From Sphaerochaeta associata (GTDB lineage Bacteria; Spirochaetota; Spirochaetia; Sphaerochaetales; Sphaerochaetaceae): a DNA stretch of 64,000 nucleotides. This document shows, piece after piece, positions 1 to 64,000 of this stretch; position 1 is the first letter of the stretch; the number at the start of each line of letters is the position of its first letter. Both the position numbers and the translations under genes were made by a program. The stretch lies in the NCBI RefSeq assembly GCF_022869165.1, contig NZ_CP094929.1, positions 2,852,001 through 2,916,000 on the forward strand. Direction: 5' to 3'. Below the pieces are notes generated by a model, which saw nothing but the letters and a program-made list of their open reading frames with translations, did no database searches and was not told the origin of the DNA.

Positions 1-1
1 A

Positions 2-1888
2 GGCGTGATCACCCCGAAGCAACTCGGCATCCAGATTCTTGACCTACCATCGAACAAGGTATATGACGGGACCACTTCTGCAACAGCTCCCACATTCAAT
101 CTTTATGGAAAAATCGGTTCTGATGATGTAACAATAACGGCAACAGCCACCTATGATACCCCTGCAGCGGGAACCGGCAAAAGGATTTCTATTGTCTACT
201 CGCTTTCGGGACCCGACGAGGGCAACTACCTCAAGCCAACCGACACGCTTACAACAGCATCCTGCGCGATCATAAAAAAGCGGCTTACGATTAGTGCTCC
301 TACCTTGGAAACTGTTGAAAAAACCTACGATGGGACAACCAATGTGCTGGGAAGTATCACAACAGGTACGCTCTCCGGCATATTGGAAGGAGAAGTTGTT
401 ACCGTAGGAGCCAATGCAAGCTATAAGTCAGCCAATGTTACAACTGCAACGGGGGGATTCAATCCCATCACAGTGGTCTACTCACTAAGTGGTTTGAATG
501 CTATCAATTACGACCCACCCGTCAACCAGCAACTTTGGGGAGCCATCGTAAAGAAACAAATAAGCGTCATCGGTACTGTCTTCCCTGCATCGAAGGTGTA
601 CGATAAATCATCTACAATCACCATCACAGAATGGGGGACTTTATCCGGTCGGATTGCAGATGATGATGTAAGTCTGAGCAATGTCATTGCATATTATTCC
701 GGTTCCTACAGCAGCAATGTAGGAGCAGACAAGCCTGTTACCATCAACTATACCATCAACGGCACTGATGCCTACAATTACTACCTGAATAATGACACAA
801 GCAAGACTGCCTCAATTACCGCAGCAGTTCTGACTGCAACGGTGGGGGACTATACCCAGCAATACGGTTCCGCCGCCCCTACTTTCACCGTTAATGTCAC
901 CGGCTTTGTTGGATCTGACAGTGCTTCCAATGTATTGGGATATAGTGCTCCTACTGCAACAGCAGGAACCAATTCCTCCTCTGCTGCAGGAACCTACACG
1001 ATTCGCATAGCAGGAGGCAGCGCCCCCAACTACAGCTTCAATACCACTGATACGGGAACTCTAACCATCCAGAAGCCCATAGGCCCTGCAATCAGCGGTA
1101 CCATAGAGGGATATTACCCCAATTCGAATGAAGATCAGACGATCATCAACGTCACCGGATTCTCGCCCAACCAAACGGGAATCGAGGCGGAAATTGCCTC
1201 CTTTGGCACCTTCATCCCTTATTATCCAGATTTTGCGATCGACAGTCGCGGCAGAACATTACTCGACTTGCCTTCCCCTGCGTCAACAACGACAAAGATT
1301 CGTTTCAGGGTGAAAGAGACAAGCACCCATGCACCAGGGCCTGCAACAGAGATTACGCTCGCCCCTCGACCGCTTGCAATCGGGGACTATTATGAAGGGG
1401 GTATCGTCGCTTATATCTCAACGAGCACCAATCTTGCTGAAGACACAGATGGGTTGATTGCGGCAAAGAGTGATGTTTTGCCTGCAGGAATAGCTTGGTC
1501 ATATGTGTTGTCTACGCAAATTGGAACTGCGAATAGTATCGGCATGGGATTTACAAACACCAATTCAATTGTTGATAGGCTAGGATCTTCAGCTTCATCC
1601 TATGCAGCTGGAAAGGCTCGCTTCTATACGGGAGGTGGATATTATGACTGGTTCCTACCATCGCGGGAAGAATTAGTTGAATTATTTAACAGCAGGATGG
1701 AAATTGGAAATTTCATAACAACTTCTGAGTCGTTTTATTGGAGCTCAAGTGAGAATGATATGATCAGAGTCCCAGCTGACATTACTAGAGCGTGGGCTGT
1801 AAACTTTGATTCCACTTTAACTTACGCAACAATGTATGCCAGTGATCAAACAACGGCATTACATGTCCGTCCAGTCCGATACTTCTAG
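2..1888 (+). CDS. YDG/MBG-repeat surface protein with C-terminal DUF1566 domain (5' truncated)
   Basis: The reading frame is already open at base 2 and enters inside a repeat linker (GVITPKQL), so the true start lies left of the window and the GTG at base 5 is not the start. Three YDG-type repeats of about 85-90 residues come first, recognised by VYDGTT or TYDGTT and a later NYL/NYD. An MBG-type repeat (LTATVGDYTQQYG) covers about residues 277-360. A DUF1566/Lcl-type C-terminal domain runs from about residue 457 to the end, with YDWFLPSREEL, YWSSSEN and a terminal HVRPVRYF. Such repeats form stalks of secreted adhesin-like proteins; that role is inferred. It is a paralogue of the 5103-9158 protein, which ends in the same residues. 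The missing N-terminus probably carries a signal or lipobox. Confidence 0.85.
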   Translation, partial: GVITPKQLGIQILDLPSNKVYDGTTSATAPTFNLYGKIGSDDVTITATATYDTPAAGTGKRISIVYSLSGPDEGNYLKPTDTLTTASCAIIKKRLTISAPTLETVEKTYDGTTNVLGSITTGTLSGILEGEVVTVGANASYKSANVTTATGGFNPITVVYSLSGLNAINYDPPVNQQLWGAIVKKQISVIGTVFPASKVYDKSSTITITEWGTLSGRIADDDVSLSNVIAYYSGSYSSNVGADKPVTINYTINGTDAYNYYLNNDTSKTASITAAVLTATVGDYTQQYGSAAPTFTVNVTGFVGSDSASNVLGYSAPTATAGTNSSSAAGTYTIRIAGGSAPNYSFNTTDTGTLTIQKPIGPAISGTIEGYYPNSNEDQTIINVTGFSPNQTGIEAEIASFGTFIPYYPDFAIDSRGRTLLDLPSPASTTTKIRFRVKETSTHAPGPATEITLAPRPLAIGDYYEGGIVAYISTSTNLAEDTDGLIAAKSDVLPAGIAWSYVLSTQIGTANSIGMGFTNTNSIVDRLGSSASSYAAGKARFYTGGGYYDWFLPSREELVELFNSRMEIGNFITTSESFYWSSSENDMIRVPADITRAWAVNFDSTLTYATMYASDQTTALHVRPVRYF

Positions 1889-1899
1889 CATACCCTCCC

Positions 1900-1923
1900 C
1901 CTGCCAGACATCTGTTTGGCAGG
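1900..1923 (+). terminator. Stem-loop after the first YDG-repeat gene
   Basis: CCTGCCA (1900-1906) pairs with TGGCAGG (1917-1923) 12 bases after the stop codon. A pyrimidine-rich but not pure-T stretch follows, so this is a weak intrinsic terminator or RNA-end hairpin. A very similar CCTGCC/GGCAGG stem lies just after the paralogue that ends at 9158. Confidence 0.5.
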
Positions 1924-1983
1924 AGGTGTCTTCCTATCTATTCTTCTATTTGATACCCGAGATTGCATCGGGTAATCTGGTTG

Positions 1984-2003
1984 TTCTCACACACTTCTCA
2001 CAC
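1984..2003 (+). promoter_or_regulatory. Direct repeat upstream of the LytTR operon
   Basis: TTCTCACAC occurs twice, at 1984-1992 and 1995-2003, one helical turn apart and about 80 bases before the regulator start. LytTR-domain regulators usually bind paired direct repeats of about 9 bases, so autoregulation is possible. Their usual spacing is about two turns, which weakens the case. A short ACAGT reiteration follows near 2031-2047. Confidence 0.3.
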
Positions 2004-2081
2004 GTTTTAAATAGACTTGCAACCGGTTATACAGTACAGTAAAACAGTCGAAACCATGGTATGCGCTGTAAGGATTAAGGT

Positions 2082-2816
2082 ATGCTGAATATTGCAATAT
2101 GTGATGATGATTCCACTCAATTGGGGCTGCTTGCTTCTTATACAACCGAGTGCATCCAATCACACGCAATAGGGGCTGTCATCCATCAATTCGACCATCC
2201 CGACAAGCTGCTCAGCAGCTGCGAGAGACAACGGTATCACATCTACATCCTGGACATCGTCATGCCTATGATCAACGGCTTGGAGGTAGGCAAGGCCATC
2301 AGGGAACGAGACCAGGAAGCAATCATTCTCTATGCAACCTACGAGCCGGGCTACGCCTTGCAATCGTTTGAGTCGAGCCCGATCAACTACCTGCTCAAGC
2401 CGATCGACAAGGGCCAGCTGTGTAGAACGTTGCTGCAGGCATTCTCGAGGCTCGACAAGGCTTCTGATACCTCCTGCACCGTCAAGACAGCAGAGGGTGT
2501 CAGGGTTCTCAGATTCGCTGAAATCCTGATTGCAGAATACTCCAACCATACAGTGCGGTACACCCTCACCGATGCAAGAGTCATTGTCACATCGATCATC
2601 AAGGGTTCGTTTACCGACCATATCCAAGGCTTGTTGCGGGATGAGCGCTTCATTCGTACCCATATATCGTATGTCTTGAACATGGATTACATCGAGGGTT
2701 TCACCAAGACACGCTTCACCCTGCACGGAGGATATGAAGTACCCATCGTAGCCAAATTGTATAGAACGGTGCGTGAGCGGTATCTCGAGTACCTGCTGAC
2801 CAAGGAAGGCTCATGA
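2082..2816 (+). CDS. LytTR-family response regulator (AgrA/LytR type)
   Basis: An N-terminal receiver domain covers about residues 1-120. The acidic pocket is at D8-D10, the phosphoacceptor is Asp58 in YILDIVMP, Thr86 follows, and the conserved lysine is K106 in YLLKPID. A LytTR DNA-binding domain occupies about residues 135-240. The AAGG-rich sequence just before ATG 2082 serves as ribosome site. The stop overlaps the start of the downstream kinase (ATGA), so the two are translationally coupled. The pair resembles AgrA/AgrC-type systems, which usually control surface or secreted factors. Its position between two YDG-repeat surface protein genes fits that, but the targets are inferred. Confidence 0.9.
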   Translation: MLNIAICDDDSTQLGLLASYTTECIQSHAIGAVIHQFDHPDKLLSSCERQRYHIYILDIVMPMINGLEVGKAIRERDQEAIILYATYEPGYALQSFESSPINYLLKPIDKGQLCRTLLQAFSRLDKASDTSCTVKTAEGVRVLRFAEILIAEYSNHTVRYTLTDARVIVTSIIKGSFTDHIQGLLRDERFIRTHISYVLNMDYIEGFTKTRFTLHGGYEVPIVAKLYRTVRERYLEYLLTKEGS

Positions 2817-4102
2817 CACCGGACCTATTGAACAACCTGCTTCGAGGCAGTGTCACCGCCGTCATGAACGCACTGCTGCTGTTTACCTTGACCAAGTCAA
2901 AGTATGGAAGAAACGGTACCATCGTTGCAGCAGTCATCATGTTTGTCACCGATATCACCTCTACCATGTATTTGTATTTCAATGCCGATCTTACGGCGGT
3001 ATCGCACTCGAATCTGCTTACCATCATCCTGCTGGGCTTCCTTCTCAAGCCCTTGTCCAAATCAAGCATCATGCAGTGGGCGTTCAGCTACCTGACGACG
3101 ATGAACGTCATGATGATGATCGTCATCCTCAGCTTCCAGATCGGAATGCTTCTTCCCTTCATCCCTCACATCCATTCACTTTCTCGCCTGATCCTGTTTC
3201 TTTTGGTAATCTTCCTGTTTCATCGATACCTGCTGCCGCTCTATCGATCAGCCGAGGACAACTGGCCGATATTCTCAGTCCTCGTCATCTGTCTTTCCTT
3301 GATGCTCGCCTACCCCTTCTACGCAACAACCGACATTATTGCCACCCTGCAGAGCTACAGCCAACCGCTCCTGCTCCTTGTTGTCCTTGTCGTAGCAAGC
3401 TATGGAACCATTTTCTATTCACTGAAGCGTCTCAATGCAATGCATGCATTGGAAACTGAAAACTTAAGCATCCAGTACGAGAAGACCCTGCTCTCCCAAG
3501 CTGCATCCACAATGGCTCAGAAACTTGAGCTCATGGATAAGGTTGCTGAGCAAAACAACCTCGCCTCCCATGACCGCCGTCATGTCTACGGCATGCTGCT
3601 GCAACTGTTGCAGCAAGGTGAGACCGAGGAGGCGATGCGTTGCCTGGAGTTGCAACTTGCCACCAAACAGCCAGCCTCGAGGGTCTACTGTGAGAACAAG
3701 GCCGTGAATGCAGTCACCAGCTACTATGCGGAAAAAGCAGTGCAACATGGCATACAGACAACCATCAACTTGAAAGTGCCAGCACAACTTCCCTTCGACT
3801 CCTTGGAGTTGGCCTTGGTGATTGCTAATCTTTTCGAGAACGCCATCCAGGGAGTATTGCGTATCAAGGACTGCAGGGATCGGGTCATCCAACTATCCTG
3901 TGTCCATAAAAACCGGCTTATCATACAAGTAGTCAACCCCTGCACCGATGATACCATATTGAATGCAGACGGCCTTCCTGCAACAGAAGAGGAGGGGCAC
4001 GGGATAGGGACGAAAAGCATTGTTGCATTTGCCGCCGCGTACAACGCTGAGCTGCTCTACAGCATCCAGGATGGCCAGTTCCGTGTGCAACTGCTTGTCT
4101 GA
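2813..4102 (+). CDS. GHKL-type sensor histidine kinase (AgrC-like)
   Basis: About six hydrophobic segments fill roughly residues 1-205, followed by a coiled linker. The dimerisation/phosphoacceptor helix has SHDRRHVYG, with the likely phosphorylated histidine at about residue 253. A GHKL ATPase domain follows, with an N box (NLFENAIQG) near residue 340 and a GHGIGTKS glycine box near the end. This is the layout of AgrC/ComD/CitA-like kinases that sense a ligand through a polytopic membrane domain. It overlaps the upstream LytTR regulator by four bases and is certainly its partner. No peptide pheromone gene was recognised next to it, so the signal is unknown. Confidence 0.88.
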   Translation: MTPDLLNNLLRGSVTAVMNALLLFTLTKSKYGRNGTIVAAVIMFVTDITSTMYLYFNADLTAVSHSNLLTIILLGFLLKPLSKSSIMQWAFSYLTTMNVMMMIVILSFQIGMLLPFIPHIHSLSRLILFLLVIFLFHRYLLPLYRSAEDNWPIFSVLVICLSLMLAYPFYATTDIIATLQSYSQPLLLLVVLVVASYGTIFYSLKRLNAMHALETENLSIQYEKTLLSQAASTMAQKLELMDKVAEQNNLASHDRRHVYGMLLQLLQQGETEEAMRCLELQLATKQPASRVYCENKAVNAVTSYYAEKAVQHGIQTTINLKVPAQLPFDSLELALVIANLFENAIQGVLRIKDCRDRVIQLSCVHKNRLIIQVVNPCTDDTILNADGLPATEEEGHGIGTKSIVAFAAAYNAELLYSIQDGQFRVQLLV

Positions 4103-4262
4103 AATAGTAAGTAGAAAATCGCATATTCTAAGTAACATTCCCCTATTTCCTCGATGTTTTTGCTAGGCTACATTCCAAATCTAGTAGCAAACGACTCAGT
4201 ACTATGTCTTTTTTATAAGGTAAAACGCATACAACAGTCGTATCTCGATGAGGGGTTGTAGT

Positions 4263-5093
4263 ATGGTATTAAACGTTCGGACAGCGACTTGCACTGCGCT
4301 TCTGCTTCTTCTCTCCACACTCTCGGTTTTTGCTTCCTCTTCCCCTGTGCGGATTATGATTAAACCTGCCTCCGAGCAGGTTGCGGCAATCAGGTACCAG
4401 AGTGGAACGAAAGCAAAAGGACCTTGGAAAGAGGTGGATGCCGACCATCCCATCCTGTCACTTGAGGCATTCGACAGTGCACAGGAGGTTCTCTTTGTTC
4501 AGCAAAAGGAACCCGGCAGGGATTGGAGCCGCAGTTATGAGTATCGGTACGATGAGCTGACAAACAGTTGGGACGTAACGCTGCCGGCCATCAAGAAACC
4601 GTTGTTCATCGACTCGATGGAGCTCAAACCGTATGCATTGTTCCCGACAAGTTCGAGTTCAACCCTCTATTCCTCGGTAATCGGGGGAGCTTTAAAACTC
4701 AATCTCAGTGTCGACGAACAGAAACCCTTGTACGGATACGTGGAGGGAGCTTACAGCCGCGGACCTTCGAAGTCGGATTGGGTTGACGTGATGCAGGCGG
4801 TCAACATTTCGGCAGGGTTTGGCTACAGAGTGAGCCTGGGCAAGCGTGTGGAGATTGCACCGGAGGTGGGCTACGGCCTGGTCGTCCACCTGCTCGACGG
4901 CGACCTTGACCAGGATGGGACCGATTCGCTTGAGGTCTTTGTCGACCAGCAGGTACGCCTTGCACTCAATTTCAACTACACATTCTGCGATGTACATGAA
5001 TTTTTCATTGCCCCGCTGGGTGTCCTGCTCTTCGAGAAATCAAGGATCGCGGCCCTGTATGGCGTCCAAGCTGGCATGCGCTTCAACTTCTAG
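4263..5093 (+). CDS. Exported protein, possible outer-membrane beta-barrel
   Basis: I place the start at ATG 4263 because AGGGG at 4251-4255 sits seven bases upstream. An in-frame ATG at 4248 has no such site. The first ~25 residues form a signal peptide ending near FASSSP. The C-terminal half alternates polar and hydrophobic residues in barrel-like strands and ends in GMRFNF, an aromatic C-terminus typical of outer-membrane proteins. The N-terminal ~100 residues look like a separate soluble beta domain. The gene lies nine bases before the large YDG lipoprotein gene and is probably cotranscribed, so it could help export or anchor that protein. I do not recognise the family. Confidence 0.7.
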   Translation: MVLNVRTATCTALLLLLSTLSVFASSSPVRIMIKPASEQVAAIRYQSGTKAKGPWKEVDADHPILSLEAFDSAQEVLFVQQKEPGRDWSRSYEYRYDELTNSWDVTLPAIKKPLFIDSMELKPYALFPTSSSSTLYSSVIGGALKLNLSVDEQKPLYGYVEGAYSRGPSKSDWVDVMQAVNISAGFGYRVSLGKRVEIAPEVGYGLVVHLLDGDLDQDGTDSLEVFVDQQVRLALNFNYTFCDVHEFFIAPLGVLLFEKSRIAALYGVQAGMRFNF

Positions 5094-5102
5094 GAAACAA
5101 TC

Positions 5103-8100
5103 ATGAAAAAAATCAATACAACACTGACAATCATATCCCTCGTTCTTCTTTGCACCCTGGTAAGCTTCGTCGGCTGCAGCGACATGATGGCAACGCTTGG
5201 GAATATCAGCCTGACCATCGACCTGGATACCCCTGAGGTCGAGGTGGCTTCCTATATCCTGGAAGGCAATTTGGTCGACTCGAATTCCAGATTCACCCTG
5301 AACAATATTGTTCCTCCAAGACACACCCTCTCCGAGTTGAAGCAAGGGAGGTGGAATCTCACCGTCAAGGCGTTCGACGACCAGGGCAATCAAATTGGAA
5401 TAGGAACCAAGACAGTCGATCTGAAGGCCGGGCAGGTTGTCGAGACCTCGTTGTTGGTTGAGTTCGGACAAAGTACTCCCGTGCTCAGTACGTTCACGAT
5501 TGCAGGTCCCTCCCGTTACGATGACCGGGAAGGTTCTGTTGCAGGGACTACGACGAGGATGGAGTACCGCCTTGCTTCAGCCGCCGCCGATGATCCCTTT
5601 ACCGCCTGTACTGCAGGCAGTACGCTTCTCGCTCCTGGCTCATACAAGATTAGGTATGCTGCAGCACATGGTCTTCAGGCCAGTGAGTGTCTCACCATCT
5701 CCGTCCCTGCATATACACCCATCCAGTTGACCATAACCAGTCCCACCCTGACGACGACCAAGGAGTATGACGGGACCAACACCGTACAAGGAAGCATCAC
5801 ACCGGGAACACTGAGCGGCATACTCAGCGGGGATGAGGTGACCGTACATGCACAGGCTGTCTATGACGCTTCCTCAGTAGGAAACAGCAGAACCATTACG
5901 ATTACTTATTCCCTGGGCGGCGCTGATGCAAACAACTACCTCAAGCCGACCGATTCGACGTCACAAGGCACCATCACCCAGAAGCAACTCACCATTTCAG
6001 GAACCACGGTTACAGCATCCAAGGAGTATGACCGGTTGCTTGAAGCAATGGTTACCCAGACAGGTACCCTTGCAGGCAAGGTGGGCAATGAGGATGTTAC
6101 TGTTTCGGCCTCGGCTTCATATCAGGACAAGAATGCAGGGACGGGCAAGCAGATCACCGTTGTCTACACGCTCGGTGGGGCCAATGAAGCCAACTACCTC
6201 AAGCCGGCGGACAATACCAGCTTCTCAGGTGCCATCACCAGGAAAGCACTTTCCATAACAGGCACGCCGGTACTGCAGACCAGGGATTACGACGGGGGCA
6301 GGACTGCCCAGGTCACCAATCCGGGCAGCCTCTCAGGAGTCCTTGCCGGTGATTCTGTAAGCCTGCAGGCAACGGCACTCTATGCTGATAAATCAGTAGC
6401 AGACAACAAGTCTGCAACAGTAAGCTATACCATCAGCGGCGATGATGCGCTCAACTATACAGCTCCTTCGGACGCTTCTGGTAGAGGAAGCATCAGGCCC
6501 AAGCAATTGGTTGTTACCGGATACAACCTCACCACCACGAAACAGTACGACGGCAACAACTCTGCCGCAATTAGTTCTGTGGCGTTCGACGGGAAGGTCT
6601 TGTCTGAAACAGTACAAGTAATTCCTGAAGCAACGTACAGCTCCGCCGGGATTGGAAACAAAACCATTACGATTACTTATTCCCTGGGCGGCGCTGATGC
6701 AAACAACTACCTCAAGCCGACCGATTCGACGTCACAAGGCACCATCACCCAGAAGCAACTCACCATTTCAGGAACCACGGTTGCAGCATCCAAGGAGTAT
6801 GACCGGTTGCTTGAAGCAATGGTTACCCAGACAGGTACCCTTGCAGGCAAGGTGGGCAATGAGGATGTTACTGTTTCGGCCTCGGCTTCATATCAGGACA
6901 AGAATGCAGGGACGGGCAAGCAGATCACCGTTGTCTACACGCTCGGTGGGGCCAATGAAGCCAACTACCTCAAGCCGGCGGACAATACCAGCTTCTCAGG
7001 TGCCATCACCAGGAAAGCACTCTCCATAATAGGCACGCCGGTACTGCAGGCCAGGGATTACGACGGGGGCCGGACTGCCCAGGTCACCAATCCGGGCAGC
7101 CTTGCAGGAGTCATTGCCGGTGATTCTGTAAGCCTGCAGGCAACGGCAATCTATGACAACAAAACAGTAGGAAACGGTAAGAGTGCGACAGTAAGCTATT
7201 CCATCAGCGGCGCTGATGCGCTCAACTATACAGCTCCTTCGGACGCTTCTGGTACCGGGGATATCAGGCCCAAGCAATTGACCGTCACCGATTTCAATCT
7301 TGTGTCCACCAAGGAATATGACGGATCAGCCTCCTCGACCATCAACAATGTGGCATGTTCGGGCATGGTTTCGACCGATGATGTGCAAGTCAGTGCAAAT
7401 GCAACGTATAACTCTCCCACAGCAGGAACAAACAAGCCGATAACCGTCACCTACACCCTTGCAGGTGATGACAGTGGGAATTACCTCAAGCCTGCTGATT
7501 CAATTGCCACTGCAACCGGTGAAATCACCAGAAAGCAGCTGAGGGTGACTGGGACAACCCCCACGCTGAGCAAGGTGTATGATGGTACTACGAACTTGCC
7601 AATTACATCCAATGGGACATTGCAGGGTGTGATTCAAGGCGAAGATGTGACATTAAGCACTGCTGCAGGCGCATATGCAAGCGCTGATGCCGGGACCAGC
7701 AAGGCGTTTACCATCAGGTATACCCTCAGTGGAACCGACGCTACCAACTATACAGTCAACGATACTACGGGTACTACCGGTATCATCAACAAGGCGGTTT
7801 TAACAGCTACGGTAGGAGACTACACCAAATCCTATGGAACAACCAATCCAACATTCACAGTATCCGTTTCGGGTTTTGTGAATGGAGAAAGCGCCTCAAC
7901 GGCCAGCGGGTATAACGCCCCGATTGCATCATCTACGGCGACTACAACCACCAGTGCAGGTACTAATTCCACGATAACCATTTCAGGAGGCAGCGCAACC
8001 AATTACAGCTTCAATACCAGTACGGGTACGCTGACGATCAACAAGGCGGCAATATCCAACGATCTTGCAATCTTTGGCGGGACTAGCCCCAAATACGGCG

Positions 8101-9158
8101 ATGTCTTAACTGCAATAGGAAATGCTACCCTATTGGGGACTCCCACGTATCAATGGAATCGTGGCGGTACAGCTATCAGCGGAGCAACAGCTAAGACCTA
8201 TACATTGACTGCTGCCGACGTAGGATCGATCATTACAGTCACGGCAATCGCAGATGGGATAAACTATGAGGGCAGCCATACGAGTAGGCCGACCAACACA
8301 GTGTCAAGAATTGACGGTCCCTCAATTGATGGCGCCTTCAGTGCATACTATCCGTCCTCCCCTGCTACACAGACGATTATCAACCTCACCGGTTTTACGC
8401 CAAATCTTTCAGGTCTGGAAGCCCGGGTCAGCTTGAATGGCATACAGTATGATGATTATGCTGATTTAGAAATCGACAGTCGCGGCAGAGCGATGATTTT
8501 GATGTCTTCAAGTGTTACTACATCAGCAAAGGTCCAGGTGCGATACAAGGAGACTGCAACTACCGATGCAGGAGCCGTTAGGGAGATTCCCATCACTGAG
8601 CAGGCACTGGCAATCGGAGACTACTACGCAGGAGGTGTGGTAGGGTACATCTACCAAAGCTCTGATCCAGGGTACGTAGCAAATGAACTGCATGGCTTGA
8701 TTGCTGCAAAGACGGATACAACACCAAGTTCAATGGTTTGGTCATCCAGGGATTTGGAAGTAGGAGGCACATCCACGGCTTTGGGAACCGGAGCTGCAAA
8801 TACAACTAGAATCATTGATTATTTTAATAGCCTTGGGAATGAACCGACACCCTATGCAGCTCAAGCAGCAAGGGATTATACCGATGGTACATATCACGAC
8901 TGGTTCTTGCCTTCCTTCGAAGAGTTATTTAAAATACGAACTAACAAAGCTATCATCGGAAATTTCCAAGATTCATCTGTCTATTGGACCTCCTCTGAAT
9001 CAACACAGGAACCAGATCCACATGATTATGGACCAACGAAGTGTGCACATGTGTTACCGTTTTCTACCACCTCTGGGACAGGATGGGTCAACTACAAGTC
9101 TCCCAGGAATTCCAGCTATACAGCGGATGAACATGTCCGCCCGGTCCGCTACTTCTAA
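5103..9158 (+). CDS. Giant YDG/MBG-repeat lipoprotein with C-terminal DUF1566 domain
   Basis: This 1351-residue protein begins with a lipoprotein signal (cleavage before Cys25 in SFVGC). A unique N-terminal domain runs to about residue 205 and eight YDG repeats of about 85 residues fill about 208-895. An MBG-type repeat (LTATVGDYTKSYG) follows from about 900, then an Ig-like segment (about 980-1070) and a DUF1566/Lcl-type domain from about 1169 ending in HVRPVRYF. Three consecutive YDG repeats are an almost exact copy of the preceding three at DNA level. The design is that of a long stalk carrying a terminal domain, anchored by lipid. Adhesion or polymer binding is inferred. AGGAAA precedes the ATG. 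Confidence 0.88.
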   Translation: MKKINTTLTIISLVLLCTLVSFVGCSDMMATLGNISLTIDLDTPEVEVASYILEGNLVDSNSRFTLNNIVPPRHTLSELKQGRWNLTVKAFDDQGNQIGIGTKTVDLKAGQVVETSLLVEFGQSTPVLSTFTIAGPSRYDDREGSVAGTTTRMEYRLASAAADDPFTACTAGSTLLAPGSYKIRYAAAHGLQASECLTISVPAYTPIQLTITSPTLTTTKEYDGTNTVQGSITPGTLSGILSGDEVTVHAQAVYDASSVGNSRTITITYSLGGADANNYLKPTDSTSQGTITQKQLTISGTTVTASKEYDRLLEAMVTQTGTLAGKVGNEDVTVSASASYQDKNAGTGKQITVVYTLGGANEANYLKPADNTSFSGAITRKALSITGTPVLQTRDYDGGRTAQVTNPGSLSGVLAGDSVSLQATALYADKSVADNKSATVSYTISGDDALNYTAPSDASGRGSIRPKQLVVTGYNLTTTKQYDGNNSAAISSVAFDGKVLSETVQVIPEATYSSAGIGNKTITITYSLGGADANNYLKPTDSTSQGTITQKQLTISGTTVAASKEYDRLLEAMVTQTGTLAGKVGNEDVTVSASASYQDKNAGTGKQITVVYTLGGANEANYLKPADNTSFSGAITRKALSIIGTPVLQARDYDGGRTAQVTNPGSLAGVIAGDSVSLQATAIYDNKTVGNGKSATVSYSISGADALNYTAPSDASGTGDIRPKQLTVTDFNLVSTKEYDGSASSTINNVACSGMVSTDDVQVSANATYNSPTAGTNKPITVTYTLAGDDSGNYLKPADSIATATGEITRKQLRVTGTTPTLSKVYDGTTNLPITSNGTLQGVIQGEDVTLSTAAGAYASADAGTSKAFTIRYTLSGTDATNYTVNDTTGTTGIINKAVLTATVGDYTKSYGTTNPTFTVSVSGFVNGESASTASGYNAPIASSTATTTTSAGTNSTITISGGSATNYSFNTSTGTLTINKAAISNDLAIFGGTSPKYGDVLTAIGNATLLGTPTYQWNRGGTAISGATAKTYTLTAADVGSIITVTAIADGINYEGSHTSRPTNTVSRIDGPSIDGAFSAYYPSSPATQTIINLTGFTPNLSGLEARVSLNGIQYDDYADLEIDSRGRAMILMSSSVTTSAKVQVRYKETATTDAGAVREIPITEQALAIGDYYAGGVVGYIYQSSDPGYVANELHGLIAAKTDTTPSSMVWSSRDLEVGGTSTALGTGAANTTRIIDYFNSLGNEPTPYAAQAARDYTDGTYHDWFLPSFEELFKIRTNKAIIGNFQDSSVYWTSSESTQEPDPHDYGPTKCAHVLPFSTTSGTGWVNYKSPRNSSYTADEHVRPVRYF
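5891..7251 (+). repeat. Direct duplication of a three-YDG-repeat block inside the lipoprotein gene
   Basis: About 590 bases from 5891 to 6480 recur at 6662 to 7251 with a constant offset of 771 bases, which is exactly 257 codons or three YDG repeats. Identity is almost complete through about 6380/7151 and patchier in the middle of the third repeat. The near-identity implies recent duplication or gene conversion. Such blocks favour length variation by slippage or recombination. Confidence 0.9.
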
Positions 9159-9209
9159 TCGAGTACTCCCTGCCGGGCAATTGCTTGGCAGGAAGCATTG
9201 CACTCTTCA

Positions 9210-9235
9210 CAGGGAATTGCCTATGCAATTCCCTG
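9210..9235. terminator. Hairpin between convergent genes
   Basis: CAGGGAATTGC and GCAATTCCCTG form an 11-bp perfect stem with a CTAT loop between the convergent genes ending at 9158 and 9255. Neither strand has a good T-tract, so it may be an RNA-end stabiliser or a factor-assisted bidirectional terminator. A shorter CCTGCC/GGCAGG stem lies before it at about 9171-9192. Confidence 0.5.
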
Positions 9236-9254
9236 CGTGTGCCCTATGCGGTTA

Positions 9255-10298
9255 CTAGAGTTTCACCCCATTCTTATCATATTGGCGTACGGAAATCTCT
9301 ATCCGCTCCCAGAACGTATCTGCAAGGACAGCAATATCATCCGTCAAGATATTTGGCGTATTGTTATCGTAGATTTCTATAATGTCTTGCAGGTCCCAGT
9401 ATATTTCAAATGCAACTCGGGCTGCTTTCTTATGAATCTCCACCCCTTCCCAGGGAAGGCGGGTAAAGACAGTATTTCCTTTGGTCCCCATACCTGGAGT
9501 GGTTTTATAATCAAACAACTCATGCCATGTTTGCCCTTGGGGCACATCATACGTAACAGTCTCATCACCATTGAACCAGAATACTGTGAGTTTCTTCCCC
9601 TGTATCACTCCATTTGTTATCGGACCTGGAAGCAAATCCGACAATTCAACCTGATAGATAGCCCGTTGGGCATCAACTACCTTGGTTTCATATACCGTAG
9701 AGCCATCAATGACTAAATCATACGACTCATAGACCGGCTCACCTTCTGTATTGGTTCTTCTGTGTACACGCTTTATCTGGTCTGTTATCGGAAACAGGCC
9801 GGCATACGTATCCGGCAGATCCATGACAATTTCATTGGAATAGAGGGCGTTGATCCCTGGAGTTGATGACATTTGCATACTTCCGGCACTATCGAAGAAG
9901 AAGAACAGAAAATCGGTATAGGTATCAACGGGAATGAGTCCAGGGCTTGCAATGTTGTTCTCAGTGAAATCCCCATACTGAACAATCCACTTCTGATTTC
10001 CTTCGTCGAACTGATGAAAAGGAATCGGATTGACAAATTTCCTCTCATTGCTCAACTCGACAGCTTGCAAGGGAATCTTGAATTTGGAAGGGGTGACGGT
10101 TGCAACAAGGCTTCCGTAATCTTGGTAATAGGGCGTTACCAAGGAATCCGGCTCCTGTAAGTTACGAGCAGTTGTGAGTTTTGGACTATCGCTCGATCGC
10201 CATGCGACGGTAGACGTCAAAGCAGCTGAGCCTGGATTCCAGTCACAGCCTATGAGCAACAGCATACATGCAAACAGTACAAGAAACGCTCGCTTCAT
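9255..10298 (-). CDS. Lipoprotein of unknown function
   Basis: I choose the ATG at 10298 because AGAGGTG lies just upstream on this strand and it opens directly into a lipoprotein signal (MKRAFLVLFACMLLLIGC, Cys at residue 18). The mature part is about 330 residues of mixed beta-rich sequence without a family motif I recognise. Repeated aromatic and acidic stretches suggest a globular extracytoplasmic domain. It is convergent with the YDG lipoprotein gene and divergent from the sugar ABC operon, so it stands alone as a transcription unit. Function unknown; membrane or periplasmic location is well supported by the lipobox. Confidence 0.75.
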   Translation of the reverse strand: MKRAFLVLFACMLLLIGCDWNPGSAALTSTVAWRSSDSPKLTTARNLQEPDSLVTPYYQDYGSLVATVTPSKFKIPLQAVELSNERKFVNPIPFHQFDEGNQKWIVQYGDFTENNIASPGLIPVDTYTDFLFFFFDSAGSMQMSSTPGINALYSNEIVMDLPDTYAGLFPITDQIKRVHRRTNTEGEPVYESYDLVIDGSTVYETKVVDAQRAIYQVELSDLLPGPITNGVIQGKKLTVFWFNGDETVTYDVPQGQTWHELFDYKTTPGMGTKGNTVFTRLPWEGVEIHKKAARVAFEIYWDLQDIIEIYDNNTPNILTDDIAVLADTFWERIEISVRQYDKNGVKL

Positions 10299-10529
10299 AC
10301 ACACCTCTTCGGAAAATACACCCATCAAAGTATCGCATCAACATTCAGATAGCAAGCATAAAAAAAATCAATACGGTGTGTTCGCCAAGCCGCAGTAGTT
10401 GCTCGTTGAAGCCATGATTTCCTAAAGACATATTTACATGCGGTACTTTCATCCGGCTCTTCTCATATCGGCCATGAAAAGTCTCCAATTGTCTTCCATA
10501 CTCGTTGCTTATAGGAACCGTCTGAAAAT

Positions 10530-10543
10530 TGTAAACGATTACA
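10530..10543. promoter_or_regulatory. LacI-family operator upstream of the CUT2 sugar operon
   Basis: TGTAAACGATTACA has TGTAA/TTACA arms around a central CG, the classic LacI/RbsR-type operator architecture. It lies 62 bases before the ABC ATPase start. The LacI-family gene at the end of this operon is the obvious binder. The rest of the 10299-10605 intergenic stretch shows no convincing gene. Confidence 0.65.
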
Positions 10544-10605
10544 CTCCAATCCTTGACAGATGCTATAAGCCGTGTGAACATGGTATTAGGCAAGGAGAAG
10601 CGGCC

Positions 10606-12102
10606 ATGAGAAACGTCATTCTGTCAATGAAGAACATTGACAAGCGATTCGCCGGCGTCCATGCACTCAAGGGTGTTGACTTCGAGCTGTGCGAAGGCGA
10701 AATCCATGCGCTGGTCGGTGAAAACGGAGCCGGAAAATCGACTCTGATGAAAGCACTGACCGGAATATTCCCCAAAGACTCAGGAGAAATCCACTACCAA
10801 GGGAAGCTCTTCAATCCCCAGGGGCCGAAAGACGCGCTGGATGCAGGCATAGCAATCGTACACCAAGAACTCAATATGATGGAGCACCTTACTGTTGCCC
10901 AGAATCTGTTCATCGGGCGTGAGGCGACCAAGCATAACGGCTGGTTTTTGGATGAAAAGGAACAAAACAGAAAGGCCGCCGAGCTCTTTGGGCGGTTGAA
11001 CATGCACATCGACCCACAGGAGAGAGTGAGCAACCTTACGGTGGGCAAGCAGCAAATGGTCGAGATTGCAAAAGCCGTCTCACACAACCTCAAGGTCCTC
11101 ATTCTCGACGAACCCACCGCCGCCCTGACCGACAGGGAGATCAACGACCTGTTCATCATTATGAAAGACTTGGCTAAAAGAGGCGTAGGCATGATCTACA
11201 TCAGCCACCGCCTCGATGAGATTGGAATCATAACCGACAGGGTCACGGTGTTGCGTGACGGCGAGTATGTCGGTACCAAGGAAACAAAGGACCTGAGCAA
11301 GGATGAGATGATCAACATGATGGTCGGGCGGGTGATTTACGAAAAGCCCAAGACAAAGAGCAATGTCGCCCCCGACGCTCCGGTTGTCCTGAAAGTACAG
11401 GACTTGAATGCCGGAAAGCTTGTGCAGAACATCTCATTTGAACTAAGAAAAGGTGAAATCCTGGGCTTCGCAGGACTTATGGGAGCAGGACGCACAGAAA
11501 CGATGCGAGCTCTCTTCGGTGCAGATAAAGCAGCAGGAGGAATTTTCATCAACGGAAAGAAATCCATCATCGAAAGCCCTCAGGATGCTGTACGCAACGG
11601 TATCGGATACCTTTCGGAGGACCGCAAGCGCTTTGGGTTGGCCATAAAGCTCTCAGTGAAGGAGAATGCTGTGATGGCCTCCTACGAGGACCTAAGCCCT
11701 TCTCTCTTTTTACCGAGGATCAAGCTGGACGGCATTGCAGCTGAATATGTGGAGAAGCTGAATGTAAAAACCCCTTCGCTCGACCAGTTTGTACGAAACC
11801 TCTCGGGAGGCAACCAGCAGAAGGTGGTCATCGCCAAGTGGCTGATCAAGAACTGCTCGGTGTTGATTTTCGACGAGCCGACGCGCGGCATCGATGTCGG
11901 AGCGAAGAGCGAGATCTACCACCTGATGAACGACCTGGTCAAGGAAGGCAAGTCCATCATTATGATCAGCAGTGAACTGAACGAAATTCTTCGGATGAGC
12001 GATCGCATCGCAGTCATGTGCGAAGGAAAGCTCACCGGAATTCTCAATATTGAAGAGGCAACCCAGGAACGCATCATGGCCTTGGCTACCCAACGAGGAT
12101 AG
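10606..12102 (+). CDS. CUT2 sugar ABC transporter ATP-binding protein (RbsA/MglA type)
   Basis: Two fused ABC domains in 498 residues, the usual length for the ribose/galactose class. The first has an intact Walker A (GENGAGKST, about residue 38) and LILDEPTAAL. The second has the usual degenerate P-loop (GLMGAGRTE) and signature LSGGNQQK near residue 398. It energises uptake of a monosaccharide or related ligand at the cytoplasmic face with the permease and binding protein just downstream. The start is ATG 10606, preceded by AAGGAG; longer in-frame extensions to 10438 lack a ribosome site. The substrate cannot be read from the sequence. Confidence 0.92.
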   Translation: MRNVILSMKNIDKRFAGVHALKGVDFELCEGEIHALVGENGAGKSTLMKALTGIFPKDSGEIHYQGKLFNPQGPKDALDAGIAIVHQELNMMEHLTVAQNLFIGREATKHNGWFLDEKEQNRKAAELFGRLNMHIDPQERVSNLTVGKQQMVEIAKAVSHNLKVLILDEPTAALTDREINDLFIIMKDLAKRGVGMIYISHRLDEIGIITDRVTVLRDGEYVGTKETKDLSKDEMINMMVGRVIYEKPKTKSNVAPDAPVVLKVQDLNAGKLVQNISFELRKGEILGFAGLMGAGRTETMRALFGADKAAGGIFINGKKSIIESPQDAVRNGIGYLSEDRKRFGLAIKLSVKENAVMASYEDLSPSLFLPRIKLDGIAAEYVEKLNVKTPSLDQFVRNLSGGNQQKVVIAKWLIKNCSVLIFDEPTRGIDVGAKSEIYHLMNDLVKEGKSIIMISSELNEILRMSDRIAVMCEGKLTGILNIEEATQERIMALATQRG

Positions 12103-12114
12103 GAGTGACCATCT

Positions 12115-13293
12115 ATGAAATTGACAGATACCAATAAACTCAGGGAGAAACGAGGGGTGAATCTACAGAAACTGCTTGCACCCTTGGCTCTCGTCATCGT
12201 CTATGCATTCTTCGCCCTGTTCGGAAGAAACTTCTTCTCCTACACCACGCTGGTCAACATCCTCGACTCCTCCTATTACATCGGCTTCATCGCCATCGGG
12301 GTAACGTTCGTCATCATCACCGGCGGCATCGACCTCTCCTGCGGAACCATCATGATGGCATCCACCATCATCGGAGGAACCGCCTATAAGACATGGGGCT
12401 GGCCGATGTGGCTCTCGCTGCTGCTCATCCTCCTGGTTTCCACCAGCTTCGGCTTGTTCAACGGCATCCTGGTCAGCCGCTTGAAGCTCCCTCCGTTCAT
12501 CGCCACCCTCGGAACGATGATGATCAGCCTCGGGACCGGCTCGATCGTCTCCAACGTTCGAAGCGCCACCTTCCCGGCACGTGGAGCCGCTGACAGCTGG
12601 TTCAAGGGCATCTTCAAGTACATCGCCCCCAATAATGCCAGCTACCCCACCGGTGCATTGGTCCTCTTCGGAACCGCCTTCATCGCCTACATCATCCTCA
12701 CCCGCACGAAGATGGGCCGCTACATCTTCGCCGTTGGCTCGAACAAGGAAGCGGCACGCCTGTCCGGTGTAGATGTAGCCAAGTGGGAAATGATGGCTTA
12801 TGTGATCAGCGGCTTTTTGGCAGGCGTGGGCGGTATCGCCTTCGCAGCTGTCTACACCACGGTCATGCCGGCCCAAGGCCAGGGCTTCGAGCTCTACGCC
12901 ATCGCAGGAACGGTCATCGGAGGAACAAGCCTCAGCGGCGGTGCAGGTTCGGTGCTCGGCACCATGATCGGCGTGTACATCATGAGCGTACTGCGGGCGG
13001 GGCTGCCTTCAATGAACCTCCAGGCACAGTATCAGACATTCTTTACCGGCATTGTTGTTCTTGGAGCAGTCTTGCTGGATATCTATCGTACCAAGAAAGC
13101 TACCGAAGTGCGGATCCTCACTGCAAGTGATCGCTACCGACAGGAGATGCTGCTCAAGATCAGCCAAGTACAGGGAGAAGAAGCTGCTGTTCTGAAAGCA
13201 GAGATGAACAAAGAGTATCGAAGACTCAGACATGAAGAAAAAGTGCAACGGAATCTGTTGCGCAAACAAGAGAAGGATTTTGAGAAATCATAA
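12115..13293 (+). CDS. CUT2 sugar ABC transporter permease (RbsC type) with charged C-terminal tail
   Basis: A BPD_transp_2-family permease with eight or more membrane segments, including FVIITGGIDLS and the GSNKEAARLSGVDV cytoplasmic loop typical of RbsC/YjfF-like proteins. AGGAG precedes ATG 12115, twelve bases after the ATPase stop. After the last membrane span (about residue 325) there is a tail of about 65 residues rich in K, R, E and Q (for example RHEEKVQRNLLRKQEK) that looks like a cytoplasmic coiled coil. Usual family members end soon after the last span, so the tail is an extension. Confidence 0.9.
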   Translation: MKLTDTNKLREKRGVNLQKLLAPLALVIVYAFFALFGRNFFSYTTLVNILDSSYYIGFIAIGVTFVIITGGIDLSCGTIMMASTIIGGTAYKTWGWPMWLSLLLILLVSTSFGLFNGILVSRLKLPPFIATLGTMMISLGTGSIVSNVRSATFPARGAADSWFKGIFKYIAPNNASYPTGALVLFGTAFIAYIILTRTKMGRYIFAVGSNKEAARLSGVDVAKWEMMAYVISGFLAGVGGIAFAAVYTTVMPAQGQGFELYAIAGTVIGGTSLSGGAGSVLGTMIGVYIMSVLRAGLPSMNLQAQYQTFFTGIVVLGAVLLDIYRTKKATEVRILTASDRYRQEMLLKISQVQGEEAAVLKAEMNKEYRRLRHEEKVQRNLLRKQEKDFEKS

Positions 13294-13346
13294 ACGGAAG
13301 ATTATCCGGACTCGTATGAATCCGGAGGAAAAATAGGAGGGTTATT

Positions 13347-14441
13347 ATGAAGAGAACCTTAGTCGTTCTATTGGTTCTGGTTGTACTCGCTTCAGCAACT
13401 GTATTCGCCCAAGGCGTGCAGGAAGCCAAGAAGCCGTACATCGCCGTTGTCTCCAAGGGGGAGCAGCACGATTTCTGGCAGCAGGTAAAGCTTGGTGCCA
13501 ATGCCGCAGCTGCGGCCTATGGCGTGGATATCACCTTCGAAGGTCCTCCTTCTGAAAGTGATGTGCAAATCCAGGTGGAAATGCTGAATAATGCCATGGC
13601 AAAGAATCCTGTCGCTATCGCACTGGCAGCCTTGAACACCAGCAGTGTTCTTGACCAACTGCAGCAGGCAAAAAACCAGAAGATTCCCGTAATCGGATTT
13701 GACTCTGGTGTACCCGAGGCCCCGGCGGGATCGATTTGGGCGAATGCATCCACGAACAACTATGCAGCAGCCGGTATGGCAGCTGAAAAGATGTTCGAGG
13801 TGATCAAGAGCAGAATCGAAGCTGCAACGGATGCCAAACCGGTGAAGATCGTGGTCATGAACCAGGATGCGTCCGGTGAGTCATTGCTCAGCCGCGGCAA
13901 GGGTTTCCGTGACACCATCGTCAAGTTGATCGATGAGAAGACCGCTCTTTCCAAGAGTGATATCGCAGTCATCGGCAACACCGCTTACATCGCCGCCGAC
14001 AGCCCCAGAAACGGCAAGAAAGTCATCATCGAGATGATTGTTCCTGCTTCTTCTGCCATGACCGATGCCACCAATGCCGCCCAGGCAGTGTTGAACAAGG
14101 TCACCAGCGACAATATTGTTGGCATCTTCTGTTCCAATGAAGCAACGGTAAAGGGCCTCCTGGCCGCTACCAATGACGGTGCAACGCTGAAGAGCAATGC
14201 AGCATTTAGAAACGTTGTAGTCATCGGTTATGATGCCGGAGCTGCCCAGAAGAATGCTGTTCGCAACCAGTACTTCCTCGGCTCCATCACCCAGGATCCG
14301 TACCAAATTGGTTACAAAGCCGTCGAGTTGGCTTACAAGGCCTACAAGGGCGAGCCAGTTGCCGATGTCGATACCGGTGCCAAGTTCTACAACTATCAGA
14401 ACATGGATAACGCTGATATCAAGGGTCTGATCTACGATTGA
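13347..14441 (+). CDS. CUT2 sugar ABC transporter substrate-binding protein (RbsB type)
   Basis: A signal peptide of about 21 residues ends in VFAQG, followed by a periplasmic-binding-protein fold of the RbsB class. The mature protein starts with KKPYIAVVSKGEQHDFWQQV, which is where ligand-contacting residues fall in this family. VIGFDSGV and VIGYDAGA follow at the expected hinge strands. AGGAGG lies upstream of the ATG. As the third gene of the operon it captures the sugar and delivers it to the permease. A strong hairpin follows the stop, which would favour high expression of this gene relative to the regulator downstream. The ligand is not identifiable. Confidence 0.92.
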   Translation: MKRTLVVLLVLVVLASATVFAQGVQEAKKPYIAVVSKGEQHDFWQQVKLGANAAAAAYGVDITFEGPPSESDVQIQVEMLNNAMAKNPVAIALAALNTSSVLDQLQQAKNQKIPVIGFDSGVPEAPAGSIWANASTNNYAAAGMAAEKMFEVIKSRIEAATDAKPVKIVVMNQDASGESLLSRGKGFRDTIVKLIDEKTALSKSDIAVIGNTAYIAADSPRNGKKVIIEMIVPASSAMTDATNAAQAVLNKVTSDNIVGIFCSNEATVKGLLAATNDGATLKSNAAFRNVVVIGYDAGAAQKNAVRNQYFLGSITQDPYQIGYKAVELAYKAYKGEPVADVDTGAKFYNYQNMDNADIKGLIYD

Positions 14442-14455
14442 TGCATGGTACTTTC

Positions 14456-14483
14456 AACCGGGGGTCTACGAAGACCCCCGGTT
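14456..14483 (+). terminator. Strong hairpin after the binding-protein gene
   Basis: AACCGGGGGTCT and AGACCCCCGGTT form a 12-bp perfect stem with an ACGA loop, followed by TTTCT. It sits between the binding-protein stop and the LacI gene. It also rules out the long in-frame start at 14445 for that regulator, because the extension would be coded by this hairpin. Confidence 0.75.
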
Positions 14484-14501
14484 TCTATGGAGAGACAAAC
14501 G

Positions 14502-15602
14502 GTGGATAGCAATATTCCGGTGACGATCAAGGATGTTGCGCGATTGGCAGGAGTGTCGATCGCCACGGTGTCCCGAGCCCTCAACGAAAGCGATGTGGTC
14601 AAGGACCAGACCCGCAAAGCCGTCTTGGAGGCAGTGGAGAAACTCGGGTACAACCGCAATGAGGTGGCTCGTTCACTCAAGTTCCGACAGACTCGAACCA
14701 TCGGTATCATCGCCCCCGAGCTCTCCAACATTTTCTTCATGGAGGTCGTCGAGGCACTGGAGCGATGTCTCGCGCCGAAAGGCTATTCGATGATCATCAC
14801 CTCATCCTACGATTCGGTTGAAGAAGAGAAACGAAAGCTTCAGATTCTCATCGAACGCAACGTCGACGGGATGGTAGTCATGCCCTCGGGCTCGGAGGGA
14901 GAACACTTCCTCTCCAAAGCCCTGTCCAACATTCCATTGGTCCTCGTCGACCGCCGCATCAAGGGCCTGAAGGTCGACTCTGTAGAGACCGACAACCGGT
15001 TCGGCGTGCATAAAATGATTCAGGCTCTCAACAATGAAGGATTTTCCCGCATCGGTTTCATCGGTGGGGATCCGGATATTCACACCGCCGGCGAACGGCT
15101 GCACGGATATCTTGAAGCAATGGCCGAACACAACCTGCCTGTCGAAGATAGATTTGTCCTTCACCAAGGGGCGATGACCCAGCTCAATGGCCGCGAGCAA
15201 CTGAAGAAAGCTCTCAGTGAATCCGACCACCCCGACGCCTTTTTCATTGCCAACGACTCCATGCACCTCGGGGCTACCATCCATGCAATCGAGAATGTAC
15301 AGGAGCAAGAGCTCAAGAAGTTGGTATTTGCAAGCTTTGACTACCTCAGCTACGCTCCCCTGCTCAAGCTCTGTCATTATGCCGTCTCCCAGCAGTTCGA
15401 ACAGATCGGGGAGGAAGTAGCAGCCTTGCTGCTCAAGCGCTTGGGCGGCGACTGGGAGGACTTCCCCAAGCATGTCATGCTCAGGCCCGAGATAAAGGTT
15501 ATCAAGGCTAATGGGGGTGTTCCTTTTGAACAGGGAGAGCAGGGTTTGATGGAAAATCAAGCAGACGAAGGCAATACCGCAGATCTTTGTTCATATTTTT
15601 AA
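14502..15602 (+). CDS. LacI-family transcriptional regulator of the CUT2 operon
   Basis: An N-terminal LacI helix-turn-helix (VTIKDVARLAGVSIATVSRA) is followed by a hinge helix (NRNEVARSLKF) and a periplasmic-binding-like effector domain. I place the start at GTG 14502, with GGAGAG seven bases upstream; ATG 14487 is the alternative. The product is 366 residues, slightly longer than the usual 330-350 because of a C-terminal tail of about 25 residues. It probably represses the sugar operon at the TGTAAACGATTACA site at 10530 and is released by the transported sugar or its phosphate. That link is inferred from gene order and operator type. Confidence 0.9.
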   Translation: MDSNIPVTIKDVARLAGVSIATVSRALNESDVVKDQTRKAVLEAVEKLGYNRNEVARSLKFRQTRTIGIIAPELSNIFFMEVVEALERCLAPKGYSMIITSSYDSVEEEKRKLQILIERNVDGMVVMPSGSEGEHFLSKALSNIPLVLVDRRIKGLKVDSVETDNRFGVHKMIQALNNEGFSRIGFIGGDPDIHTAGERLHGYLEAMAEHNLPVEDRFVLHQGAMTQLNGREQLKKALSESDHPDAFFIANDSMHLGATIHAIENVQEQELKKLVFASFDYLSYAPLLKLCHYAVSQQFEQIGEEVAALLLKRLGGDWEDFPKHVMLRPEIKVIKANGGVPFEQGEQGLMENQADEGNTADLCSYF

Positions 15603-15701
15603 TTGTTACCAAGCGAGAACGTTAGATTTCTGGCTGGTCTCCTGAATGCATACCTGGATCAACTTGTACAATTGGTGTATTTTCATTGTCAAGGAAAGGG
15701 T

Positions 15702-18700
15702 ATGTCGAAACAAAGCACAAAGAGTCACGAAACCATCAACTCCGAAGGTCTTTTCCAGCTGGAGGAACCGCATGGGAGAAGTCTCCAGGATATTGAGAAA
15801 AGCCTCTATACCGGCTTCATAGACAAAGCCTACCCCTCGACCCCTTCTCTTCGTCCCCGCTTGATCATCAACAACCGTGAAAAACACCAAAAGGTGCTCC
15901 TTACCATCCAGGGCGAACTCTCGTCTTGCACTCAGTTCGACATTGCCGTCGCCTTCATCACCCGTGATGGGATTGCATCCCTTTTACAAACCTTGCTCGA
16001 AGCATCCCAACGAGGAGTTCGGGGGAGACTGCTCACTACCAACTACCTTCACTTCAATGAGCCTGAGGCGCTTGAAACCTTGCTGGACCTGCCCAATCTG
16101 GAAGTACGGATCCTCGAAGGGAATCTGCATACCAAAGGATACTTGTTCCACCATGCGCATAAGACCATCAACCTGATAGTGGGCAGTGCCAACCTGACGG
16201 CCCAGGCCCTGTCCACCAACCAGGAGTGGAATGTACAGTTCACCTCGACTGAAAATGGCGAACTGGTACATCAAACGTATGCCGACTTCAACCGCATGTG
16301 GGAAAGCGCAATAATTCTTTCTCCGGCATATCTGATGCACTACGAGAAAGAGCGGGAGGTTGCGAGAACAACAGCACAGTGGACAGAGCTCCCACCAGTT
16401 CCTCAGCCTCGGTTTCCTGTCTACGAGGAGGTAACACAGGAGGGAGAGCTTATCCCGAACACAATGCAGGCCGAAGCATTGCAGGAGCTCTTCGCCCTGC
16501 GTCATAGGGGCGAAACGAAAGGCCTTATCATCTCGGCCACCGGCACTGGCAAGACCCACCTTGCAGCCTTCGATGCAAAGGCCTGCAATCCCAAAAGACT
16601 CCTCTACATTGTTCACCGCCAGACCATCCTGCTCAAATCCATGGCAACATTCCAACATGTGTTCGGCAGAAATGAACATATCAGCTTTGGTGTGGTCGGG
16701 GGCGGAAGGAGGGAGACTGAATGCAACTTCATCTTTGCAAGCATTTCCACCTTGGCACGAGAGGATGTCCTTTCCCAATTTGCACGCGACCATTTTGACT
16801 ACATCATTGTTGATGAAGTGCATCGTGCTGGTGCTGAGTCATACAAGAAGGTTCTCGACTACTTCAATAGCAAGTTTACACTCGGGATGACCGCTACCCC
16901 GGAACGTACCGACGGTCAGGATATTTACCGGCTCTTCGACTACAATATTGCGTACAATATCAGGCTGCAGGCAGCCATGGAGGCTAAACTGCTCTGTCAG
17001 TTTCATTATTACGGTATCAGTGACCTTACGATTGATGGGCTATCCGTCGATGACTCAAGTGATACGCGTTTCTTGACGAGCATAGCACGTTCAAGGCACA
17101 TCAAAGAGGCAATCGACACATACAGCATGCACGAGAAGCGCAAGCGCGGACTTATTTTCTGCCGGACGGTCGTTGAGGCGAAAGAGCTTTCAGAAAGGCT
17201 GAATACGCTTGGTTTGAAAACACTAGCCGTAACAGGGGAAGACTCAGAGACTGTGCGGGAGGATGCCATTCAAAGACTACAATCCGATCAAAGGCCGGAT
17301 ATGCTTGAGTACTTGGTGAGTGTTGACATTTTCAATGAAGGAATCGACATCCCCAATCTCAACCAGATCATAATGGCAAGGCCCACCCAGTCAGCAATTA
17401 TCTTCGTGCAGCAATTGGGACGTGGGCTGAGAAAGGCAAAAGGCAAGCCGTTTGTTACTGTTATCGATTTTGTCGGCAACTATGACAACAACTACCTCAT
17501 TCCCATCGCCCTTTACGGGGACACTTCCTTCAACAAGGACAGAATGCGCAAGATGATGGTTGCAGGCAACTTGGTTCTCAGCGGGGAATCTACAGTAAGT
17601 TTTGACCGTATTGCACGTCAACGCATCTTTAGGGCTATTGATGATGCCCGTCTCGATACAAAAGCTCTGTTCAAGGAGCAGTATCTGAAGCTCAAGGCAA
17701 AACTGGGACAAGTACCCTCTCTTATGGATTTTGCCATTGCCAAGGAGTATGATCCCCTGCTCTTCTTCAAAAAGTATGATAGTTATCCTGCGTTGCTTAT
17801 GGGTTTCGGGGAAATTCCAAGAGAAACCCTCACAAAAACCGAGCTCTGCTCGCTCCGATTTCTTTCCCAAGAACTCGCCAACGGGAAAAGACCGCATGAA
17901 CTGCTGGTCCTCAAGCTGCTTGCCAAGCATGGCAGCATCTCAATTACCCTGCTTCAATCCATCTTGGAACAGGACTACCACTTCATCTTTGAGCAACAAG
18001 CTTTTCAATCGACGATCAGATTGCTTAATAATGGGTTTGTGAAGCAAGCTGCACGTGATAGCTATGACAACTTGGTGTATGTCCGAATGCAGGATGACGG
18101 CATATCGGCAAGCCCGCAATTTCTTGCCTTGCTTGCATCAGAGAGCTACCGTAATGCTTTCGATGATGTGATTGCATTGGGGTTGTACAACTACAGAACC
18201 CACTATGACAATCAGCTTCGTCAACCGAATTCGCTTGTACTGTATGAGAAATACTCTCGTAAGGATGTCTGCCGACTTCTCAATTGGGAAGACAATGAAG
18301 ACTCGACAATGTATGGGTACAAGATCAAGTACAATACCTGTCCAATCTTTGTTACCTATCATAAGGGAGAAGAGATTAGTGCCAGTACCGACTATGATGA
18401 TAAGTTCCTCAGTCCGGAGCTCTTTTCTTGGATGACCCGCAGCAAAAGAACGCTGGATTCGGGTGAGGTGAGGAAAATACTAAGTCAGCATGAGTCAGGC
18501 TTGTCCATCCCTCTGTTCATCAAGAAACACGATGATGAAGGCGCTGATTTCTATTATATCGGGCAAGCCGAATATATCAAAGGCAGAGAAAGGCAGACCA
18601 CCATCAAGGATGAAGCAGGAAAGGACCTGCCCATCGTCAATTTCCTGTTCAAGCTTCAACAGCCCTGTGAGAATGATCTCTATACCTATTTACTAGAGCA

Positions 18701-18713
18701 AGCACAGCAATAG
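15702..18713 (+). CDS. PLD-domain/DEAD-like helicase with C-terminal DUF3427
   Basis: A 1003-residue protein with start at ATG 15702, directly after AAGGAAAGGG. The N-terminal part (about 70-210) is a phospholipase D-like nuclease domain with one HxK motif (HTKGYLFHH, about residue 141) and VGSANLT. A superfamily 2 helicase core follows, with Walker A SATGTGKT near 280, DEVH near 370 and motif VI QQLGRGLR near 570. The C-terminal ~350 residues match the DUF3427 layout. These proteins resemble the helicase and nuclease parts of restriction or defence systems and are often found alone. A DNA-processing or phage-defence role is inferred. No methyltransferase is adjacent. Confidence 0.88.
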   Translation: MSKQSTKSHETINSEGLFQLEEPHGRSLQDIEKSLYTGFIDKAYPSTPSLRPRLIINNREKHQKVLLTIQGELSSCTQFDIAVAFITRDGIASLLQTLLEASQRGVRGRLLTTNYLHFNEPEALETLLDLPNLEVRILEGNLHTKGYLFHHAHKTINLIVGSANLTAQALSTNQEWNVQFTSTENGELVHQTYADFNRMWESAIILSPAYLMHYEKEREVARTTAQWTELPPVPQPRFPVYEEVTQEGELIPNTMQAEALQELFALRHRGETKGLIISATGTGKTHLAAFDAKACNPKRLLYIVHRQTILLKSMATFQHVFGRNEHISFGVVGGGRRETECNFIFASISTLAREDVLSQFARDHFDYIIVDEVHRAGAESYKKVLDYFNSKFTLGMTATPERTDGQDIYRLFDYNIAYNIRLQAAMEAKLLCQFHYYGISDLTIDGLSVDDSSDTRFLTSIARSRHIKEAIDTYSMHEKRKRGLIFCRTVVEAKELSERLNTLGLKTLAVTGEDSETVREDAIQRLQSDQRPDMLEYLVSVDIFNEGIDIPNLNQIIMARPTQSAIIFVQQLGRGLRKAKGKPFVTVIDFVGNYDNNYLIPIALYGDTSFNKDRMRKMMVAGNLVLSGESTVSFDRIARQRIFRAIDDARLDTKALFKEQYLKLKAKLGQVPSLMDFAIAKEYDPLLFFKKYDSYPALLMGFGEIPRETLTKTELCSLRFLSQELANGKRPHELLVLKLLAKHGSISITLLQSILEQDYHFIFEQQAFQSTIRLLNNGFVKQAARDSYDNLVYVRMQDDGISASPQFLALLASESYRNAFDDVIALGLYNYRTHYDNQLRQPNSLVLYEKYSRKDVCRLLNWEDNEDSTMYGYKIKYNTCPIFVTYHKGEEISASTDYDDKFLSPELFSWMTRSKRTLDSGEVRKILSQHESGLSIPLFIKKHDDEGADFYYIGQAEYIKGRERQTTIKDEAGKDLPIVNFLFKLQQPCENDLYTYLLEQAQQ

Positions 18714-18865
18714 TACCAACATCATCCAACGATGTTTCTCCTATAGGCTTTTGGTATAAGCAAACGCATACTCCTGAAGAACTGCGGTTCTCTACACATA
18801 CGTCAACGTACTTTCTAGACACCGCGATGCTTTGCTTTTAGGATAGGAGTCACGAGGAGTCTGAC

Positions 18866-19216
18866 ATGGCAACACATCGAGTCTATGCAATGAGCGTTTC
18901 AGCTGTCTATCCATTGTATCTCCAAAAAGCGGAGAAAAAGGGTCGGACAAAAGAGGAAGTGGACACCATCATCTGCTGGTTGACCGGCTACTCACAGGAA
19001 CAGTTGGATGAGTTGCTGTCAAACCAGACAACCTTCGAGACCTTCATCAAGGAGAGTCCGTCCCCCAACCCTGCAAGAAGCAAAATCACCGGTTCGGTCT
19101 GCGGGGTACGCCTCGATCAGATAGAAGATCCGATCATGAAAGAAATCCGCTACCTGGACAAGCTCATCGATGAGCTTGCCAAGGGGAAGGCGATGGAGAA
19201 GATCTTACGAGTGTAA
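18866..19216 (+). CDS. DUF2200 family protein
   Basis: The 116-residue product begins [18 protein letters not shown] and contains [18 protein letters not shown], the conserved pattern of the DUF2200 family of small cytosolic proteins. GAGGAG lies upstream of the ATG. The family has no established function. The gene stands alone, running toward the MFS gene, and its stop codon is inside a hairpin shared by the two convergent genes. Confidence 0.85.
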
Positions 19217-19225
19217 GACCTTCTC
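19196..19225. terminator. Bidirectional terminator hairpin between convergent genes
   Basis: GAGAAG-A-TCTTAC (19196-19208) pairs with GTAAGA-C-CTTCTC (19213-19225) with one A-C mismatch and a GAGT loop. It overlaps the DUF2200 stop codon and lies just before the end of the MFS gene on the other strand. Confidence 0.55.
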
Positions 19226-19243
19226 GCGCACCTAAAACCATTA

Positions 19244-20452
19244 CTACTCCAACTTCCTCATTGCTGGCAGCATAAAGGCAAGCATAGCCACACTCAACAA
19301 CAGCATCCCCGACACCAGAAACCAGCGGCTCACCCCGATTCCATCGGCAAACATACCGGACAGGATGAGCCCAAGAGGCATGGCAAGACCCTGTACACTC
19401 CCTAGCAAGGAGAAGACTCGTCCCAGGTACTGCGGTTGGATTTTCTCCTGTACCAAAGCTGTTTGCACTCCTGCATAGAACGGTGCCGCAAATCCCATGA
19501 CCAGACAACTTGCAGCAAAGAGGAGGAAACCAGAGGGAGGAAGCAGCCCCGAGACAGCCAAACCAAGCCCTATGAGAGCGATGGAGGCTGCAATCATAAG
19601 GTAGCGATTCTTCAACGCTCCCAAAGCCCCCAATGCCAAGCCTCCTGCAAGCATTCCTAAAGCAAAGGCAATCTCAACAACAGATACATGGAATGCAGTT
19701 CCTTCGAAGTGCTCCATGCTCATCAGCGGGAAAAGTGCGTTGATGGGCATGTATATGAAGGTGAATAGGAAGCCGATCCAAAGCAGGGCAAAAAGCCCTT
19801 TGTTGCTTCTAAGGGCTAGGAAACCCTCCTTCATCTCCTTGAAGAAATGAAGCGGTTCTGTCTGTTGCGGCTTCGTCAGGCCAGGAATTTTCACCCAAGC
19901 CACAGTAAGGCTTGCGATTACGGCACCTGCGACATCCAAGGCGATTACTGCAGTCAGATTCCAAGCCATATACAGGAATGCCGCCAATGCCGGGCTGAGC
20001 AACAGGCTGACCGATTGGATTGCCTGGCTGTAGCCGGCGCATTTGGCAAGCATGTCCTGAGGCACCAGAAGCGGAGTAACAGCAGAAAGCGATGGTGTAT
20101 GAAATGCCGTACCGACACTACGTACAAAGAGGATGACCATTACCAGCCATACCGGCAGTTCCCCTGAGAGTGCCGCCAAGGCGAGAATAGCGGCAGCAAG
20201 AGCAATAACCAAGTCTGAGAGAATCATGATGTGCTTGCGATTATATCGGTCGACGAGCACACCGATGAAAGGACCCAACACAGCATAGGGCAGGAAACCG
20301 ACCAAGGAGGCAAGCGACAAAATCAAAGCCGACCCTGTGGTTTCAGTAAGATAAAGAATGATTGCCATCTGAAGAATGGCACTGGTTATAAGTGAGACAG
20401 CCTGGCCTGTCCAAATAGTAAAAAATTGCGACTTCCAACGAAGTGCTTGCAT
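19244..20452 (-). CDS. MFS-family efflux transporter (MFS_3 / macrolide-efflux type)
   Basis: A 402-residue major facilitator with about 11-12 membrane segments. It opens with FFTIWTGQAVSLITSAI and carries the VDRYNRK motif A between helices 2 and 3, typical of the MefA/EntS-like exporter subgroup. AGGAGATAT precedes ATG 20452. These proteins usually export drugs, siderophores or other small molecules; the substrate is unknown here. No regulator lies next to it. A repeat of motif A (LGALGALKNRYL) at the middle of the protein supports the usual two-fold MFS architecture. Confidence 0.85.
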   Translation of the reverse strand: MQALRWKSQFFTIWTGQAVSLITSAILQMAIILYLTETTGSALILSLASLVGFLPYAVLGPFIGVLVDRYNRKHIMILSDLVIALAAAILALAALSGELPVWLVMVILFVRSVGTAFHTPSLSAVTPLLVPQDMLAKCAGYSQAIQSVSLLLSPALAAFLYMAWNLTAVIALDVAGAVIASLTVAWVKIPGLTKPQQTEPLHFFKEMKEGFLALRSNKGLFALLWIGFLFTFIYMPINALFPLMSMEHFEGTAFHVSVVEIAFALGMLAGGLALGALGALKNRYLMIAASIALIGLGLAVSGLLPPSGFLLFAASCLVMGFAAPFYAGVQTALVQEKIQPQYLGRVFSLLGSVQGLAMPLGLILSGMFADGIGVSRWFLVSGMLLLSVAMLAFMLPAMRKLE

Positions 20453-21164
20453 AGCGAATATCTCCTATAAAGTTCGGACTGTGGTAAACACGAACAGCTC
20501 GGCCTTGTTGAGGCTGAGCAAATTGCTACTTGTGTTGGAGCGTTACCAAGGTCGAACGATTCCCTTCATAGAAGAAATTCCTTTGTATTCATAAGATTCC
20601 CATAAGCTACCAAAGCAAGATACTGGTGTCAACAACCCGAGCTTGTCTGAAGATGAAAATCATCGGTACTTCAAGCATATCATTACAAAGGAATCATACC
20701 CTTTGCTCTGGCATTTCACTTATTACTCTCGTATCCATAATCATATATCTTCGATCAAGCAAACAAACTCCTGCAATCTCGGCACCGCTTGAAGTCATCG
20801 AAACCTCCTATGACAGCCACATCTGCATGACCCTGGTGGCTGTATCGACAATCCGGACATGGTGATTAATATTTACCAAAGGGCTGGTGACCAGTACTCC
20901 TTGGAACTGCTTTTCTCCAGTACAGCTTCAACAGAGCTCTATGCCCGCTGAACAAAGCGAGTACAACCATTGAATTTTTAGATGCCTTCTCGATGTCCAA
21001 CGCTGTGAATTTCGTCAAGATTGCTGCTTCCCGCTATAACCTCAAAGACTTCAGGCGTATGCTGGAGCGCCCCCGAGTGTATGGCAGACCACAGACTTTC
21101 TCGTAAATTAAGCGAAAATTATCAAATCATACTGCTTAATATTGCTTAATTAACAAACATTTCC
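20453..21164. other. Gene-poor region with possible decayed coding sequence
   Basis: No intact gene can be supported in these ~700 bases. From 20891 to 21106 one forward frame stays open and ends in a protein-like stretch (for example SNAVNFVKIAASRYNLKDF), but it has no upstream start with a ribosome site, and neighbouring frames are broken by stops. This may be the tail of a decayed gene; I cannot name a family. The rest, including 20582-20880, shows nothing recognisable. Confidence 0.4.
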
Positions 21165-21223
21165 TTGCGAAGTGAAAATACCGGGCCTATAATGATGGTC
21201 TGATAACGTTTCCAAAAAACGTT
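21165..21223 (+). promoter_or_regulatory. Promoter and operator of the CUT1 sugar operon
   Basis: TTGCGA (21165-21170), a 17-base spacer and a perfect TATAAT (21188-21193) form a strong sigma-70-type promoter. Immediately downstream AACGTT occurs twice, at 21205-21210 and 21218-21223, placed to block initiation if bound by a regulator. The untranslated leader is about 170 bases. Confidence 0.7.
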
Positions 21224-21373
21224 GGCTTTTTATTCCGAGTGAAATTGAACTTGCTCAACCACCATGCAGGAGACCAGTATCAAGGACCTCCGCTACCTAC
21301 AAGATGAAGCAAGCAACCACCGGGCATAGCTTTGATGTATTGGTTGAATATCTAGATATATGTGGAGCGTGTG

Positions 21374-22282
21374 ATGAAGAATTCCGGCAAGACGAACATA
21401 CCTACATTGAGGAAAAAGAAAGTCCTCACCCTGGCAGAACCCTACCTGTTTCTACTCCCGGCACTGGTAATATTCGGTTTGTTTCTCTATTATCCGTTTC
21501 TTCGTACGATATTCTTGAGCATGTTCCTTACCAACAAAACAGGCAAGCCGAAAATATTCGTACTCTTTACCGATAACAACAACTATCTCACCCTGTTCAA
21601 GGATCCCTCCTTCTGGTCCAGCGTCGCAGTAACCTTCAAGTTTGTCATTCTGGTTGCATTAGGCGGGCTGCTCGTTGGTCTTACCTCAAGTCTTCTGACC
21701 GAGAGAAAGTACCTCGGCTCCAGTTTTTCAGCAGCTGTCTATGCAATGCCGATTGCCATCGCATCGGCTGCTGCATCCATGGCCTTTAAAATGATTCTCC
21801 ATCCCACAAACGGACTTCTGAACCAGCTGATGGGAACGCAAATCAACTTCACCGGAGACTCTCGTTATGCACTGGCATCGGTAGTAGGAATCACCATATG
21901 GCTCACCAGCGGCATCAACTTCATATTCATCAGTGCCGGCCTGAGAAATGTACCGGGAGAACTCTACGACAGCGCTTCAGTTGATGGGGCCGGGTATTGG
22001 AGGAAGGTGTTCTCCGTCACCATTCCCTCCATCTCCCCCACCCTGTTCTTTCAGATAATCATCAACATCATCGGGGCTTTCCAATCATTCAGCCAGATCA
22101 AGCTGCTGACCGAAGGAGGCCCCGGGGACACGACCAACGTCATGGTGTGGTCGATTTATAAGGATGCGTTCCGGAATTTCAGATTTGGAGCAGCTGCCGC
22201 CAGGTCGGTCATTCTCTTCTTGATTGTGATGATCATCACCATCATCCAGTTCAGATTTGAAAAGAAAGGAGTGAACTACTGA
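21374..22282 (+). CDS. CUT1 sugar ABC transporter permease (UgpA/MalF type)
   Basis: A 302-residue permease with six hydrophobic segments and the EAA-type cytoplasmic loop (ELYDSASVDGAGYWRKVF). I start it at ATG 21374, since GGAG lies six bases upstream; GTG 21362 would add only four residues. The ADGAG-like loop contacts the ABC ATPase. The stop overlaps the next permease start (TGATG), so the two subunits are made together. No ATPase gene is in the operon. In related bacteria a shared UgpC/MsmX-type ATPase serves several such importers. Confidence 0.9.
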   Translation: MKNSGKTNIPTLRKKKVLTLAEPYLFLLPALVIFGLFLYYPFLRTIFLSMFLTNKTGKPKIFVLFTDNNNYLTLFKDPSFWSSVAVTFKFVILVALGGLLVGLTSSLLTERKYLGSSFSAAVYAMPIAIASAAASMAFKMILHPTNGLLNQLMGTQINFTGDSRYALASVVGITIWLTSGINFIFISAGLRNVPGELYDSASVDGAGYWRKVFSVTIPSISPTLFFQIIINIIGAFQSFSQIKLLTEGGPGDTTNVMVWSIYKDAFRNFRFGAAAARSVILFLIVMIITIIQFRFEKKGVNY

Positions 22283-23121
22283 TGCGTATTGCCTCAAGCC
22301 TGAGAAGAAGACTCAACAATACAGGACGATTTTTCCTGAACATCCCCTTGATGCTGATAATACTCGTTCCCCTGCTCTACACCATCTCGATATCGGTCAT
22401 GCCACCCGATGAGATATACGGCAACCACCTGATACCGACTTCGGTCAAGTTCACCAACTACATCCAGGCGTTCACCAACCCGTACTACAACTTCCCCCGC
22501 ATGATTCTCAACTCTTTCATTGTCTCAACGACAGTGATGCTCGGGCAGATGGTCACCTGCTCCCTGGCAGCATTCGCCTTCTCGTTTCTTCAATTCAAGG
22601 GGAAAAAGATTCTATTTTTGGGTGTCCTTGCCACCATGATGGTCCCTGGAGAAGTTACGATCATCGCCAACTACCTTACGATGGCCGGCTGGGGTTGGCT
22701 AGACTCCTACCGCGCCTTGGTGTTTCCCTTCCTCACCAGCGCCATGGGCATATTCCTGCTCAGGCAGTACTACCTGACTTTTGCAAAAGAACTCTATGAA
22801 GCTGCCAAGCTTGATGGCTGCTCGAATCTCCGATTCCTTACAAGCATCGTTGTCCCCCTCTCCCGCCCTGCCCTTGGCGCCCTGGGAGCATATGTGTTCC
22901 TGAATACATGGAACCAGTACATGTGGCCGCTCTTGGTTACCAACTCACGCGAGTATCGTACCGTACAGATCGGCATCTCGATGCTTTATGACATCGATGC
23001 TGTCTCCCTGGGGCTGATGATGGCCGGTGTGGTCATTGTCATCGTTCCCTCGTTGAGCATCTTCGTATTCATGAACAAGCAGCTTATCAACGGCTTGATG
23101 GCCGGTGCAGTAAAGGGATGA
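22282..23121 (+). CDS. CUT1 sugar ABC transporter permease (UgpE/MalG type)
   Basis: A 279-residue permease with six membrane spans and the EAA loop ELYEAAKLDGCSNLRFLT. It pairs with the upstream permease to form the channel of a carbohydrate importer. Start ATG 22282 overlaps the upstream stop. VMPPDEIYGNHLIPTSVKFTNY after the first span is the usual extracytoplasmic segment of MalG-class subunits. The substrate class is probably an oligosaccharide or glycerol-phosphate-like compound. It cannot be narrowed from the sequence. Confidence 0.9.
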   Translation: MRIASSLRRRLNNTGRFFLNIPLMLIILVPLLYTISISVMPPDEIYGNHLIPTSVKFTNYIQAFTNPYYNFPRMILNSFIVSTTVMLGQMVTCSLAAFAFSFLQFKGKKILFLGVLATMMVPGEVTIIANYLTMAGWGWLDSYRALVFPFLTSAMGIFLLRQYYLTFAKELYEAAKLDGCSNLRFLTSIVVPLSRPALGALGAYVFLNTWNQYMWPLLVTNSREYRTVQIGISMLYDIDAVSLGLMMAGVVIVIVPSLSIFVFMNKQLINGLMAGAVKG

Positions 23122-23204
23122 TCGAGGAGGTTTCATCCCTCACCATAGGTATTTCTGGAATGGCTGATTCATTCCATGTTTACAAATAAAAGGAGAAAAG
23201 GAAA

Positions 23205-24554
23205 ATGAAGAAAACGTTGAGTTTGGTTCTTGTCGGGCTCTTGCTTGCAGGGTCCCTCTTCGCAGGCGGTGCAGCAGAAGCAACCAAAGCTGCTCCTGCA
23301 AAACCTGCAGGCCCGGTTGAAATCACATTCTGGCATGCAATGGGGGGTGTAAACGGAGAAGCTCTCGCATCCATGGTCGATGAATTCAACAAGCAGTATG
23401 ATGGAAAGATCAAAGTAAAGTATGAATTCCAGGGCAGCTATGACGATGAATTCGCCAAGATCCAGGCTTCCGGTGGAAACTACCCCTGCGACATCATCCA
23501 GGTGTATGATATCGGCACCCGTTACATGATCGACTCTGGTTGGATTCTTCCTGTCCAGGAGTATGTTGCAAAAGACAAGTACGACATCAGCCAGATCGAG
23601 CCGAACATTGCCGCCTACTACACGGTCGACAACACCCTGTACTCCATGCCGTTCAACAGTTCCACCCCGCTTCTCTATTACAACAAGACCGCCTTTGAAG
23701 AAGCCGGGATCACCAAGGTTCCGACCTGCTTCGAAGACATCTACGAAATCGCCGAGAAGCTGAAGATTGTCAATCCCGACGGATCGGTCAAGCGCTATGG
23801 CTACGGCATGGGTAACTACGGATGGTTCTTTGAACAGTGGATCGGCAAGATGGGCCTGCACTATGTGAACAACAACAATGGTCGCGGCAAGGATTATGCT
23901 ACTGCTGTTGAATTCGACAAGAACGGCGGCGGCCTGCAGATTGTAAAGGTCTGGGACAAAATCCTCAAGGAAGGAATCTCCCCGTACCTCAACATGGGCA
24001 ATGACGATGCCAAGGCAGCCTTTATTTCCGGTTCCGTGTGCATGATTCCTGAATCCACTGCTGCATTGAAGTCCCTGCTCCTCAACGTCGGTGACAAGTT
24101 CGAGATCGGCGTTGCCTACTTCCCGTCCATCAACCGCAACGACAAGGGTGGAGTATCGGTCGGCGGTGGAAGCCTGTGGATGATGGATACCGGCAAGCAG
24201 GAACGAAAGGATGCAACCTGGGAATTCCTGAAGTTCATGGTCTCTCCCGAGATGCAGGCTTTTTGGAATGCCAAGACCGGTTACTTCCCCGTAACAGTTG
24301 CAGCAGCACAGACGGCAACCTTCAAGGAAAATATTGCCAAGTATCCCCAGTTCCAGGTAGCCATCGACCAGCTGCACAGCTCTGCACCACAGTACTCCGG
24401 CGCCCTGCTGAGCGTGTTCTCCGAAGCCCGCCAGATTGTACAGAACTACATCGCCCGCCTTGCAAACAAGGAAGTGGATGCCCAAGGTGCACTCAATGGC
24501 ATGGCCAAGGATATCAATAAGTCAATCGAGACGTATAACTTGGTCAACTACTAA
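23205..24554 (+). CDS. CUT1 sugar ABC transporter substrate-binding protein
   Basis: A family 1 extracellular solute-binding protein of 449 residues. The signal peptide ends at LFAGGAAEATK, and ITFWHAMGG, the standard first strand of this family, follows at about residue 40. A strong AAGGAGAAAAGGA ribosome site precedes the ATG. It is the last gene of the operon and is followed by a very good terminator at 24585-24621. It delivers a sugar to the two upstream permeases. Similarity to UgpB-like proteins is suggested by the SMPFNSSTPLLYYNK segment, but this does not prove the ligand. Confidence 0.92.
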   Translation: MKKTLSLVLVGLLLAGSLFAGGAAEATKAAPAKPAGPVEITFWHAMGGVNGEALASMVDEFNKQYDGKIKVKYEFQGSYDDEFAKIQASGGNYPCDIIQVYDIGTRYMIDSGWILPVQEYVAKDKYDISQIEPNIAAYYTVDNTLYSMPFNSSTPLLYYNKTAFEEAGITKVPTCFEDIYEIAEKLKIVNPDGSVKRYGYGMGNYGWFFEQWIGKMGLHYVNNNNGRGKDYATAVEFDKNGGGLQIVKVWDKILKEGISPYLNMGNDDAKAAFISGSVCMIPESTAALKSLLLNVGDKFEIGVAYFPSINRNDKGGVSVGGGSLWMMDTGKQERKDATWEFLKFMVSPEMQAFWNAKTGYFPVTVAAAQTATFKENIAKYPQFQVAIDQLHSSAPQYSGALLSVFSEARQIVQNYIARLANKEVDAQGALNGMAKDINKSIETYNLVNY

Positions 24555-24584
24555 ACCCAGTCGAGTTTGGTATATGATCGAGAA

Positions 24585-24621
24585 GAGGACTGTTGTAACA
24601 GCACAACAGTCCTCTTTTTTT
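24585..24621 (+). terminator. Intrinsic terminator of the CUT1 operon
   Basis: GAGGACTGTTGT (24585-24596) pairs perfectly with ACAACAGTCCTC (24603-24614) around a six-base loop, followed by seven T residues. This is a textbook rho-independent terminator. Confidence 0.92.
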
Positions 24622-24661
24622 AATGAAATTGAAAACTTCGCAGAGTTACGATTCCCCTTCC

Positions 24662-25303
24662 TTAGTTGTACGTTCCGGTCAGCGTGAACGTTCCATTGGG
24701 AAGGATATACTGAAGTGACATTGTTTCATAATCGAACACCGCCCAGGTGAAGAGTCCACCAACCTTGCCGCGGGCATTCACCTTCTTGCCGTTCACTTCC
24801 TTAAGCGTCCAATTCATGGCAATCTCTGCACCAAGCAATGAGCCGTCGATGGTTCCGTTGGCCTGAAGAACTGCAACCACCTGCATAGCCTCATCAACCA
24901 CCTGGATTACACTATGGTTAGAGCCGGAAATCTCACCGGAAACCGGGTCGAGATTGTAGTTGGTGACATTGTTCATGATGACATTCTTTCCATCAAGCAA
25001 AGGCCAATCGGATTTGATGGTTCCACCGTACGGGCCGTAGGCAAAGCTTTGCAAGGTTTCTTCGACAGTCTTGTAATGATTGCTGTTGCCTTTGTGCTCC
25101 GTCACAACGCTTCCCAGATCCTGATAGAGATTCACCGTTGCAGTGAAACTCACTGGAGCCCCGCTCTTACCAATCTTGCGTGCTTCCATCATGGTGCTTT
25201 CGGTCAATCCACGGGAGAGCACACTTTCATCCATCGACATATCACAACCAACGAATGCACCGAGCAACACGACAAGCCCAACAACAAGAAGGATTTTTTT
25301 CAT
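24662..25303 (-). CDS. Small lipoprotein of unknown function
   Basis: The protein opens MKKILLVVGLVVLLGAFVGC, giving a lipobox (FVGC) with Cys20, and matures to about 190 residues. I use ATG 25303; a TTG at 25309 has a better-spaced AGGGG and would add two residues. The C-terminal half (for example YILPNGTFTLTGTYN) reads as beta strands. No family motif recognised. It is convergent with the CUT1 operon and stands alone. Lipid anchoring is well supported, function unknown. Confidence 0.75.
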   Translation of the reverse strand: MKKILLVVGLVVLLGAFVGCDMSMDESVLSRGLTESTMMEARKIGKSGAPVSFTATVNLYQDLGSVVTEHKGNSNHYKTVEETLQSFAYGPYGGTIKSDWPLLDGKNVIMNNVTNYNLDPVSGEISGSNHSVIQVVDEAMQVVAVLQANGTIDGSLLGAEIAMNWTLKEVNGKKVNARGKVGGLFTWAVFDYETMSLQYILPNGTFTLTGTYN

Positions 25304-25465
25304 ACTCAATTTATGCCCCTTTTACATACAATATGAGACAATATTTGGGACATTACTGCTGTGTTTGTCAACAAAAATCGTCGCAATCGACACAAATCGA
25401 GCCAAGACAGTGCATTTGCAGTAAGAACCAGCTTTCATAAGGACGGCTGTTCGAATGCAATTTAC

Positions 25466-25494
25466 ATGACAAACGGAATTGTATACGTTATAAG
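25466..25494 (+). promoter_or_regulatory. Conserved promoter block of diguanylate cyclase gene 1
   Basis: ATGACA (25466-25471), 17 bases, then TATAAG (25489-25494), embedded in ATGACAAAC-N11-CGTTATAAGTATGG. The same block with identical spacing precedes the paralogous cyclase gene at 56032 (positions 55946-55974). That conservation between paralogues supports a real promoter or regulator site. Confidence 0.7.
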
Positions 25495-25560
25495 TATGGA
25501 AGAGGTGCGTGATGAAATCACGTCACTTTGTACATGCCCGGAGAGAAAAGAGGTTTCTGC

Positions 25561-26727
25561 ATGCCGATCAAACGCCAAACCAAGGCTTGGAAGCGTAATC
25601 TTTTCATGCTGCTCCTACTTGTCGTAGGAGCCTCCGTTGCCATGCCCGTATACTATATTTTCAGCCGTACACAAACAATCATAATCGAGGAAACTCAATC
25701 AAAGGCAATCAATCTTGCAGCAGCGATGTCAGCCTTTCTCTCCTACAACATCGAGAGCTATCGTCCCGTATCCGATGCAGAAATACTGGTCGAAGGCAGT
25801 GATCTCGAAAGATCGTATCTTGCATTCAACGAAGTGTTCAGGCAGGTCAAGAAGCAAAGTGATGCCACGTTCATCTACACCAGCAAGTATCTCGATGACC
25901 AAACCAGTGTCTTTGTCCTGGATGGAGAGGATCCTTCCTCTGTCCTCTTTTCTCCCTTCGGAAGCAGGGACAGCATGGATGCTTTGGAGCTTGAAACCCT
26001 GGTCCTTGGTGTGCCAACGGTAACCGGGCTTGCAGATGACAGTGTCTGGGGAACCTACTTGTCGGCCTATGCCCCGATCATCGACAACAGGGACAAAACG
26101 GTGGTAGGACTGGTGGGAGTGGACTACTCCAAGGACCATATGCTGGTACGGTATCGACGCGTGGGTTGGATATTGATTTCAAGCTTTACCTTCTTCACCC
26201 TCCTCATCACCCTGGCCTTGTATGTTCTCATTATTACCATCCAAGATCGCAGCGGAATCGATGAACTAACCAGATTGGGCACAAAACGTGCCATGATGAA
26301 AAGCCTTCGCATGGTGTTCAATGAGGCAAGGAAAAGCAACTATAATTTCGTCTTGTGCATGCTCGATGTAAACTCTTTCAAGGCCATCAACGACACCTAC
26401 GGCCATCCCGTGGGTGATAGCGTACTGCGCTGCATCGGAAGGGCCTTGATTCAGGCGACAAGCAATACTAAGGCTTGTTTCCGGTATGGAGGCGATGAAT
26501 TTGCCGTCATACTGCCCGAAACAACCCTGCTGCAGGCACAAGAAATGAAGAAGAACATGGAAGAAGAAATCGGTGCCATCACCATACCCGAGCTCAAGGG
26601 AATGAAGATATCGGCCAGCATCGGTATGGCGGAATGGCTTCCCGGCATTACCGTCGAGACGTTGATCGACCTAGCCGACAAGGACTTGTATGTGCAGAAG
26701 CAGAAGCAGAAGAAGGCTACGCTCTGA
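25561..26727 (+). CDS. Membrane-bound diguanylate cyclase with extracytoplasmic sensor domain
   Basis: Start ATG 25561 is supported by AGAGG seven bases upstream. The 388-residue protein has a first membrane span (about residues 12-35), an extracytoplasmic sensor domain of about 170 residues, a second span (WILISSFTFFTLLITLALYV) and a GGDEF domain with intact YGGDEF near residue 309. It should make c-di-GMP from two GTP in response to an external signal. There is no RxxD inhibitory site before GGDEF, so product feedback is unlikely. It is a full-length paralogue of the 56032 gene, sharing the WGTYLSAYAPIID-type segment and the promoter block. Confidence 0.9.
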   Translation: MPIKRQTKAWKRNLFMLLLLVVGASVAMPVYYIFSRTQTIIIEETQSKAINLAAAMSAFLSYNIESYRPVSDAEILVEGSDLERSYLAFNEVFRQVKKQSDATFIYTSKYLDDQTSVFVLDGEDPSSVLFSPFGSRDSMDALELETLVLGVPTVTGLADDSVWGTYLSAYAPIIDNRDKTVVGLVGVDYSKDHMLVRYRRVGWILISSFTFFTLLITLALYVLIITIQDRSGIDELTRLGTKRAMMKSLRMVFNEARKSNYNFVLCMLDVNSFKAINDTYGHPVGDSVLRCIGRALIQATSNTKACFRYGGDEFAVILPETTLLQAQEMKKNMEEEIGAITIPELKGMKISASIGMAEWLPGITVETLIDLADKDLYVQKQKQKKATL

Positions 26728-26756
26728 ACACCGGCAAAAGGTTCCTGCGGGTACCG

Positions 26757-29612
26757 TTACAAGAGCATGCGAAGTTCTGCATCTTCAAGAGGCTTCAGCA
26801 AAACCCTCTTGATACCCGCTTTCTCACACCGTTTTTGCACTGCAGCGTCAAGTGTAGCAGAGAGGGCGATGATTTCCAGTTTCGGTTGCATCTTCAGCAT
26901 AGCCAGAGCCGTTTCAATCCCATCCAAACCCGGCAGATGCAGGTCCATGAAGACGAGATCGAAACGGTGGCACTCAAGCAACTGCAATGCAGCCTCGCCA
27001 CTTGCAGCAAGCGTCGCTTTGACCTGCAACTCACTCAGTTTCCTGTGTAAAAGCTCGCGGTGAATGGCAGAATCGTCAACCACCAGCACATGGGTTCTCA
27101 AGGCAGCATGCGAAGACAATTTTGCCTTCATTTCCGCTGCAAGTGTCGGGGTGGCAGCCCCATGGAGTACAAAGCCTAAAACTTCGACGCTTGGGGCATA
27201 GAGTGCAAGCGTACCACGGTTGAAGCACGTGCCGAGCAAGAGGCCGCGGGGCTTCACATCCATGGGTCCCGGCAGCACACCACCATCATCAGTATCAAGC
27301 AGGAGATACATACAGTGCGAGGACAAGGCATCAGAGGCGGTATCATAGCGAGCAATGTCCACATCCAATGCCTGCAGGCGCTCGAGCAAGGAGGCTGAGG
27401 AAGGAGATGCTTTGCCGACGTATCCATACCTGCCGCGAGGCAACCTCACAGCACTTCCATACTCCGGCAACTTGAAGGTAATCGTGCAGGTAAAGTGTGA
27501 GCCCCGACCCACCTCACTCTCAATTTCCAGCCTCCCGCCCATGGCTGACACCAGTTGCTTGACAATGCCCAAGCCCAATCCATAGCCCCCGGAAGAGGCA
27601 TTCAATTCTGCAGAGAACAGCCGACTGACCATCTGTTCGGTCATACCGACGCCAGTATCGCTCACCACCATGCCTACCGTGGTTGTATCCGCACGAAGGT
27701 CCAGAAGGGATACCCGTATGGATACCTCTCCGACCTCGGTGAACTTGACAGCATTATGCAGCAAATTTATCAACACCTGCGTGAGGCGGACCGAGTCACC
27801 TGCCACCTGGTGGGGTATTACACTCTCTACTTCATAGGAAAGCTGCAAGTGCTTCTCACCGGCGAACAAGGCTACCGAGTCTACGGCTGCAGCAACCACA
27901 TCCTGGATGCTGAAAGCTTCGCCTCTCAACATAGGCTGTTGATGGGAAAGCAGGGAGAAGTCGAGCAAATCCTGGATGAGATGTGTTACATGGAAACTGC
28001 TGGTCCTGATTTGCGAGACATAGGTGGACTGCCGCTTGTCCAAGGAGGTTTGCTGAAGCAGATCGGCCATCCCCGTAATCGCCGACAAGCTGTTGCGGAT
28101 ATCATGACTGTTTCGTGCATATAATGCATTCAAGCGAAGATTTTGCTGTTCCCTCTCTCCTGCCAGGTTCTTGGTGGCTTCCAAAGCCTGCTGCAGAGCG
28201 TGCTCCGAACGGACATGGGAGAAATAAGAGCCGAGCAGCTGGGCGAAAAACCGCAGCAGTTGGCGTACTTCGGCCGGCCATTGTTTGGCTGCAACAACCG
28301 AATCGAAACCCAGGAAACCAAGCAGTTGCCGATCTACCATGATGGGCTCAACCAAAATCGACTGGATGTGCTGGGCAATCAGCGTGGCTCGTTCGGCCTG
28401 CCAGGAATCAGGAAGGTCCTTCACCTGACAGATGTGAATCTCCTGCCCCTGTTCCAATGTCTTGATCCACTGAGGGAATGCCGTACAAGGCAGGCCTTGC
28501 AGCTGGTTCTTCTCACTGGATATGCCTGGCGCACACCATTCATAGGTATTCGACACCCCCCAATGAGCTTCGCATTGGAAAATATAGGCACGATCGGAAC
28601 CGCTGGAGATTCCAAGCGTTGCAAGAATGTGCTGCAACAGCTCAGGCATCCCTGACAGCGGCCCTTTCATCAACTCATAGGAGAACTGCAACAGGATGTT
28701 GTTCAGCTCAAGGCTGTACGCCTGCGGTGGATTGGACTGCCACTCAGAGAACTGAACAAGCCAATACTCTCCCCCGTTATGAGGAAGCAAGGATGTAGAG
28801 ATCCAAAACCGTTTCATCACTTGAGTATTTCGATCGCAGGCAACAAGTGCCTGACCTTCACAGACCTCATACGCGAATACAGAGCGAATATCCAAACCAA
28901 GCATCCCGTCACTGTCACAAGCAAGCAATGTACACCCAGTGTGATCGATGCTCACGATGTGGAAAGCGGAATCGAGCAGTATTGTTCCCTGAGCTGAAGA
29001 AACCTTGAGCTGTGCGGAAATGTCATCAACACCGACCAGAAAGGAGTCCTTCTCAAACGTGATACTTGCGTGAAAGTAACGAATATCTCCGGTAACCGGG
29101 GAGTGATATTGAAATTCCTGCCTGCTTTTTGTATCTCTCGCACGCTCAAGGGCACTTTGAATATGTGAAGATGTCTCCTCGCTGAAAAAGTCTGGGAATT
29201 TCCTGCCGACAACCTGGTCGAGCGGCAGGCGAAGATGGCGTTGCAGGGGATCGCCCTGTACTTGCGTGATGGCATAATCGGCATCCAAGGCAAACACCAA
29301 ATCGTGTGGGACGCACGTGGTGTCGGGATAGACGATGAACAGCATATCCGTTCCATTGGAAAAAGAAGAGACTGTCACCTGAAGGTCCTGTGGTTTGACT
29401 CTATAGGTGAACGGGAGAGTCTGGTTTTTCACATTCTGGAATTGAAGACGATACAGTATTTCCTTTGGGGACAATGGTACTTCAGTCAGAAGCAAATACT
29501 GCTTTGCACAGGTATTGATGAATTTCAGTGAATAATCTGAGCCGAAACACAGCACCCCTATTTCAAGTGCTTCCATATTCATCCACTGGATATTTTCATC
29601 CCGGAGCATCAT
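26757..29612 (-). CDS. Cytoplasmic hybrid sensor histidine kinase (PAS, GAF-like, HisKA, HATPase, receiver)
   Basis: A 951-residue soluble kinase without membrane spans. PAS-like segments lie at about 1-110, 125-215 and 220-300, then a GAF-like region (about 320-480). The HisKA helix has the variant SHDIRNSL near residue 510. A HATPase domain follows (INLLHNAVKFTE, GYGLGLGIVK), then a degenerate receiver-like module of about 110 residues lacking a phosphoacceptor Asp, and a C-terminal receiver with the acceptor in FMDLHLPG. GAGGAG lies just upstream of ATGATG at 29612-29607, so either may be used. No cognate output regulator is adjacent; the internal receiver suggests a phosphorelay. Confidence 0.88.
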   Translation of the reverse strand: MMLRDENIQWMNMEALEIGVLCFGSDYSLKFINTCAKQYLLLTEVPLSPKEILYRLQFQNVKNQTLPFTYRVKPQDLQVTVSSFSNGTDMLFIVYPDTTCVPHDLVFALDADYAITQVQGDPLQRHLRLPLDQVVGRKFPDFFSEETSSHIQSALERARDTKSRQEFQYHSPVTGDIRYFHASITFEKDSFLVGVDDISAQLKVSSAQGTILLDSAFHIVSIDHTGCTLLACDSDGMLGLDIRSVFAYEVCEGQALVACDRNTQVMKRFWISTSLLPHNGGEYWLVQFSEWQSNPPQAYSLELNNILLQFSYELMKGPLSGMPELLQHILATLGISSGSDRAYIFQCEAHWGVSNTYEWCAPGISSEKNQLQGLPCTAFPQWIKTLEQGQEIHICQVKDLPDSWQAERATLIAQHIQSILVEPIMVDRQLLGFLGFDSVVAAKQWPAEVRQLLRFFAQLLGSYFSHVRSEHALQQALEATKNLAGEREQQNLRLNALYARNSHDIRNSLSAITGMADLLQQTSLDKRQSTYVSQIRTSSFHVTHLIQDLLDFSLLSHQQPMLRGEAFSIQDVVAAAVDSVALFAGEKHLQLSYEVESVIPHQVAGDSVRLTQVLINLLHNAVKFTEVGEVSIRVSLLDLRADTTTVGMVVSDTGVGMTEQMVSRLFSAELNASSGGYGLGLGIVKQLVSAMGGRLEIESEVGRGSHFTCTITFKLPEYGSAVRLPRGRYGYVGKASPSSASLLERLQALDVDIARYDTASDALSSHCMYLLLDTDDGGVLPGPMDVKPRGLLLGTCFNRGTLALYAPSVEVLGFVLHGAATPTLAAEMKAKLSSHAALRTHVLVVDDSAIHRELLHRKLSELQVKATLAASGEAALQLLECHRFDLVFMDLHLPGLDGIETALAMLKMQPKLEIIALSATLDAAVQKRCEKAGIKRVLLKPLEDAELRMLL

Positions 29613-29968
29613 CTCTCCTCGTCAGCGTCCCATCAATCATGAGACGATACAGTGTAACATACATGAGTGATAAAATGACGAGAATTCTAATACAAAGTCA
29701 CGAGAGACCAATTGTGGCCATTAGTATGAATACTCGTACCTTGTTTATAGAGATGAATCATTATTTTGTTTATATATATAATTTTACAAGAAACTTGCTT
29801 TCAGTTGAAACAAATAGCAATGTATATCTTGCTCCTCAATTGTCTTACCCTGTAAGTAAATTCCTACGATAGGACATCCACAAAACATTGACCGCTGAAA
29901 TTGTATCCCTTACGTTGGTAATGGTACTACCACGTATACATTTCTGCTAGGGAAAGGATGACTTTGGA
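29613..29968. other. AT-rich intergenic region
   Basis: About 355 bases between the hybrid kinase start (leftward) and a small rightward gene. It is markedly AT-rich around 29750-29800 (TTTATATATATAATTTT). I see no convincing protein-coding frame or structured RNA. It should hold the kinase promoter. Confidence 0.5.
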
Positions 29969-30178
29969 ATGCTGGCATATGATTATCGAATCCAGACCAA
30001 TCTGCCGTTCGATTACTATCGCATCTACTCGATACCAAACAAACCGGAATTGACCGACTACACCCGTCTGCTCTGGTATGGCTATGATGAGGAAGGCCCT
30101 ACCATTTATCGACAGAATCCTCAAACCGGACAAGTGGTCAGGATTGACTACACGACCACTCCTGATAAGGACAAGTAG
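29969..30178 (+). CDS. Small hypothetical protein, tyrosine-rich
   Basis: A 69-residue frame with unusual but protein-like composition (nine Tyr, balanced charge, for example FDYYRIYSIPNKPELTDY). AGGA at 29955-29958 is ten bases before the ATG. It ends seven bases before the convergent LuxR-type regulator. A frame of similar length exists on the other strand (29927-30133), but its composition is less natural. No family recognised; existence is plausible rather than certain. Confidence 0.42.
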   Translation: MLAYDYRIQTNLPFDYYRIYSIPNKPELTDYTRLLWYGYDEEGPTIYRQNPQTGQVVRIDYTTTPDKDK

Positions 30179-30185
30179 TCATACA

Positions 30186-30794
30186 TCAATGCATGACTGC
30201 CAGTTTGTACAACTCAAGCACGGAATCAACACCGAGTTTCTGCATGAGTCGGCTTTTGTAGGTACTCACCGACTTGATTGAGATTTTCAACTCAAATCCA
30301 ATCTCCTTCACCGTATAGCCGTGTGCCAGCAGCTTGAATACTTCGAGTTCCCGTTCACTCAAATTCTCAAGCTCCCCGATTTGCTGCTTGCCGCTCTCCT
30401 TCTTCGCAAAGAACGTATTCCCTTGCAGTATTGCGTCGATCGCCTGCTTCAGAACATCATACTCAACATTCTTGTTCAGATACCCTCTTGCCCCAAGTGC
30501 TTTTGATTCCTTGAGATAGAACACCTCCGGATACATGCTCAATATGCAAACAGGAGGATGGTCGGGGATTTTTTGTTGCAACTCCTGCAACACTTCCAGA
30601 CCATTCTTCCAGGGCAATGCAATATCCAGAAAAATCAGATCGATTGCAGCCAAATTGTCATATTCAAGCGATTGCAAAAATTCGCGTCCATCACAGTATT
30701 CTGAAACTACACGGATATCGGATTCTCGTTCAAGCATGGAGATCAAACCCTTTCTGAACAGAGCGTGATCTTCCACTACGGCAATACTAATCAT
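30186..30794 (-). CDS. NarL/FixJ-type response regulator
   Basis: A receiver domain starts MISIAVVEDHALFRKGL and has its phosphoacceptor in LIFLDIALP at about residue 55. It is joined to a LuxR-type helix-turn-helix (LSERELEVFKLLAHGYTVKE) at the C-terminus. I start it at ATG 30794, with GGAGGG five bases upstream. Longer frames begin inside the upstream kinase gene. It overlaps the end of the 7TM kinase by eight bases on the same strand, so it is the partner of that kinase. Regulated genes are unknown. Confidence 0.9.
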   Translation of the reverse strand: MISIAVVEDHALFRKGLISMLERESDIRVVSEYCDGREFLQSLEYDNLAAIDLIFLDIALPWKNGLEVLQELQQKIPDHPPVCILSMYPEVFYLKESKALGARGYLNKNVEYDVLKQAIDAILQGNTFFAKKESGKQQIGELENLSERELEVFKLLAHGYTVKEIGFELKISIKSVSTYKSRLMQKLGVDSVLELYKLAVMH

Positions 30795-32562
30795 GCAAAC
30801 CCTCCAACTGCGTGGGAAACGCTCTGTTGACAATCAGCATGACAGTACTTCCGGCTCCCACTTTACTTTCAATTTTCAACATCCCTTCCATATGCATCAT
30901 ACATCGTCTGGCAACATACAATCCCAATCCAGGCCCCTTCTCTCCAGCAGTGCCAACGTGTTTCACGCCCCAGGTATCGGCTTCGAATGCATGCATGGAA
31001 GCCTCATCAAACCCTATACCATCATCATTCACTGCAAACGTTACAGTCTGCCTCTGGATGATTACTTGGACAACAACACTGCCGCCCTCATACGAAAACT
31101 TAATTGCATTATCCACCACAATTCTCAAAGCGCCAACAAGAAGCGTCATATTTGCGCTGACCAGGGTGCAATCCTCGGGTTCAAAGGTAAGCTTGACGCC
31201 TTTCCTTTGTGCATAGCGCAACAACGAGGGAGGGAGTTCATGAATAATTGTATCGGAATCGATGGGAGTAACCGGATAAGAAAGCGGTACGTCTGCAAGC
31301 AGGAGCAGATGATTGATCAGCATATCGGACCGATCGACCAGCTCATCCAATTCCTCGGAAGCCTCTTCCCAAAGCATAGGGGTTTTTTGTACTCCATTCG
31401 GTTGGAACAACTGTTTCATCGCCTTCATTGCAACAAGCGGAGAGCGCAAATCGTGTGAAAGAATCTGCATGACTGTGGAACGAAACTCATTCGTCGCATG
31501 CAGTGCCCGATTGCTCTCCTTCAGTGCCTGGACGGTATTCATCCAATCCGTGATATCGCGGATCAACAGAAGCGTGAAGGTGGAAGAGTGGGGCTTGGCA
31601 GCAACTTCACGAATTTCAAACCATCGCTTGGAATCCGTGGTGCAGCAGATGCCTGCCAATTGCCTGCCCGGATTGCTCTCACTGTCTGCCTGATTGGCAA
31701 ACTGTTTCAACAGGGCGATATGCTCGGCAGCCTCTATCAGGGGAACCCCGATACATTCTGCTGACAGCTCAGGCATGTACTGCTGGGTGACTGCTGTGTA
31801 ATCGACAATGACCCGATTATGGTCGAGGACCAACAGGCCATCCTGCAGAGCCTCGAACACCAGCTGGTTGTCGACAGGGGCAACCTTGAACAAGGAATCA
31901 CGATGGTAGAGAAAACCAAGCAGGATGAGAGAGACACACCAGGAGAAAGGAAGGATATCCACCGGCTGCCTGGTTGAGCTGAACACAGTACCGAGCCCCG
32001 CAGCCAAGGGAATCAAGTAGGCAGCGATCAATACGAGATTCTGCTTGCGATACGCTCGGTTCCCCCAGACCACCATTCTCAGGATGGCAAATATTCCAAT
32101 CACCATAGCTGTGACTTGGTACAGTGTATGGAGGTGGTAGAGCTCATGTACCAAGGGGTCCATGCCTATAAAAAACTGCAACACCGAACCATCGTATCCT
32201 GGATGAAAGGGAAAGGAGAAGTGCAGTATTGTAAACAGAATCGATAAACTGAGAGTAAACCCATTCATGAATCGTTTCGCACCGATTTTCGTGCGGTAGT
32301 ACGTCAGAAGAAAATTGAGATTTGCAAAGGGGACGAAACAGAGGCTCATAAATTGTACTTGATTGAGAACGGTGATTGCATTCTGCCTGTCTACTACATA
32401 CAGCAGTGAGGCTGTAATCGTATAGACACCCAGGAGCCCGAGCAAAAGAACAAGTTCATTCACCCCATGATAGGCTCGCCTCCGAAGCAATACAATTACT
32501 ATTCCAAGTTGCAGGAAAGCTATACCGGCCGTTGCGGCTGCAACTACGGTGGTCTGAGTCAT
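30787..32562 (-). CDS. Sensor histidine kinase with 7TM N-terminal domain and PAS domain
   Basis: Seven hydrophobic segments in about residues 1-215 match the histidine-kinase N-terminal 7TM module. A PAS-like domain follows (GLLVLDHNRVIVDYT, about 225-340), then HisKA with LSHDLRSPL near residue 365 and a HATPase domain with VDNAIKFSYEGG and GPGLGLYVARR. ATG 32562 is preceded by AAAGGA six bases upstream; TTG 32568 is less likely. It signals to the LuxR-type regulator encoded immediately downstream. The 7TM module probably senses a small ligand in or outside the membrane, which is unknown. Confidence 0.9.
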   Translation of the reverse strand: MTQTTVVAAATAGIAFLQLGIVIVLLRRRAYHGVNELVLLLGLLGVYTITASLLYVVDRQNAITVLNQVQFMSLCFVPFANLNFLLTYYRTKIGAKRFMNGFTLSLSILFTILHFSFPFHPGYDGSVLQFFIGMDPLVHELYHLHTLYQVTAMVIGIFAILRMVVWGNRAYRKQNLVLIAAYLIPLAAGLGTVFSSTRQPVDILPFSWCVSLILLGFLYHRDSLFKVAPVDNQLVFEALQDGLLVLDHNRVIVDYTAVTQQYMPELSAECIGVPLIEAAEHIALLKQFANQADSESNPGRQLAGICCTTDSKRWFEIREVAAKPHSSTFTLLLIRDITDWMNTVQALKESNRALHATNEFRSTVMQILSHDLRSPLVAMKAMKQLFQPNGVQKTPMLWEEASEELDELVDRSDMLINHLLLLADVPLSYPVTPIDSDTIIHELPPSLLRYAQRKGVKLTFEPEDCTLVSANMTLLVGALRIVVDNAIKFSYEGGSVVVQVIIQRQTVTFAVNDDGIGFDEASMHAFEADTWGVKHVGTAGEKGPGLGLYVARRCMMHMEGMLKIESKVGAGSTVMLIVNRAFPTQLEGLHD

Positions 32563-32871
32563 AACCAATCCTTTATCTCAATCAAGCAACTTTCTCTTTA
32601 CCTGTCGGAAAAGTTCCTTAATGAGTATTAGGGTACCCTCGCAGGAAAGTGAAGCCTAGTAAACAGCCTACAATTTTTTGTCAGAATTTTCTTACAGGTT
32701 CATTTTAAATTGTACACTATGTCATTATACTAAAAGAAGTATAGCAAACCTATTCCAGATGCCTTTCTTATATATTTCAAGAACAATCATCAGTACTCTT
32801 TGCATCCTTTGAAAACTTATGTCATAGTACGTAGAGAGAAGCAAAGGCGGCAATCCATTACTAGACATACA
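32563..32871. other. Divergent intergenic region
   Basis: About 300 AT-rich bases between the 7TM kinase and the GGDEF/HD-GYP gene, which diverge. A TATACT near 32726 could be a -10 element for the rightward gene, but I do not see a good -35 at the right distance. No coding or RNA gene is evident. Confidence 0.4.
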
Positions 32872-35556
32872 ATGGGAGCAAAGAAATTGAAGAGCAAGAA
32901 GCCTCTTTCAATCAAGCAAACGGTGTTTCTGATCTTCCTTGGGGTTATGGTACTCACCCTCGTGGGAATCGGGACGATGGTCTACACGCGGTGGACTGCG
33001 TCCGCAATGAAAACCACAGATGACATATCCAACACCATCGGCTTGTCATTGCAGAATCAGCTTGGCTCCTTCATGTCCATCCCATGGCAGATAAACGAAA
33101 CCAGCCACACGATTATCGAACAGCAAGTCATCGATATGGGCAGCGATGTCCAACGCGATCGGTTTTTCGTCTCGGTGCTTTCATCGTTCGCTCCCTATGT
33201 ATACAGCTTCAGCTACGGAAGCAGCGAAGGCCATTACTTTGGGGCACGAAGAAATGCGCAAGACAGCGTGGAGATCATGCGTAACGACGAGCAGACAGGG
33301 GGACGATCCTGGTACTATTCGGTTACCCCCGACCTGCGCATCGCTCAGAAAATATTTGACGCAGGGACTTTCGATCCCAGAACCCGGCCTTGGTATAAAA
33401 CCGTCGAACAATCAGGAGCAGCCTCCTTCTCCCCGGTATATAAACACTTTGTCATGGATGACATGTCCATTTCGGCTGCCTGGCCCATCTACAACCAGGA
33501 CAACGTCCTTCAAGGTGTTCTGGGGACTCATGTCCTGCTGACGCACATCGGCGAGTACCTCGCCCGTGCAGTGAGTCCCATTGGTGGACAGGCTGTGGTT
33601 ATAGAACGAAAAACAGGATTGTTGGTGGCAAACTCCCTGGGTATGAAAAACTTCTCTTCAGCTGCAGACGGAACATTCCAGAGGCTCCATATCTCCGCAC
33701 TACCAAACAAGGCCTTCGCGCAGGCCTTCGAGGCCGGCCAAGGCTCCACTTTCCAAGGGTACCAAGTGAGCATGCTACCCTTGACGCTCCCAGGTGTGGA
33801 TTGGTTGGTTCTCTGTGCCATACCGAACGACATTCTGTTCTCCGAGGTGAGAAACACTATCATCATCACCATCTTTTTAGCCCTGCTCGCGATGCTGGCC
33901 GGGCTGTTCCTCTATAATATTGTTGCAGGATACCTGATGCATCCACTCGATCAGTTGCTGGAGGTCTCAAAGGCTCTTTCCGAAGGGGATCTCAGCCGTC
34001 GCACCCACCTGTCCAGAGAGGATGAGATCGGCAGCATATCCTCCAGCATGAACAACGTAGCCGATACCATGCAGAACCTGATCAACACCCTTGAATCTCA
34101 GGTGAAAGAGCGCACGGAGGCTCTGCATGAAAACAAGGAGCAACTTGAGCTGCTGCTCAACTCCACCGCCGAGGGCATCTACGGTATCGACCTGGAGGGA
34201 ATCTGCACCTTCTGCAATCAAAGCGCTGTTACCATTCTGGGGTATGAGAGCCAAGAACACATTGTAGGAAAACAGGCCCACGCTCTTATCCATCACAGTC
34301 ATCGCGGAGGCAAGCCGCGCCCAATCTCAGAATGCAAAATCTTCCAAGCGATCCATGAAGGCAGAGGCATTGCGGCTGAGGATGAGGTTTTCTGGAGAGC
34401 AGACGGCACTTCCTTTGTCGTTTCTTACCACGCCTACCCCCAGATCCGTTCGGGCAACGTGGTAGGAGGTGTAGTTTCCTTTATGGACATCACCCAGCGC
34501 AGGCAGAAAGAGGATCAGATAGCTTTCCTTGGAAGCCACGATCCCTTGACCGGCCTGTTCAATAGACGGCATTTCGAAGAGCAATTCCGCCTTTTGAACA
34601 AGGATGAATATTTACCGCTTTCGCTGATCTTCGCCGATCTTAACGGACTCAAACTGACAAACGACATCTTCGGACATAAGGAAGGTGATCGCCTGCTTTG
34701 CCAAGCGGCTGAAATCCTCAAGCAGGCCTGCAGAGGCGGCGATGTGGTTGCACGCATCGGAGGGGATGAGTTCATCCTTCTCTTACCCAATACCAATGCC
34801 GAGCAGACTCGGCAGGCCATCTATCAAATACGGCAGAGCATTGCAAAAACGCCATTTGAGACCATCAAATGCAGTATATCACTTGGGTTTGATACTAAAA
34901 CAACACCTGAGGTGACACTTGAGGAGCTCATGGCGAATGCCGAGAATGCCATGTACAAGGACAAGATTTCCAACCGCAAGCACGTCCAGCATACTATGCT
35001 CGCAAACCTGCAGGAGAAGCTCTTTACACGAAATCCAAAGGAGAAGGAACATTCCAAGGCAGTCGGCCGCTTGAGCTCGCGCCTGGGCTCGGCCCTGCGC
35101 CTGACGGAAGCTGAAATCGTCACCTTGGAGAAAGCCGCACTTGTGCATGACATAGGGAAAATCTCTGTAAGCGAAGAGCTGTTCGCAAAAAAAGTATTGA
35201 CCGATCATGAATATGCCACGATGCAGCAACATGCTGTCGTCGGCTATCGTATCCTGAACCTGTTTGAGGATACCTTGGTCCTCGCTGAAGTTGTCTACAG
35301 CCACCATGAACGATGGGACGGCAAGGGCTATCCCCGCGGTCTTCAGGGGAACAGGATACCCCTGCTTGCCCGTATTATCGCCATTGCCGAGGTCTACGAC
35401 CGAGTTCTTACCGATGCAGAGGGGGATGAGCACCAGCGAACACAGAAGGCTCGCACAGTCATCCATGAAGGAGCAGGAACCCAGTTCGACCCGGACCTTG
35501 CATCCCTGTTCCTCGCTCTTCTGGAACAAGAGCAATCGAATAGTCATAATCTATAG
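32872..35556 (+). CDS. Cache-HAMP-PAS-GGDEF-HD-GYP c-di-GMP turnover protein
   Basis: An 894-residue membrane protein. Span 1 is near residues 18-40, a double-Cache-like extracytoplasmic sensor is at about 45-330, and span 2 and HAMP cover about 330-405. A PAS domain (about 420-540) leads to a GGDEF domain with intact GGDEF near residue 629 and an HD-GYP domain (VHDIGK near 758, GKGYPRG near 818). Both catalytic motifs are intact. An RGGD inhibitory site precedes GGDEF, so it can both make and hydrolyse c-di-GMP with feedback. Start ATG 32872 lacks a clear ribosome site; a TTG at 32800 would add 24 residues. Confidence 0.88.
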   Translation: MGAKKLKSKKPLSIKQTVFLIFLGVMVLTLVGIGTMVYTRWTASAMKTTDDISNTIGLSLQNQLGSFMSIPWQINETSHTIIEQQVIDMGSDVQRDRFFVSVLSSFAPYVYSFSYGSSEGHYFGARRNAQDSVEIMRNDEQTGGRSWYYSVTPDLRIAQKIFDAGTFDPRTRPWYKTVEQSGAASFSPVYKHFVMDDMSISAAWPIYNQDNVLQGVLGTHVLLTHIGEYLARAVSPIGGQAVVIERKTGLLVANSLGMKNFSSAADGTFQRLHISALPNKAFAQAFEAGQGSTFQGYQVSMLPLTLPGVDWLVLCAIPNDILFSEVRNTIIITIFLALLAMLAGLFLYNIVAGYLMHPLDQLLEVSKALSEGDLSRRTHLSREDEIGSISSSMNNVADTMQNLINTLESQVKERTEALHENKEQLELLLNSTAEGIYGIDLEGICTFCNQSAVTILGYESQEHIVGKQAHALIHHSHRGGKPRPISECKIFQAIHEGRGIAAEDEVFWRADGTSFVVSYHAYPQIRSGNVVGGVVSFMDITQRRQKEDQIAFLGSHDPLTGLFNRRHFEEQFRLLNKDEYLPLSLIFADLNGLKLTNDIFGHKEGDRLLCQAAEILKQACRGGDVVARIGGDEFILLLPNTNAEQTRQAIYQIRQSIAKTPFETIKCSISLGFDTKTTPEVTLEELMANAENAMYKDKISNRKHVQHTMLANLQEKLFTRNPKEKEHSKAVGRLSSRLGSALRLTEAEIVTLEKAALVHDIGKISVSEELFAKKVLTDHEYATMQQHAVVGYRILNLFEDTLVLAEVVYSHHERWDGKGYPRGLQGNRIPLLARIIAIAEVYDRVLTDAEGDEHQRTQKARTVIHEGAGTQFDPDLASLFLALLEQEQSNSHNL

Positions 35557-35575
35557 AAATTAGTATCCAGAGGTG

Positions 35576-35637
35576 TTGACAGAGAATGAGCTTGGTTGTA
35601 TATTGAACAGTGTTCAATATTCTAACACTGTTCAATA
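35576..35637 (+). promoter_or_regulatory. Promoter and TetR operator of the first TetR cassette
   Basis: TTGACA (35576-35581), 17 bases, TATATT (35599-35604). TATTGAACAGTGTT (35601-35614) and its exact inverse AACACTGTTCAATA (35624-35637) flank nine bases. The left arm also lies inside a perfect 15-base palindrome, TTGAACAGTGTTCAA (35603-35617). The operator overlaps the -10 and start site, so binding by the TetR protein at 35648 would repress its own operon. Confidence 0.9.
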
Positions 35638-35647
35638 AGGAGCAACC

Positions 35648-36265
35648 ATGTCTACACGAAGGGAACGCGACGCCTTGCGGATGAAGGACGATATTCTCGA
35701 TGCTGCACGACAACTGGCAGAGAAAGAGGGCTTCGAAGCAATTTCCATACGGAAGATCGCCCAAAAAATCGACTATACCCCCTCGCTGATCTACCACTAC
35801 TTTGCCAGCAAGGAGGAGATTGTCTCCGTCCTCCTGCAACAAGGCTATGCAAAGCTTGCCGCAGCTCTTGGAGCAGCTGGCAACCAGGCACAAGACCCCA
35901 AGCGCAAGCTGATGGCGATGACCCGAACCTTCCTGCAGACAGCGCTCGAAATACCTCAGGAATTTACCATTGTTCACACCGATGGCTCACCCTCGGTGGT
36001 GGAACACACCTCCTACCTCTTCAAGGGAGCAGCCGAAAAACGCATTGCCATACGCATCCTTGCCCAATGCATTCAAAGCATGCATCAAGACAAGGATGTG
36101 AACTTCTCCCTGATTGAATTATCAGCCCAGTCCATAGCTGCTGCAACCATGGGTCTCGCCTTGAAACTCATCGTGGAAAAAGACCTTGACGAGACGCAGA
36201 GGGAAACGATCATCACCTACTTCAGTGAAGTAGTCGTAGTGCGCATGGCCGGAATGGAGGATTAA
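35648..36265 (+). CDS. TetR-family repressor, first cassette
   Basis: A 205-residue protein with a TetR_N helix-turn-helix (AISIRKIAQKIDYTPSLIYH) at about residues 35-60 and a helical C-terminal ligand domain. AAGGAG precedes the ATG. It is followed after three bases by an FMN-binding lipoprotein and then by a small CRHEGLD protein, all under the promoter and operator at 35576-35637. It probably represses this operon until an unknown small molecule binds it. Confidence 0.92.
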   Translation: MSTRRERDALRMKDDILDAARQLAEKEGFEAISIRKIAQKIDYTPSLIYHYFASKEEIVSVLLQQGYAKLAAALGAAGNQAQDPKRKLMAMTRTFLQTALEIPQEFTIVHTDGSPSVVEHTSYLFKGAAEKRIAIRILAQCIQSMHQDKDVNFSLIELSAQSIAAATMGLALKLIVEKDLDETQRETIITYFSEVVVVRMAGMED

Positions 36266-36268
36266 CAC

Positions 36269-36649
36269 ATGAATAAACTACTTGCTCTTGCTCTGATGCT
36301 TGGCATCACCCTCTTGGGCTCCTGCAGCCTGTTCTCGCTCACCAGAGGGCTTGATGAGATGATGAGCCTTGAAATTGGGGAAGTCGATCTCGCAGTCGTA
36401 CCGGACGGCCCCTACCGGGGATCGTTCGCCTTTGAACGATGGAGCAATACCGTGGAGGTGACGGTACAGAACCATGTAATCACGGCAATTCGCATAATCA
36501 AGGACATGAAGTTTGCAAAGGACGAGGTCTCCAGTGCCGTGTTTGAACGCGTTCGGACCCAGCAAAGCGTACAGGTCGATGCCGTATCCGGCTCAACAGT
36601 TACTTCGAAAGCCTATCTTAAGTCCATCGAATTGGCATTACAGCCATAA
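36269..36649 (+). CDS. FMN-binding domain lipoprotein
   Basis: A 126-residue lipoprotein with lipobox LGSC (Cys19) and one FMN-binding domain. The flavinylation motif DAVSGSTVTS lies at about residues 104-113, with the second Thr as likely FMN attachment site. It resembles the FMN-binding domain of RnfG/NqrC and other ApbE substrates, and would carry covalent FMN outside the cytoplasmic membrane. GGAGGATT precedes ATG 36269, three bases after the TetR stop. The only ApbE in the window is at 50682-51638. An electron-transfer role is inferred. Confidence 0.85.
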   Translation: MNKLLALALMLGITLLGSCSLFSLTRGLDEMMSLEIGEVDLAVVPDGPYRGSFAFERWSNTVEVTVQNHVITAIRIIKDMKFAKDEVSSAVFERVRTQQSVQVDAVSGSTVTSKAYLKSIELALQP

Positions 36650-36678
36650 CAATCTTTTTACAAGGAGGATTCACTACC

Positions 36679-36939
36679 ATGGAATTCACACAGTACGACC
36701 ACCAGCGGTACCGGCAGCAGCTTACGCAAGGCGTGCAGTTCAGCCCGGCATGCAGACACGAGGGACTCGACACCCTTTATATTGCACACTGCATGCGAGA
36801 TCCGAACAAAGGAGGGTCCCTGATACTTTTAATCAGTGGGCTCTATCGCCGGCTTCAGCATGCCTACGCTGCCAACAGGCTGCAAAGGCTTGAGTGCAAA
36901 GTCCGCTTTTTTCAGCACAAGCTCTATGGGACCTTGTAG
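36679..36939 (+). CDS. Small protein with CRHEGLD motif
   Basis: An 86-residue product with AGGAGG about eleven bases before ATG 36679. Near residue 25 it carries ACRHEGLDTLYIAHC, and the C-terminal half is rich in Arg, Tyr and Leu. The motif is shared with the 48-residue product of the next TetR cassette (CRCEGLDAEYVRYRL at 38055). I know no family with this motif. The Cys/His spacing might bind a metal. It is probably cotranscribed with the TetR and FMN-binding genes. Confidence 0.65.
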   Translation: MEFTQYDHQRYRQQLTQGVQFSPACRHEGLDTLYIAHCMRDPNKGGSLILLISGLYRRLQHAYAANRLQRLECKVRFFQHKLYGTL

Positions 36940-36945
36940 AAACAG

Positions 36946-36987
36946 TTGACAGGGAATAGGAAAAGGTGTATATCTAACGTACGTTAG
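36946..36987 (+). promoter_or_regulatory. Promoter and operator of the second TetR cassette
   Basis: TTGACA (36946-36951), 17 bases, TATATC (36969-36974), followed by the 14-base perfect palindrome CTAACGTACGTTAG (36974-36987) covering the start site. The same half-sites recur at 37579-37592 before the next gene, so one TetR protein should control both. Confidence 0.9.
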
Positions 36988-37001
36988 GTAAGGAACGAAG
37001 T

Positions 37002-37559
37002 ATGACCGACCAGGATTTGAAGCAGACCATCAAGCGAATCGCAGTAGAGCACTTCAACCGAAGCGGCTACCATGGAACGACCATTCGGACCATAGCCAGC
37101 GAAGCCGGCTGTTCACTGCCCATGGTCTACTACTACTATAAAAGCAAGAAAGAGTTGTTCCATGAGATCATCAAGGAAGACTACTTTGGCATCCTCAAGA
37201 GGGAGTCGGAGAGACTTGACAGCAGTTCCATGCTCGACTTCTATACCAATTTCATCCTCAATGTCATGCACCTGAATTCGTATGAGAAGAAAATCTACCG
37301 CCTGGGAATCAAGGTGTACCTCTCCTTCGATGGCGATGACGAGCTTCTGTCTCTCATGGAAGCCTGGGAGGCTTCAATCATTCCACGTCACAGTGCGATC
37401 CTGCTCCCCCACTTCAAGGGCAGAGCCGATGCACAAGTCAGGATCCGGACGTTGATGCACCTCATGGAAAATCTGATCGAGGGCATCGTGGTGAAGAGCA
37501 AGGTCATGAGCGAGGAAGAGATCCGCCAAGAGATTTCCATTGTATTGGGAGGAGAGTAA
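37002..37559 (+). CDS. TetR-family repressor, second cassette
   Basis: A 185-residue TetR-type regulator with helix-turn-helix TIRTIASEAGCSLPMVYYYY (about residues 26-45) and a helical ligand domain. AAGGAA precedes ATG 37002. The palindromes CTAACG-TA-CGTTAG and CTAACG-AA-CGTTAG lie before this gene and before the next one, 15 and 21 bases from the respective starts, so it most likely represses both. Its ligand is unknown. Confidence 0.92.
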   Translation: MTDQDLKQTIKRIAVEHFNRSGYHGTTIRTIASEAGCSLPMVYYYYKSKKELFHEIIKEDYFGILKRESERLDSSSMLDFYTNFILNVMHLNSYEKKIYRLGIKVYLSFDGDDELLSLMEAWEASIIPRHSAILLPHFKGRADAQVRIRTLMHLMENLIEGIVVKSKVMSEEEIRQEISIVLGGE

Positions 37560-37578
37560 AAAAATTTGCTTAAAATAC

Positions 37579-37592
37579 CTAACGAACGTTAG
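37579..37592. promoter_or_regulatory. Second operator of TetR 2
   Basis: CTAACGAACGTTAG, identical in both arms to the palindrome at 36974-36987 with AA instead of TA at the centre. It sits 21 bases before the Cys-rich protein gene and just after the repressor stop. Confidence 0.85.
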
Positions 37593-37612
37593 TGTAAATA
37601 AAGGAGCTACGT

Positions 37613-38050
37613 ATGGAATCAGAACAGAAATTGGCAATCTTGCAGAATGTCTATGCAGCGGCAATTGCAGAGACCGTGAACACGTACCAGGGACTCGGCG
37701 CCCTTACAGCCATTGAAAAGCGAAAACAGGAGAGGCAGGGGCAAACAGCACCCTACCTGCTTGCACAGCTTGGCATTTCCACAGTCGAGGGTGTTTTCTC
37801 AAGTTTATCCAACATTTTCGGTTGTGCAGACTGGAAGGTGGAGCATGATGGTTCGGGTTATAACGCTGTAGCCACAACCTGCAAGCTCTGCGCTCTCTCG
37901 AAGAAAATGGGAGGGGCCTCCCCCTGCAAGGGATGGTGCCTCGATCCCATGATTGCGATGATCAAGGCCTTGGAGAGCAAGGCGACCGTGGACGTCGAAC
38001 AGACGCTCATGAATGGTTCTTCCTGCTGCCTCACGGTTAAGCTGGGATAG
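37613..38050 (+). CDS. Cys-rich cytosolic protein under TetR 2 control
   Basis: A 145-residue product starting after AAGGAG. The C-terminal half holds a cysteine cluster, CKLC near residue 86, SPCKGWCLDP near 103-112, and a final SSCC near 138-141, of the kind used for metal or Fe-S binding. The pattern faintly recalls ATC-hydrolase-like and V4R-like small-molecule domains, but I cannot assign it. Its own operator suggests strong induction when the TetR ligand is present. Confidence 0.7.
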   Translation: MESEQKLAILQNVYAAAIAETVNTYQGLGALTAIEKRKQERQGQTAPYLLAQLGISTVEGVFSSLSNIFGCADWKVEHDGSGYNAVATTCKLCALSKKMGGASPCKGWCLDPMIAMIKALESKATVDVEQTLMNGSSCCLTVKLG

Positions 38051-38054
38051 CACT

Positions 38055-38201
38055 ATGATCAAGGACCTGCAACTCAGTTCGTATTGCCGGTGTGAAGGAC
38101 TTGACGCAGAGTATGTACGGTATAGGCTTCACTGCATTCAACAGAAAGCGTACAGGAAATACGTGCGTGCAATGTTCCGTTTCTTCATAGCCTTCCTTTG
38201 A
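38055..38201 (+). CDS. Small CRCEGLD protein (48 aa)
   Basis: A 48-residue frame beginning four bases after the Cys-rich gene stop, so probably translationally coupled. It contains SYCRCEGLDAEYVRYRLHC, similar to the CRHEGLD region of the 86-residue protein at 36679, then an Arg/Lys-rich hydrophobic tail (RKYVRAMFRFFIAFL). Shared motif, order and cassette position are the evidence that it is real. Function unknown; the tail could be membrane-associating. Confidence 0.6.
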   Translation: MIKDLQLSSYCRCEGLDAEYVRYRLHCIQQKAYRKYVRAMFRFFIAFL

Positions 38202-38232
38202 TCACCGGACCTCTTGTACATCGACTTTGTCC

Positions 38233-38562
38233 TCAGCCTTGCTTCTTTTTCCGCGGACGCTTGACCGGGACGGGAATCAGGGGCTCAAGAATCTGGATGA
38301 CCTCTTCAAGCAGCTCCCGGTCCTCAGCATCTACAATGTAATGCTCTTTTGCGCCTTGATACGGAAAACCTTTCTCCGCTTCTGCAAGGACGTCCTTCAA
38401 GTTCTCCAGCTGTTTTGCATAAACGGTGTTGTCGCATACCAAAAAGAGCGGCTTGCGGTGAATGTAGACCATGTACGAGCCGAACATTTTCTTGTAGACC
38501 GGCTGCCAACTTTCATCGATCTGGTTTACGACAAATTCTATGAAATCCACGGTGGTTCCCAT
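38233..38562 (-). CDS. TfoX/Sxy N-terminal domain protein
   Basis: A 109-residue protein matching the TfoX N-terminal domain, with YKKMFGSYMVYIHRKPLFL and CDNTVYAK. It lacks the C-terminal half found in the full competence regulator TfoX, as is common for stand-alone members of unknown role. It lies three bases after the GNAT gene on the same strand and is probably cotranscribed. The C-terminus is a basic PRKKK tail. Confidence 0.82.
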   Translation of the reverse strand: MGTTVDFIEFVVNQIDESWQPVYKKMFGSYMVYIHRKPLFLVCDNTVYAKQLENLKDVLAEAEKGFPYQGAKEHYIVDAEDRELLEEVIQILEPLIPVPVKRPRKKKQG

Positions 38563-38565
38563 TTC

Positions 38566-39024
38566 TTACTCCTTGGGGATGTTTTTATAGAGATGGATGT
38601 AATCAGCAAGTTCATTGAAACCCTGCTTGCGATAGAATTCGTAGGAGGGAGCGGTACGATTGGTAGAGAGCAATATCGACTCGATGCCCTGCTGCAGAAG
38701 CAAAGGCTCCATACGAACAAGGAAGTCCGCTCCCAATCCTTTTGCCTGCTCACACTTCTTGATGCAGAACTCTTGGATATGATACTCGGTGCCTGAGTAC
38801 CAATGAAGCACCCTGCCAAGGCTGAGCCCTATCAAGACACCCTGCTTGTACAATCCAAAACACAACGAGCCGCTCGGTTCCAACAAATCAAGCAGGTAGC
38901 GGCGCAGCCGGGTAGTGTCGCTCCAGTCGTCATTCCAAGGCGGTTGCGTGAAAACCTCATGAAAAAGGGGTTGTACTGCATCCACATCCCTGCTTCCAAG
39001 TTGAGCAACAACACGTTCATCCAT
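38566..39024 (-). CDS. GNAT-family N-acetyltransferase
   Basis: A 152-residue GNAT fold. The acetyl-CoA loop is represented by KCEQAKGLGADFLVRM, a version of the Q/RxxGxG/A motif, and YEFYRKQGFNELADY is the typical C-terminal signature. GGAG precedes the ATG at 39024. It transfers an acetyl group from acetyl-CoA to an unidentified amine. Operon with the TfoX-like gene downstream. Confidence 0.85.
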   Translation of the reverse strand: MDERVVAQLGSRDVDAVQPLFHEVFTQPPWNDDWSDTTRLRRYLLDLLEPSGSLCFGLYKQGVLIGLSLGRVLHWYSGTEYHIQEFCIKKCEQAKGLGADFLVRMEPLLLQQGIESILLSTNRTAPSYEFYRKQGFNELADYIHLYKNIPKE

Positions 39025-39092
39025 GGCGGAACTCTCCTATAAAAACCCTACTGCTTTATGCATTGGTTGTACAGAACCGGCAAGCCTCTTGG

Positions 39093-39121
39093 TTGACAAT
39101 TAGGCACTTGTACCGTACATG
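39093..39121 (+). promoter_or_regulatory. Candidate promoter
   Basis: TTGACA at 39093-39098 with TACATG at 39116-39121 after 17 bases, just before the small exported protein gene. The -35 is perfect, the -10 is weak. Confidence 0.4.
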
Positions 39122-39145
39122 TGTGAATTGAGGAGACATACGTAT

Positions 39146-39556
39146 ATGAAACAGAGAATCCTGCTGCTTATACTACTCTTGTGTACATCAACGCTGGTTG
39201 CCGAGATAGCACCCCATGAATACCGTAACATGCAGTTGGGCTCTCCCGAACACCTACAGCTCAAGGTACTCTCGGTATCCAAATCCTACAACCTCTTTTC
39301 GGGCAATACCAAGGTCAAGGCCAACGCCGAGGTGCTTCTGGTTACGAGAAGCAACAGCAATCTAGCTGTCGGAGACAGGATTACGATCAAGTACACACAT
39401 AACAAAACGAGGAAGCACTGGGCGGGCCCGAGGCCCATCCCGATACTTAGGAAAAAGGCGGAGACCGATGCCTTCCTTGCTTTTGATGCGGAGCAGAATT
39501 GCTATGTTCCTTCTGCCAGGGGGGCATCGTTCGAACCGTTGATCAGAGAGTATTGA
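39146..39556 (+). CDS. Small exported protein of unknown function
   Basis: A 136-residue product; ATG 39146 is chosen because it opens straight into a signal peptide (MKQRILLLILLLCTSTLVAE) with GAGGAG about ten bases before it. The mature part is basic and beta-rich, including VGDRITIKYTHNKTRKHW, similar in feel to small OB-like or surface proteins but not assigned. It ends six bases before the convergent flavoprotein gene. Confidence 0.7.
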   Translation: MKQRILLLILLLCTSTLVAEIAPHEYRNMQLGSPEHLQLKVLSVSKSYNLFSGNTKVKANAEVLLVTRSNSNLAVGDRITIKYTHNKTRKHWAGPRPIPILRKKAETDAFLAFDAEQNCYVPSARGASFEPLIREY

Positions 39557-39561
39557 GAACC

Positions 39562-40956
39562 CTACAGCCTGTCTGAATCGACGAGTCTCTTGTGCTCCAG
39601 GATGTACAGCGGCTTCATGTTCTGATAGGCCCCGATCCGTACGAACTTGAAGGTTGTCGCCACTCCCATGAAGAGATTGAACAGCTGGTTCTTCAGGTTC
39701 TTCTGCGGGAAGTCATAGAGCTTGCGCTTTTTATAGAAACGGTGGTCGTCCCTCACCACCCCCCGCATGCCGTAGATGAGGTCACGGAAGATTTTCATGC
39801 CGCCGACACCCAGAAAGTTCACTCCTTTCTGGTACTTGGCCCGACACGCTCGGTCCAGACGCACGGCAAGCTGCTCGATCAAAGCCTGCAGATGGGCCGA
39901 GTCAGGGCATTCATCGCTGATGACGCCCATCGAGTTCTCTTTTCCGACCCGGTCCTTGCCTTCCAGAAACTCTCTCACGTTGGAAAGCTGACCCAGCGGC
40001 CCGGCGACCAGATAGCAGGTGTGCTTGCCCATCATGCTGGTTCGATGTCCGTTGGAGAACGTCCTGTCCAGAAACAACTTCCAAATTGGTTTCAGATAAC
40101 GCCCTTCGATGTTCATCGCATGAACAAGTACGTCGCAGGTGTTCACCAAGTTCTGGTAAAAGTCCTGAAAACCGTCCTTGCGGTCGCACGGACCGACCAG
40201 CTCACACCGCAGGCATCCTTGGCATGCTCCCTCGTAGGGAAAGTCATTGATGTCCACAACCTCCACCTCATTGGGATAGGCGGCAAGAAAGACCTTGATC
40301 ATTGCAGAGAGATTGCCATCCGTGTTCTGCTCATCAGTAAGCAGTACGGTACGTATACCTCTTTTCTTTGCTGCCGAGGCTTCTCCCAATGTGGGTTTGA
40401 AGACGGGAGAACTCACGTCTTTCAGCACATTGCTGCGGCGGACCATCACAGTACGATTGAGCGTAGCCTGGTGAAACTCCTGCATGAAAAACCGCATGCT
40501 ACTACGGAACTCAGCCTTGAGCAGGTCGATGTTGTCCACACTGAAACCTTCCATGAAATGCATGCCCAAGTCTTCACAGGTACCATAGAGCCATTGCTCG
40601 GCAAGGTTGTCAAAATAGTGGAAGCAGCTCATTACGCTGGTGGCGTACTTGTCTTTGAATACAGAATTCCTGCCTGCCTGCCTGACCAGGTCGAAGAAGC
40701 GGATCAGCTGCCAGGGAACCAGCATGGTGTATACCGGCGTAGCCCAGATGACGGCCTTGCATTGCTCGAGCAACGCAAGGCTTCCATCAAACCAAGCCTT
40801 GTCATACTCCATATCGGTAAGCTGCTCACCCACATGGATGATGGACCAGTCGATATTCGGCTCACGCGTAACCAAATACCTTGCATATTGCAGTGTAAGA
40901 CTGTACTCGCCCTTCGGACTTGCATTGACAATAACCACCTTGGTCGCTTCACCCAT
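39562..40956 (-). CDS. Two-domain flavodoxin-like NAD(P)H-dependent flavoprotein
   Basis: A 464-residue protein with two successive flavodoxin-fold modules. The first begins TKVVIVNASPKGEYSLT, the FMN phosphate-binding loop of NADPH-dependent FMN reductases. The second begins GIRTVLLTDEQNTDGN and carries GACQGCLRCELVGPC, the cysteine pattern of iron-sulfur flavoproteins. I place the start at ATG 40956, with GGAG six bases before; a longer frame reaches 41097 and would overlap the aspartase gene. It is the last gene of a leftward run with aspartase and the TTT transporter. Reaction unknown; quinone or flavin reduction is plausible. Confidence 0.8.
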   Translation of the reverse strand: MGEATKVVIVNASPKGEYSLTLQYARYLVTREPNIDWSIIHVGEQLTDMEYDKAWFDGSLALLEQCKAVIWATPVYTMLVPWQLIRFFDLVRQAGRNSVFKDKYATSVMSCFHYFDNLAEQWLYGTCEDLGMHFMEGFSVDNIDLLKAEFRSSMRFFMQEFHQATLNRTVMVRRSNVLKDVSSPVFKPTLGEASAAKKRGIRTVLLTDEQNTDGNLSAMIKVFLAAYPNEVEVVDINDFPYEGACQGCLRCELVGPCDRKDGFQDFYQNLVNTCDVLVHAMNIEGRYLKPIWKLFLDRTFSNGHRTSMMGKHTCYLVAGPLGQLSNVREFLEGKDRVGKENSMGVISDECPDSAHLQALIEQLAVRLDRACRAKYQKGVNFLGVGGMKIFRDLIYGMRGVVRDDHRFYKKRKLYDFPQKNLKNQLFNLFMGVATTFKFVRIGAYQNMKPLYILEHKRLVDSDRL

Positions 40957-41044
40957 ACCCTTCTCTCCCATTGCTTTGGACGACTGTATGGATACAGGGT
41001 ACGGGTGCGGTTTTTCCAAGTCAAGAAAAATTACCACGACCAGG

Positions 41045-42436
41045 TCAGATGCACAACATCGATTCGGGGGAGAGTATCCTCGTAAGGTCCTCTTCACTCA
41101 GGTACCCTTCCTCAAGCACTATCCTATAGACCGATCCCTCGGTTTTCTGAGCCTTCTTTGCAATCTCCGAGCAAAGCTCATACCCTAAAACCGGAACCAA
41201 GGCCGTGACCAGGCCGATACTGTTCTCCACCATCTCCCGGCAGCGCTCCTTGTTTGCCGTGATGCCGGTAATGCAGCGGTTGGTCAAAATGTGCAATACA
41301 TTGGTGAGATTGTTGATCGAGGTAAAAAGCTTGAATGCTATCAACGGCTCCATTACATTCAGCTCCAGCTGGCCGGCTTCGGCCGCCAGGGTGATGGCAA
41401 GGTCGTTGCCTATGACATCGAAAGCAACCTGGTTGACCACTTCAGGAATAACGGGATTCACCTTGCCGGGCATAATGGAGGAGCCGGGCTGCATGGGAGG
41501 CAGGTTGATTTCGTTGATCCCAGCCCGTGGCCCCGAGGAAAGAAGCCGAAGATCGTTGCAAATCTTCGAGACCTTTGCAGCAATTCGCTTCAGAACACCA
41601 CTGAGTTCGATGAACCCACCGGAGTCCTGGGTGGCTTTGATCAGGTTCCTTGAAGGAACCAACGGCAATCCGGTCAGAAGTGCCAAATGCCGCGTGACAA
41701 CCTCAGCATACCCTTTAGGAGCATTCAAGCCGGTTCCAATGGCAGTGGCTCCCATGTTGATTTCATACAACAGAGTCTGGGCGATGCGCATCCGCTCGAT
41801 GTCCTCGCCTACACTCTCCGCCCAGGCGATGAACTCCTGACCCAAGGTCATAGGAATGGCATCCTGAAGCTGGGTTCTCCCCATCTTCAGCACATCGTGA
41901 AACTCCCTGCCTTTTTCTTCAAGGGACTGCTTGAAGCTTTCAAGCTCGTCAAGCAGAGCGTTGAGCATCCAGGCAGCTGCCAGGCGAATGGATGTAGGAT
42001 AGACATCGTTGGTCGACTGGGAAAGATTGACGTGGTTGTTGGGATGGACAATCTTATACTCACCGCGTTTCTTGCCCATGATTTCCAGAGCCCTGTTTGC
42101 GATAACCTCATTCGCATTCATGTTGGTGGAGGTTCCAGCTCCCCCTTGGATGGCATCGACAGGGAATTGGTCGTGAAGTTTGCCTCCGATAATCTCATCG
42201 CACGCCTCTATAATGGCTTTAGCTACCGCAGGATCAAGAATCTGATACTCCAGATTCGCCAAGGCAGTCGCTTTCTTGATGTAGCCCAAGGCTTGGATGA
42301 AAAAAGGGAATTGGGAAATCGGGATGTTGGACACCACGAAATTCTCCATCGCCCGAACCGTCTGAACCCCGTAATAGGCATCAGAAGGAACCATTTTATC
42401 ACCCAGCAAGTCGTGCTCAACCCTCCATGCATCCAT
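41045..42436 (-). CDS. aspA: Aspartate ammonia-lyase
   Basis: A 463-residue member of the fumarase/aspartase superfamily, converting L-aspartate to fumarate and ammonia in the cytosol. It has GGAGTSTNMNANEVIANRAL, HPNNHVNLSQSTND and the GSSIMPGKVNP signature loop that carries the catalytic serine. The motif set matches aspartases rather than class II fumarases. ATG 42436 is preceded by AAGGAG. The carboxylate transporter upstream on the same strand could bring in a dicarboxylate linked to this enzyme, but a hairpin at 42614-42646 lies between them. Confidence 0.88.
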   Translation of the reverse strand: MDAWRVEHDLLGDKMVPSDAYYGVQTVRAMENFVVSNIPISQFPFFIQALGYIKKATALANLEYQILDPAVAKAIIEACDEIIGGKLHDQFPVDAIQGGAGTSTNMNANEVIANRALEIMGKKRGEYKIVHPNNHVNLSQSTNDVYPTSIRLAAAWMLNALLDELESFKQSLEEKGREFHDVLKMGRTQLQDAIPMTLGQEFIAWAESVGEDIERMRIAQTLLYEINMGATAIGTGLNAPKGYAEVVTRHLALLTGLPLVPSRNLIKATQDSGGFIELSGVLKRIAAKVSKICNDLRLLSSGPRAGINEINLPPMQPGSSIMPGKVNPVIPEVVNQVAFDVIGNDLAITLAAEAGQLELNVMEPLIAFKLFTSINNLTNVLHILTNRCITGITANKERCREMVENSIGLVTALVPVLGYELCSEIAKKAQKTEGSVYRIVLEEGYLSEEDLTRILSPESMLCI

Positions 42437-42613
42437 ACCGATACATCTCCTTTCCACCAGAGCCCGTGCATGAACAAGCCGCATCATCGAAGACGCTGCG
42501 TAAGGCAGTCATTCCATTCCTGTTCTCTTATTCACCCCGTTTCCCTGATTGCTGTTATAGTACTTGTATCATCGCATGCAATGACGGTGGATTCAACCTT
42601 GATTTCAATCAAT

Positions 42614-42646
42614 CAAGGCCTCTGACAATGACTGTCAAAGGCCTTG
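42614..42646 (-). terminator. Hairpin after tctA
   Basis: CAAGGCCT-TTGACA and TGTCAG-AGGCCTTG form a nearly perfect 14-bp stem with a short loop, 34 bases beyond the tctA stop on the minus strand. There is no T-tract, so it may attenuate rather than stop transcription into aspA. Confidence 0.55.
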
Positions 42647-42679
42647 GTACCTGTTTGCATTCCTCTACTGGTCAACTGG

Positions 42680-44161
42680 TCAGGCTTTTGCCTTTTTCAT
42701 GCTCGAAACAAGAGAAAACACGATGGTGAAGGCCGCCAACAGGAGAAAGACCAAGGAAATCGGGCGGGTGTAGAAGACAGTCAGGCTGTTCTTGCTCATC
42801 AGAAGCGCCCTGTTAAGGTTCTCTTCGGCTATGGGTCCAAGAATCACCCCCAGCACCAAGGGAGCTCCAGGATAGCCGTATTTCTTCATGAAGTAGCCAA
42901 TCACTCCAAAACAAACCGCTACATAGACATCGTAGAGCTGATTTCCCAATGAATAGGAACCAACCACACAAAGAATGATGATGATCGGCATCAGTATGTT
43001 TGTAGGAATCTTGAGGATTTTCGGAGAGTACTTGGCACTGAGCAGACCGGCTGCAAGCATCACAAACTGAATGGCAAACATACCGGCAAAAATGGTGTAG
43101 ACCAAGTCGATGCTTTCAACAAACAACAGAGGGCCGGGGCGGACACCGATGAGAATCAGGGAGCCGAGCATTACCGAGGTCACTACGTCGCCAGGAACAC
43201 CTAGGCACAGCATGGGGATCAAGGCCCCTCCGGTGGTGGCGTTGTTGGCGGCTTCCGGTGCAGCAACACCCTCATACGATCCCTTGCCGAATTTGTCCGG
43301 GCGTTTGGATAGTTTCTGGGCCACATTGTAAGCAATGAAACTGGCAATGGACCCTCCGGTTCCTGGAATAATGCCGACAAAGACACCAATGACCGATCCT
43401 ACAATGGCAGCAATGAGGAAGCCCTTGATATCAAACCACTTCGGCAACATGTTCGTAATGACCTGCGCATTGGCGGTACTTTTTCCATGCTTGTTGGCAA
43501 CCTGGGAAAAGACCTCGGAGAGAGCAAATACTCCAATTAAAACCGGTAGTAAATTGAAGCCCCTCATCAACCGGGGGATGCCGAACGTGAAACGGTCGGT
43601 GCCGGCAATGGCATCGATGCCGACAGTGGAAATGAGCAAGCCCAGGCATCCGGCCAGAAGCCCTTTCCCAACATTCTTCCCTGAGGAACTTGCCATAATG
43701 GACAAACCGAATATGGCAAGGGAGAAATAGTCGGCTGCGTGGAAATTGAGGGCAATCTTGGCTAGCTGGGGTGCAATGAGAAACAAGCAGATGGAGGAAA
43801 ACAATCCACCGATGAATGACGCAATGGTCGAAATTCCCAAGGCCCTTCCTGCCTGCCCCTGCTCACATAGAGGATATCCATCCAACACTGTTGCGGCAGC
43901 TGAGGGAGTCCCCGGTGTTTTTAGAAGAATGGCCGAGATGGACCCCCCATACATGGAACCGCAGAAAAGTCCGCAGAGCATGACCAGGGCGGTATCGGCC
44001 GGGAGCCGATAGACCAAAGGAAGCAGCAAGATGATTCCCATCGAGCCCGAGAGACCGGGAAGAGCACCGATCACAATGCCAACAACCACTCCAAACACCA
44101 TGAAGAAGAATGTAAGAGGCTGAAGAATGGCAGAAAAACCGCTTAATACATAGGTAAACAT
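42680..44161 (-). CDS. tctA: Tripartite tricarboxylate transporter large permease TctA
   Basis: A 493-residue permease with about 10-12 spans and the TctA signatures GALPGLSGSMGI and LLKTPGTPSAAATVLDGYP near the N-terminus, and GIIPGTGGSIASFI later. ATG 44161 follows GGAGGAG; a longer frame to 44218 overlaps tctB. TctA forms the substrate path of a sodium- or proton-coupled TTT transporter with TctB and the TctC binding protein encoded upstream. Substrate class is di- or tricarboxylates or related acids. Confidence 0.92.
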   Translation of the reverse strand: MFTYVLSGFSAILQPLTFFFMVFGVVVGIVIGALPGLSGSMGIILLLPLVYRLPADTALVMLCGLFCGSMYGGSISAILLKTPGTPSAAATVLDGYPLCEQGQAGRALGISTIASFIGGLFSSICLFLIAPQLAKIALNFHAADYFSLAIFGLSIMASSSGKNVGKGLLAGCLGLLISTVGIDAIAGTDRFTFGIPRLMRGFNLLPVLIGVFALSEVFSQVANKHGKSTANAQVITNMLPKWFDIKGFLIAAIVGSVIGVFVGIIPGTGGSIASFIAYNVAQKLSKRPDKFGKGSYEGVAAPEAANNATTGGALIPMLCLGVPGDVVTSVMLGSLILIGVRPGPLLFVESIDLVYTIFAGMFAIQFVMLAAGLLSAKYSPKILKIPTNILMPIIIILCVVGSYSLGNQLYDVYVAVCFGVIGYFMKKYGYPGAPLVLGVILGPIAEENLNRALLMSKNSLTVFYTRPISLVFLLLAAFTIVFSLVSSMKKAKA

Positions 44162-44177
44162 AGACTTCTCCTCCTCA

Positions 44178-44639
44178 TTAAAACAACGAAAATCTTGGTA
44201 ATAAAACCTGGAATGCATACATGAACAGGAAGTAGATCACCACAGAAACAGTAATGCTGATCACGATGGCTTTCCTTCTATTCGAGTACCCGAACATCCA
44301 AAACAGAAACAGTAAAAAGAAAGGAGAGAGGAGAAGAAAACCCATAAATTTCATCATAAAAACATAGGCAAAGGTACCGGAAACGAGTAGAAAGACTTTT
44401 TTTGCCCGTTGTGCATCGAAAGCTTCACGGGTTTGGGCCGAAGAATTATTTGCAAGCAGCGCTTTGACCGCCTGTATCAGCCCCAAGGAGATGATGATAA
44501 TTGCAACAAACGCAGGGTAATCACCAGGACCGATGCCCATTTTTGCCTGTGGAAGCTTCTTTGATTGAACAAATACAAATATGCCGAAGAGAATGGCACC
44601 CAACCCAACCCAGAAATCCGATGTGATGTTCTTTTTCAT
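44178..44639 (-). CDS. tctB: Tripartite tricarboxylate transporter small subunit TctB
   Basis: A 153-residue membrane protein with four hydrophobic segments, the TctB layout, including MGIGPGDYPAFVAIIIISLG. ATG 44639 has GGAG at good distance; upstream in-frame codons to 44705 lie in the tctC-tctB hairpin and are not used. It partners TctA, 16 bases downstream. Confidence 0.88.
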   Translation of the reverse strand: MKKNITSDFWVGLGAILFGIFVFVQSKKLPQAKMGIGPGDYPAFVAIIIISLGLIQAVKALLANNSSAQTREAFDAQRAKKVFLLVSGTFAYVFMMKFMGFLLLSPFFLLFLFWMFGYSNRRKAIVISITVSVVIYFLFMYAFQVLLPRFSLF

Positions 44640-44656
44640 CTTTGACTCCGCATTAC

Positions 44657-44696
44657 AAAAAGGGAGGGCCATCGATCGAGTGCGACGACCCCCCAC
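44657..44696 (-). terminator. Candidate attenuator between tctC and tctB
   Basis: On the minus strand GGGGGG-TC and GGC-CCTCCC can pair, with a G-T wobble and one mismatch, and are followed by TTTTT. This would let the binding protein be made in excess over the permeases, a common pattern. Confidence 0.4.
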
Positions 44697-44707
44697 CCAG
44701 AACAAAC

Positions 44708-45703
44708 CTAGTAACGGTCACCCAAGCCTTTTGCCTTCACAAGTGCTTCATAGCGGGAATCCTCGGCAAGGAGGAACCGGCCGAAATCAGCAGCATTGAG
44801 GTACTCAGGGCTTACGCTCATGGCTTTCATCTTCTCAACAAAGATAGGATCTTCAATGCACTGCTTGAAGATGTCATGCAGTCTCTGTATTACGGCATCG
44901 GGGGTACCCGGAGGACATACCACGCCTCTCCACTGGGGAAGGACAAGATCAAGGCCCTGCTCTTTGGCAGTAGGAACATCGGGGAAGGAAGGATAGCGCT
45001 CTTCAGAGAAGACAGCGAGCATCTTCAGCTGGCCTGCTTCAATATTAGAGACGCCTTCAGGAGCATTGTTCATAGCAGAATCAACCTGCTTACCCAACAA
45101 ACCGATGATGGAGGGACCGCCGCCGCTGAACGGGATATGGGTGAATTCAGCTGAGATTGCATCTTCGAACAAAATTGCAGCCATGTGGTTTCCACCGGCA
45201 GTCCCTGCGTTACCGATGGAGAGCACTCCAGGGTTGGCTTTTGCGTCGGCGATGAAGTCCTGCAACGTATTCCACTTTGCATCGGCGTTCACCAGCAGGT
45301 AGTTGTAGGAGCTGACGACCTGCAAAACCGGCACGAATGAATTGACGGTAATGGGAGTCTTGCTGAGCTGGGTCTTCGTCATCGAAGCATTATTCCAGTG
45401 CATGACACTATAGCCATCGGGTTTTGCATCCAAGAATTCAATGGCTCCGGTAACACCTGAAGCTCCCGGAACGTTCTTGATCACCAAATTCTGGCCATTG
45501 GCATACTTGGGGAATACTTCAGCAAGAACCCTGAAAACAACGTCTCCACCACCGCCGGCACTCCAGCCCACCACAGCTTCGACCGGCTTGGTCGGGAAGG
45601 TCGACATATCGGCGGACATCGCCGAGGCCTCTTTGTTTCCTTGAGCAAACAGCATGCTGCAGGAAAGAACGATTGCAAATGCAACGAATACGACTTTTTT
45701 CAT
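44708..45703 (-). CDS. tctC: Tripartite tricarboxylate transporter binding protein TctC
   Basis: A 331-residue Bug/TctC-type solute-binding protein. A signal peptide ends LFAQGNKEAS, then PTKPVEAVVGWSAGGGGDVV, the family's carboxylate-binding first loop, and KNVPGASGVTGA follow. GGAG precedes ATG 45703. It binds a carboxylate in the periplasm and passes it to TctAB. It lies 11 bases after the Gfo/Idh gene and is probably transcribed from the promoter at 46815-46843. Confidence 0.92.
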   Translation of the reverse strand: MKKVVFVAFAIVLSCSMLFAQGNKEASAMSADMSTFPTKPVEAVVGWSAGGGGDVVFRVLAEVFPKYANGQNLVIKNVPGASGVTGAIEFLDAKPDGYSVMHWNNASMTKTQLSKTPITVNSFVPVLQVVSSYNYLLVNADAKWNTLQDFIADAKANPGVLSIGNAGTAGGNHMAAILFEDAISAEFTHIPFSGGGPSIIGLLGKQVDSAMNNAPEGVSNIEAGQLKMLAVFSEERYPSFPDVPTAKEQGLDLVLPQWRGVVCPPGTPDAVIQRLHDIFKQCIEDPIFVEKMKAMSVSPEYLNAADFGRFLLAEDSRYEALVKAKGLGDRY

Positions 45704-45714
45704 ATACTCTCCTA

Positions 45715-46788
45715 TTATCCCTTTTTCAGGGTTGTTGACAACGGTAACCTGATCGAATGCCCTGATAGGGCGCTTTGATACATCGCTTGAATGATCTCAA
45801 CGGATTTCCTTGCTTCCTCACCTGTAACCAGAGGGTCTCGATCCTGTTCAATGGCATCGATGAAGTCCCTGAACTGTGCCACATGGCCTTGGATCCCGAT
45901 GGATGTGGGATTGGAGGCCCCGCCTCCTGTGGAGGATCCGGCACCAAATCCGGTTCGAATCGCATCATCACCTTCCTTCTCCTCAGAAAAGGACCAATGG
46001 ATGAGATTCTCCTCTTCCAAAATAGCGCTGCCCTTGGTGCCGCAAATCTCAATGCGTTTGAGAAAACCGGGGTAAACACCCGTGCTGCTCTCAATCACTG
46101 CAAAACCACCGGTCTTCAGACGCAGCATTGCCACAGCAGTATCCTCAACCTCAATCCGCTCGTGGGCAAGTGTTCCCACATGCGCTGTCACTTCCTCGAT
46201 ACCGCCGACAAACCACTGCAAGAGATCAACGGCGTGAATCGATTGATTCATCACTGCCCCGCCACCGTCGAGCTTCCATGTCCCCCTCCAGGCAACCGAA
46301 TCGTAGTACTCCTGGCTGCGAAACCACTTTACCTGGGCGTTTGCCAGCAGGATGGTGCCGAATCGGTTCTCGTCAAGCGCCTGTTTCATAAGAATTGCAC
46401 CCTTATGAAATCTCGACTGGAAAATTCCTGCAAGCTTTACATTATGCTTGTGTGCCGCTTCGATGATTTCATCACACTTCTCAATGGTGACTTCAAGCGG
46501 CTTCTCTACTATTACATGTTTTTTAGCCTTCGTGGCAGCAACCGCTCCCTGCATATGAAGACCGGAAGGTGTGGTAATGGTGACAATGTCAATCGCCGGG
46601 TCGGCGAGAAATGCATCCAAATCACTATACCCGACGGCGCCATACTTGGAGCAAAAGGATTCTGCTTTGCCGGGAACCACATCAAATCCAGCAACAAACT
46701 TACCTTGTGCAAGTTCTTGGATGGCTCTGACATGAAAGTCAGCAATAGTCCCTAATCCAATTATCCCGAATCCGTAATTCTTCTTCAA
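45715..46788 (-). CDS. Gfo/Idh/MocA-family oxidoreductase
   Basis: A 357-residue NAD(P)-dependent dehydrogenase. The Rossmann motif GIIGLGTIADFH is at residues 8-19, EKPLEVT near 95-101 holds the conserved lysine, and the C-terminal alpha/beta domain has LDGGGAVMNQSIHAVDLL. The start is TTG 46788 with GGAGG six bases upstream. It is the first gene of the leftward carboxylate operon and oxidises or reduces a sugar or cyclitol-like substrate. The neighbouring ROK regulator suggests sugar acid metabolism. Exact substrate unknown. Confidence 0.9.
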   Translation of the reverse strand: MKKNYGFGIIGLGTIADFHVRAIQELAQGKFVAGFDVVPGKAESFCSKYGAVGYSDLDAFLADPAIDIVTITTPSGLHMQGAVAATKAKKHVIVEKPLEVTIEKCDEIIEAAHKHNVKLAGIFQSRFHKGAILMKQALDENRFGTILLANAQVKWFRSQEYYDSVAWRGTWKLDGGGAVMNQSIHAVDLLQWFVGGIEEVTAHVGTLAHERIEVEDTAVAMLRLKTGGFAVIESSTGVYPGFLKRIEICGTKGSAILEEENLIHWSFSEEKEGDDAIRTGFGAGSSTGGGASNPTSIGIQGHVAQFRDFIDAIEQDRDPLVTGEEARKSVEIIQAMYQSALSGHSIRLPLSTTLKKG

Positions 46789-46814
46789 AGCAAACCTCCG
46801 AATGACTTGTATGT

Positions 46815-46843
46815 ATCCTAAAAGCGAATTGCTATTTTGTCAA
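46815..46843 (-). promoter_or_regulatory. Promoter of the Gfo/TTT operon
   Basis: On the minus strand TTGACA (46838-46843), 17 bases, TAGGAT (46815-46820), 27 bases before the TTG start. It is followed upstream by very AT-rich DNA (46840-46980) that could hold ROK-repressor operators. Confidence 0.7.
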
Positions 46844-46970
46844 TTTAAATTACAAAATAATTTATTATATGCCCATTACTATAACGTAGTAAGTCGATAA
46901 ATACTTTTATTTAACTATAATTACTATATTTATAACATTCTCATAATTGTTTTTTTATTTTACAAATTAC

Positions 46971-46999
46971 TTGTCAAATAGTTCTTTGCATGCTAGATT
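46971..46999 (+). promoter_or_regulatory. Promoter of the M24/ROK operon
   Basis: TTGTCA (46971-46976), 17 bases, TAGATT (46994-46999). The -35 flank (ACAAATTACTTGTCAAATAG) resembles the flank of the divergent promoter, which carries GTAATTTAAATTGACAAAAT. This suggests that one regulator acts on both. Confidence 0.65.
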
Positions 47000-47030
47000 C
47001 CTTACCAAGAACGACCGAACTGGAGGACGT

Positions 47031-48140
47031 ATGACTTTACATGAAGAGTTTGCTGTCAAGCTGAAACGACTCAGAACACTCATGCAAACAAAGAACCTGG
47101 ATGCACTCTATTTGAAACGGCAGGATGACTTTGCTTGGTTGTCATGTGGCGGCAGAAATTATGTAGGCCTCTCGGATATGGGCAACTGCGGTCTGCTTGT
47201 TACAACCGATGCCCATCATGCAATAACCAGCACTGTCGAAAGCCAACGGATGATGGATGAGGAAAATCTCGCCGAACTTGGCTTTACCATGCATGCAGGC
47301 ATCTGGCACGATGAATCCTTTGAAGCAGCAAAACTTCTCGAGCTTGTACCGTCAGGGGGCATCGGATTTGACCACTCACACAAGATCGGCCCCAATCTCG
47401 CAGAGGAGATCAAGCCCTTGCGGTTCTCGCTCACCGAGAGTGAAGTTCAGAAATTCAGGATGGTCGGTCAGCTTGCTTCACTGGTAATCGAAGAAACTGC
47501 AAGCTCGATCAGGGTTGGGGAAAGCGAATACGCCATCCTCTCACGTGCCGCCCAAAAAGCCAGGGAACTTGGCTTGGAGGTGGTCTCACTCATGTGTGCC
47601 GCCGACCAGAGAATCTCACAGTACCGCCACCCATTGCCCACTGCCGCACAAGTAAAAGAGCGGGTGCAAATCGGGGGGAACCTCCGAAAATGGGGCCTTA
47701 CCGTATGTCTGACCCGTTATGTCAACTTTACTCCGGTCACGGCGGAACTTGAGCGGCAGATGCGCATGAACCAAGAGATTGATTGCATCCTCATGCAGGA
47801 AACCAAGGTTGGCAGGGAATTGAAAGAGGTCCTTGCGTGCGGTGAAAAAGCCTACAAGGAGCGGGGGTACGGATACGAAATCGACAATCACCACCAGGGC
47901 GGGCCCATCGGCTATGCCGGACGTGACTATCGTGTCGATTTCTCAAACACCCATGTGGTGGAGGTAAACCAAGGATTTTGTTGGAACCCCTCGATCACCG
48001 GCACAAAAAGCGAGGACACGATTCTCGTCACTCAATCCGGCTTTGAGTTCATTACAAAACCCGTAGTATTTCCAGTCTGTGAGATCAAAGTCGGCGATAC
48101 ATCCTTTTCGAGGGCTGACATTCTCCAAAAGTTGATGTAA
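47031..48140 (+). CDS. M24 (pita-bread) family protein lacking canonical metal ligands
   Basis: A 369-residue protein with an N-terminal creatinase-like domain and a C-terminal pita-bread domain. The usual D-x-G...SD-x-TR metal motif is VQIGGNLRKWGLTVCLTR, so both Asp ligands are replaced (Gln and Cys). HHQGGPIGY and TKSEDTILV keep the His and last Glu positions. Either the enzyme is metal-independent, like creatinase, or it is a non-peptidase. ATG 47031 is preceded by GGAGG. It is cotranscribed with the ROK regulator and diverges from the carboxylate operon, so it may act on the same compound. Confidence 0.78.
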   Translation: MTLHEEFAVKLKRLRTLMQTKNLDALYLKRQDDFAWLSCGGRNYVGLSDMGNCGLLVTTDAHHAITSTVESQRMMDEENLAELGFTMHAGIWHDESFEAAKLLELVPSGGIGFDHSHKIGPNLAEEIKPLRFSLTESEVQKFRMVGQLASLVIEETASSIRVGESEYAILSRAAQKARELGLEVVSLMCAADQRISQYRHPLPTAAQVKERVQIGGNLRKWGLTVCLTRYVNFTPVTAELERQMRMNQEIDCILMQETKVGRELKEVLACGEKAYKERGYGYEIDNHHQGGPIGYAGRDYRVDFSNTHVVEVNQGFCWNPSITGTKSEDTILVTQSGFEFITKPVVFPVCEIKVGDTSFSRADILQKLM

Positions 48141-48165
48141 CGTATTCAGATGAGGAACGAACAGG

Positions 48166-49383
48166 ATGCCTGTGAACGATCTTGAATTAAAAACGTTCAA
48201 AGCCATAGTTGAATGCATTGAGGAGGGGTCTGAAAAACCCTCCCGTGCAGCTATAGCCAAAGAGCTCGGGTTAAGCAGGACCACGGCATCCAATTACGTA
48301 AACAAGCTCATCAGTGCAGAGATACTTGAGGAATTGGATTCAGAATCCCAAGGAAGAGGGAGGCCGGGCAAACCCCTGACCTTGTCGACTTCCAAGCGCT
48401 ATGCCATCGGAGCCTTCTTCGATGAGCATGATTGGTACCTGAGTATCGTCAATCTGCAAGGACAACCCGTTGAAAACCTGCACTATCCCATAGAGCGGAT
48501 GACCATTGACAGCTTCATCCAAGTCCTCATCGGGGGAATCAAGCACATCCAGAAGAAATACGGGGCCCAATTGCTTCCCGCCGTCGGGATAGGAAGCCCC
48601 GGTGTCATCGACAGGAAAACCGGCACCATCATCAAGGCGGTCGACCTCGGCTGGAGAGACATCCCCCTGGGGCGTATCGTACAGAATCAGACGGGCTTTT
48701 CCTGCTATATCCTCAACCGCTACCGAGCTACCGGCCTTGGCGAAGCACAGCACGGGCAAGGCCAGGGCGTAAAAGACTTTATCTTCATCGGCATCGGGAC
48801 AGGAATGGGCTCGGCGATTTTCATCGATGGGAAACTGATGTTCACCACCAATATTCACACCGGCGGAATAGGTCACATCATTGTTGACCCTCACGGGCCG
48901 TACTGCAGCTGCGGGAGAAAAGGGTGTGCACTCCCCCTTGCATCCACCGATGCCCTGATTACAAACGTACTCAACAGCCTCGCCGACAAAACCCTGCTCA
49001 CTCAGACCACGCTGGCCTTGCAATATGCCACGGAAAAAACATTGACGCTCGCCCAAATCATGCAGGCAGCACAAGACGGGGATGTATTTGCGCAGCAGGC
49101 AGTACAAACTGTCGCCGATCCAATGTGCCAGATCATCGGTCATCTGATCACCATCATCAATCCCAAGAAAATTGTGTTGGGTGGGCCGATGGCGACCTCC
49201 GGCAACTATTACGTGGACTACATCGAAAAGAAAGTCGTCAACGACTATTTAACACCGGAAATTCCCATTGTCCAGGGAAGCATGGACGTATACACCGGGG
49301 CAAGGGGTGCCGCTTCGTTGGTAACCAAACGCGTGGTGGAGCTTACGTTTCATACTCCCGATACGTGGTATCTGGAGCAGTAG
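48166..49383 (+). CDS. ROK-family transcriptional regulator
   Basis: A 405-residue XylR/NagC-type protein. A winged helix-turn-helix at about residues 20-65 (AAIAKELGLSRTTASNYVNK) is joined to a ROK kinase-like domain with GIGSPGVIDRKTG and the zinc motif CSCGRKGC near 246. The catalytic DxGxT start is not obvious, as expected for a regulator. Start ATG 48166, 25 bases after the M24 gene. It is probably the repressor of both divergent operons at the AT-rich 46815-46999 region. Confidence 0.88.
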   Translation: MPVNDLELKTFKAIVECIEEGSEKPSRAAIAKELGLSRTTASNYVNKLISAEILEELDSESQGRGRPGKPLTLSTSKRYAIGAFFDEHDWYLSIVNLQGQPVENLHYPIERMTIDSFIQVLIGGIKHIQKKYGAQLLPAVGIGSPGVIDRKTGTIIKAVDLGWRDIPLGRIVQNQTGFSCYILNRYRATGLGEAQHGQGQGVKDFIFIGIGTGMGSAIFIDGKLMFTTNIHTGGIGHIIVDPHGPYCSCGRKGCALPLASTDALITNVLNSLADKTLLTQTTLALQYATEKTLTLAQIMQAAQDGDVFAQQAVQTVADPMCQIIGHLITIINPKKIVLGGPMATSGNYYVDYIEKKVVNDYLTPEIPIVQGSMDVYTGARGAASLVTKRVVELTFHTPDTWYLEQ

Positions 49384-49386
49384 GTC

Positions 49387-49596
49387 TCATTCCTCCTGCT
49401 TAAACTCAAACAAGTCCCCCGGCTGACAGCAAAGCACCTCGCATATTGCCTCCATGGTACTCAGCCTGACTGCGCTCACCTTCCCTGTCTTAAGGTTGGA
49501 GAGGTTCGCTATCGTAATTCCCACCTTCTCGGATAATTCAGTTAGTGACATCTTGCGGTCTGCAAGCACACGGTCAAGTCGAATGATGATTGCCAT
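49387..49596 (-). CDS. XRE-family helix-turn-helix regulator (YozG type)
   Basis: A 69-residue Cro/CI-type protein, IRLDRVLADRKMSLTELSEKV followed by GITIANLSNLKTGKVSAVRL and CQPGDLFEF. Small proteins of this subgroup are almost always paired with a DUF2975 membrane protein, as here, 8 bases downstream of it. It probably binds the inverted repeats at 50161-50198 to autoregulate the pair. Confidence 0.88.
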   Translation of the reverse strand: MAIIIRLDRVLADRKMSLTELSEKVGITIANLSNLKTGKVSAVRLSTMEAICEVLCCQPGDLFEFKQEE

Positions 49597-49604
49597 ACGC
49601 TTGC

Positions 49605-50147
49605 CTAGACCGTTTGCTCGTATTCACGCTGCAAGGCAAATGCGTAGCTGAACACCCGGGCGAGCACGAGCAGAATAAGTGCATAGACAGCCTCATTGGG
49701 AAGCAGCTGAAAGCGGAAGCCAAGCAAGCCTGAAAGTTCTCCCAGATCCTGGGTAAAGACAAGGACCAACAGCAACTGCTTTGCATAGGCAAGGGCCAGC
49801 AGAATATAGCCCATGTTGGTTATCTTGATGGGAAGCGTTTGGGTGAAGCCCTTGGACCGGCTAAGTGTGTGGAGAATCGAGCGCAGCAGGTACAAAAACA
49901 ACAAGCCAAGCACAAGGGTTGCCAACAGAAGGACAGAGTAGAGCAGAAAAGAACCGAGACTGGCAGAACGCACGGTCTGAGTGAATTGCAAGCCCTCGGG
50001 GAACACCAGCAAGAGCGAGAAGTCACCCTGCACAGCCAAAACAGCCAAGTATACCGTTATGCCGGCTACGGCAAGGGAGCCAAGAATGAGACTGAGGGTA
50101 AGCAGGCCTGTAAGCAGGCGCAGCCCTTTGTTTGACAGACTAAGCAT
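49605..50147 (-). CDS. DUF2975 membrane protein
   Basis: A 180-residue protein with four hydrophobic segments. SKGFTQTLPIKITNMGYILL matches the conserved loop of the DUF2975 family. GGAGG precedes ATG 50147. It is encoded with the XRE regulator. The family is often linked to sensing at the membrane or to immunity-like functions, but no activity is established. Confidence 0.85.
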   Translation of the reverse strand: MLSLSNKGLRLLTGLLTLSLILGSLAVAGITVYLAVLAVQGDFSLLLVFPEGLQFTQTVRSASLGSFLLYSVLLLATLVLGLLFLYLLRSILHTLSRSKGFTQTLPIKITNMGYILLALAYAKQLLLVLVFTQDLGELSGLLGFRFQLLPNEAVYALILLVLARVFSYAFALQREYEQTV

Positions 50148-50160
50148 GGAATGCCTCCAA

Positions 50161-50207
50161 TTATCGTATTACAGATATTTTTTATCGTAGTACGATAATT
50201 TTGTCAA
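50161..50207 (-). promoter_or_regulatory. Promoter and operator of the DUF2975/XRE pair
   Basis: TTATCGTA-G-TACGATAA (50182-50198) is a perfect 8+8 palindrome, and a third half-site TTATCGTA lies at 50161-50168, two helical turns away. On the minus strand TTGACA (50202-50207) and an A-rich -10 flank the palindrome, so binding would block the polymerase. Typical of an autoregulated Cro/CI-like repressor. Confidence 0.8.
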
Positions 50208-50226
50208 GACATTCCCTACCGCTTTT

Positions 50227-50670
50227 TTACTGCGCAGCCTGTTTCAATGCATTCTCGAATGCTTTCAGGTGGGTCTTGGAAGTGACAGTCGCCCCGCTGA
50301 TCACATCTACATCAAGCGTTTTTGCTTCGATGGCTGTCTGAAACAACTCATCAATGGTCCTTCCCTTGGAAAGCTTGACCGGCTGACCATTCTTGGGAAC
50401 AGCACCCTTGAGAATCCTGAAACTTGAGACTTGTCCACCTGCAATCTGCACCTCGACTTGGGTGTCGCGAATGTGCGAGGTGCAACCCTCCCACTTCCCG
50501 ACGTACGTCCCATCCTTGAGGTTTGAGAACTGCACATTCTCAAATTGCAGCTGGGATGCCTCCTTGCGGTTCGGCCCATCCACACGCATGGCCATTACCA
50601 GGCCAACGGCGATCAGCACCAGCAAAGCAAACAAAATCCACCACATACGTTTTCTCCTTGTTGTACGCAT
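50227..50670 (-). CDS. Membrane-anchored FMN-binding domain protein
   Basis: A 147-residue protein: one N-terminal span (MWWILFALLVLIAVGLVMAM) and an FMN-binding domain with DVISGATVTSKTHL near the C-terminus. The Thr after GA is the expected site of covalent FMN. ATG 50670 is preceded by AGGAGG. The domain should face outside the cytoplasm. It lies after the apbE-like gene in one operon, so it is the likely substrate. Confidence 0.85.
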   Translation of the reverse strand: MRTTRRKRMWWILFALLVLIAVGLVMAMRVDGPNRKEASQLQFENVQFSNLKDGTYVGKWEGCTSHIRDTQVEVQIAGGQVSSFRILKGAVPKNGQPVKLSKGRTIDELFQTAIEAKTLDVDVISGATVTSKTHLKAFENALKQAAQ

Positions 50671-50681
50671 TCTGTTCCTCC

Positions 50682-51638
50682 TCAAATACTGAGAAGCGAT
50701 ATGCTCAGTCCCGTTACCGGTTGGAAAACGGGGACCAATGACTCGGATATCCATCCCATCAAGTGCTCATCAATGGCAAACACCCCTACTTCGGGAAGTT
50801 CGGCCAAGAGCTTTTTGCAGCCCTTGATGCCTGAAAGAAAGAATGTTGTTGAAAGGGCATCCGCATGCAGGGAACGAGGGCAGACCACCGTCATACCAAT
50901 CAAGCCGGAGCGGGCCGGACAGCCGGTCCTCGGATCGAGAATGTGGTGCTGCCGCTTTCCTTGTGAATCGATGAAGAACCGTTCATAGTCACCACTGGTG
51001 ACAACCGAGACGTCCTTGGCCGCGATGGCTCCAACCAAAGAGTTCTGGATCCTGGGATGACGGATGCCCACCTTCCATGCCGACCCATCCGGTTTCGATC
51101 CCAGAAGCAACACATTGCCTCCAAGGTTGATATACGCCGATTCAATACCCCATTCGATGAGCACCTGCTTGGCACGATCGGCGGCATAACCCTTGGCCAA
51201 GCCTCCCAGATCCAACAGCATCCCCTGCTTTCCCAAGCCGGCACGTCGATTCTTCACATCCAACCGAATCTGGCGGTAATCGACAAGTGAGCGAACTTCT
51301 TTAATGGCGGCTTGGGTGGGAGGGGTTGCAGCATGGGTGAAATCCCAAAGATTCATCAGAGGAGCGATGGTTACATCGAACGCACCGCTTGAGAGAGCGC
51401 CGATTGCCACGGCTTCCTGCAGCACCTCGATGGTATCGGGGGAAACATCCACCAAACCGTCTCCCGCCCGAGTGTTGATGCTGCTCACCTCGCTATCGGG
51501 AAGAAACCTGCTCATCAGTAATTCCAGACGCTTCACTTCGGCAAAAGCCGCCTCAATCGCCGCCTCGGGCTGTTTTCCATAGACCTTGCAGGACAGTTGG
51601 GTATGCATGACTGCTAGATTTGCCTCGACGCTACGCAT
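50682..51638 (-). CDS. apbE: ApbE-type FAD:protein FMN transferase, no visible signal peptide
   Basis: A 318-residue ApbE-family enzyme that moves FMN from FAD to Thr of FMN-binding domains. It has SRFLPDSEVSSIN near residue 43, DLGGLAKGYAADRA near 143, LGGNVLLLG near 172 and HHILDPRTGCPA near 237. These cover FAD binding and the Mg site. The N-terminus (MRSVEANLAVMHTQLSC) lacks a signal peptide or lipobox, unlike most exported ApbE proteins. GGAAGG precedes the ATG. It overlaps the TetR gene by eight bases and precedes its probable substrate by 11 bases. Confidence 0.9.
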   Translation of the reverse strand: MRSVEANLAVMHTQLSCKVYGKQPEAAIEAAFAEVKRLELLMSRFLPDSEVSSINTRAGDGLVDVSPDTIEVLQEAVAIGALSSGAFDVTIAPLMNLWDFTHAATPPTQAAIKEVRSLVDYRQIRLDVKNRRAGLGKQGMLLDLGGLAKGYAADRAKQVLIEWGIESAYINLGGNVLLLGSKPDGSAWKVGIRHPRIQNSLVGAIAAKDVSVVTSGDYERFFIDSQGKRQHHILDPRTGCPARSGLIGMTVVCPRSLHADALSTTFFLSGIKGCKKLLAELPEVGVFAIDEHLMGWISESLVPVFQPVTGLSISLLSI

Positions 51639-52218
51639 GTCTGCCTTCCTGTATCAGGCCGTCCATCACCAACGAGGTGATCGTGTCCAGCAACCGGGGG
51701 AAATGCTCCACTCCAATCTCCTCCTTGTGCACATCGATATTGATGATCGCCGTAAACACCAGCATGATCGTCGCGGCATCTATATCGTTTCTGATCTTCC
51801 CTGCAGCCTGCCACCTCCCCACCAACTCGACAAAGGTATCGTAGAGGAAGTGCACCGCTTCACTGCCGTGCTCAAGGCGATAGACCTGCTCGAGTTTTGC
51901 AAAGACCTTGCGGTTGTACCACTCTCGTAGAATCGGACTGCTACGCATGCCTTCACTGTTGCACGCGAGCATATGGGCGATCACTTCCTTCGGCTCCTGC
52001 GTTACATCAAGCTGAGCCTGGCACTTCTGTTTCAAAGCCGCGTTCTCTTCAAGGAATATATCCAGGAACAGTTTTTCCTTCGACGGATAGTAGAGGTAAA
52101 AAGTTCCCACAGCGAGCCCCGCCTCCTTGGCGATTTGGGCTACGCTGGTGGATTTGAACCCACCCTTGGAGAACAATGTCTTTGCCGCCTTGTACAATAG
52201 AGCCTGTTTCTCTTCCAT
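51631..52218 (-). CDS. TetR-family repressor of the ApbE operon
   Basis: A 195-residue TetR protein with helix-turn-helix STSVAQIAKEAGLAVGTFYL at about residues 23-42. I start it at ATG 52218 with AGGATGG upstream. The upstream GAATGAA-N10-TTCATTC repeat is its likely operator. It is the first gene of a leftward operon with apbE and the FMN-binding protein, so it probably represses them all. Confidence 0.9.
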   Translation of the reverse strand: MEEKQALLYKAAKTLFSKGGFKSTSVAQIAKEAGLAVGTFYLYYPSKEKLFLDIFLEENAALKQKCQAQLDVTQEPKEVIAHMLACNSEGMRSSPILREWYNRKVFAKLEQVYRLEHGSEAVHFLYDTFVELVGRWQAAGKIRNDIDAATIMLVFTAIINIDVHKEEIGVEHFPRLLDTITSLVMDGLIQEGRHA

Positions 52219-52229
52219 GCATCCATCCT

Positions 52230-52284
52230 GAATGAATATTTTTAAATTCATTCATTTATACTGAAAAGGCTCCTTTTTAGTCAA
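52230..52284 (-). promoter_or_regulatory. Promoter and operator of the TetR-apbE operon
   Basis: On the minus strand TTGACT (52279-52284), 18 bases, TATAAA (52255-52260). GAATGAA (52230-52236) and TTCATTC (52247-52253) form an inverted repeat with a ten-base spacer immediately after the -10, placed to block the start site. Confidence 0.8.
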
Positions 52285-52296
52285 GAGCCGACCTTT

Positions 52297-52722
52297 TCAG
52301 CCCCGCATATAACCTTTCCAATCGCCCCCGGGCAGATAGAGAGCGGGGTTCTCCTTGGTTCCCAAATCCCTGCGCGCATACCAATAGACGTAGGCGCCGA
52401 CGGCAAGCCAGGCCCCGTCCTGCTGGTAGAACACCTGGCTCATCCGTCGATCGTATTCGTTGTCGGCCCCGCCTGCCGCATAGCCCTCCAGCTCATCGAC
52501 AAGGGGGAGCACACGGGAGAAATCCCTGATCTGAAGCAACTCCCCGTAGACCCAGTCGGAACCGCTGAGCAAGGCCGGATACCCCTTGTGCAGCTGGTGG
52601 AACAGTCTGCCTTTGACACGTGCCGGGTGCAGGGATACCACCCTGCCCTCCAGCACCTTCACGTGATTGAAGAAACCGGAGAGCAGGCTTCCATAGACCC
52701 AGAGTCGTTCACACTCGTTCAA
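52297..52722 (-). CDS. Gamma-glutamylcyclotransferase-like protein
   Basis: A 141-residue AIG2/GGCT-fold protein. WVYGSLLSGFFNH holds the YGSL substrate-binding loop and LVDELEGY carries the conserved catalytic glutamate. The family releases 5-oxoproline from gamma-glutamyl compounds, which fits this operon. The start is TTG 52722, overlapping the stop of the upstream pcp gene (TTGA), with GGGGG upstream. Confidence 0.8.
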   Translation of the reverse strand: MNECERLWVYGSLLSGFFNHVKVLEGRVVSLHPARVKGRLFHQLHKGYPALLSGSDWVYGELLQIRDFSRVLPLVDELEGYAAGGADNEYDRRMSQVFYQQDGAWLAVGAYVYWYARRDLGTKENPALYLPGGDWKGYMRG

Positions 52723-53360
52723 AACTCTTTGCCCCCTGCCAGTCTAACATCGGTGTCATAGGCCGCTATGGCGCCTATTGCGGCTTCCAATGCCCGTACT
52801 ATGTCGGCAAGAGCCATACTCGGGGCATTAGGCCTGGCAACCACCTGGGATGGAATGAAAGGTACGTGGATGAAGCCTCCCCTGATCGGCCGCTTCTGAT
52901 TGGCAATGGTATGGAGCACCCCGTACATCAGATGGTTGCAGACAAAGGTGCCGGCGGTATTGGAAACACTGCCGGGAAGCCCAAGCTTGCGGATTGCATC
53001 CACCATCGCCTTGATCGGGAGCGTTGAGAAGTAGGCAGGAGGCCCATCGTCGGCGATGCGTCGGTCGATGGGCTGGTTGCCTTCGTTGTCGGCGATCCTT
53101 GCATCATCGATGTTGATCGCCACCCGTTCAACGGAAATGTCGAACCTGCCGCCTGCCTGCCCGATACAGAGCACTGCATCGGGCCTGATCTCTGCAATCG
53201 CCTCCGCCACCCTCTGTATCGCCTTGCCGAATACCGTGGGAACTTCCAGTTTCACGACTTCCACTGAGGATACGACGGGACGAACCATTTTCACCGCTTC
53301 CAAGGCTGGATTGACCGCTTCTCCACCAAAAGGATCGAATGCTGTCAACAAAAGTCTCAT
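52719..53360 (-). CDS. pcp: Pyrrolidone-carboxylate peptidase
   Basis: A 213-residue C15-family peptidase that removes N-terminal pyroglutamate in the cytosol. It has LLTAFDPFGGEAVNPA at the N-terminus, ISVERVAINIDDARI with the catalytic Glu, SNTAGTFVCNHLMY with the catalytic Cys, and GGFIHVPFIPSQ with the His. ATG 53360 is used; GTG 53366 would add two residues. It overlaps the GGCT-like gene by four bases. With the DUF969/DUF979 pair it forms a 5-oxoproline utilisation operon. Confidence 0.92.
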   Translation of the reverse strand: MRLLLTAFDPFGGEAVNPALEAVKMVRPVVSSVEVVKLEVPTVFGKAIQRVAEAIAEIRPDAVLCIGQAGGRFDISVERVAINIDDARIADNEGNQPIDRRIADDGPPAYFSTLPIKAMVDAIRKLGLPGSVSNTAGTFVCNHLMYGVLHTIANQKRPIRGGFIHVPFIPSQVVARPNAPSMALADIVRALEAAIGAIAAYDTDVRLAGGKEF

Positions 53361-53370
53361 GAGCACCCCC

Positions 53371-54297
53371 TTAGAATGCCAGGATATACATCAGGATGAT
53401 ATGAACCAGCAACATGACGAAAGCCACACGGGCCTGGCTCTTGATGATGACATACTTGTCCTTGGTCTCAAGCAACGCCGCCGGCATGATATTGAAATTC
53501 GCCGCCATCGGAGTGAGCAGGGTACCGCAGTAGCCTGCCGTCAGACCCAAGGCGCCTACCACAACAGGATTGGCTCCCTGCATGATGAGGAAGGGGATGC
53601 CGATGCCCACGGTGATGACGCTGAACGCAGCAAAACCGTTGCCCATAATGATGGTGAAGAGCGCCATGCCGATGCAGTATACAGCTACGGCGATCAAACG
53701 CGAGCCATCGGGAATGATTGCACTCACCCCCTTGGCGATGACCGTTCCCACACCGGCGGCTGTGAACAAGGCCCCCAATGCAGCCAAGAGCTGGGGAAGA
53801 ATACCAACAGGCCCTACATTGTCCATCAGACGGGTTCCGTCGACGACCGCAGAGCGAGCCGGGGCCTTGGTGATCAGATAGGCTACGATGAGGGCGACGG
53901 CAGCGGAAATGCCGATGGCATTATTCGCCCCGAAGGGAAGGAAGGTGGCGGCCAGCACGGCGACGATTGCAAGGCACAACGCCGGGATGAAGACCTTGTA
54001 GCCGAGTGTATCGGCATGCTTACGCGTCACTTCAGCCTCAGGGACATCACTGGCGGACTGTACCACCCGGTTTGCAGCGGTAAGGGCTGCAATGGCCAGT
54101 ACGCACACACCGGTGATCCAGTGAGGCAGATAGGGGCCGACCGAGAACGTAAAGGCCAGGATGAACCAGAACGCCGTGGTGCTGATGCGCTTTGGATGAC
54201 TCTTGTCCCTGAGTGCCTTGATACCGACGAGCAGGAAGATCAGGGCGATGATGCAATAAAAAAACTCTGCGATTGCTACGTTTCTGGTCATACTCAT
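53371..54297 (-). CDS. DUF979-family subunit of the putative 5-oxoproline transporter
   Basis: A 308-residue polytopic protein with about 8-9 spans and the DUF979 signatures GILPQLLAALGALFTAAGVG and LTPMAANFNIMPAALLE. It starts at ATG 54297, overlapping the DUF969 stop (ATGA); ATG 54291 has a better-spaced GGAGG. DUF969 and DUF979 genes always occur as a pair next to pcp, as here, and the pair is regarded as an uptake system for 5-oxoproline. Confidence 0.88.
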   Translation of the reverse strand: MSMTRNVAIAEFFYCIIALIFLLVGIKALRDKSHPKRISTTAFWFILAFTFSVGPYLPHWITGVCVLAIAALTAANRVVQSASDVPEAEVTRKHADTLGYKVFIPALCLAIVAVLAATFLPFGANNAIGISAAVALIVAYLITKAPARSAVVDGTRLMDNVGPVGILPQLLAALGALFTAAGVGTVIAKGVSAIIPDGSRLIAVAVYCIGMALFTIIMGNGFAAFSVITVGIGIPFLIMQGANPVVVGALGLTAGYCGTLLTPMAANFNIMPAALLETKDKYVIIKSQARVAFVMLLVHIILMYILAF

Positions 54298-54974
54298 TTC
54301 CCTCCCTTCTTGGCATGCTGGTCGAGATGACGATCGAGCAGATAGTTGTGCCCGATGCCTACCAGCACCGCTATGACAGCGATGGGGATGGACATCATGG
54401 CGATCTGCAGGGCGTTGATGGGATAGCCCTGCTCATTGAGGGTGGAGACGATCAGCAGTGTCCCGCTTGCGCCCATGAAGCAGTTTTGGGCGAAGAAGTT
54501 GCCGAAATTCTCCCCGGCTGCGCTATACCCCTTGATGGCATCCTCAGTCTTCTCATCCGCCTGCCCGTGTTTGGCGATATACGCCGCCTGGGCCATGGGG
54601 TTGATCAGAGGACGTACAAACTGAGGGTGGCCGCCAAGTCGCAGCGAGAATGCGGCAGCCAAAGCCCTGACAGCCAAGTACAGGCTGATGATTCTGCCTG
54701 AGGTGGCGCGCTTGGTCTTCTTGATCAAATCGACTGCCTTGTCCTTCAGACCATACCGCTCACAGATGCCGATGACCGGGAGTGTGAGAACGAACAAGGT
54801 TGCGGTTCGTTGGGAGATGAACGATTTGCCAAGGGTGTTCAGGATATCGATGAAAGGCATGCCCGCCACCAACCCTGTAACAACACCAGCAATGACAACC
54901 GTTGCGATGGTGTCTTTCTTGAGTACGAAGCCGATGATGACTATCAGTACGCCGATGAGTTTCAACAGTTCCAT
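54294..54974 (-). CDS. DUF969-family subunit of the putative 5-oxoproline transporter
   Basis: A 226-residue polytopic protein with about five spans and the DUF969 pattern SLRLGGHPQFVRPLINPMAQ. AAGGAG lies upstream of ATG 54974. It is the first gene of the leftward operon DUF969-DUF979-pcp-GGCT-like, and probably forms the transporter with DUF979. The promoter and operator lie at 55009-55045. Confidence 0.88.
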   Translation of the reverse strand: MELLKLIGVLIVIIGFVLKKDTIATVVIAGVVTGLVAGMPFIDILNTLGKSFISQRTATLFVLTLPVIGICERYGLKDKAVDLIKKTKRATSGRIISLYLAVRALAAAFSLRLGGHPQFVRPLINPMAQAAYIAKHGQADEKTEDAIKGYSAAGENFGNFFAQNCFMGASGTLLIVSTLNEQGYPINALQIAMMSIPIAVIAVLVGIGHNYLLDRHLDQHAKKGGK

Positions 54975-55008
54975 GAATCAATCTCCTTTTGTGTATGTAG
55001 TTTGTAAA

Positions 55009-55045
55009 AGTATACAACGCACTTTTCGAATGTGACATATTCGAA
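55009..55045 (-). promoter_or_regulatory. Candidate promoter and operator of the 5-oxoproline operon
   Basis: TATACT on the minus strand (55009-55014) can be a -10. TTCGAAT (55025-55031) and ATTCGAA (55039-55045) form a perfect 7+7 inverted repeat with a seven-base spacer over the expected -35. No regulator gene is adjacent. Beyond this, the 54975-55320 intergenic region holds a 14-base palindrome TGGGAAAATTCCCA (55150-55163) and no supported gene. Confidence 0.55.
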
Positions 55046-55320
55046 CCTTTCTAGAATACAAATTTATGAGAATTTTCTAATGGCCAAACATAGTCCACAA
55101 GCCATATTTTCATACATGATGAATACTGGTAAGCATTTACCACCATAGTTGGGAAAATTCCCACCTACCCATGGCATTCCTCACCAACCAATTGCACCTT
55201 CCTTCTTCCCTTTTTTTGATTTGTATTTCAAAATTGAGCTGTTCCAAGACTTGGCAAGCTTCCTGCATATTCATCTGCGATGTAGATGCATCTTCATTTT
55301 TTAGAGAACAGGAATATTGT

Positions 55321-55872
55321 ATGAAAGCGAAACAACGAAGCATGGTCACCGTCGCACTCTTGTGCATCGTTCTTTTCCAGGTTGGCGCAGCCGTAGCCTG
55401 GGAGCCGTATCTCGGCTTTGGGAAAGGCAAGGCCGAAATCGGCGATGACAAGTATCGGTTCTACGAACTGTCGGTAGGAACCCCGGTAGGGTCGAGGATT
55501 TCGGTCGAAGCCTTCCTGCTGGCCCAGCCTCTTGCCTTGGAATTGACGGCCCAGGACAACACCTTTGCCCTGATGAGCGGGATGAGAGCCTCCCTCACCC
55601 TCTTCAATGATGCCACCTTCAATCCGATGATACAGGCGAGCCTTGGTCAAATGATTCTAGGGAAGGTGGACGAGACTGAATCCTATCCAGACATTGCGTG
55701 GCATTTTTACAGCAGCATCGCCACTGGATTTGAACTCAACATGTTCGACTCCTTCCAGATCTTGATCCTTTCCGGGTATCGTTTCGCCCCGCATGAAGCC
55801 CAACTGGGCATGCAGGCGAACACGCTTTCCAGCCCATTCAACTCGCTGAGTTTCAGGGCCAATCTCAAGTAA
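55321..55872 (+). CDS. Exported protein, possible small outer-membrane barrel
   Basis: A 183-residue product with signal peptide ending VGAAVAWEPY. The mature part alternates short beta-like strands with Gly/Asp turns (YLGFGKGKAEIGDDKYRFYE), and the C-terminus reads FRANLK, like small outer-membrane beta-barrels. ATG 55321 has AGGAA upstream; a longer frame to 55171 lacks a signal sequence at its start. A hairpin terminator follows. Family not recognised. Confidence 0.68.
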   Translation: MKAKQRSMVTVALLCIVLFQVGAAVAWEPYLGFGKGKAEIGDDKYRFYELSVGTPVGSRISVEAFLLAQPLALELTAQDNTFALMSGMRASLTLFNDATFNPMIQASLGQMILGKVDETESYPDIAWHFYSSIATGFELNMFDSFQILILSGYRFAPHEAQLGMQANTLSSPFNSLSFRANLK

Positions 55873-55879
55873 ATCGAAA

Positions 55880-55905
55880 GGCCGGTATGCATGCGTATAC
55901 CGGCC
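55880..55905 (+). terminator. Hairpin after the exported-protein gene
   Basis: GGCCGGTAT (55880-55888) pairs with ATACCGGCC (55897-55905) around an eight-base loop. It lies eight bases after the stop at 55872. It also overlaps the long in-frame start of the following cyclase gene at 55891, so the real start of that gene is further in. Confidence 0.7.
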
Positions 55906-55945
55906 GCTTCCATCAGACTTCGAACACACTTTACAGGCTCGCTGG

Positions 55946-55974
55946 ATGACAAACCAGACAACTTGCGTTATAAG
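55946..55974 (+). promoter_or_regulatory. Conserved promoter block of diguanylate cyclase gene 2
   Basis: ATGACA (55946-55951), 17 bases, TATAAG (55969-55974) inside ATGACAAAC-N11-CGTTATAAGTGTGG, the same arrangement as at 25466-25494 before the paralogous gene. Confidence 0.7.
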
Positions 55975-56031
55975 TGTGGTAGAAGCAGAAGAGAGACGCA
56001 AAGAATTCTCCTGTCTGCCTTCCGAGGTCTG

Positions 56032-57201
56032 ATGAGGAAACCCCAGCACATTACGTTTAGCGGGAAACGCAATTATCTCTTGTTGCTCGCAGCAACAACG
56101 CTTTGTCTCTTTGTGCCTGCACAATTCCTCTATTTTCGCACCACCAGCGTCCTGAAGGACAACGCACGTATGCGCGCTCTCTCCATTGCCACCACGGTTG
56201 CGACCTTTTTGGAAGATGACATCGAGGTGTACCGAGCCATCGCAGACGCGTCGGATCTTGAGAAAACCCCCCGGCTCTATGCCGACTACCAGCGTTACAA
56301 TGGCCTGCTCAGAACCATCAAGGAACAAAGCGGAGCTCATTTTGTCTATACCGAGGCGTTCGTGGATGATGCCACCATCCGTTATATTCTCGATGCAGAA
56401 ATGCCCGACAGCGAGCTGTTCTCCCCTTTCGGCTCCCTCGATGGGATGGATGAGACCGAACAGATCGCCTATACAACCAGGACAGCAGCCGGCAGCAGGA
56501 ATCTCATCTCCTCCGACTGGGGAGTTTTTCTCAGTGCCTTCGCCCCCATCATCGATGCACGTGACGACAGCCTGGCGGGTCTGGTGGGAGTTGATTATTC
56601 GGCTGAAACATTACTTCTTCAATCCCGTAAACTCCTCTATCTGCATATCATCACCTTTTCGGTACTCTCCTTGTTGCTCGCCTTCTCCCTTTACGTAGTC
56701 ATCCAATTGATCAGCGTCCGTGCATATACGGATGAATTGACAGGCCTGGGAAACCGACGTGCGATGAACAAGACAATGGTACGTTTGGAGCGGGAGGCCC
56801 GCAGGCGCGGCAAGGCGTTTGTACTGCTGACTCTCGATGTCGACGCATTCAAGCCCATCAATGATGAACACGGACACCCCGTCGGAGACAAGGTTTTGGT
56901 GCGTATCGCAGAAACCTTGCTGCAGCATTCGGATTGGGAGGAGGGCTGTTTCCGTTCAGGCGGTGATGAGTTTGCCATGTTGCTGCCTTGTGGTGATCTT
57001 GAGCAGGCACAGCAGATCAGCAGGCAGATCAAAGCTGATGTCCAGGCTGTGTTCCTTCCCGAACTGAAGGGACAAGCCCTGTCTGTGAGCATCGGTACGG
57101 CGATGTGGCAGGAAGGAGATAGTCTGGAAACTTTGGTCAAGCGTTCCGACGCAAGCCTCTATGAGATGAAAAAGCATCAGACAACACGAAAAAAAGGCTG
57201 A
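56032..57201 (+). CDS. Membrane-bound diguanylate cyclase, paralogue of the 25561 gene
   Basis: A 389-residue protein: first span about residues 13-33, extracytoplasmic sensor domain containing SDWGVFLSAFAPIIDA, second span, and GGDEF domain with SGGDEF near residue 309, the same place as in the 25561 gene product. ATG 56032 has GAGG upstream; the longer frame to 55891 starts inside a terminator. No RxxD inhibitory site precedes GGDEF. It overlaps the next gene's longest frame only, not its likely start. Confidence 0.9.
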   Translation: MRKPQHITFSGKRNYLLLLAATTLCLFVPAQFLYFRTTSVLKDNARMRALSIATTVATFLEDDIEVYRAIADASDLEKTPRLYADYQRYNGLLRTIKEQSGAHFVYTEAFVDDATIRYILDAEMPDSELFSPFGSLDGMDETEQIAYTTRTAAGSRNLISSDWGVFLSAFAPIIDARDDSLAGLVGVDYSAETLLLQSRKLLYLHIITFSVLSLLLAFSLYVVIQLISVRAYTDELTGLGNRRAMNKTMVRLEREARRRGKAFVLLTLDVDAFKPINDEHGHPVGDKVLVRIAETLLQHSDWEEGCFRSGGDEFAMLLPCGDLEQAQQISRQIKADVQAVFLPELKGQALSVSIGTAMWQEGDSLETLVKRSDASLYEMKKHQTTRKKG

Positions 57202-57263
57202 TGGTCTCTTGCCCAAATACCAGAGAGCCGGTAGGGTTTCTCCCATACGGGAGGGCAACTGAT

Positions 57264-58229
57264 ATGCGCACCATCAACACACTCTTTCTCACCGGATCAC
57301 ATTTTTGTCCGGATGAACAGGAATTGGCAACGCTTGCCTCCCTGTATCCCCAGGTCAATGTGACGAGTGTAGGAATGCTTGCGTATACATCCAGACACAT
57401 AGAGCAGGCGCAGATAGTCGTCGGCCTTCCAAAACCAGAAGATTTGAAGCTTGCGGCCAACCTACGCTGGTTGCAAACCCCCTCCTCGGGAGTCAGCCAG
57501 TATGTCGATCCTGCGCTCTATGCAAGTGTCCCTCCCCTTCTGACCAACGCGCGTGGAACCTATGGGAAACAGATCGCCGACCATATCATTGGCATGATCA
57601 TCGCGTTCAATCACAATCTGCTATGCTACCACGACCAGATGAAGACCAGGAACTGGAAGCGGCACTTTCCCGTCAAAGACCTTTGGGAGAGCACCCTGGT
57701 CATCGTCGGGCTGGGCGATATCGGAACCCAATTGGCGTTACGGGCGAAAGCCCATGGACTGAGGGTGTTGGCTGTAAAACGAACAGCGACAGAAAAACCC
57801 CCTTATGTGGATGAGCTGGGTACCGAATCCGAGCTTGATGCGTTCCTTGCTCAAGCCGACTATGTCGCCCTTTGTGCAGCATCCACCCAGCAGACCGAGC
57901 ATCTGTTGGATGCTCGAAGGATTTCCTTGCTGCCTGAAAGAGCCTATGTATTCAATGTTGGCCGCGGCAACCTGATCGACCAGCATGCATTGGCAGAAGC
58001 CCTCCAAACCGGTCGGATTTCTGGTGCCGGGCTTGATGTCACCACACCCGAACCGCTTCCTGTAGACCATATCCTTTGGACGCTCGACAATGTCCTGATC
58101 ACCCCGCATGCAAGCGGACTGTCCCCGAGCGACCCCCATCAGGTATTTTCCCTGTTCCAGAAAAACCTTGATCTATTTCTCCAGGACAAGCCGATGATCA
58201 ATCTCATCGATTACTCTCGGGCTTATTAG
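57264..58229 (+). CDS. D-isomer-specific 2-hydroxyacid dehydrogenase family protein
   Basis: A 321-residue NAD-dependent dehydrogenase with the Rossmann motif VGLGDIGTQLALRAKAHG, catalytic Arg in FNVGRGNLID, Glu in TTPEPLP and His in TPHASG. I use ATG 57264 with GGGAGGG nine bases upstream, since the ATG at 57201 lies in the preceding gene's stop codon and adds 21 non-conserved residues. It interconverts a 2-keto acid and a 2-hydroxy acid; substrate unknown. Confidence 0.9.
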   Translation: MRTINTLFLTGSHFCPDEQELATLASLYPQVNVTSVGMLAYTSRHIEQAQIVVGLPKPEDLKLAANLRWLQTPSSGVSQYVDPALYASVPPLLTNARGTYGKQIADHIIGMIIAFNHNLLCYHDQMKTRNWKRHFPVKDLWESTLVIVGLGDIGTQLALRAKAHGLRVLAVKRTATEKPPYVDELGTESELDAFLAQADYVALCAASTQQTEHLLDARRISLLPERAYVFNVGRGNLIDQHALAEALQTGRISGAGLDVTTPEPLPVDHILWTLDNVLITPHASGLSPSDPHQVFSLFQKNLDLFLQDKPMINLIDYSRAY

Positions 58230-58324
58230 CAATTGTAGGAAAATACATCCGTCATATCATACCATTCTTCTTTACCGCACAGACCTGCGATGATACGATG
58301 AGACATATTCAAGGGGGTTTGAAG

Positions 58325-59380
58325 GTGGCTTTAATTCTTGCAATCGACGATGCTGCAACCGACCTTGCGCTGATTCAATACATCCTGACCAACCATGAAG
58401 TGATACTTGCCCGAAACGGCGAGCAGGGATTGCAGCAGCTTGAGGAGCACCCGCAAACCGACCTGATCCTGCTTGACCTCCACATGCCGATAATGGATGG
58501 ATTCACCTTCATGGACCGCTACCATGAGCTCAACCTGGACATCCCCATCATCATCCTCACCAATACCGAGGAAGTTGCTATGGAAATCCAAGGTTTGGAG
58601 AAAGGCGCCGTCGATTTCATCCGTAAGCCCCTGAATTTCAAAGCCCTTCAGATGCGCATCGATGTACAGCTCAGACTCAAGCAGTCCACCGAATTGATCA
58701 AGGAGCACAACCGTCATCTTGAGGAGCTGGTGGAGAAACGTACACGAGAGATTAGAAGAACCAACGAGATTACCATCAACGCCTTGGTACGGCTTCTGGA
58801 GGTGCGCAACATCGAAACAAGCGACCACGCCCGGCGTACGAAAATCATGATGGAACTGCTGTGCAAGCAACTTCAGAAAGTGAAGCCCATCGGCTATGAG
58901 CTCAGCGACAAGGAGATTCAGGAGTTGATCGATACCGCACCGCTGCACGACATCGGAAAAGTAGGAATCCCTGATCGTGTGTTGCTTAAGCCGGGGAAAC
59001 TGGATCCGGATGAGATTGCCATCATGCGAGAGCATGTGAACAAGGGCGTCGAGGCACTGGACTACAGTATTGAATCTGAAGATTCGAAAATCAGTTTCAT
59101 CGAAATGGCCCGCACCTTGATCGCAAGCCATCACGAGTGGTATGACGGCAGCGGATACCCGGAGCAGCTTCGTGGCCTGGCCATTCCTCTTTCGGGACGT
59201 TTGATGGCGGTAATCGATGTATATGACGCACTTACCAGCAAGAGGGTGTACAAGGAGAAGCTCGATCAAGCCAAGGCCATCGAGGTGATGAAGATGGAAG
59301 CCGACCGGCATTTCGATCCTGTTGTCTTCGAAGCATTCTTGCAGGTGGTTCCTCAAATCAATATGCGAATGCAAGAGTAG
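58325..59380 (+). CDS. Response regulator with HD-GYP phosphodiesterase domain
   Basis: A receiver domain (IDDAATDLALIQY at the start, phosphoacceptor Asp in LILLDLHMP near residue 50) is joined by a coiled coil to an HD-GYP domain with LHDIGKVGIPDR and GSGYPEQLRG. It should hydrolyse c-di-GMP when phosphorylated. GTG 58325 is preceded by AGGGGG at the right distance; ATG 58298 would add nine residues with no ribosome site. The hybrid kinase encoded 12 bases downstream is its likely partner. Confidence 0.9.
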   Translation: MALILAIDDAATDLALIQYILTNHEVILARNGEQGLQQLEEHPQTDLILLDLHMPIMDGFTFMDRYHELNLDIPIIILTNTEEVAMEIQGLEKGAVDFIRKPLNFKALQMRIDVQLRLKQSTELIKEHNRHLEELVEKRTREIRRTNEITINALVRLLEVRNIETSDHARRTKIMMELLCKQLQKVKPIGYELSDKEIQELIDTAPLHDIGKVGIPDRVLLKPGKLDPDEIAIMREHVNKGVEALDYSIESEDSKISFIEMARTLIASHHEWYDGSGYPEQLRGLAIPLSGRLMAVIDVYDALTSKRVYKEKLDQAKAIEVMKMEADRHFDPVVFEAFLQVVPQINMRMQE

Positions 59381-59392
59381 CAAGGAGAAACC

Positions 59393-62200
59393 ATGAGAAG
59401 TCGTAACAGGATCAAGGTTTGTTTGTTCTTGATGCTGTTTCTTGCGATTTTCTCCCTGTCAGGCTCTGATGAGAAGCTTCAGTTCAGTAGAGAAGAAGCG
59501 CGCTTTCTTGCGGCGCATCCGACGATTCGGATTGGAATCGACCCAAAATTCGTTCCTTTTGAATTCATCTCCAACGAAGGCAAGCATGGCGGCATCACCG
59601 CTGATGTCCTCTCCCTCGTTGCCGAGCGCACCGGGCTCACCTTTATCTATGACCCGTCCTTGAGCTGGACCCAAACGGTGCAGAAAACCAGGGAACGGTC
59701 GATCGACCTGCTCGCTGCTGTCGGCTATACCCAGGCAAGGGCGCAATACATGACCTACTTGAAGCCATACCTGCAATTCCAGCGGGCGATTATCGTACAA
59801 AAAAGCAATACGAGTATTTCAAGTTTCGAGGATTTGAAGCATCGGCAGGTCGCTGTGCAGCGGGACAGTTCCCATGAGGGGTTTCTCCTCTATTACCCTG
59901 AAATTACCATGCGTCAGTATGATACCGTCGAGGAAGCCTTGCTTGCTGTCAACCGGGGGGAAGAAGTTGCCTTTGTAGGCAATGAGGCCACCAGCATATA
60001 TCTGAGCCGCACCCTTGGCTTGACCGAACTTCAGTTCGTCCCCATCGCCGAGGGAGGGTTGCAGGACTTGCATATGGCAGTACGCAGTGACTGGCCGCAA
60101 TTGGCAACCATTTTGCAAAAGACCCTCGATTCCATCAGCGAAGAGGAGATGGCACGCATTCTCGACCGGTGGATCCGCTATGAGAGCCGCTCCGATCTCG
60201 CTCCCATCATCCGCTTGGTCGGCATCATCGTATCGATTCTGGTCATCATCCTCGGCAGCTCCCTGTTCTGGGTTTCCCGCCTCCGGGAGGCAGTGAAGGA
60301 AAAGGATGCTGCACAGAAGCAGGCCCAGCAGGCGGACTTGGAGAAGAGCAGATTCCTCGCCCGGGTGTCACACGAGATCCGCACACCGCTCAACGGTATT
60401 CGAGGCATGAGTTATCTGCTGGAGAAAACCTCCCTCGAAGCTGCCCAGCTCCGCTATGTGAAAGCCATCAGCGGTGCGACACAGACCATGCAGAGCATCA
60501 TCAACGATATTCTTGAGTTCTCCCGCCTTGATGAGGACCGTATAATCCTTGAACATATTCCGTTCACCTTGGATGATGTGCTGGAGAACTGCATCTCCAT
60601 CGAGTCCTACTTGATTCACCAGAAGGGCCTGCTCTTCAGGTTGCACCAGGCAGAAGGAGTACCCCAGCATTTAATTGGCGACCCCACGCGTCTCTCGCAG
60701 ATTTTGATCAATCTGCTTAACAATGCGGTAAAATTCACCGAGAACGGCAGCATCGAGCTATCGGTCGAAGCCCAAGAGATGCAGGACCAGGCCTGCGTTC
60801 TACGGTTTGAGGTGAAGGACAGCGGCATCGGCATGGATGCCCGGCAGCTTGAGAACCTCTTCAAGCCATTCGTTCAGGCCAATGCATCCATCCATCGAAA
60901 GTATGGTGGATCGGGCTTGGGACTTTCCATCGTCAAGGCTTTGGTGGAGAAGATGGATGGAAAGCTTTCGGTGACCAGTGAATCAGGCAAAGGCAGCTGC
61001 TTTACCGCCGTTATTCCCTACACACTCGATGCACGGGGGTCTGAGGAGGAACAGAGTCGAAGAAGGAGCATCGATTTCTCGGCGATCAAGGCCTTGGTCG
61101 TCTGCAGCGACCGATACCTCGACGATCGCATCAGAAGCCTCTTCTATGAGTATAAGATACAAGGGGAATCGGTCTCCTCGCCTTCTTTGGCAGCAAAGCT
61201 TCTGGAAAGCGGTAATTACTTCGATTTGGTCGTCGTAGAAATTTCAGACAGCCTGACCTTTTCCGATTCTCTGGCAGGTATCATGGAAAAGCAGGCACAC
61301 AAGCGCCCGAAGGTCCTTGCACTCGTCCATGACGATTCCAAGCAGAAAAGTTCTGCATTCATCGACGTGGTGCTTCCCCTGCCCTTGATAAACTCGGTGT
61401 TGTTCAATGCACTGCTCCATCTATTCGGCAGGGGCGAAGGGGAAGCCCAGGAGAGCGACTCATCCAAGCAAACCGCTGCTGCACTGCCGCTGCAGATTCT
61501 GGTGGTTGAGGACAATGCCACAAACCAGATTATTGCCAAGGAGATCCTACAGCGGCAAGGCTGGTCGATCCACCTTGCCGACAACGGGAAAATCGGGTAT
61601 GAGAAGTTCCTCGCCTTGGAGGGAGTACTGGATGTGGTCCTGATGGACCTGCATATGGATGTGATGGATGGGTATGAATCCTCAACGTTGATCAGGTCCA
61701 AGAACGAGACCATCCCGATCATCATCACCAGCGCCGACCTGATGGAAACGGTTCGCAAGCGATGCATGCAAATCGGGGTCAACGACCTGGTCGGCAAGCC
61801 GTACGATCCCGATCAATTGATCGAGAAGGTGGCAAAACTGGGCATTCCCTATCATCAGAGTAGACGGAGCATAGATTTCGAACGGGGAGTCTTCAGTATA
61901 GGAGGAGACCAACAGCTCTACCTGCGTGTACTCTTTGCCTTCATCGCCGAGCTTGAACAGCTGATCCCAAGCATAAAAAAAGCCATTGAGGAGCAGAATC
62001 TCCATACTGCGGCAGAACTCGCACACAAGGCAAAAGGCAGCACCGGGAGCATCGGGGCATTAGAAGCACAAAAGCTCTGTGCCAATCTGCAACAGACACT
62101 ACAGAACGGCAGGATGCCTCCAGAGGAGGCTCTGCTTACCGTATATATTGAACTGGAGAAGGTGCTGCTTGAAGCTAAGGAGTATGTGAGTAAAGCTTGA
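59393..62200 (+). CDS. BvgS-like hybrid histidine kinase with periplasmic SBP_bac_3 domain, receiver and HPt
   Basis: A 935-residue kinase: signal peptide (about 1-25), periplasmic SBP_bac_3 domain (about 30-255) that should bind an amino acid or similar ligand, one span near 275-295, HisKA with SHEIRTPLNG near residue 325, HATPase (about 435-550), an inactive receiver-like module (about 560-690), a receiver with acceptor in LMDLHMD near 750, and an HPt domain with LAHKAKGS near 876. GGAG precedes ATG 59393. It sits directly after the HD-GYP regulator and probably feeds phosphate to it through its HPt. Confidence 0.9.
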   Translation: MRSRNRIKVCLFLMLFLAIFSLSGSDEKLQFSREEARFLAAHPTIRIGIDPKFVPFEFISNEGKHGGITADVLSLVAERTGLTFIYDPSLSWTQTVQKTRERSIDLLAAVGYTQARAQYMTYLKPYLQFQRAIIVQKSNTSISSFEDLKHRQVAVQRDSSHEGFLLYYPEITMRQYDTVEEALLAVNRGEEVAFVGNEATSIYLSRTLGLTELQFVPIAEGGLQDLHMAVRSDWPQLATILQKTLDSISEEEMARILDRWIRYESRSDLAPIIRLVGIIVSILVIILGSSLFWVSRLREAVKEKDAAQKQAQQADLEKSRFLARVSHEIRTPLNGIRGMSYLLEKTSLEAAQLRYVKAISGATQTMQSIINDILEFSRLDEDRIILEHIPFTLDDVLENCISIESYLIHQKGLLFRLHQAEGVPQHLIGDPTRLSQILINLLNNAVKFTENGSIELSVEAQEMQDQACVLRFEVKDSGIGMDARQLENLFKPFVQANASIHRKYGGSGLGLSIVKALVEKMDGKLSVTSESGKGSCFTAVIPYTLDARGSEEEQSRRRSIDFSAIKALVVCSDRYLDDRIRSLFYEYKIQGESVSSPSLAAKLLESGNYFDLVVVEISDSLTFSDSLAGIMEKQAHKRPKVLALVHDDSKQKSSAFIDVVLPLPLINSVLFNALLHLFGRGEGEAQESDSSKQTAAALPLQILVVEDNATNQIIAKEILQRQGWSIHLADNGKIGYEKFLALEGVLDVVLMDLHMDVMDGYESSTLIRSKNETIPIIITSADLMETVRKRCMQIGVNDLVGKPYDPDQLIEKVAKLGIPYHQSRRSIDFERGVFSIGGDQQLYLRVLFAFIAELEQLIPSIKKAIEEQNLHTAAELAHKAKGSTGSIGALEAQKLCANLQQTLQNGRMPPEEALLTVYIELEKVLLEAKEYVSKA

Positions 62201-62209
62201 AGCCCACCG

Positions 62210-63181
62210 TTACTTTTTTACCATCTCATTCACTATCTCAGCGATTCTATTTACATTCGTCTGGTAAATGAAGTGCGTGCCCTCAAGCACCTCATACTCG
62301 GCCTGTGGACCAATTCTCTTGAGATGCTGCATCTGGTACTCCTGTGGTGTCATGGGAAGCTGCTTGTTGGGCTTCTCATAGGTATCTTTGGAGATGACTT
62401 TGTAGTAAGGCACACTCTCAGGATAAGCAAGGGCTTTTGTCTGGGCTACGAACTCGGTGCCTTGGGCGATTTGCTCAAGCAGGGTGTCGTTGATCGAGAA
62501 ACCTGCAAACAGCAGCATGTGATCGATTTCCTCATCAGTATAGCCCAATTCCAAAGCTTCCTTGCGATTGGTCACCAAGGGGCCCAGAAGCGCTGTTACA
62601 CCCAAGGTTTGTTGGAGCTTTGCTATGGGAAGCAGTGCCGCTACAAAACCCGGAGTCTTTGTATAGAAATCCGATGAGGTTCCGTCCAACGAAACAATGG
62701 CTTTCACTTCGTCAGGATAGGCAGAAGCGTAATATTCGCTATACAGGCTTGAGATTGAATGTGCCACCAAGACATAGGGAGCGGTGAATCCAGCTGTTCT
62801 CAGAGCCGTTCGGATCTCCTCCACATAATTGGCACTGGAGCGTTCCCGGTTGGTTTGGCTGCTGAAGCCCACGCCGAAATACTCGACAACGACCACGGTA
62901 TGTTTTTTACCAAGCTCTCTCATCAGGGGCCCGAAGTCAGCTGAGGGGAGAGCGATGCCCATACCGGGCAACAGGACTATGGTCTCTTCGCCCTTCCCCA
63001 TTGTCGTCAGATGCATGGTCCCGTCAAATACGGGAACCATCTGTCCATAAGGCTCAACCTTTTTCCGTTGCTGAGAGAAGTAGGTGAAATGCAGCAACGT
63101 GGTACTACCCAAAAGAAGAATGATAAGCAAGAATGCCCACTTTACAACCCGCTTGAACCAGAGCTTTCTCCGTTTACCCAT
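62210..63181 (-). CDS. Membrane-anchored alpha/beta hydrolase
   Basis: A 323-residue alpha/beta-hydrolase with an N-terminal membrane anchor (WAFLLIILLLGSTTLLHF). The oxyanion loop is VLLPGMGIALPSADFG, the nucleophile elbow is VAHSISSLY, and the acid and base lie near the C-terminus (EGTHFIYQ). The elbow reads AHSIS rather than the usual GxSxG. ATG 63181 is preceded by AAGGAG. Substrate unknown. Confidence 0.82.
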   Translation of the reverse strand: MGKRRKLWFKRVVKWAFLLIILLLGSTTLLHFTYFSQQRKKVEPYGQMVPVFDGTMHLTTMGKGEETIVLLPGMGIALPSADFGPLMRELGKKHTVVVVEYFGVGFSSQTNRERSSANYVEEIRTALRTAGFTAPYVLVAHSISSLYSEYYASAYPDEVKAIVSLDGTSSDFYTKTPGFVAALLPIAKLQQTLGVTALLGPLVTNRKEALELGYTDEEIDHMLLFAGFSINDTLLEQIAQGTEFVAQTKALAYPESVPYYKVISKDTYEKPNKQLPMTPQEYQMQHLKRIGPQAEYEVLEGTHFIYQTNVNRIAEIVNEMVKK

Positions 63182-63278
63182 ACGTACTCCTTGAGCATGA
63201 TTGTATCTACAGTACCTACTCATGAGCAAGCTTTGTATAGGTTTCCGAGCTGAGGAAATACAAAATCATCTATTGTGA

Positions 63279-64000
63279 ATAAACCTTTGCATCTGTATCT
63301 TCACCATCCTCGCCCTATCCTCACTATCGGCCGAACACATTGGTTGGGAAACCACCGCAGAAGCGTATAAAGGTCGATACGGACAGACAATCTCCTTCGA
63401 ATTGCCTCCAAATGGAATAGCCAAGCCGGTCTATGGTTTTGGCGAGTTTGACTGGGACTCAAGCATCGGAAGCGCTGCTGTTCAGATGGGACTGCTCACC
63501 TATGAGGACGGTGGAGAGGTGACCATCCTGATCAAGGAGGGTCCCGAGCATATAAAATACGAGGGATGGAATACCACCTTCGTATTTCTCGATGCCAAGG
63601 GAAACGTTGTGAAGCCGGATGAAAGCACCATCCTTTTCATCGATATTCCCGATGAGCCCTTCCAGCCTTCCCGTGACCCCGCCCCGGCCTATTTCACTGT
63701 TTCCAATCAAACAGGCACCACCCTTTCTGTAACCAATGAATGCGAGTACGCCCTTGTTGAGCTCTACATCCTCACCCCGAAGATGGAGGCAGAACTGGAC
63801 TACAGCAAGGAACTGTTGCAAGGAAGTGTACTCGCAAGTGGCGAGAGCGTACCTGTCAAACTATCGAGATGGCCATACTTGCAATCCTTTCTTGAAACAG
63901 AGGAGTTGGGCATCCTTTCCGTAGAGGCCTATGACGAGGACGGGTATCAACTGCTTCAGTATTGGTTGCCTGATAAAGAAAATCTGAAAATTACGCTCAG
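63279..64000 (+). CDS. Exported protein, 3' truncated, start codon unclear
   Basis: An open frame runs from 63279, directly after a stop (63276-63278), to the end of the window, so its 3' end lies outside. It begins with a signal-peptide-like stretch, LCICIFTILALSSLSAEHIG, then a well-formed secreted protein sequence (YKGRYGQTISFELPPNGIAK, VYGFGEFDWDSSIGSA). There is no ATG, GTG or TTG at a sensible place. Removing one base from the AAA run at 63281-63283 would join GTG 63275 to the frame and give MNNLCICIF. A frameshift, an error or a rare start are all possible. Function unknown. Confidence 0.65.
   Translation, partial: MNLCICIFTILALSSLSAEHIGWETTAEAYKGRYGQTISFELPPNGIAKPVYGFGEFDWDSSIGSAAVQMGLLTYEDGGEVTILIKEGPEHIKYEGWNTTFVFLDAKGNVVKPDESTILFIDIPDEPFQPSRDPAPAYFTVSNQTGTTLSVTNECEYALVELYILTPKMEAELDYSKELLQGSVLASGESVPVKLSRWPYLQSFLETEELGILSVEAYDEDGYQLLQYWLPDKENLKITL

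Follow-up and report, generated by a model that had tools for sequence, protein, structure and literature searches.

Two gene cassettes headed by TetR-family repressors lie back to back in a 64,000-nucleotide stretch of the Sphaerochaeta associata genome (the window), and the last gene of each encodes a small protein. An earlier note, made from the sequence alone, took them for an undescribed stress or ligand-response module with a conserved small-protein component. The locus raises the question of whether the two small proteins are genuine and related gene products, to which of the neighboring genes they are tied, and what role they could play.

Organization of the two cassettes

Gene calls confirmed the order first noted, with a TetR gene, an effector gene and a terminal small-protein gene in each cassette and all six genes on the same strand (Table 1). 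Both repressors, designated TetR1 and TetR2, passed the curated TetR_N cutoff of 24, with 56.5 and 46 bits, respectively. The effector of cassette 1 was upheld as an FMN-binding lipoprotein by its Pfam FMN_bind match, and that of cassette 2, described earlier as a Cys-rich protein, could be further identified as a member of the Pfam ATC_hydrolase family. The latter resembles its family in passing the gathering score and differs in having a conserved TetR partner and a two-operator layout; hydrolysis of 2-amino-thiazoline-4-carboxylate would be predicted from family membership. The 48-residue frame had been suggested to overlap or couple with the preceding stop codon. The two do not overlap (TAG at 38048-38050, ATG at 38055), and the 4-nt gap fits translational coupling.

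Table 1. Features of the two cassettes, with positions in the window
Feature	Position	Strand	Details
Sigma-70-type promoter of cassette 1	35576-35604	+	TTGACA-17-TATATT; near-consensus; same layout before the TetR1 genes of G012 and G018
TetR1 candidate operator	35601-35638	+	TTGAACAGTGTTCAA (35603-35617) and imperfect second copy (35621-35635)
TetR1, TetR/AcrR-family repressor, 205 aa	35648-36265	+	Pfam TetR_N E 2.4e-15
FMN-binding lipoprotein, 126 aa	36269-36649	+	Pfam FMN_bind (PF04205) E 1.1e-7, 32.8 bits vs cutoff 22
sm86, 86-aa small protein	36679-36939	+	Strong ribosome-binding site AAGGAGG
TetR2 candidate operator at its own promoter	36974-36987	+	CTAACGTACGTTAG; found before TetR2 in six genomes, four genera
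TetR2, TetR-family repressor, 185 aa	37002-37559	+	Pfam TetR_N E 4.4e-12
Second TetR2-type candidate operator, before the ATC_hydrolase gene	37579-37592	+	CTAACGAACGTTAG; same position in six genomes
Cys-rich ATC_hydrolase-family protein, 145 aa	37613-38050	+	Pfam PF14196 32.6 bits vs gathering score 28.1; most of profile covered
sm48, 48-aa small protein	38055-38201	+	4 nt downstream of the ATC_hydrolase-family stop

Each repressor had also been placed under its own palindromic operator. In agreement, promoter-overlapping dyads that are likely to serve as operators are present at both TetR1 and TetR2. The promoter of cassette 1 runs directly into TTGAACAGTGTTCAA, a 15-bp dyad with no other perfect match in the genome, and this candidate operator is kept upstream of all seven TetR1 genes found by homologue search. 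Rfam gave no match around the window cassettes.

Membership and coding status of the small-protein family

Single-sequence and profile searches identified 17 members of the small-protein (sm) family in 12 of 139 genomes of the host's bacterial family, distributed over three genera. They fall into the subfamilies sm86 (three members), sm48 (two), sm83 (four), sm84 (one) and sm50 (five), plus two singletons from genome G012. The core of the family is EG[LIV]DxxY, in which E28 is invariant and G29, D31 and Y34 are nearly so.

As profiles re-find the sequences that they contain, each subfamily was left out in turn, the profile was rebuilt, and recovery was tested among 8,490 open reading frames, a set made up of fetched loci and so not a neutral database. 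The profile without the 48-residue form recovered it at E 1e-6 and 4e-5, and the profile without the 86-residue form recovered that one at E 1e-7 to 1e-15. Every subfamily left out was recovered, its best member at about E 1e-5 or better, with unrelated frames reaching about 0.004. sm86 and sm48 are distant homologues within one unnamed family, and the CR(H/C)EGLD motif that had been noticed in both reflects a relationship beyond chance. Two further traits attributed to the pair did not extend to the family: the motif Cys is replaced by Ser in the sm83 branch, and the tail that follows the motif is basic and aromatic without sequence conservation. A redox or metal role of the motif Cys as the general function was rejected because of the branch that carries Ser.

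The small frames are, on substitution patterns, coding sequences. sm86 is 63% identical to its counterpart in G012 and 56% to that in G018, with dN/dS of 0.25-0.35 and changes mostly at third codon positions. For sm48, identity to the G012 counterpart is 77% and dN/dS, based on few changes, 0.31. The low dN/dS proposed as support for both frames was thus found, and across divergent pairs of family members the values are 0.2-0.4.

No member matched Pfam, NCBIfam, PHROGs, PADLOC or PDB sequences, which bears out the impression that the small proteins belong to no known family. Beyond the host's family, 395 genomes of the class and 393 of the phylum yielded no convincing member, the sub-threshold candidates being one frame that contains a stop (G276) and one inside a longer frame (G028). 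A pattern scan of GTDB contigs returned only equivalents of the members in G041, G054 and G039. Searches of phages, plasmids and viral contigs gave no match, and an origin from such elements was rejected, as was a link to defence systems in view of the PADLOC result. No earlier description was found in the literature. On the basis of these searches, sm is an unnamed, lineage-specific small-protein family, and the word 'undescribed' in the original proposal of a stress or ligand-response module holds for it in all libraries searched.

Association of the small proteins with TetR1 and TetR2

The homologue search identified seven copies of TetR1-type repressors in six of the 139 genomes, and each copy has an sm gene nearby, 1.0-4.5 kb away. 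As the seven copies are related by descent, they represent only about two independent arrangements. In the first (window, G012 and G018), TetR1 is followed by the FMN lipoprotein and then by sm86. In the second (a further copy in G018, and G041, G054 and G039), sm83 leads a different gene set, composed of a secreted 191-aa protein and a probable membrane protein with, in G054, an additional CPBP protease, and TetR1 lies at the far end. Comparison of the two gene orders leaves TetR1 and sm as the sole pair present in both.

An operator matrix was trained only on the TetR1 promoters of cassette 1 (window, G012 and G018). Upstream of sm83, it scored 35.0 bits (locus L067), 30.7 bits (L105) and 36.8 bits (L106), against a background maximum of 18.3 bits over about 418,000 positions. 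The fourth locus (L066) showed a weaker 17.0-bit site at the aligned position, which alone is not above background. All four sites are directly 3' of a conserved TTGACA/TAAATA promoter, 420-510 bp before sm83. Since a matrix derived from cassette 1 finds sites before the sm83 operon in the second gene order, sm, and not the lipoprotein, would be the constant TetR1 target, and TetR1 appears to control sm in two unrelated gene arrangements. Given this apparent control and the sm gene near every TetR1 copy, the small protein is probably a genuine working output of the TetR1 switch. The locus otherwise resembles known autoregulated TetR/AcrR operons in its TetR_N domain, the dyad over its own promoter and the neighboring target genes, but what always accompanies TetR1 is a small protein of an unnamed family, not a transporter or enzyme. 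What would be new here is such a family serving as the invariable output of one TetR type, tied to it through the operator.

The stretches between operator and sm83 (L067 6647-7120, L105 4416-4900, L106 3712-4216 and L066 6286-6701) are alignable between genome pairs. A structured RNA in this 420-510-nt leader was rejected for lack of an Rfam match and of a conserved fold; no conserved frame was found in it either. In G018, the region of the sm83 operon contains a transposase-like gene of 520 aa, beside a shortened membrane-protein frame (L066 3298-4860).

Homologues of the small proteins thus adjoin TetR genes in other genomes, as the earlier note had anticipated. With the coding substitution patterns, both checks suggested there came out in its favor, and its interpretation is for the most part supported. 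The idea of a conserved module of a TetR and a small protein stood for TetR1, with all seven copies accompanied, and not generally for TetR2 and the 48-residue protein. TetR2, the ATC_hydrolase gene and both candidate operators are found at fixed positions in six genomes of four genera, and sm48 accompanies them only in the window and G012. By sequence comparison, the conserved core of cassette 2 is TetR2-ATC_hydrolase, with sm48 as an add-on in two species. The ATC_hydrolase gene of G012 is broken by an in-frame stop (L062 1601-2035), and the sm48 downstream is intact. In G029, TetR2, ATC_hydrolase and an orthologue of the cassette 1 FMN lipoprotein are consecutive, which suggests that it is not by chance alone that the genes of the two cassettes are neighbors here. 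A supposed sm gene after the G029 lipoprotein was rejected as a chance match.

Other members occur in different surroundings. Seven of the 17 have no TetR noticed nearby: five are located before the genes of a NarL-type response regulator and a histidine kinase, one comes after an array of dyads, and one stands alone. The five are the 50-residue sm50 proteins, encoded in five genomes between a CPBP protease and the response regulator with its kinase. In G016, sm84 is directly upstream of an orthologous FMN lipoprotein, another arrangement of these two genes, and three GGTAAT/ATTACC dyads precede the pair (L068 6460-6520). No regulator of this GGTAATnnATTACC array was found in G016, including beside other copies of the dyad in that genome. 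One of the G012 members has a different TetR and a flavodoxin-like gene in its neighborhood. The sm50 frame of G019 runs into the C-terminal part of the neighboring histidine kinase (L073 6183-6626), as if a deletion had taken the response regulator and the kinase N terminus.

Possible roles of the small proteins and their partners

Starting from the genes, candidate operators, coding status, sm homology and the TetR1 operator common to two gene orders, all read from sequence, we consider it fairly probable that the cassettes are autoregulated repressors that drive envelope or redox proteins and, with them, a small helical protein serving as effector or adaptor. TetR1 and TetR2 would each occupy the dyad at their own promoter, and TetR2 also the second dyad at the ATC_hydrolase promoter, until a small ligand releases the repressor, as would be expected from knowledge of TetR proteins. 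Release of TetR1 would lead to expression of the small helical protein together with cell-envelope proteins, namely the periplasmic FMN lipoprotein here and, elsewhere, two unnamed proteins, one secreted and one probably in the membrane, joined in a single genome by a CPBP-type membrane protease. Release of TetR2 would give the ATC_hydrolase-family protein, with the sm gene added in two species. The small protein itself may be a cytoplasmic, helical adaptor or effector whose N-terminal core is HTH-like and whose C-terminal helix is basic and in part amphipathic; its target would be the envelope response or the regulator of that response. Support for this reading comes from the TetR1-sm linkage, the operator sites before sm83, the sm-lipoprotein pair of G016 and coding evolution, and further from the recurrence of the two TetR2 operators, the G029 gene row, tail amphipathicity and helical models. 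The TetR-less contexts and the distance of sm83 from its candidate promoter count against it, as do the low-confidence models with their insignificant structure matches, the L066 score and the common descent of the TetR1 copies.

Structural information comes from two AlphaFold models of low confidence (mean pLDDT 68 and 66), in which short helices (residues 8-16 and 21-28) are followed by a turn at EG[LI]D (29-31) and a long helix. In most members the tail is basic, and the tails show some amphipathicity (combined P 1.5e-4, with the sequences related to each other). The models are thus helical and, at this confidence, vaguely HTH-like; as their matches in structure libraries are weak and helical, no fold is claimed.

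An adaptor or effector working with envelope proteins is favored over two serious rivals. The first, that sm is a dedicated antirepressor or co-regulator that would bind and tune the neighboring TetR1, TetR2 or response regulator, we judge rather unlikely. Fifteen of the 17 sm genes are close to a regulator gene (ten TetR, five NarL-type response regulator), but regulated genes often adjoin their regulator anyway; sm always accompanies TetR1 and its predicted co-expression with the repressor would fit feedback, but TetR2 lacks it in four of six genomes, and no TetR partners sm50 or sm84. The principle is illustrated by CinS of Rhizobium, a small protein that tunes the repressor PraR (PMC4149787). 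The analogy is functional only, in that a repressor could be modulated by a small protein produced close to a regulator; PraR is a different repressor from TetR1 and TetR2.

The second rival, that the small proteins are miniature HTH DNA-binding regulators, seems improbable. The helix-helix-turn-long helix layout would suit it, and HTH domains (EsrB, DesR, XRE, CII and TraR) make up the majority of the weak structure matches. None of these is significant: Foldseek E values are at least 1.2, and the best match in VIA, Z 5.3 to EsrB, was obtained with low-confidence models, for which, being helical, a Z of 5 is ordinary. HTH family membership by profile was rejected, as Pfam HTH profiles gave no match at E<=10 and hhalign of the sm profile against small sets of NarL-type and TetR HTH sequences returned a probability of about 0.1%. 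A role as peripheral, fast-evolving passengers of ordinary TetR operons, without consistent function, deserves little credence as well: the family is rare and patchily distributed (12 of 139 genomes), sm48 is absent from most TetR2 loci and identity between subfamilies is low, but constraint over divergent pairs, the E, G, D and Y that are invariant or nearly so, and the perfect TetR1 linkage with operator placement in two gene orders argue against it.

The EG[LIV]DxxY proteins could form a new class of small proteins that are associated with regulators and specific to the lineage of Sphaerochaeta and close genera. They would serve several sensory inputs, among them two or more types of TetR and a two-component system, as interchangeable effectors or antirepressors coupling a sensor to cell-envelope changes; we offer this tentatively, as a possible but doubtful reading. 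Small proteins are widely missed by annotation, and comparative evidence gives this family a regulatory address. With a repressor and operator apparently controlling sm in two gene orders, its function becomes testable by simple experiment.

In an under-studied group of spirochaetes, the arrangement would connect sensing by TetR with flavin redox in the periplasm and with envelope proteins. The FMN lipoprotein, with orthologues in G012, G018, G016 and G029, has a signal peptide, a lipobox-like Cys and the motif DAVSGSTVTS. The published motif for flavin attachment by ApbE is D-x-x-[S/T]-G-A-[S/T] (PMC12052999), from which DAVSGST is one residue off, with Ser for the usual Ala in all five orthologues. 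The lipoprotein thus resembles extracytosolic FMN_bind proteins flavinylated by ApbE (PMC8238504, PMC12052999) and differs from them in the Ser and in its linkage to a TetR and sm. Two ApbE genes are present in the genome, one of them within the window, and together with the near-canonical motif they make covalent flavinylation of the cassette 1 lipoprotein plausible. A cluster on the minus strand of the window (50227-52251) comprises a third TetR gene at 51631-52251, the gene of an ApbE flavin transferase at 50682-51638 and, at 50227-50754, that of a second FMN_bind protein, which has the canonical motif DVISGATVTS. A TetR/FMN_bind set resembling this cluster is present at L065 11693-13684.
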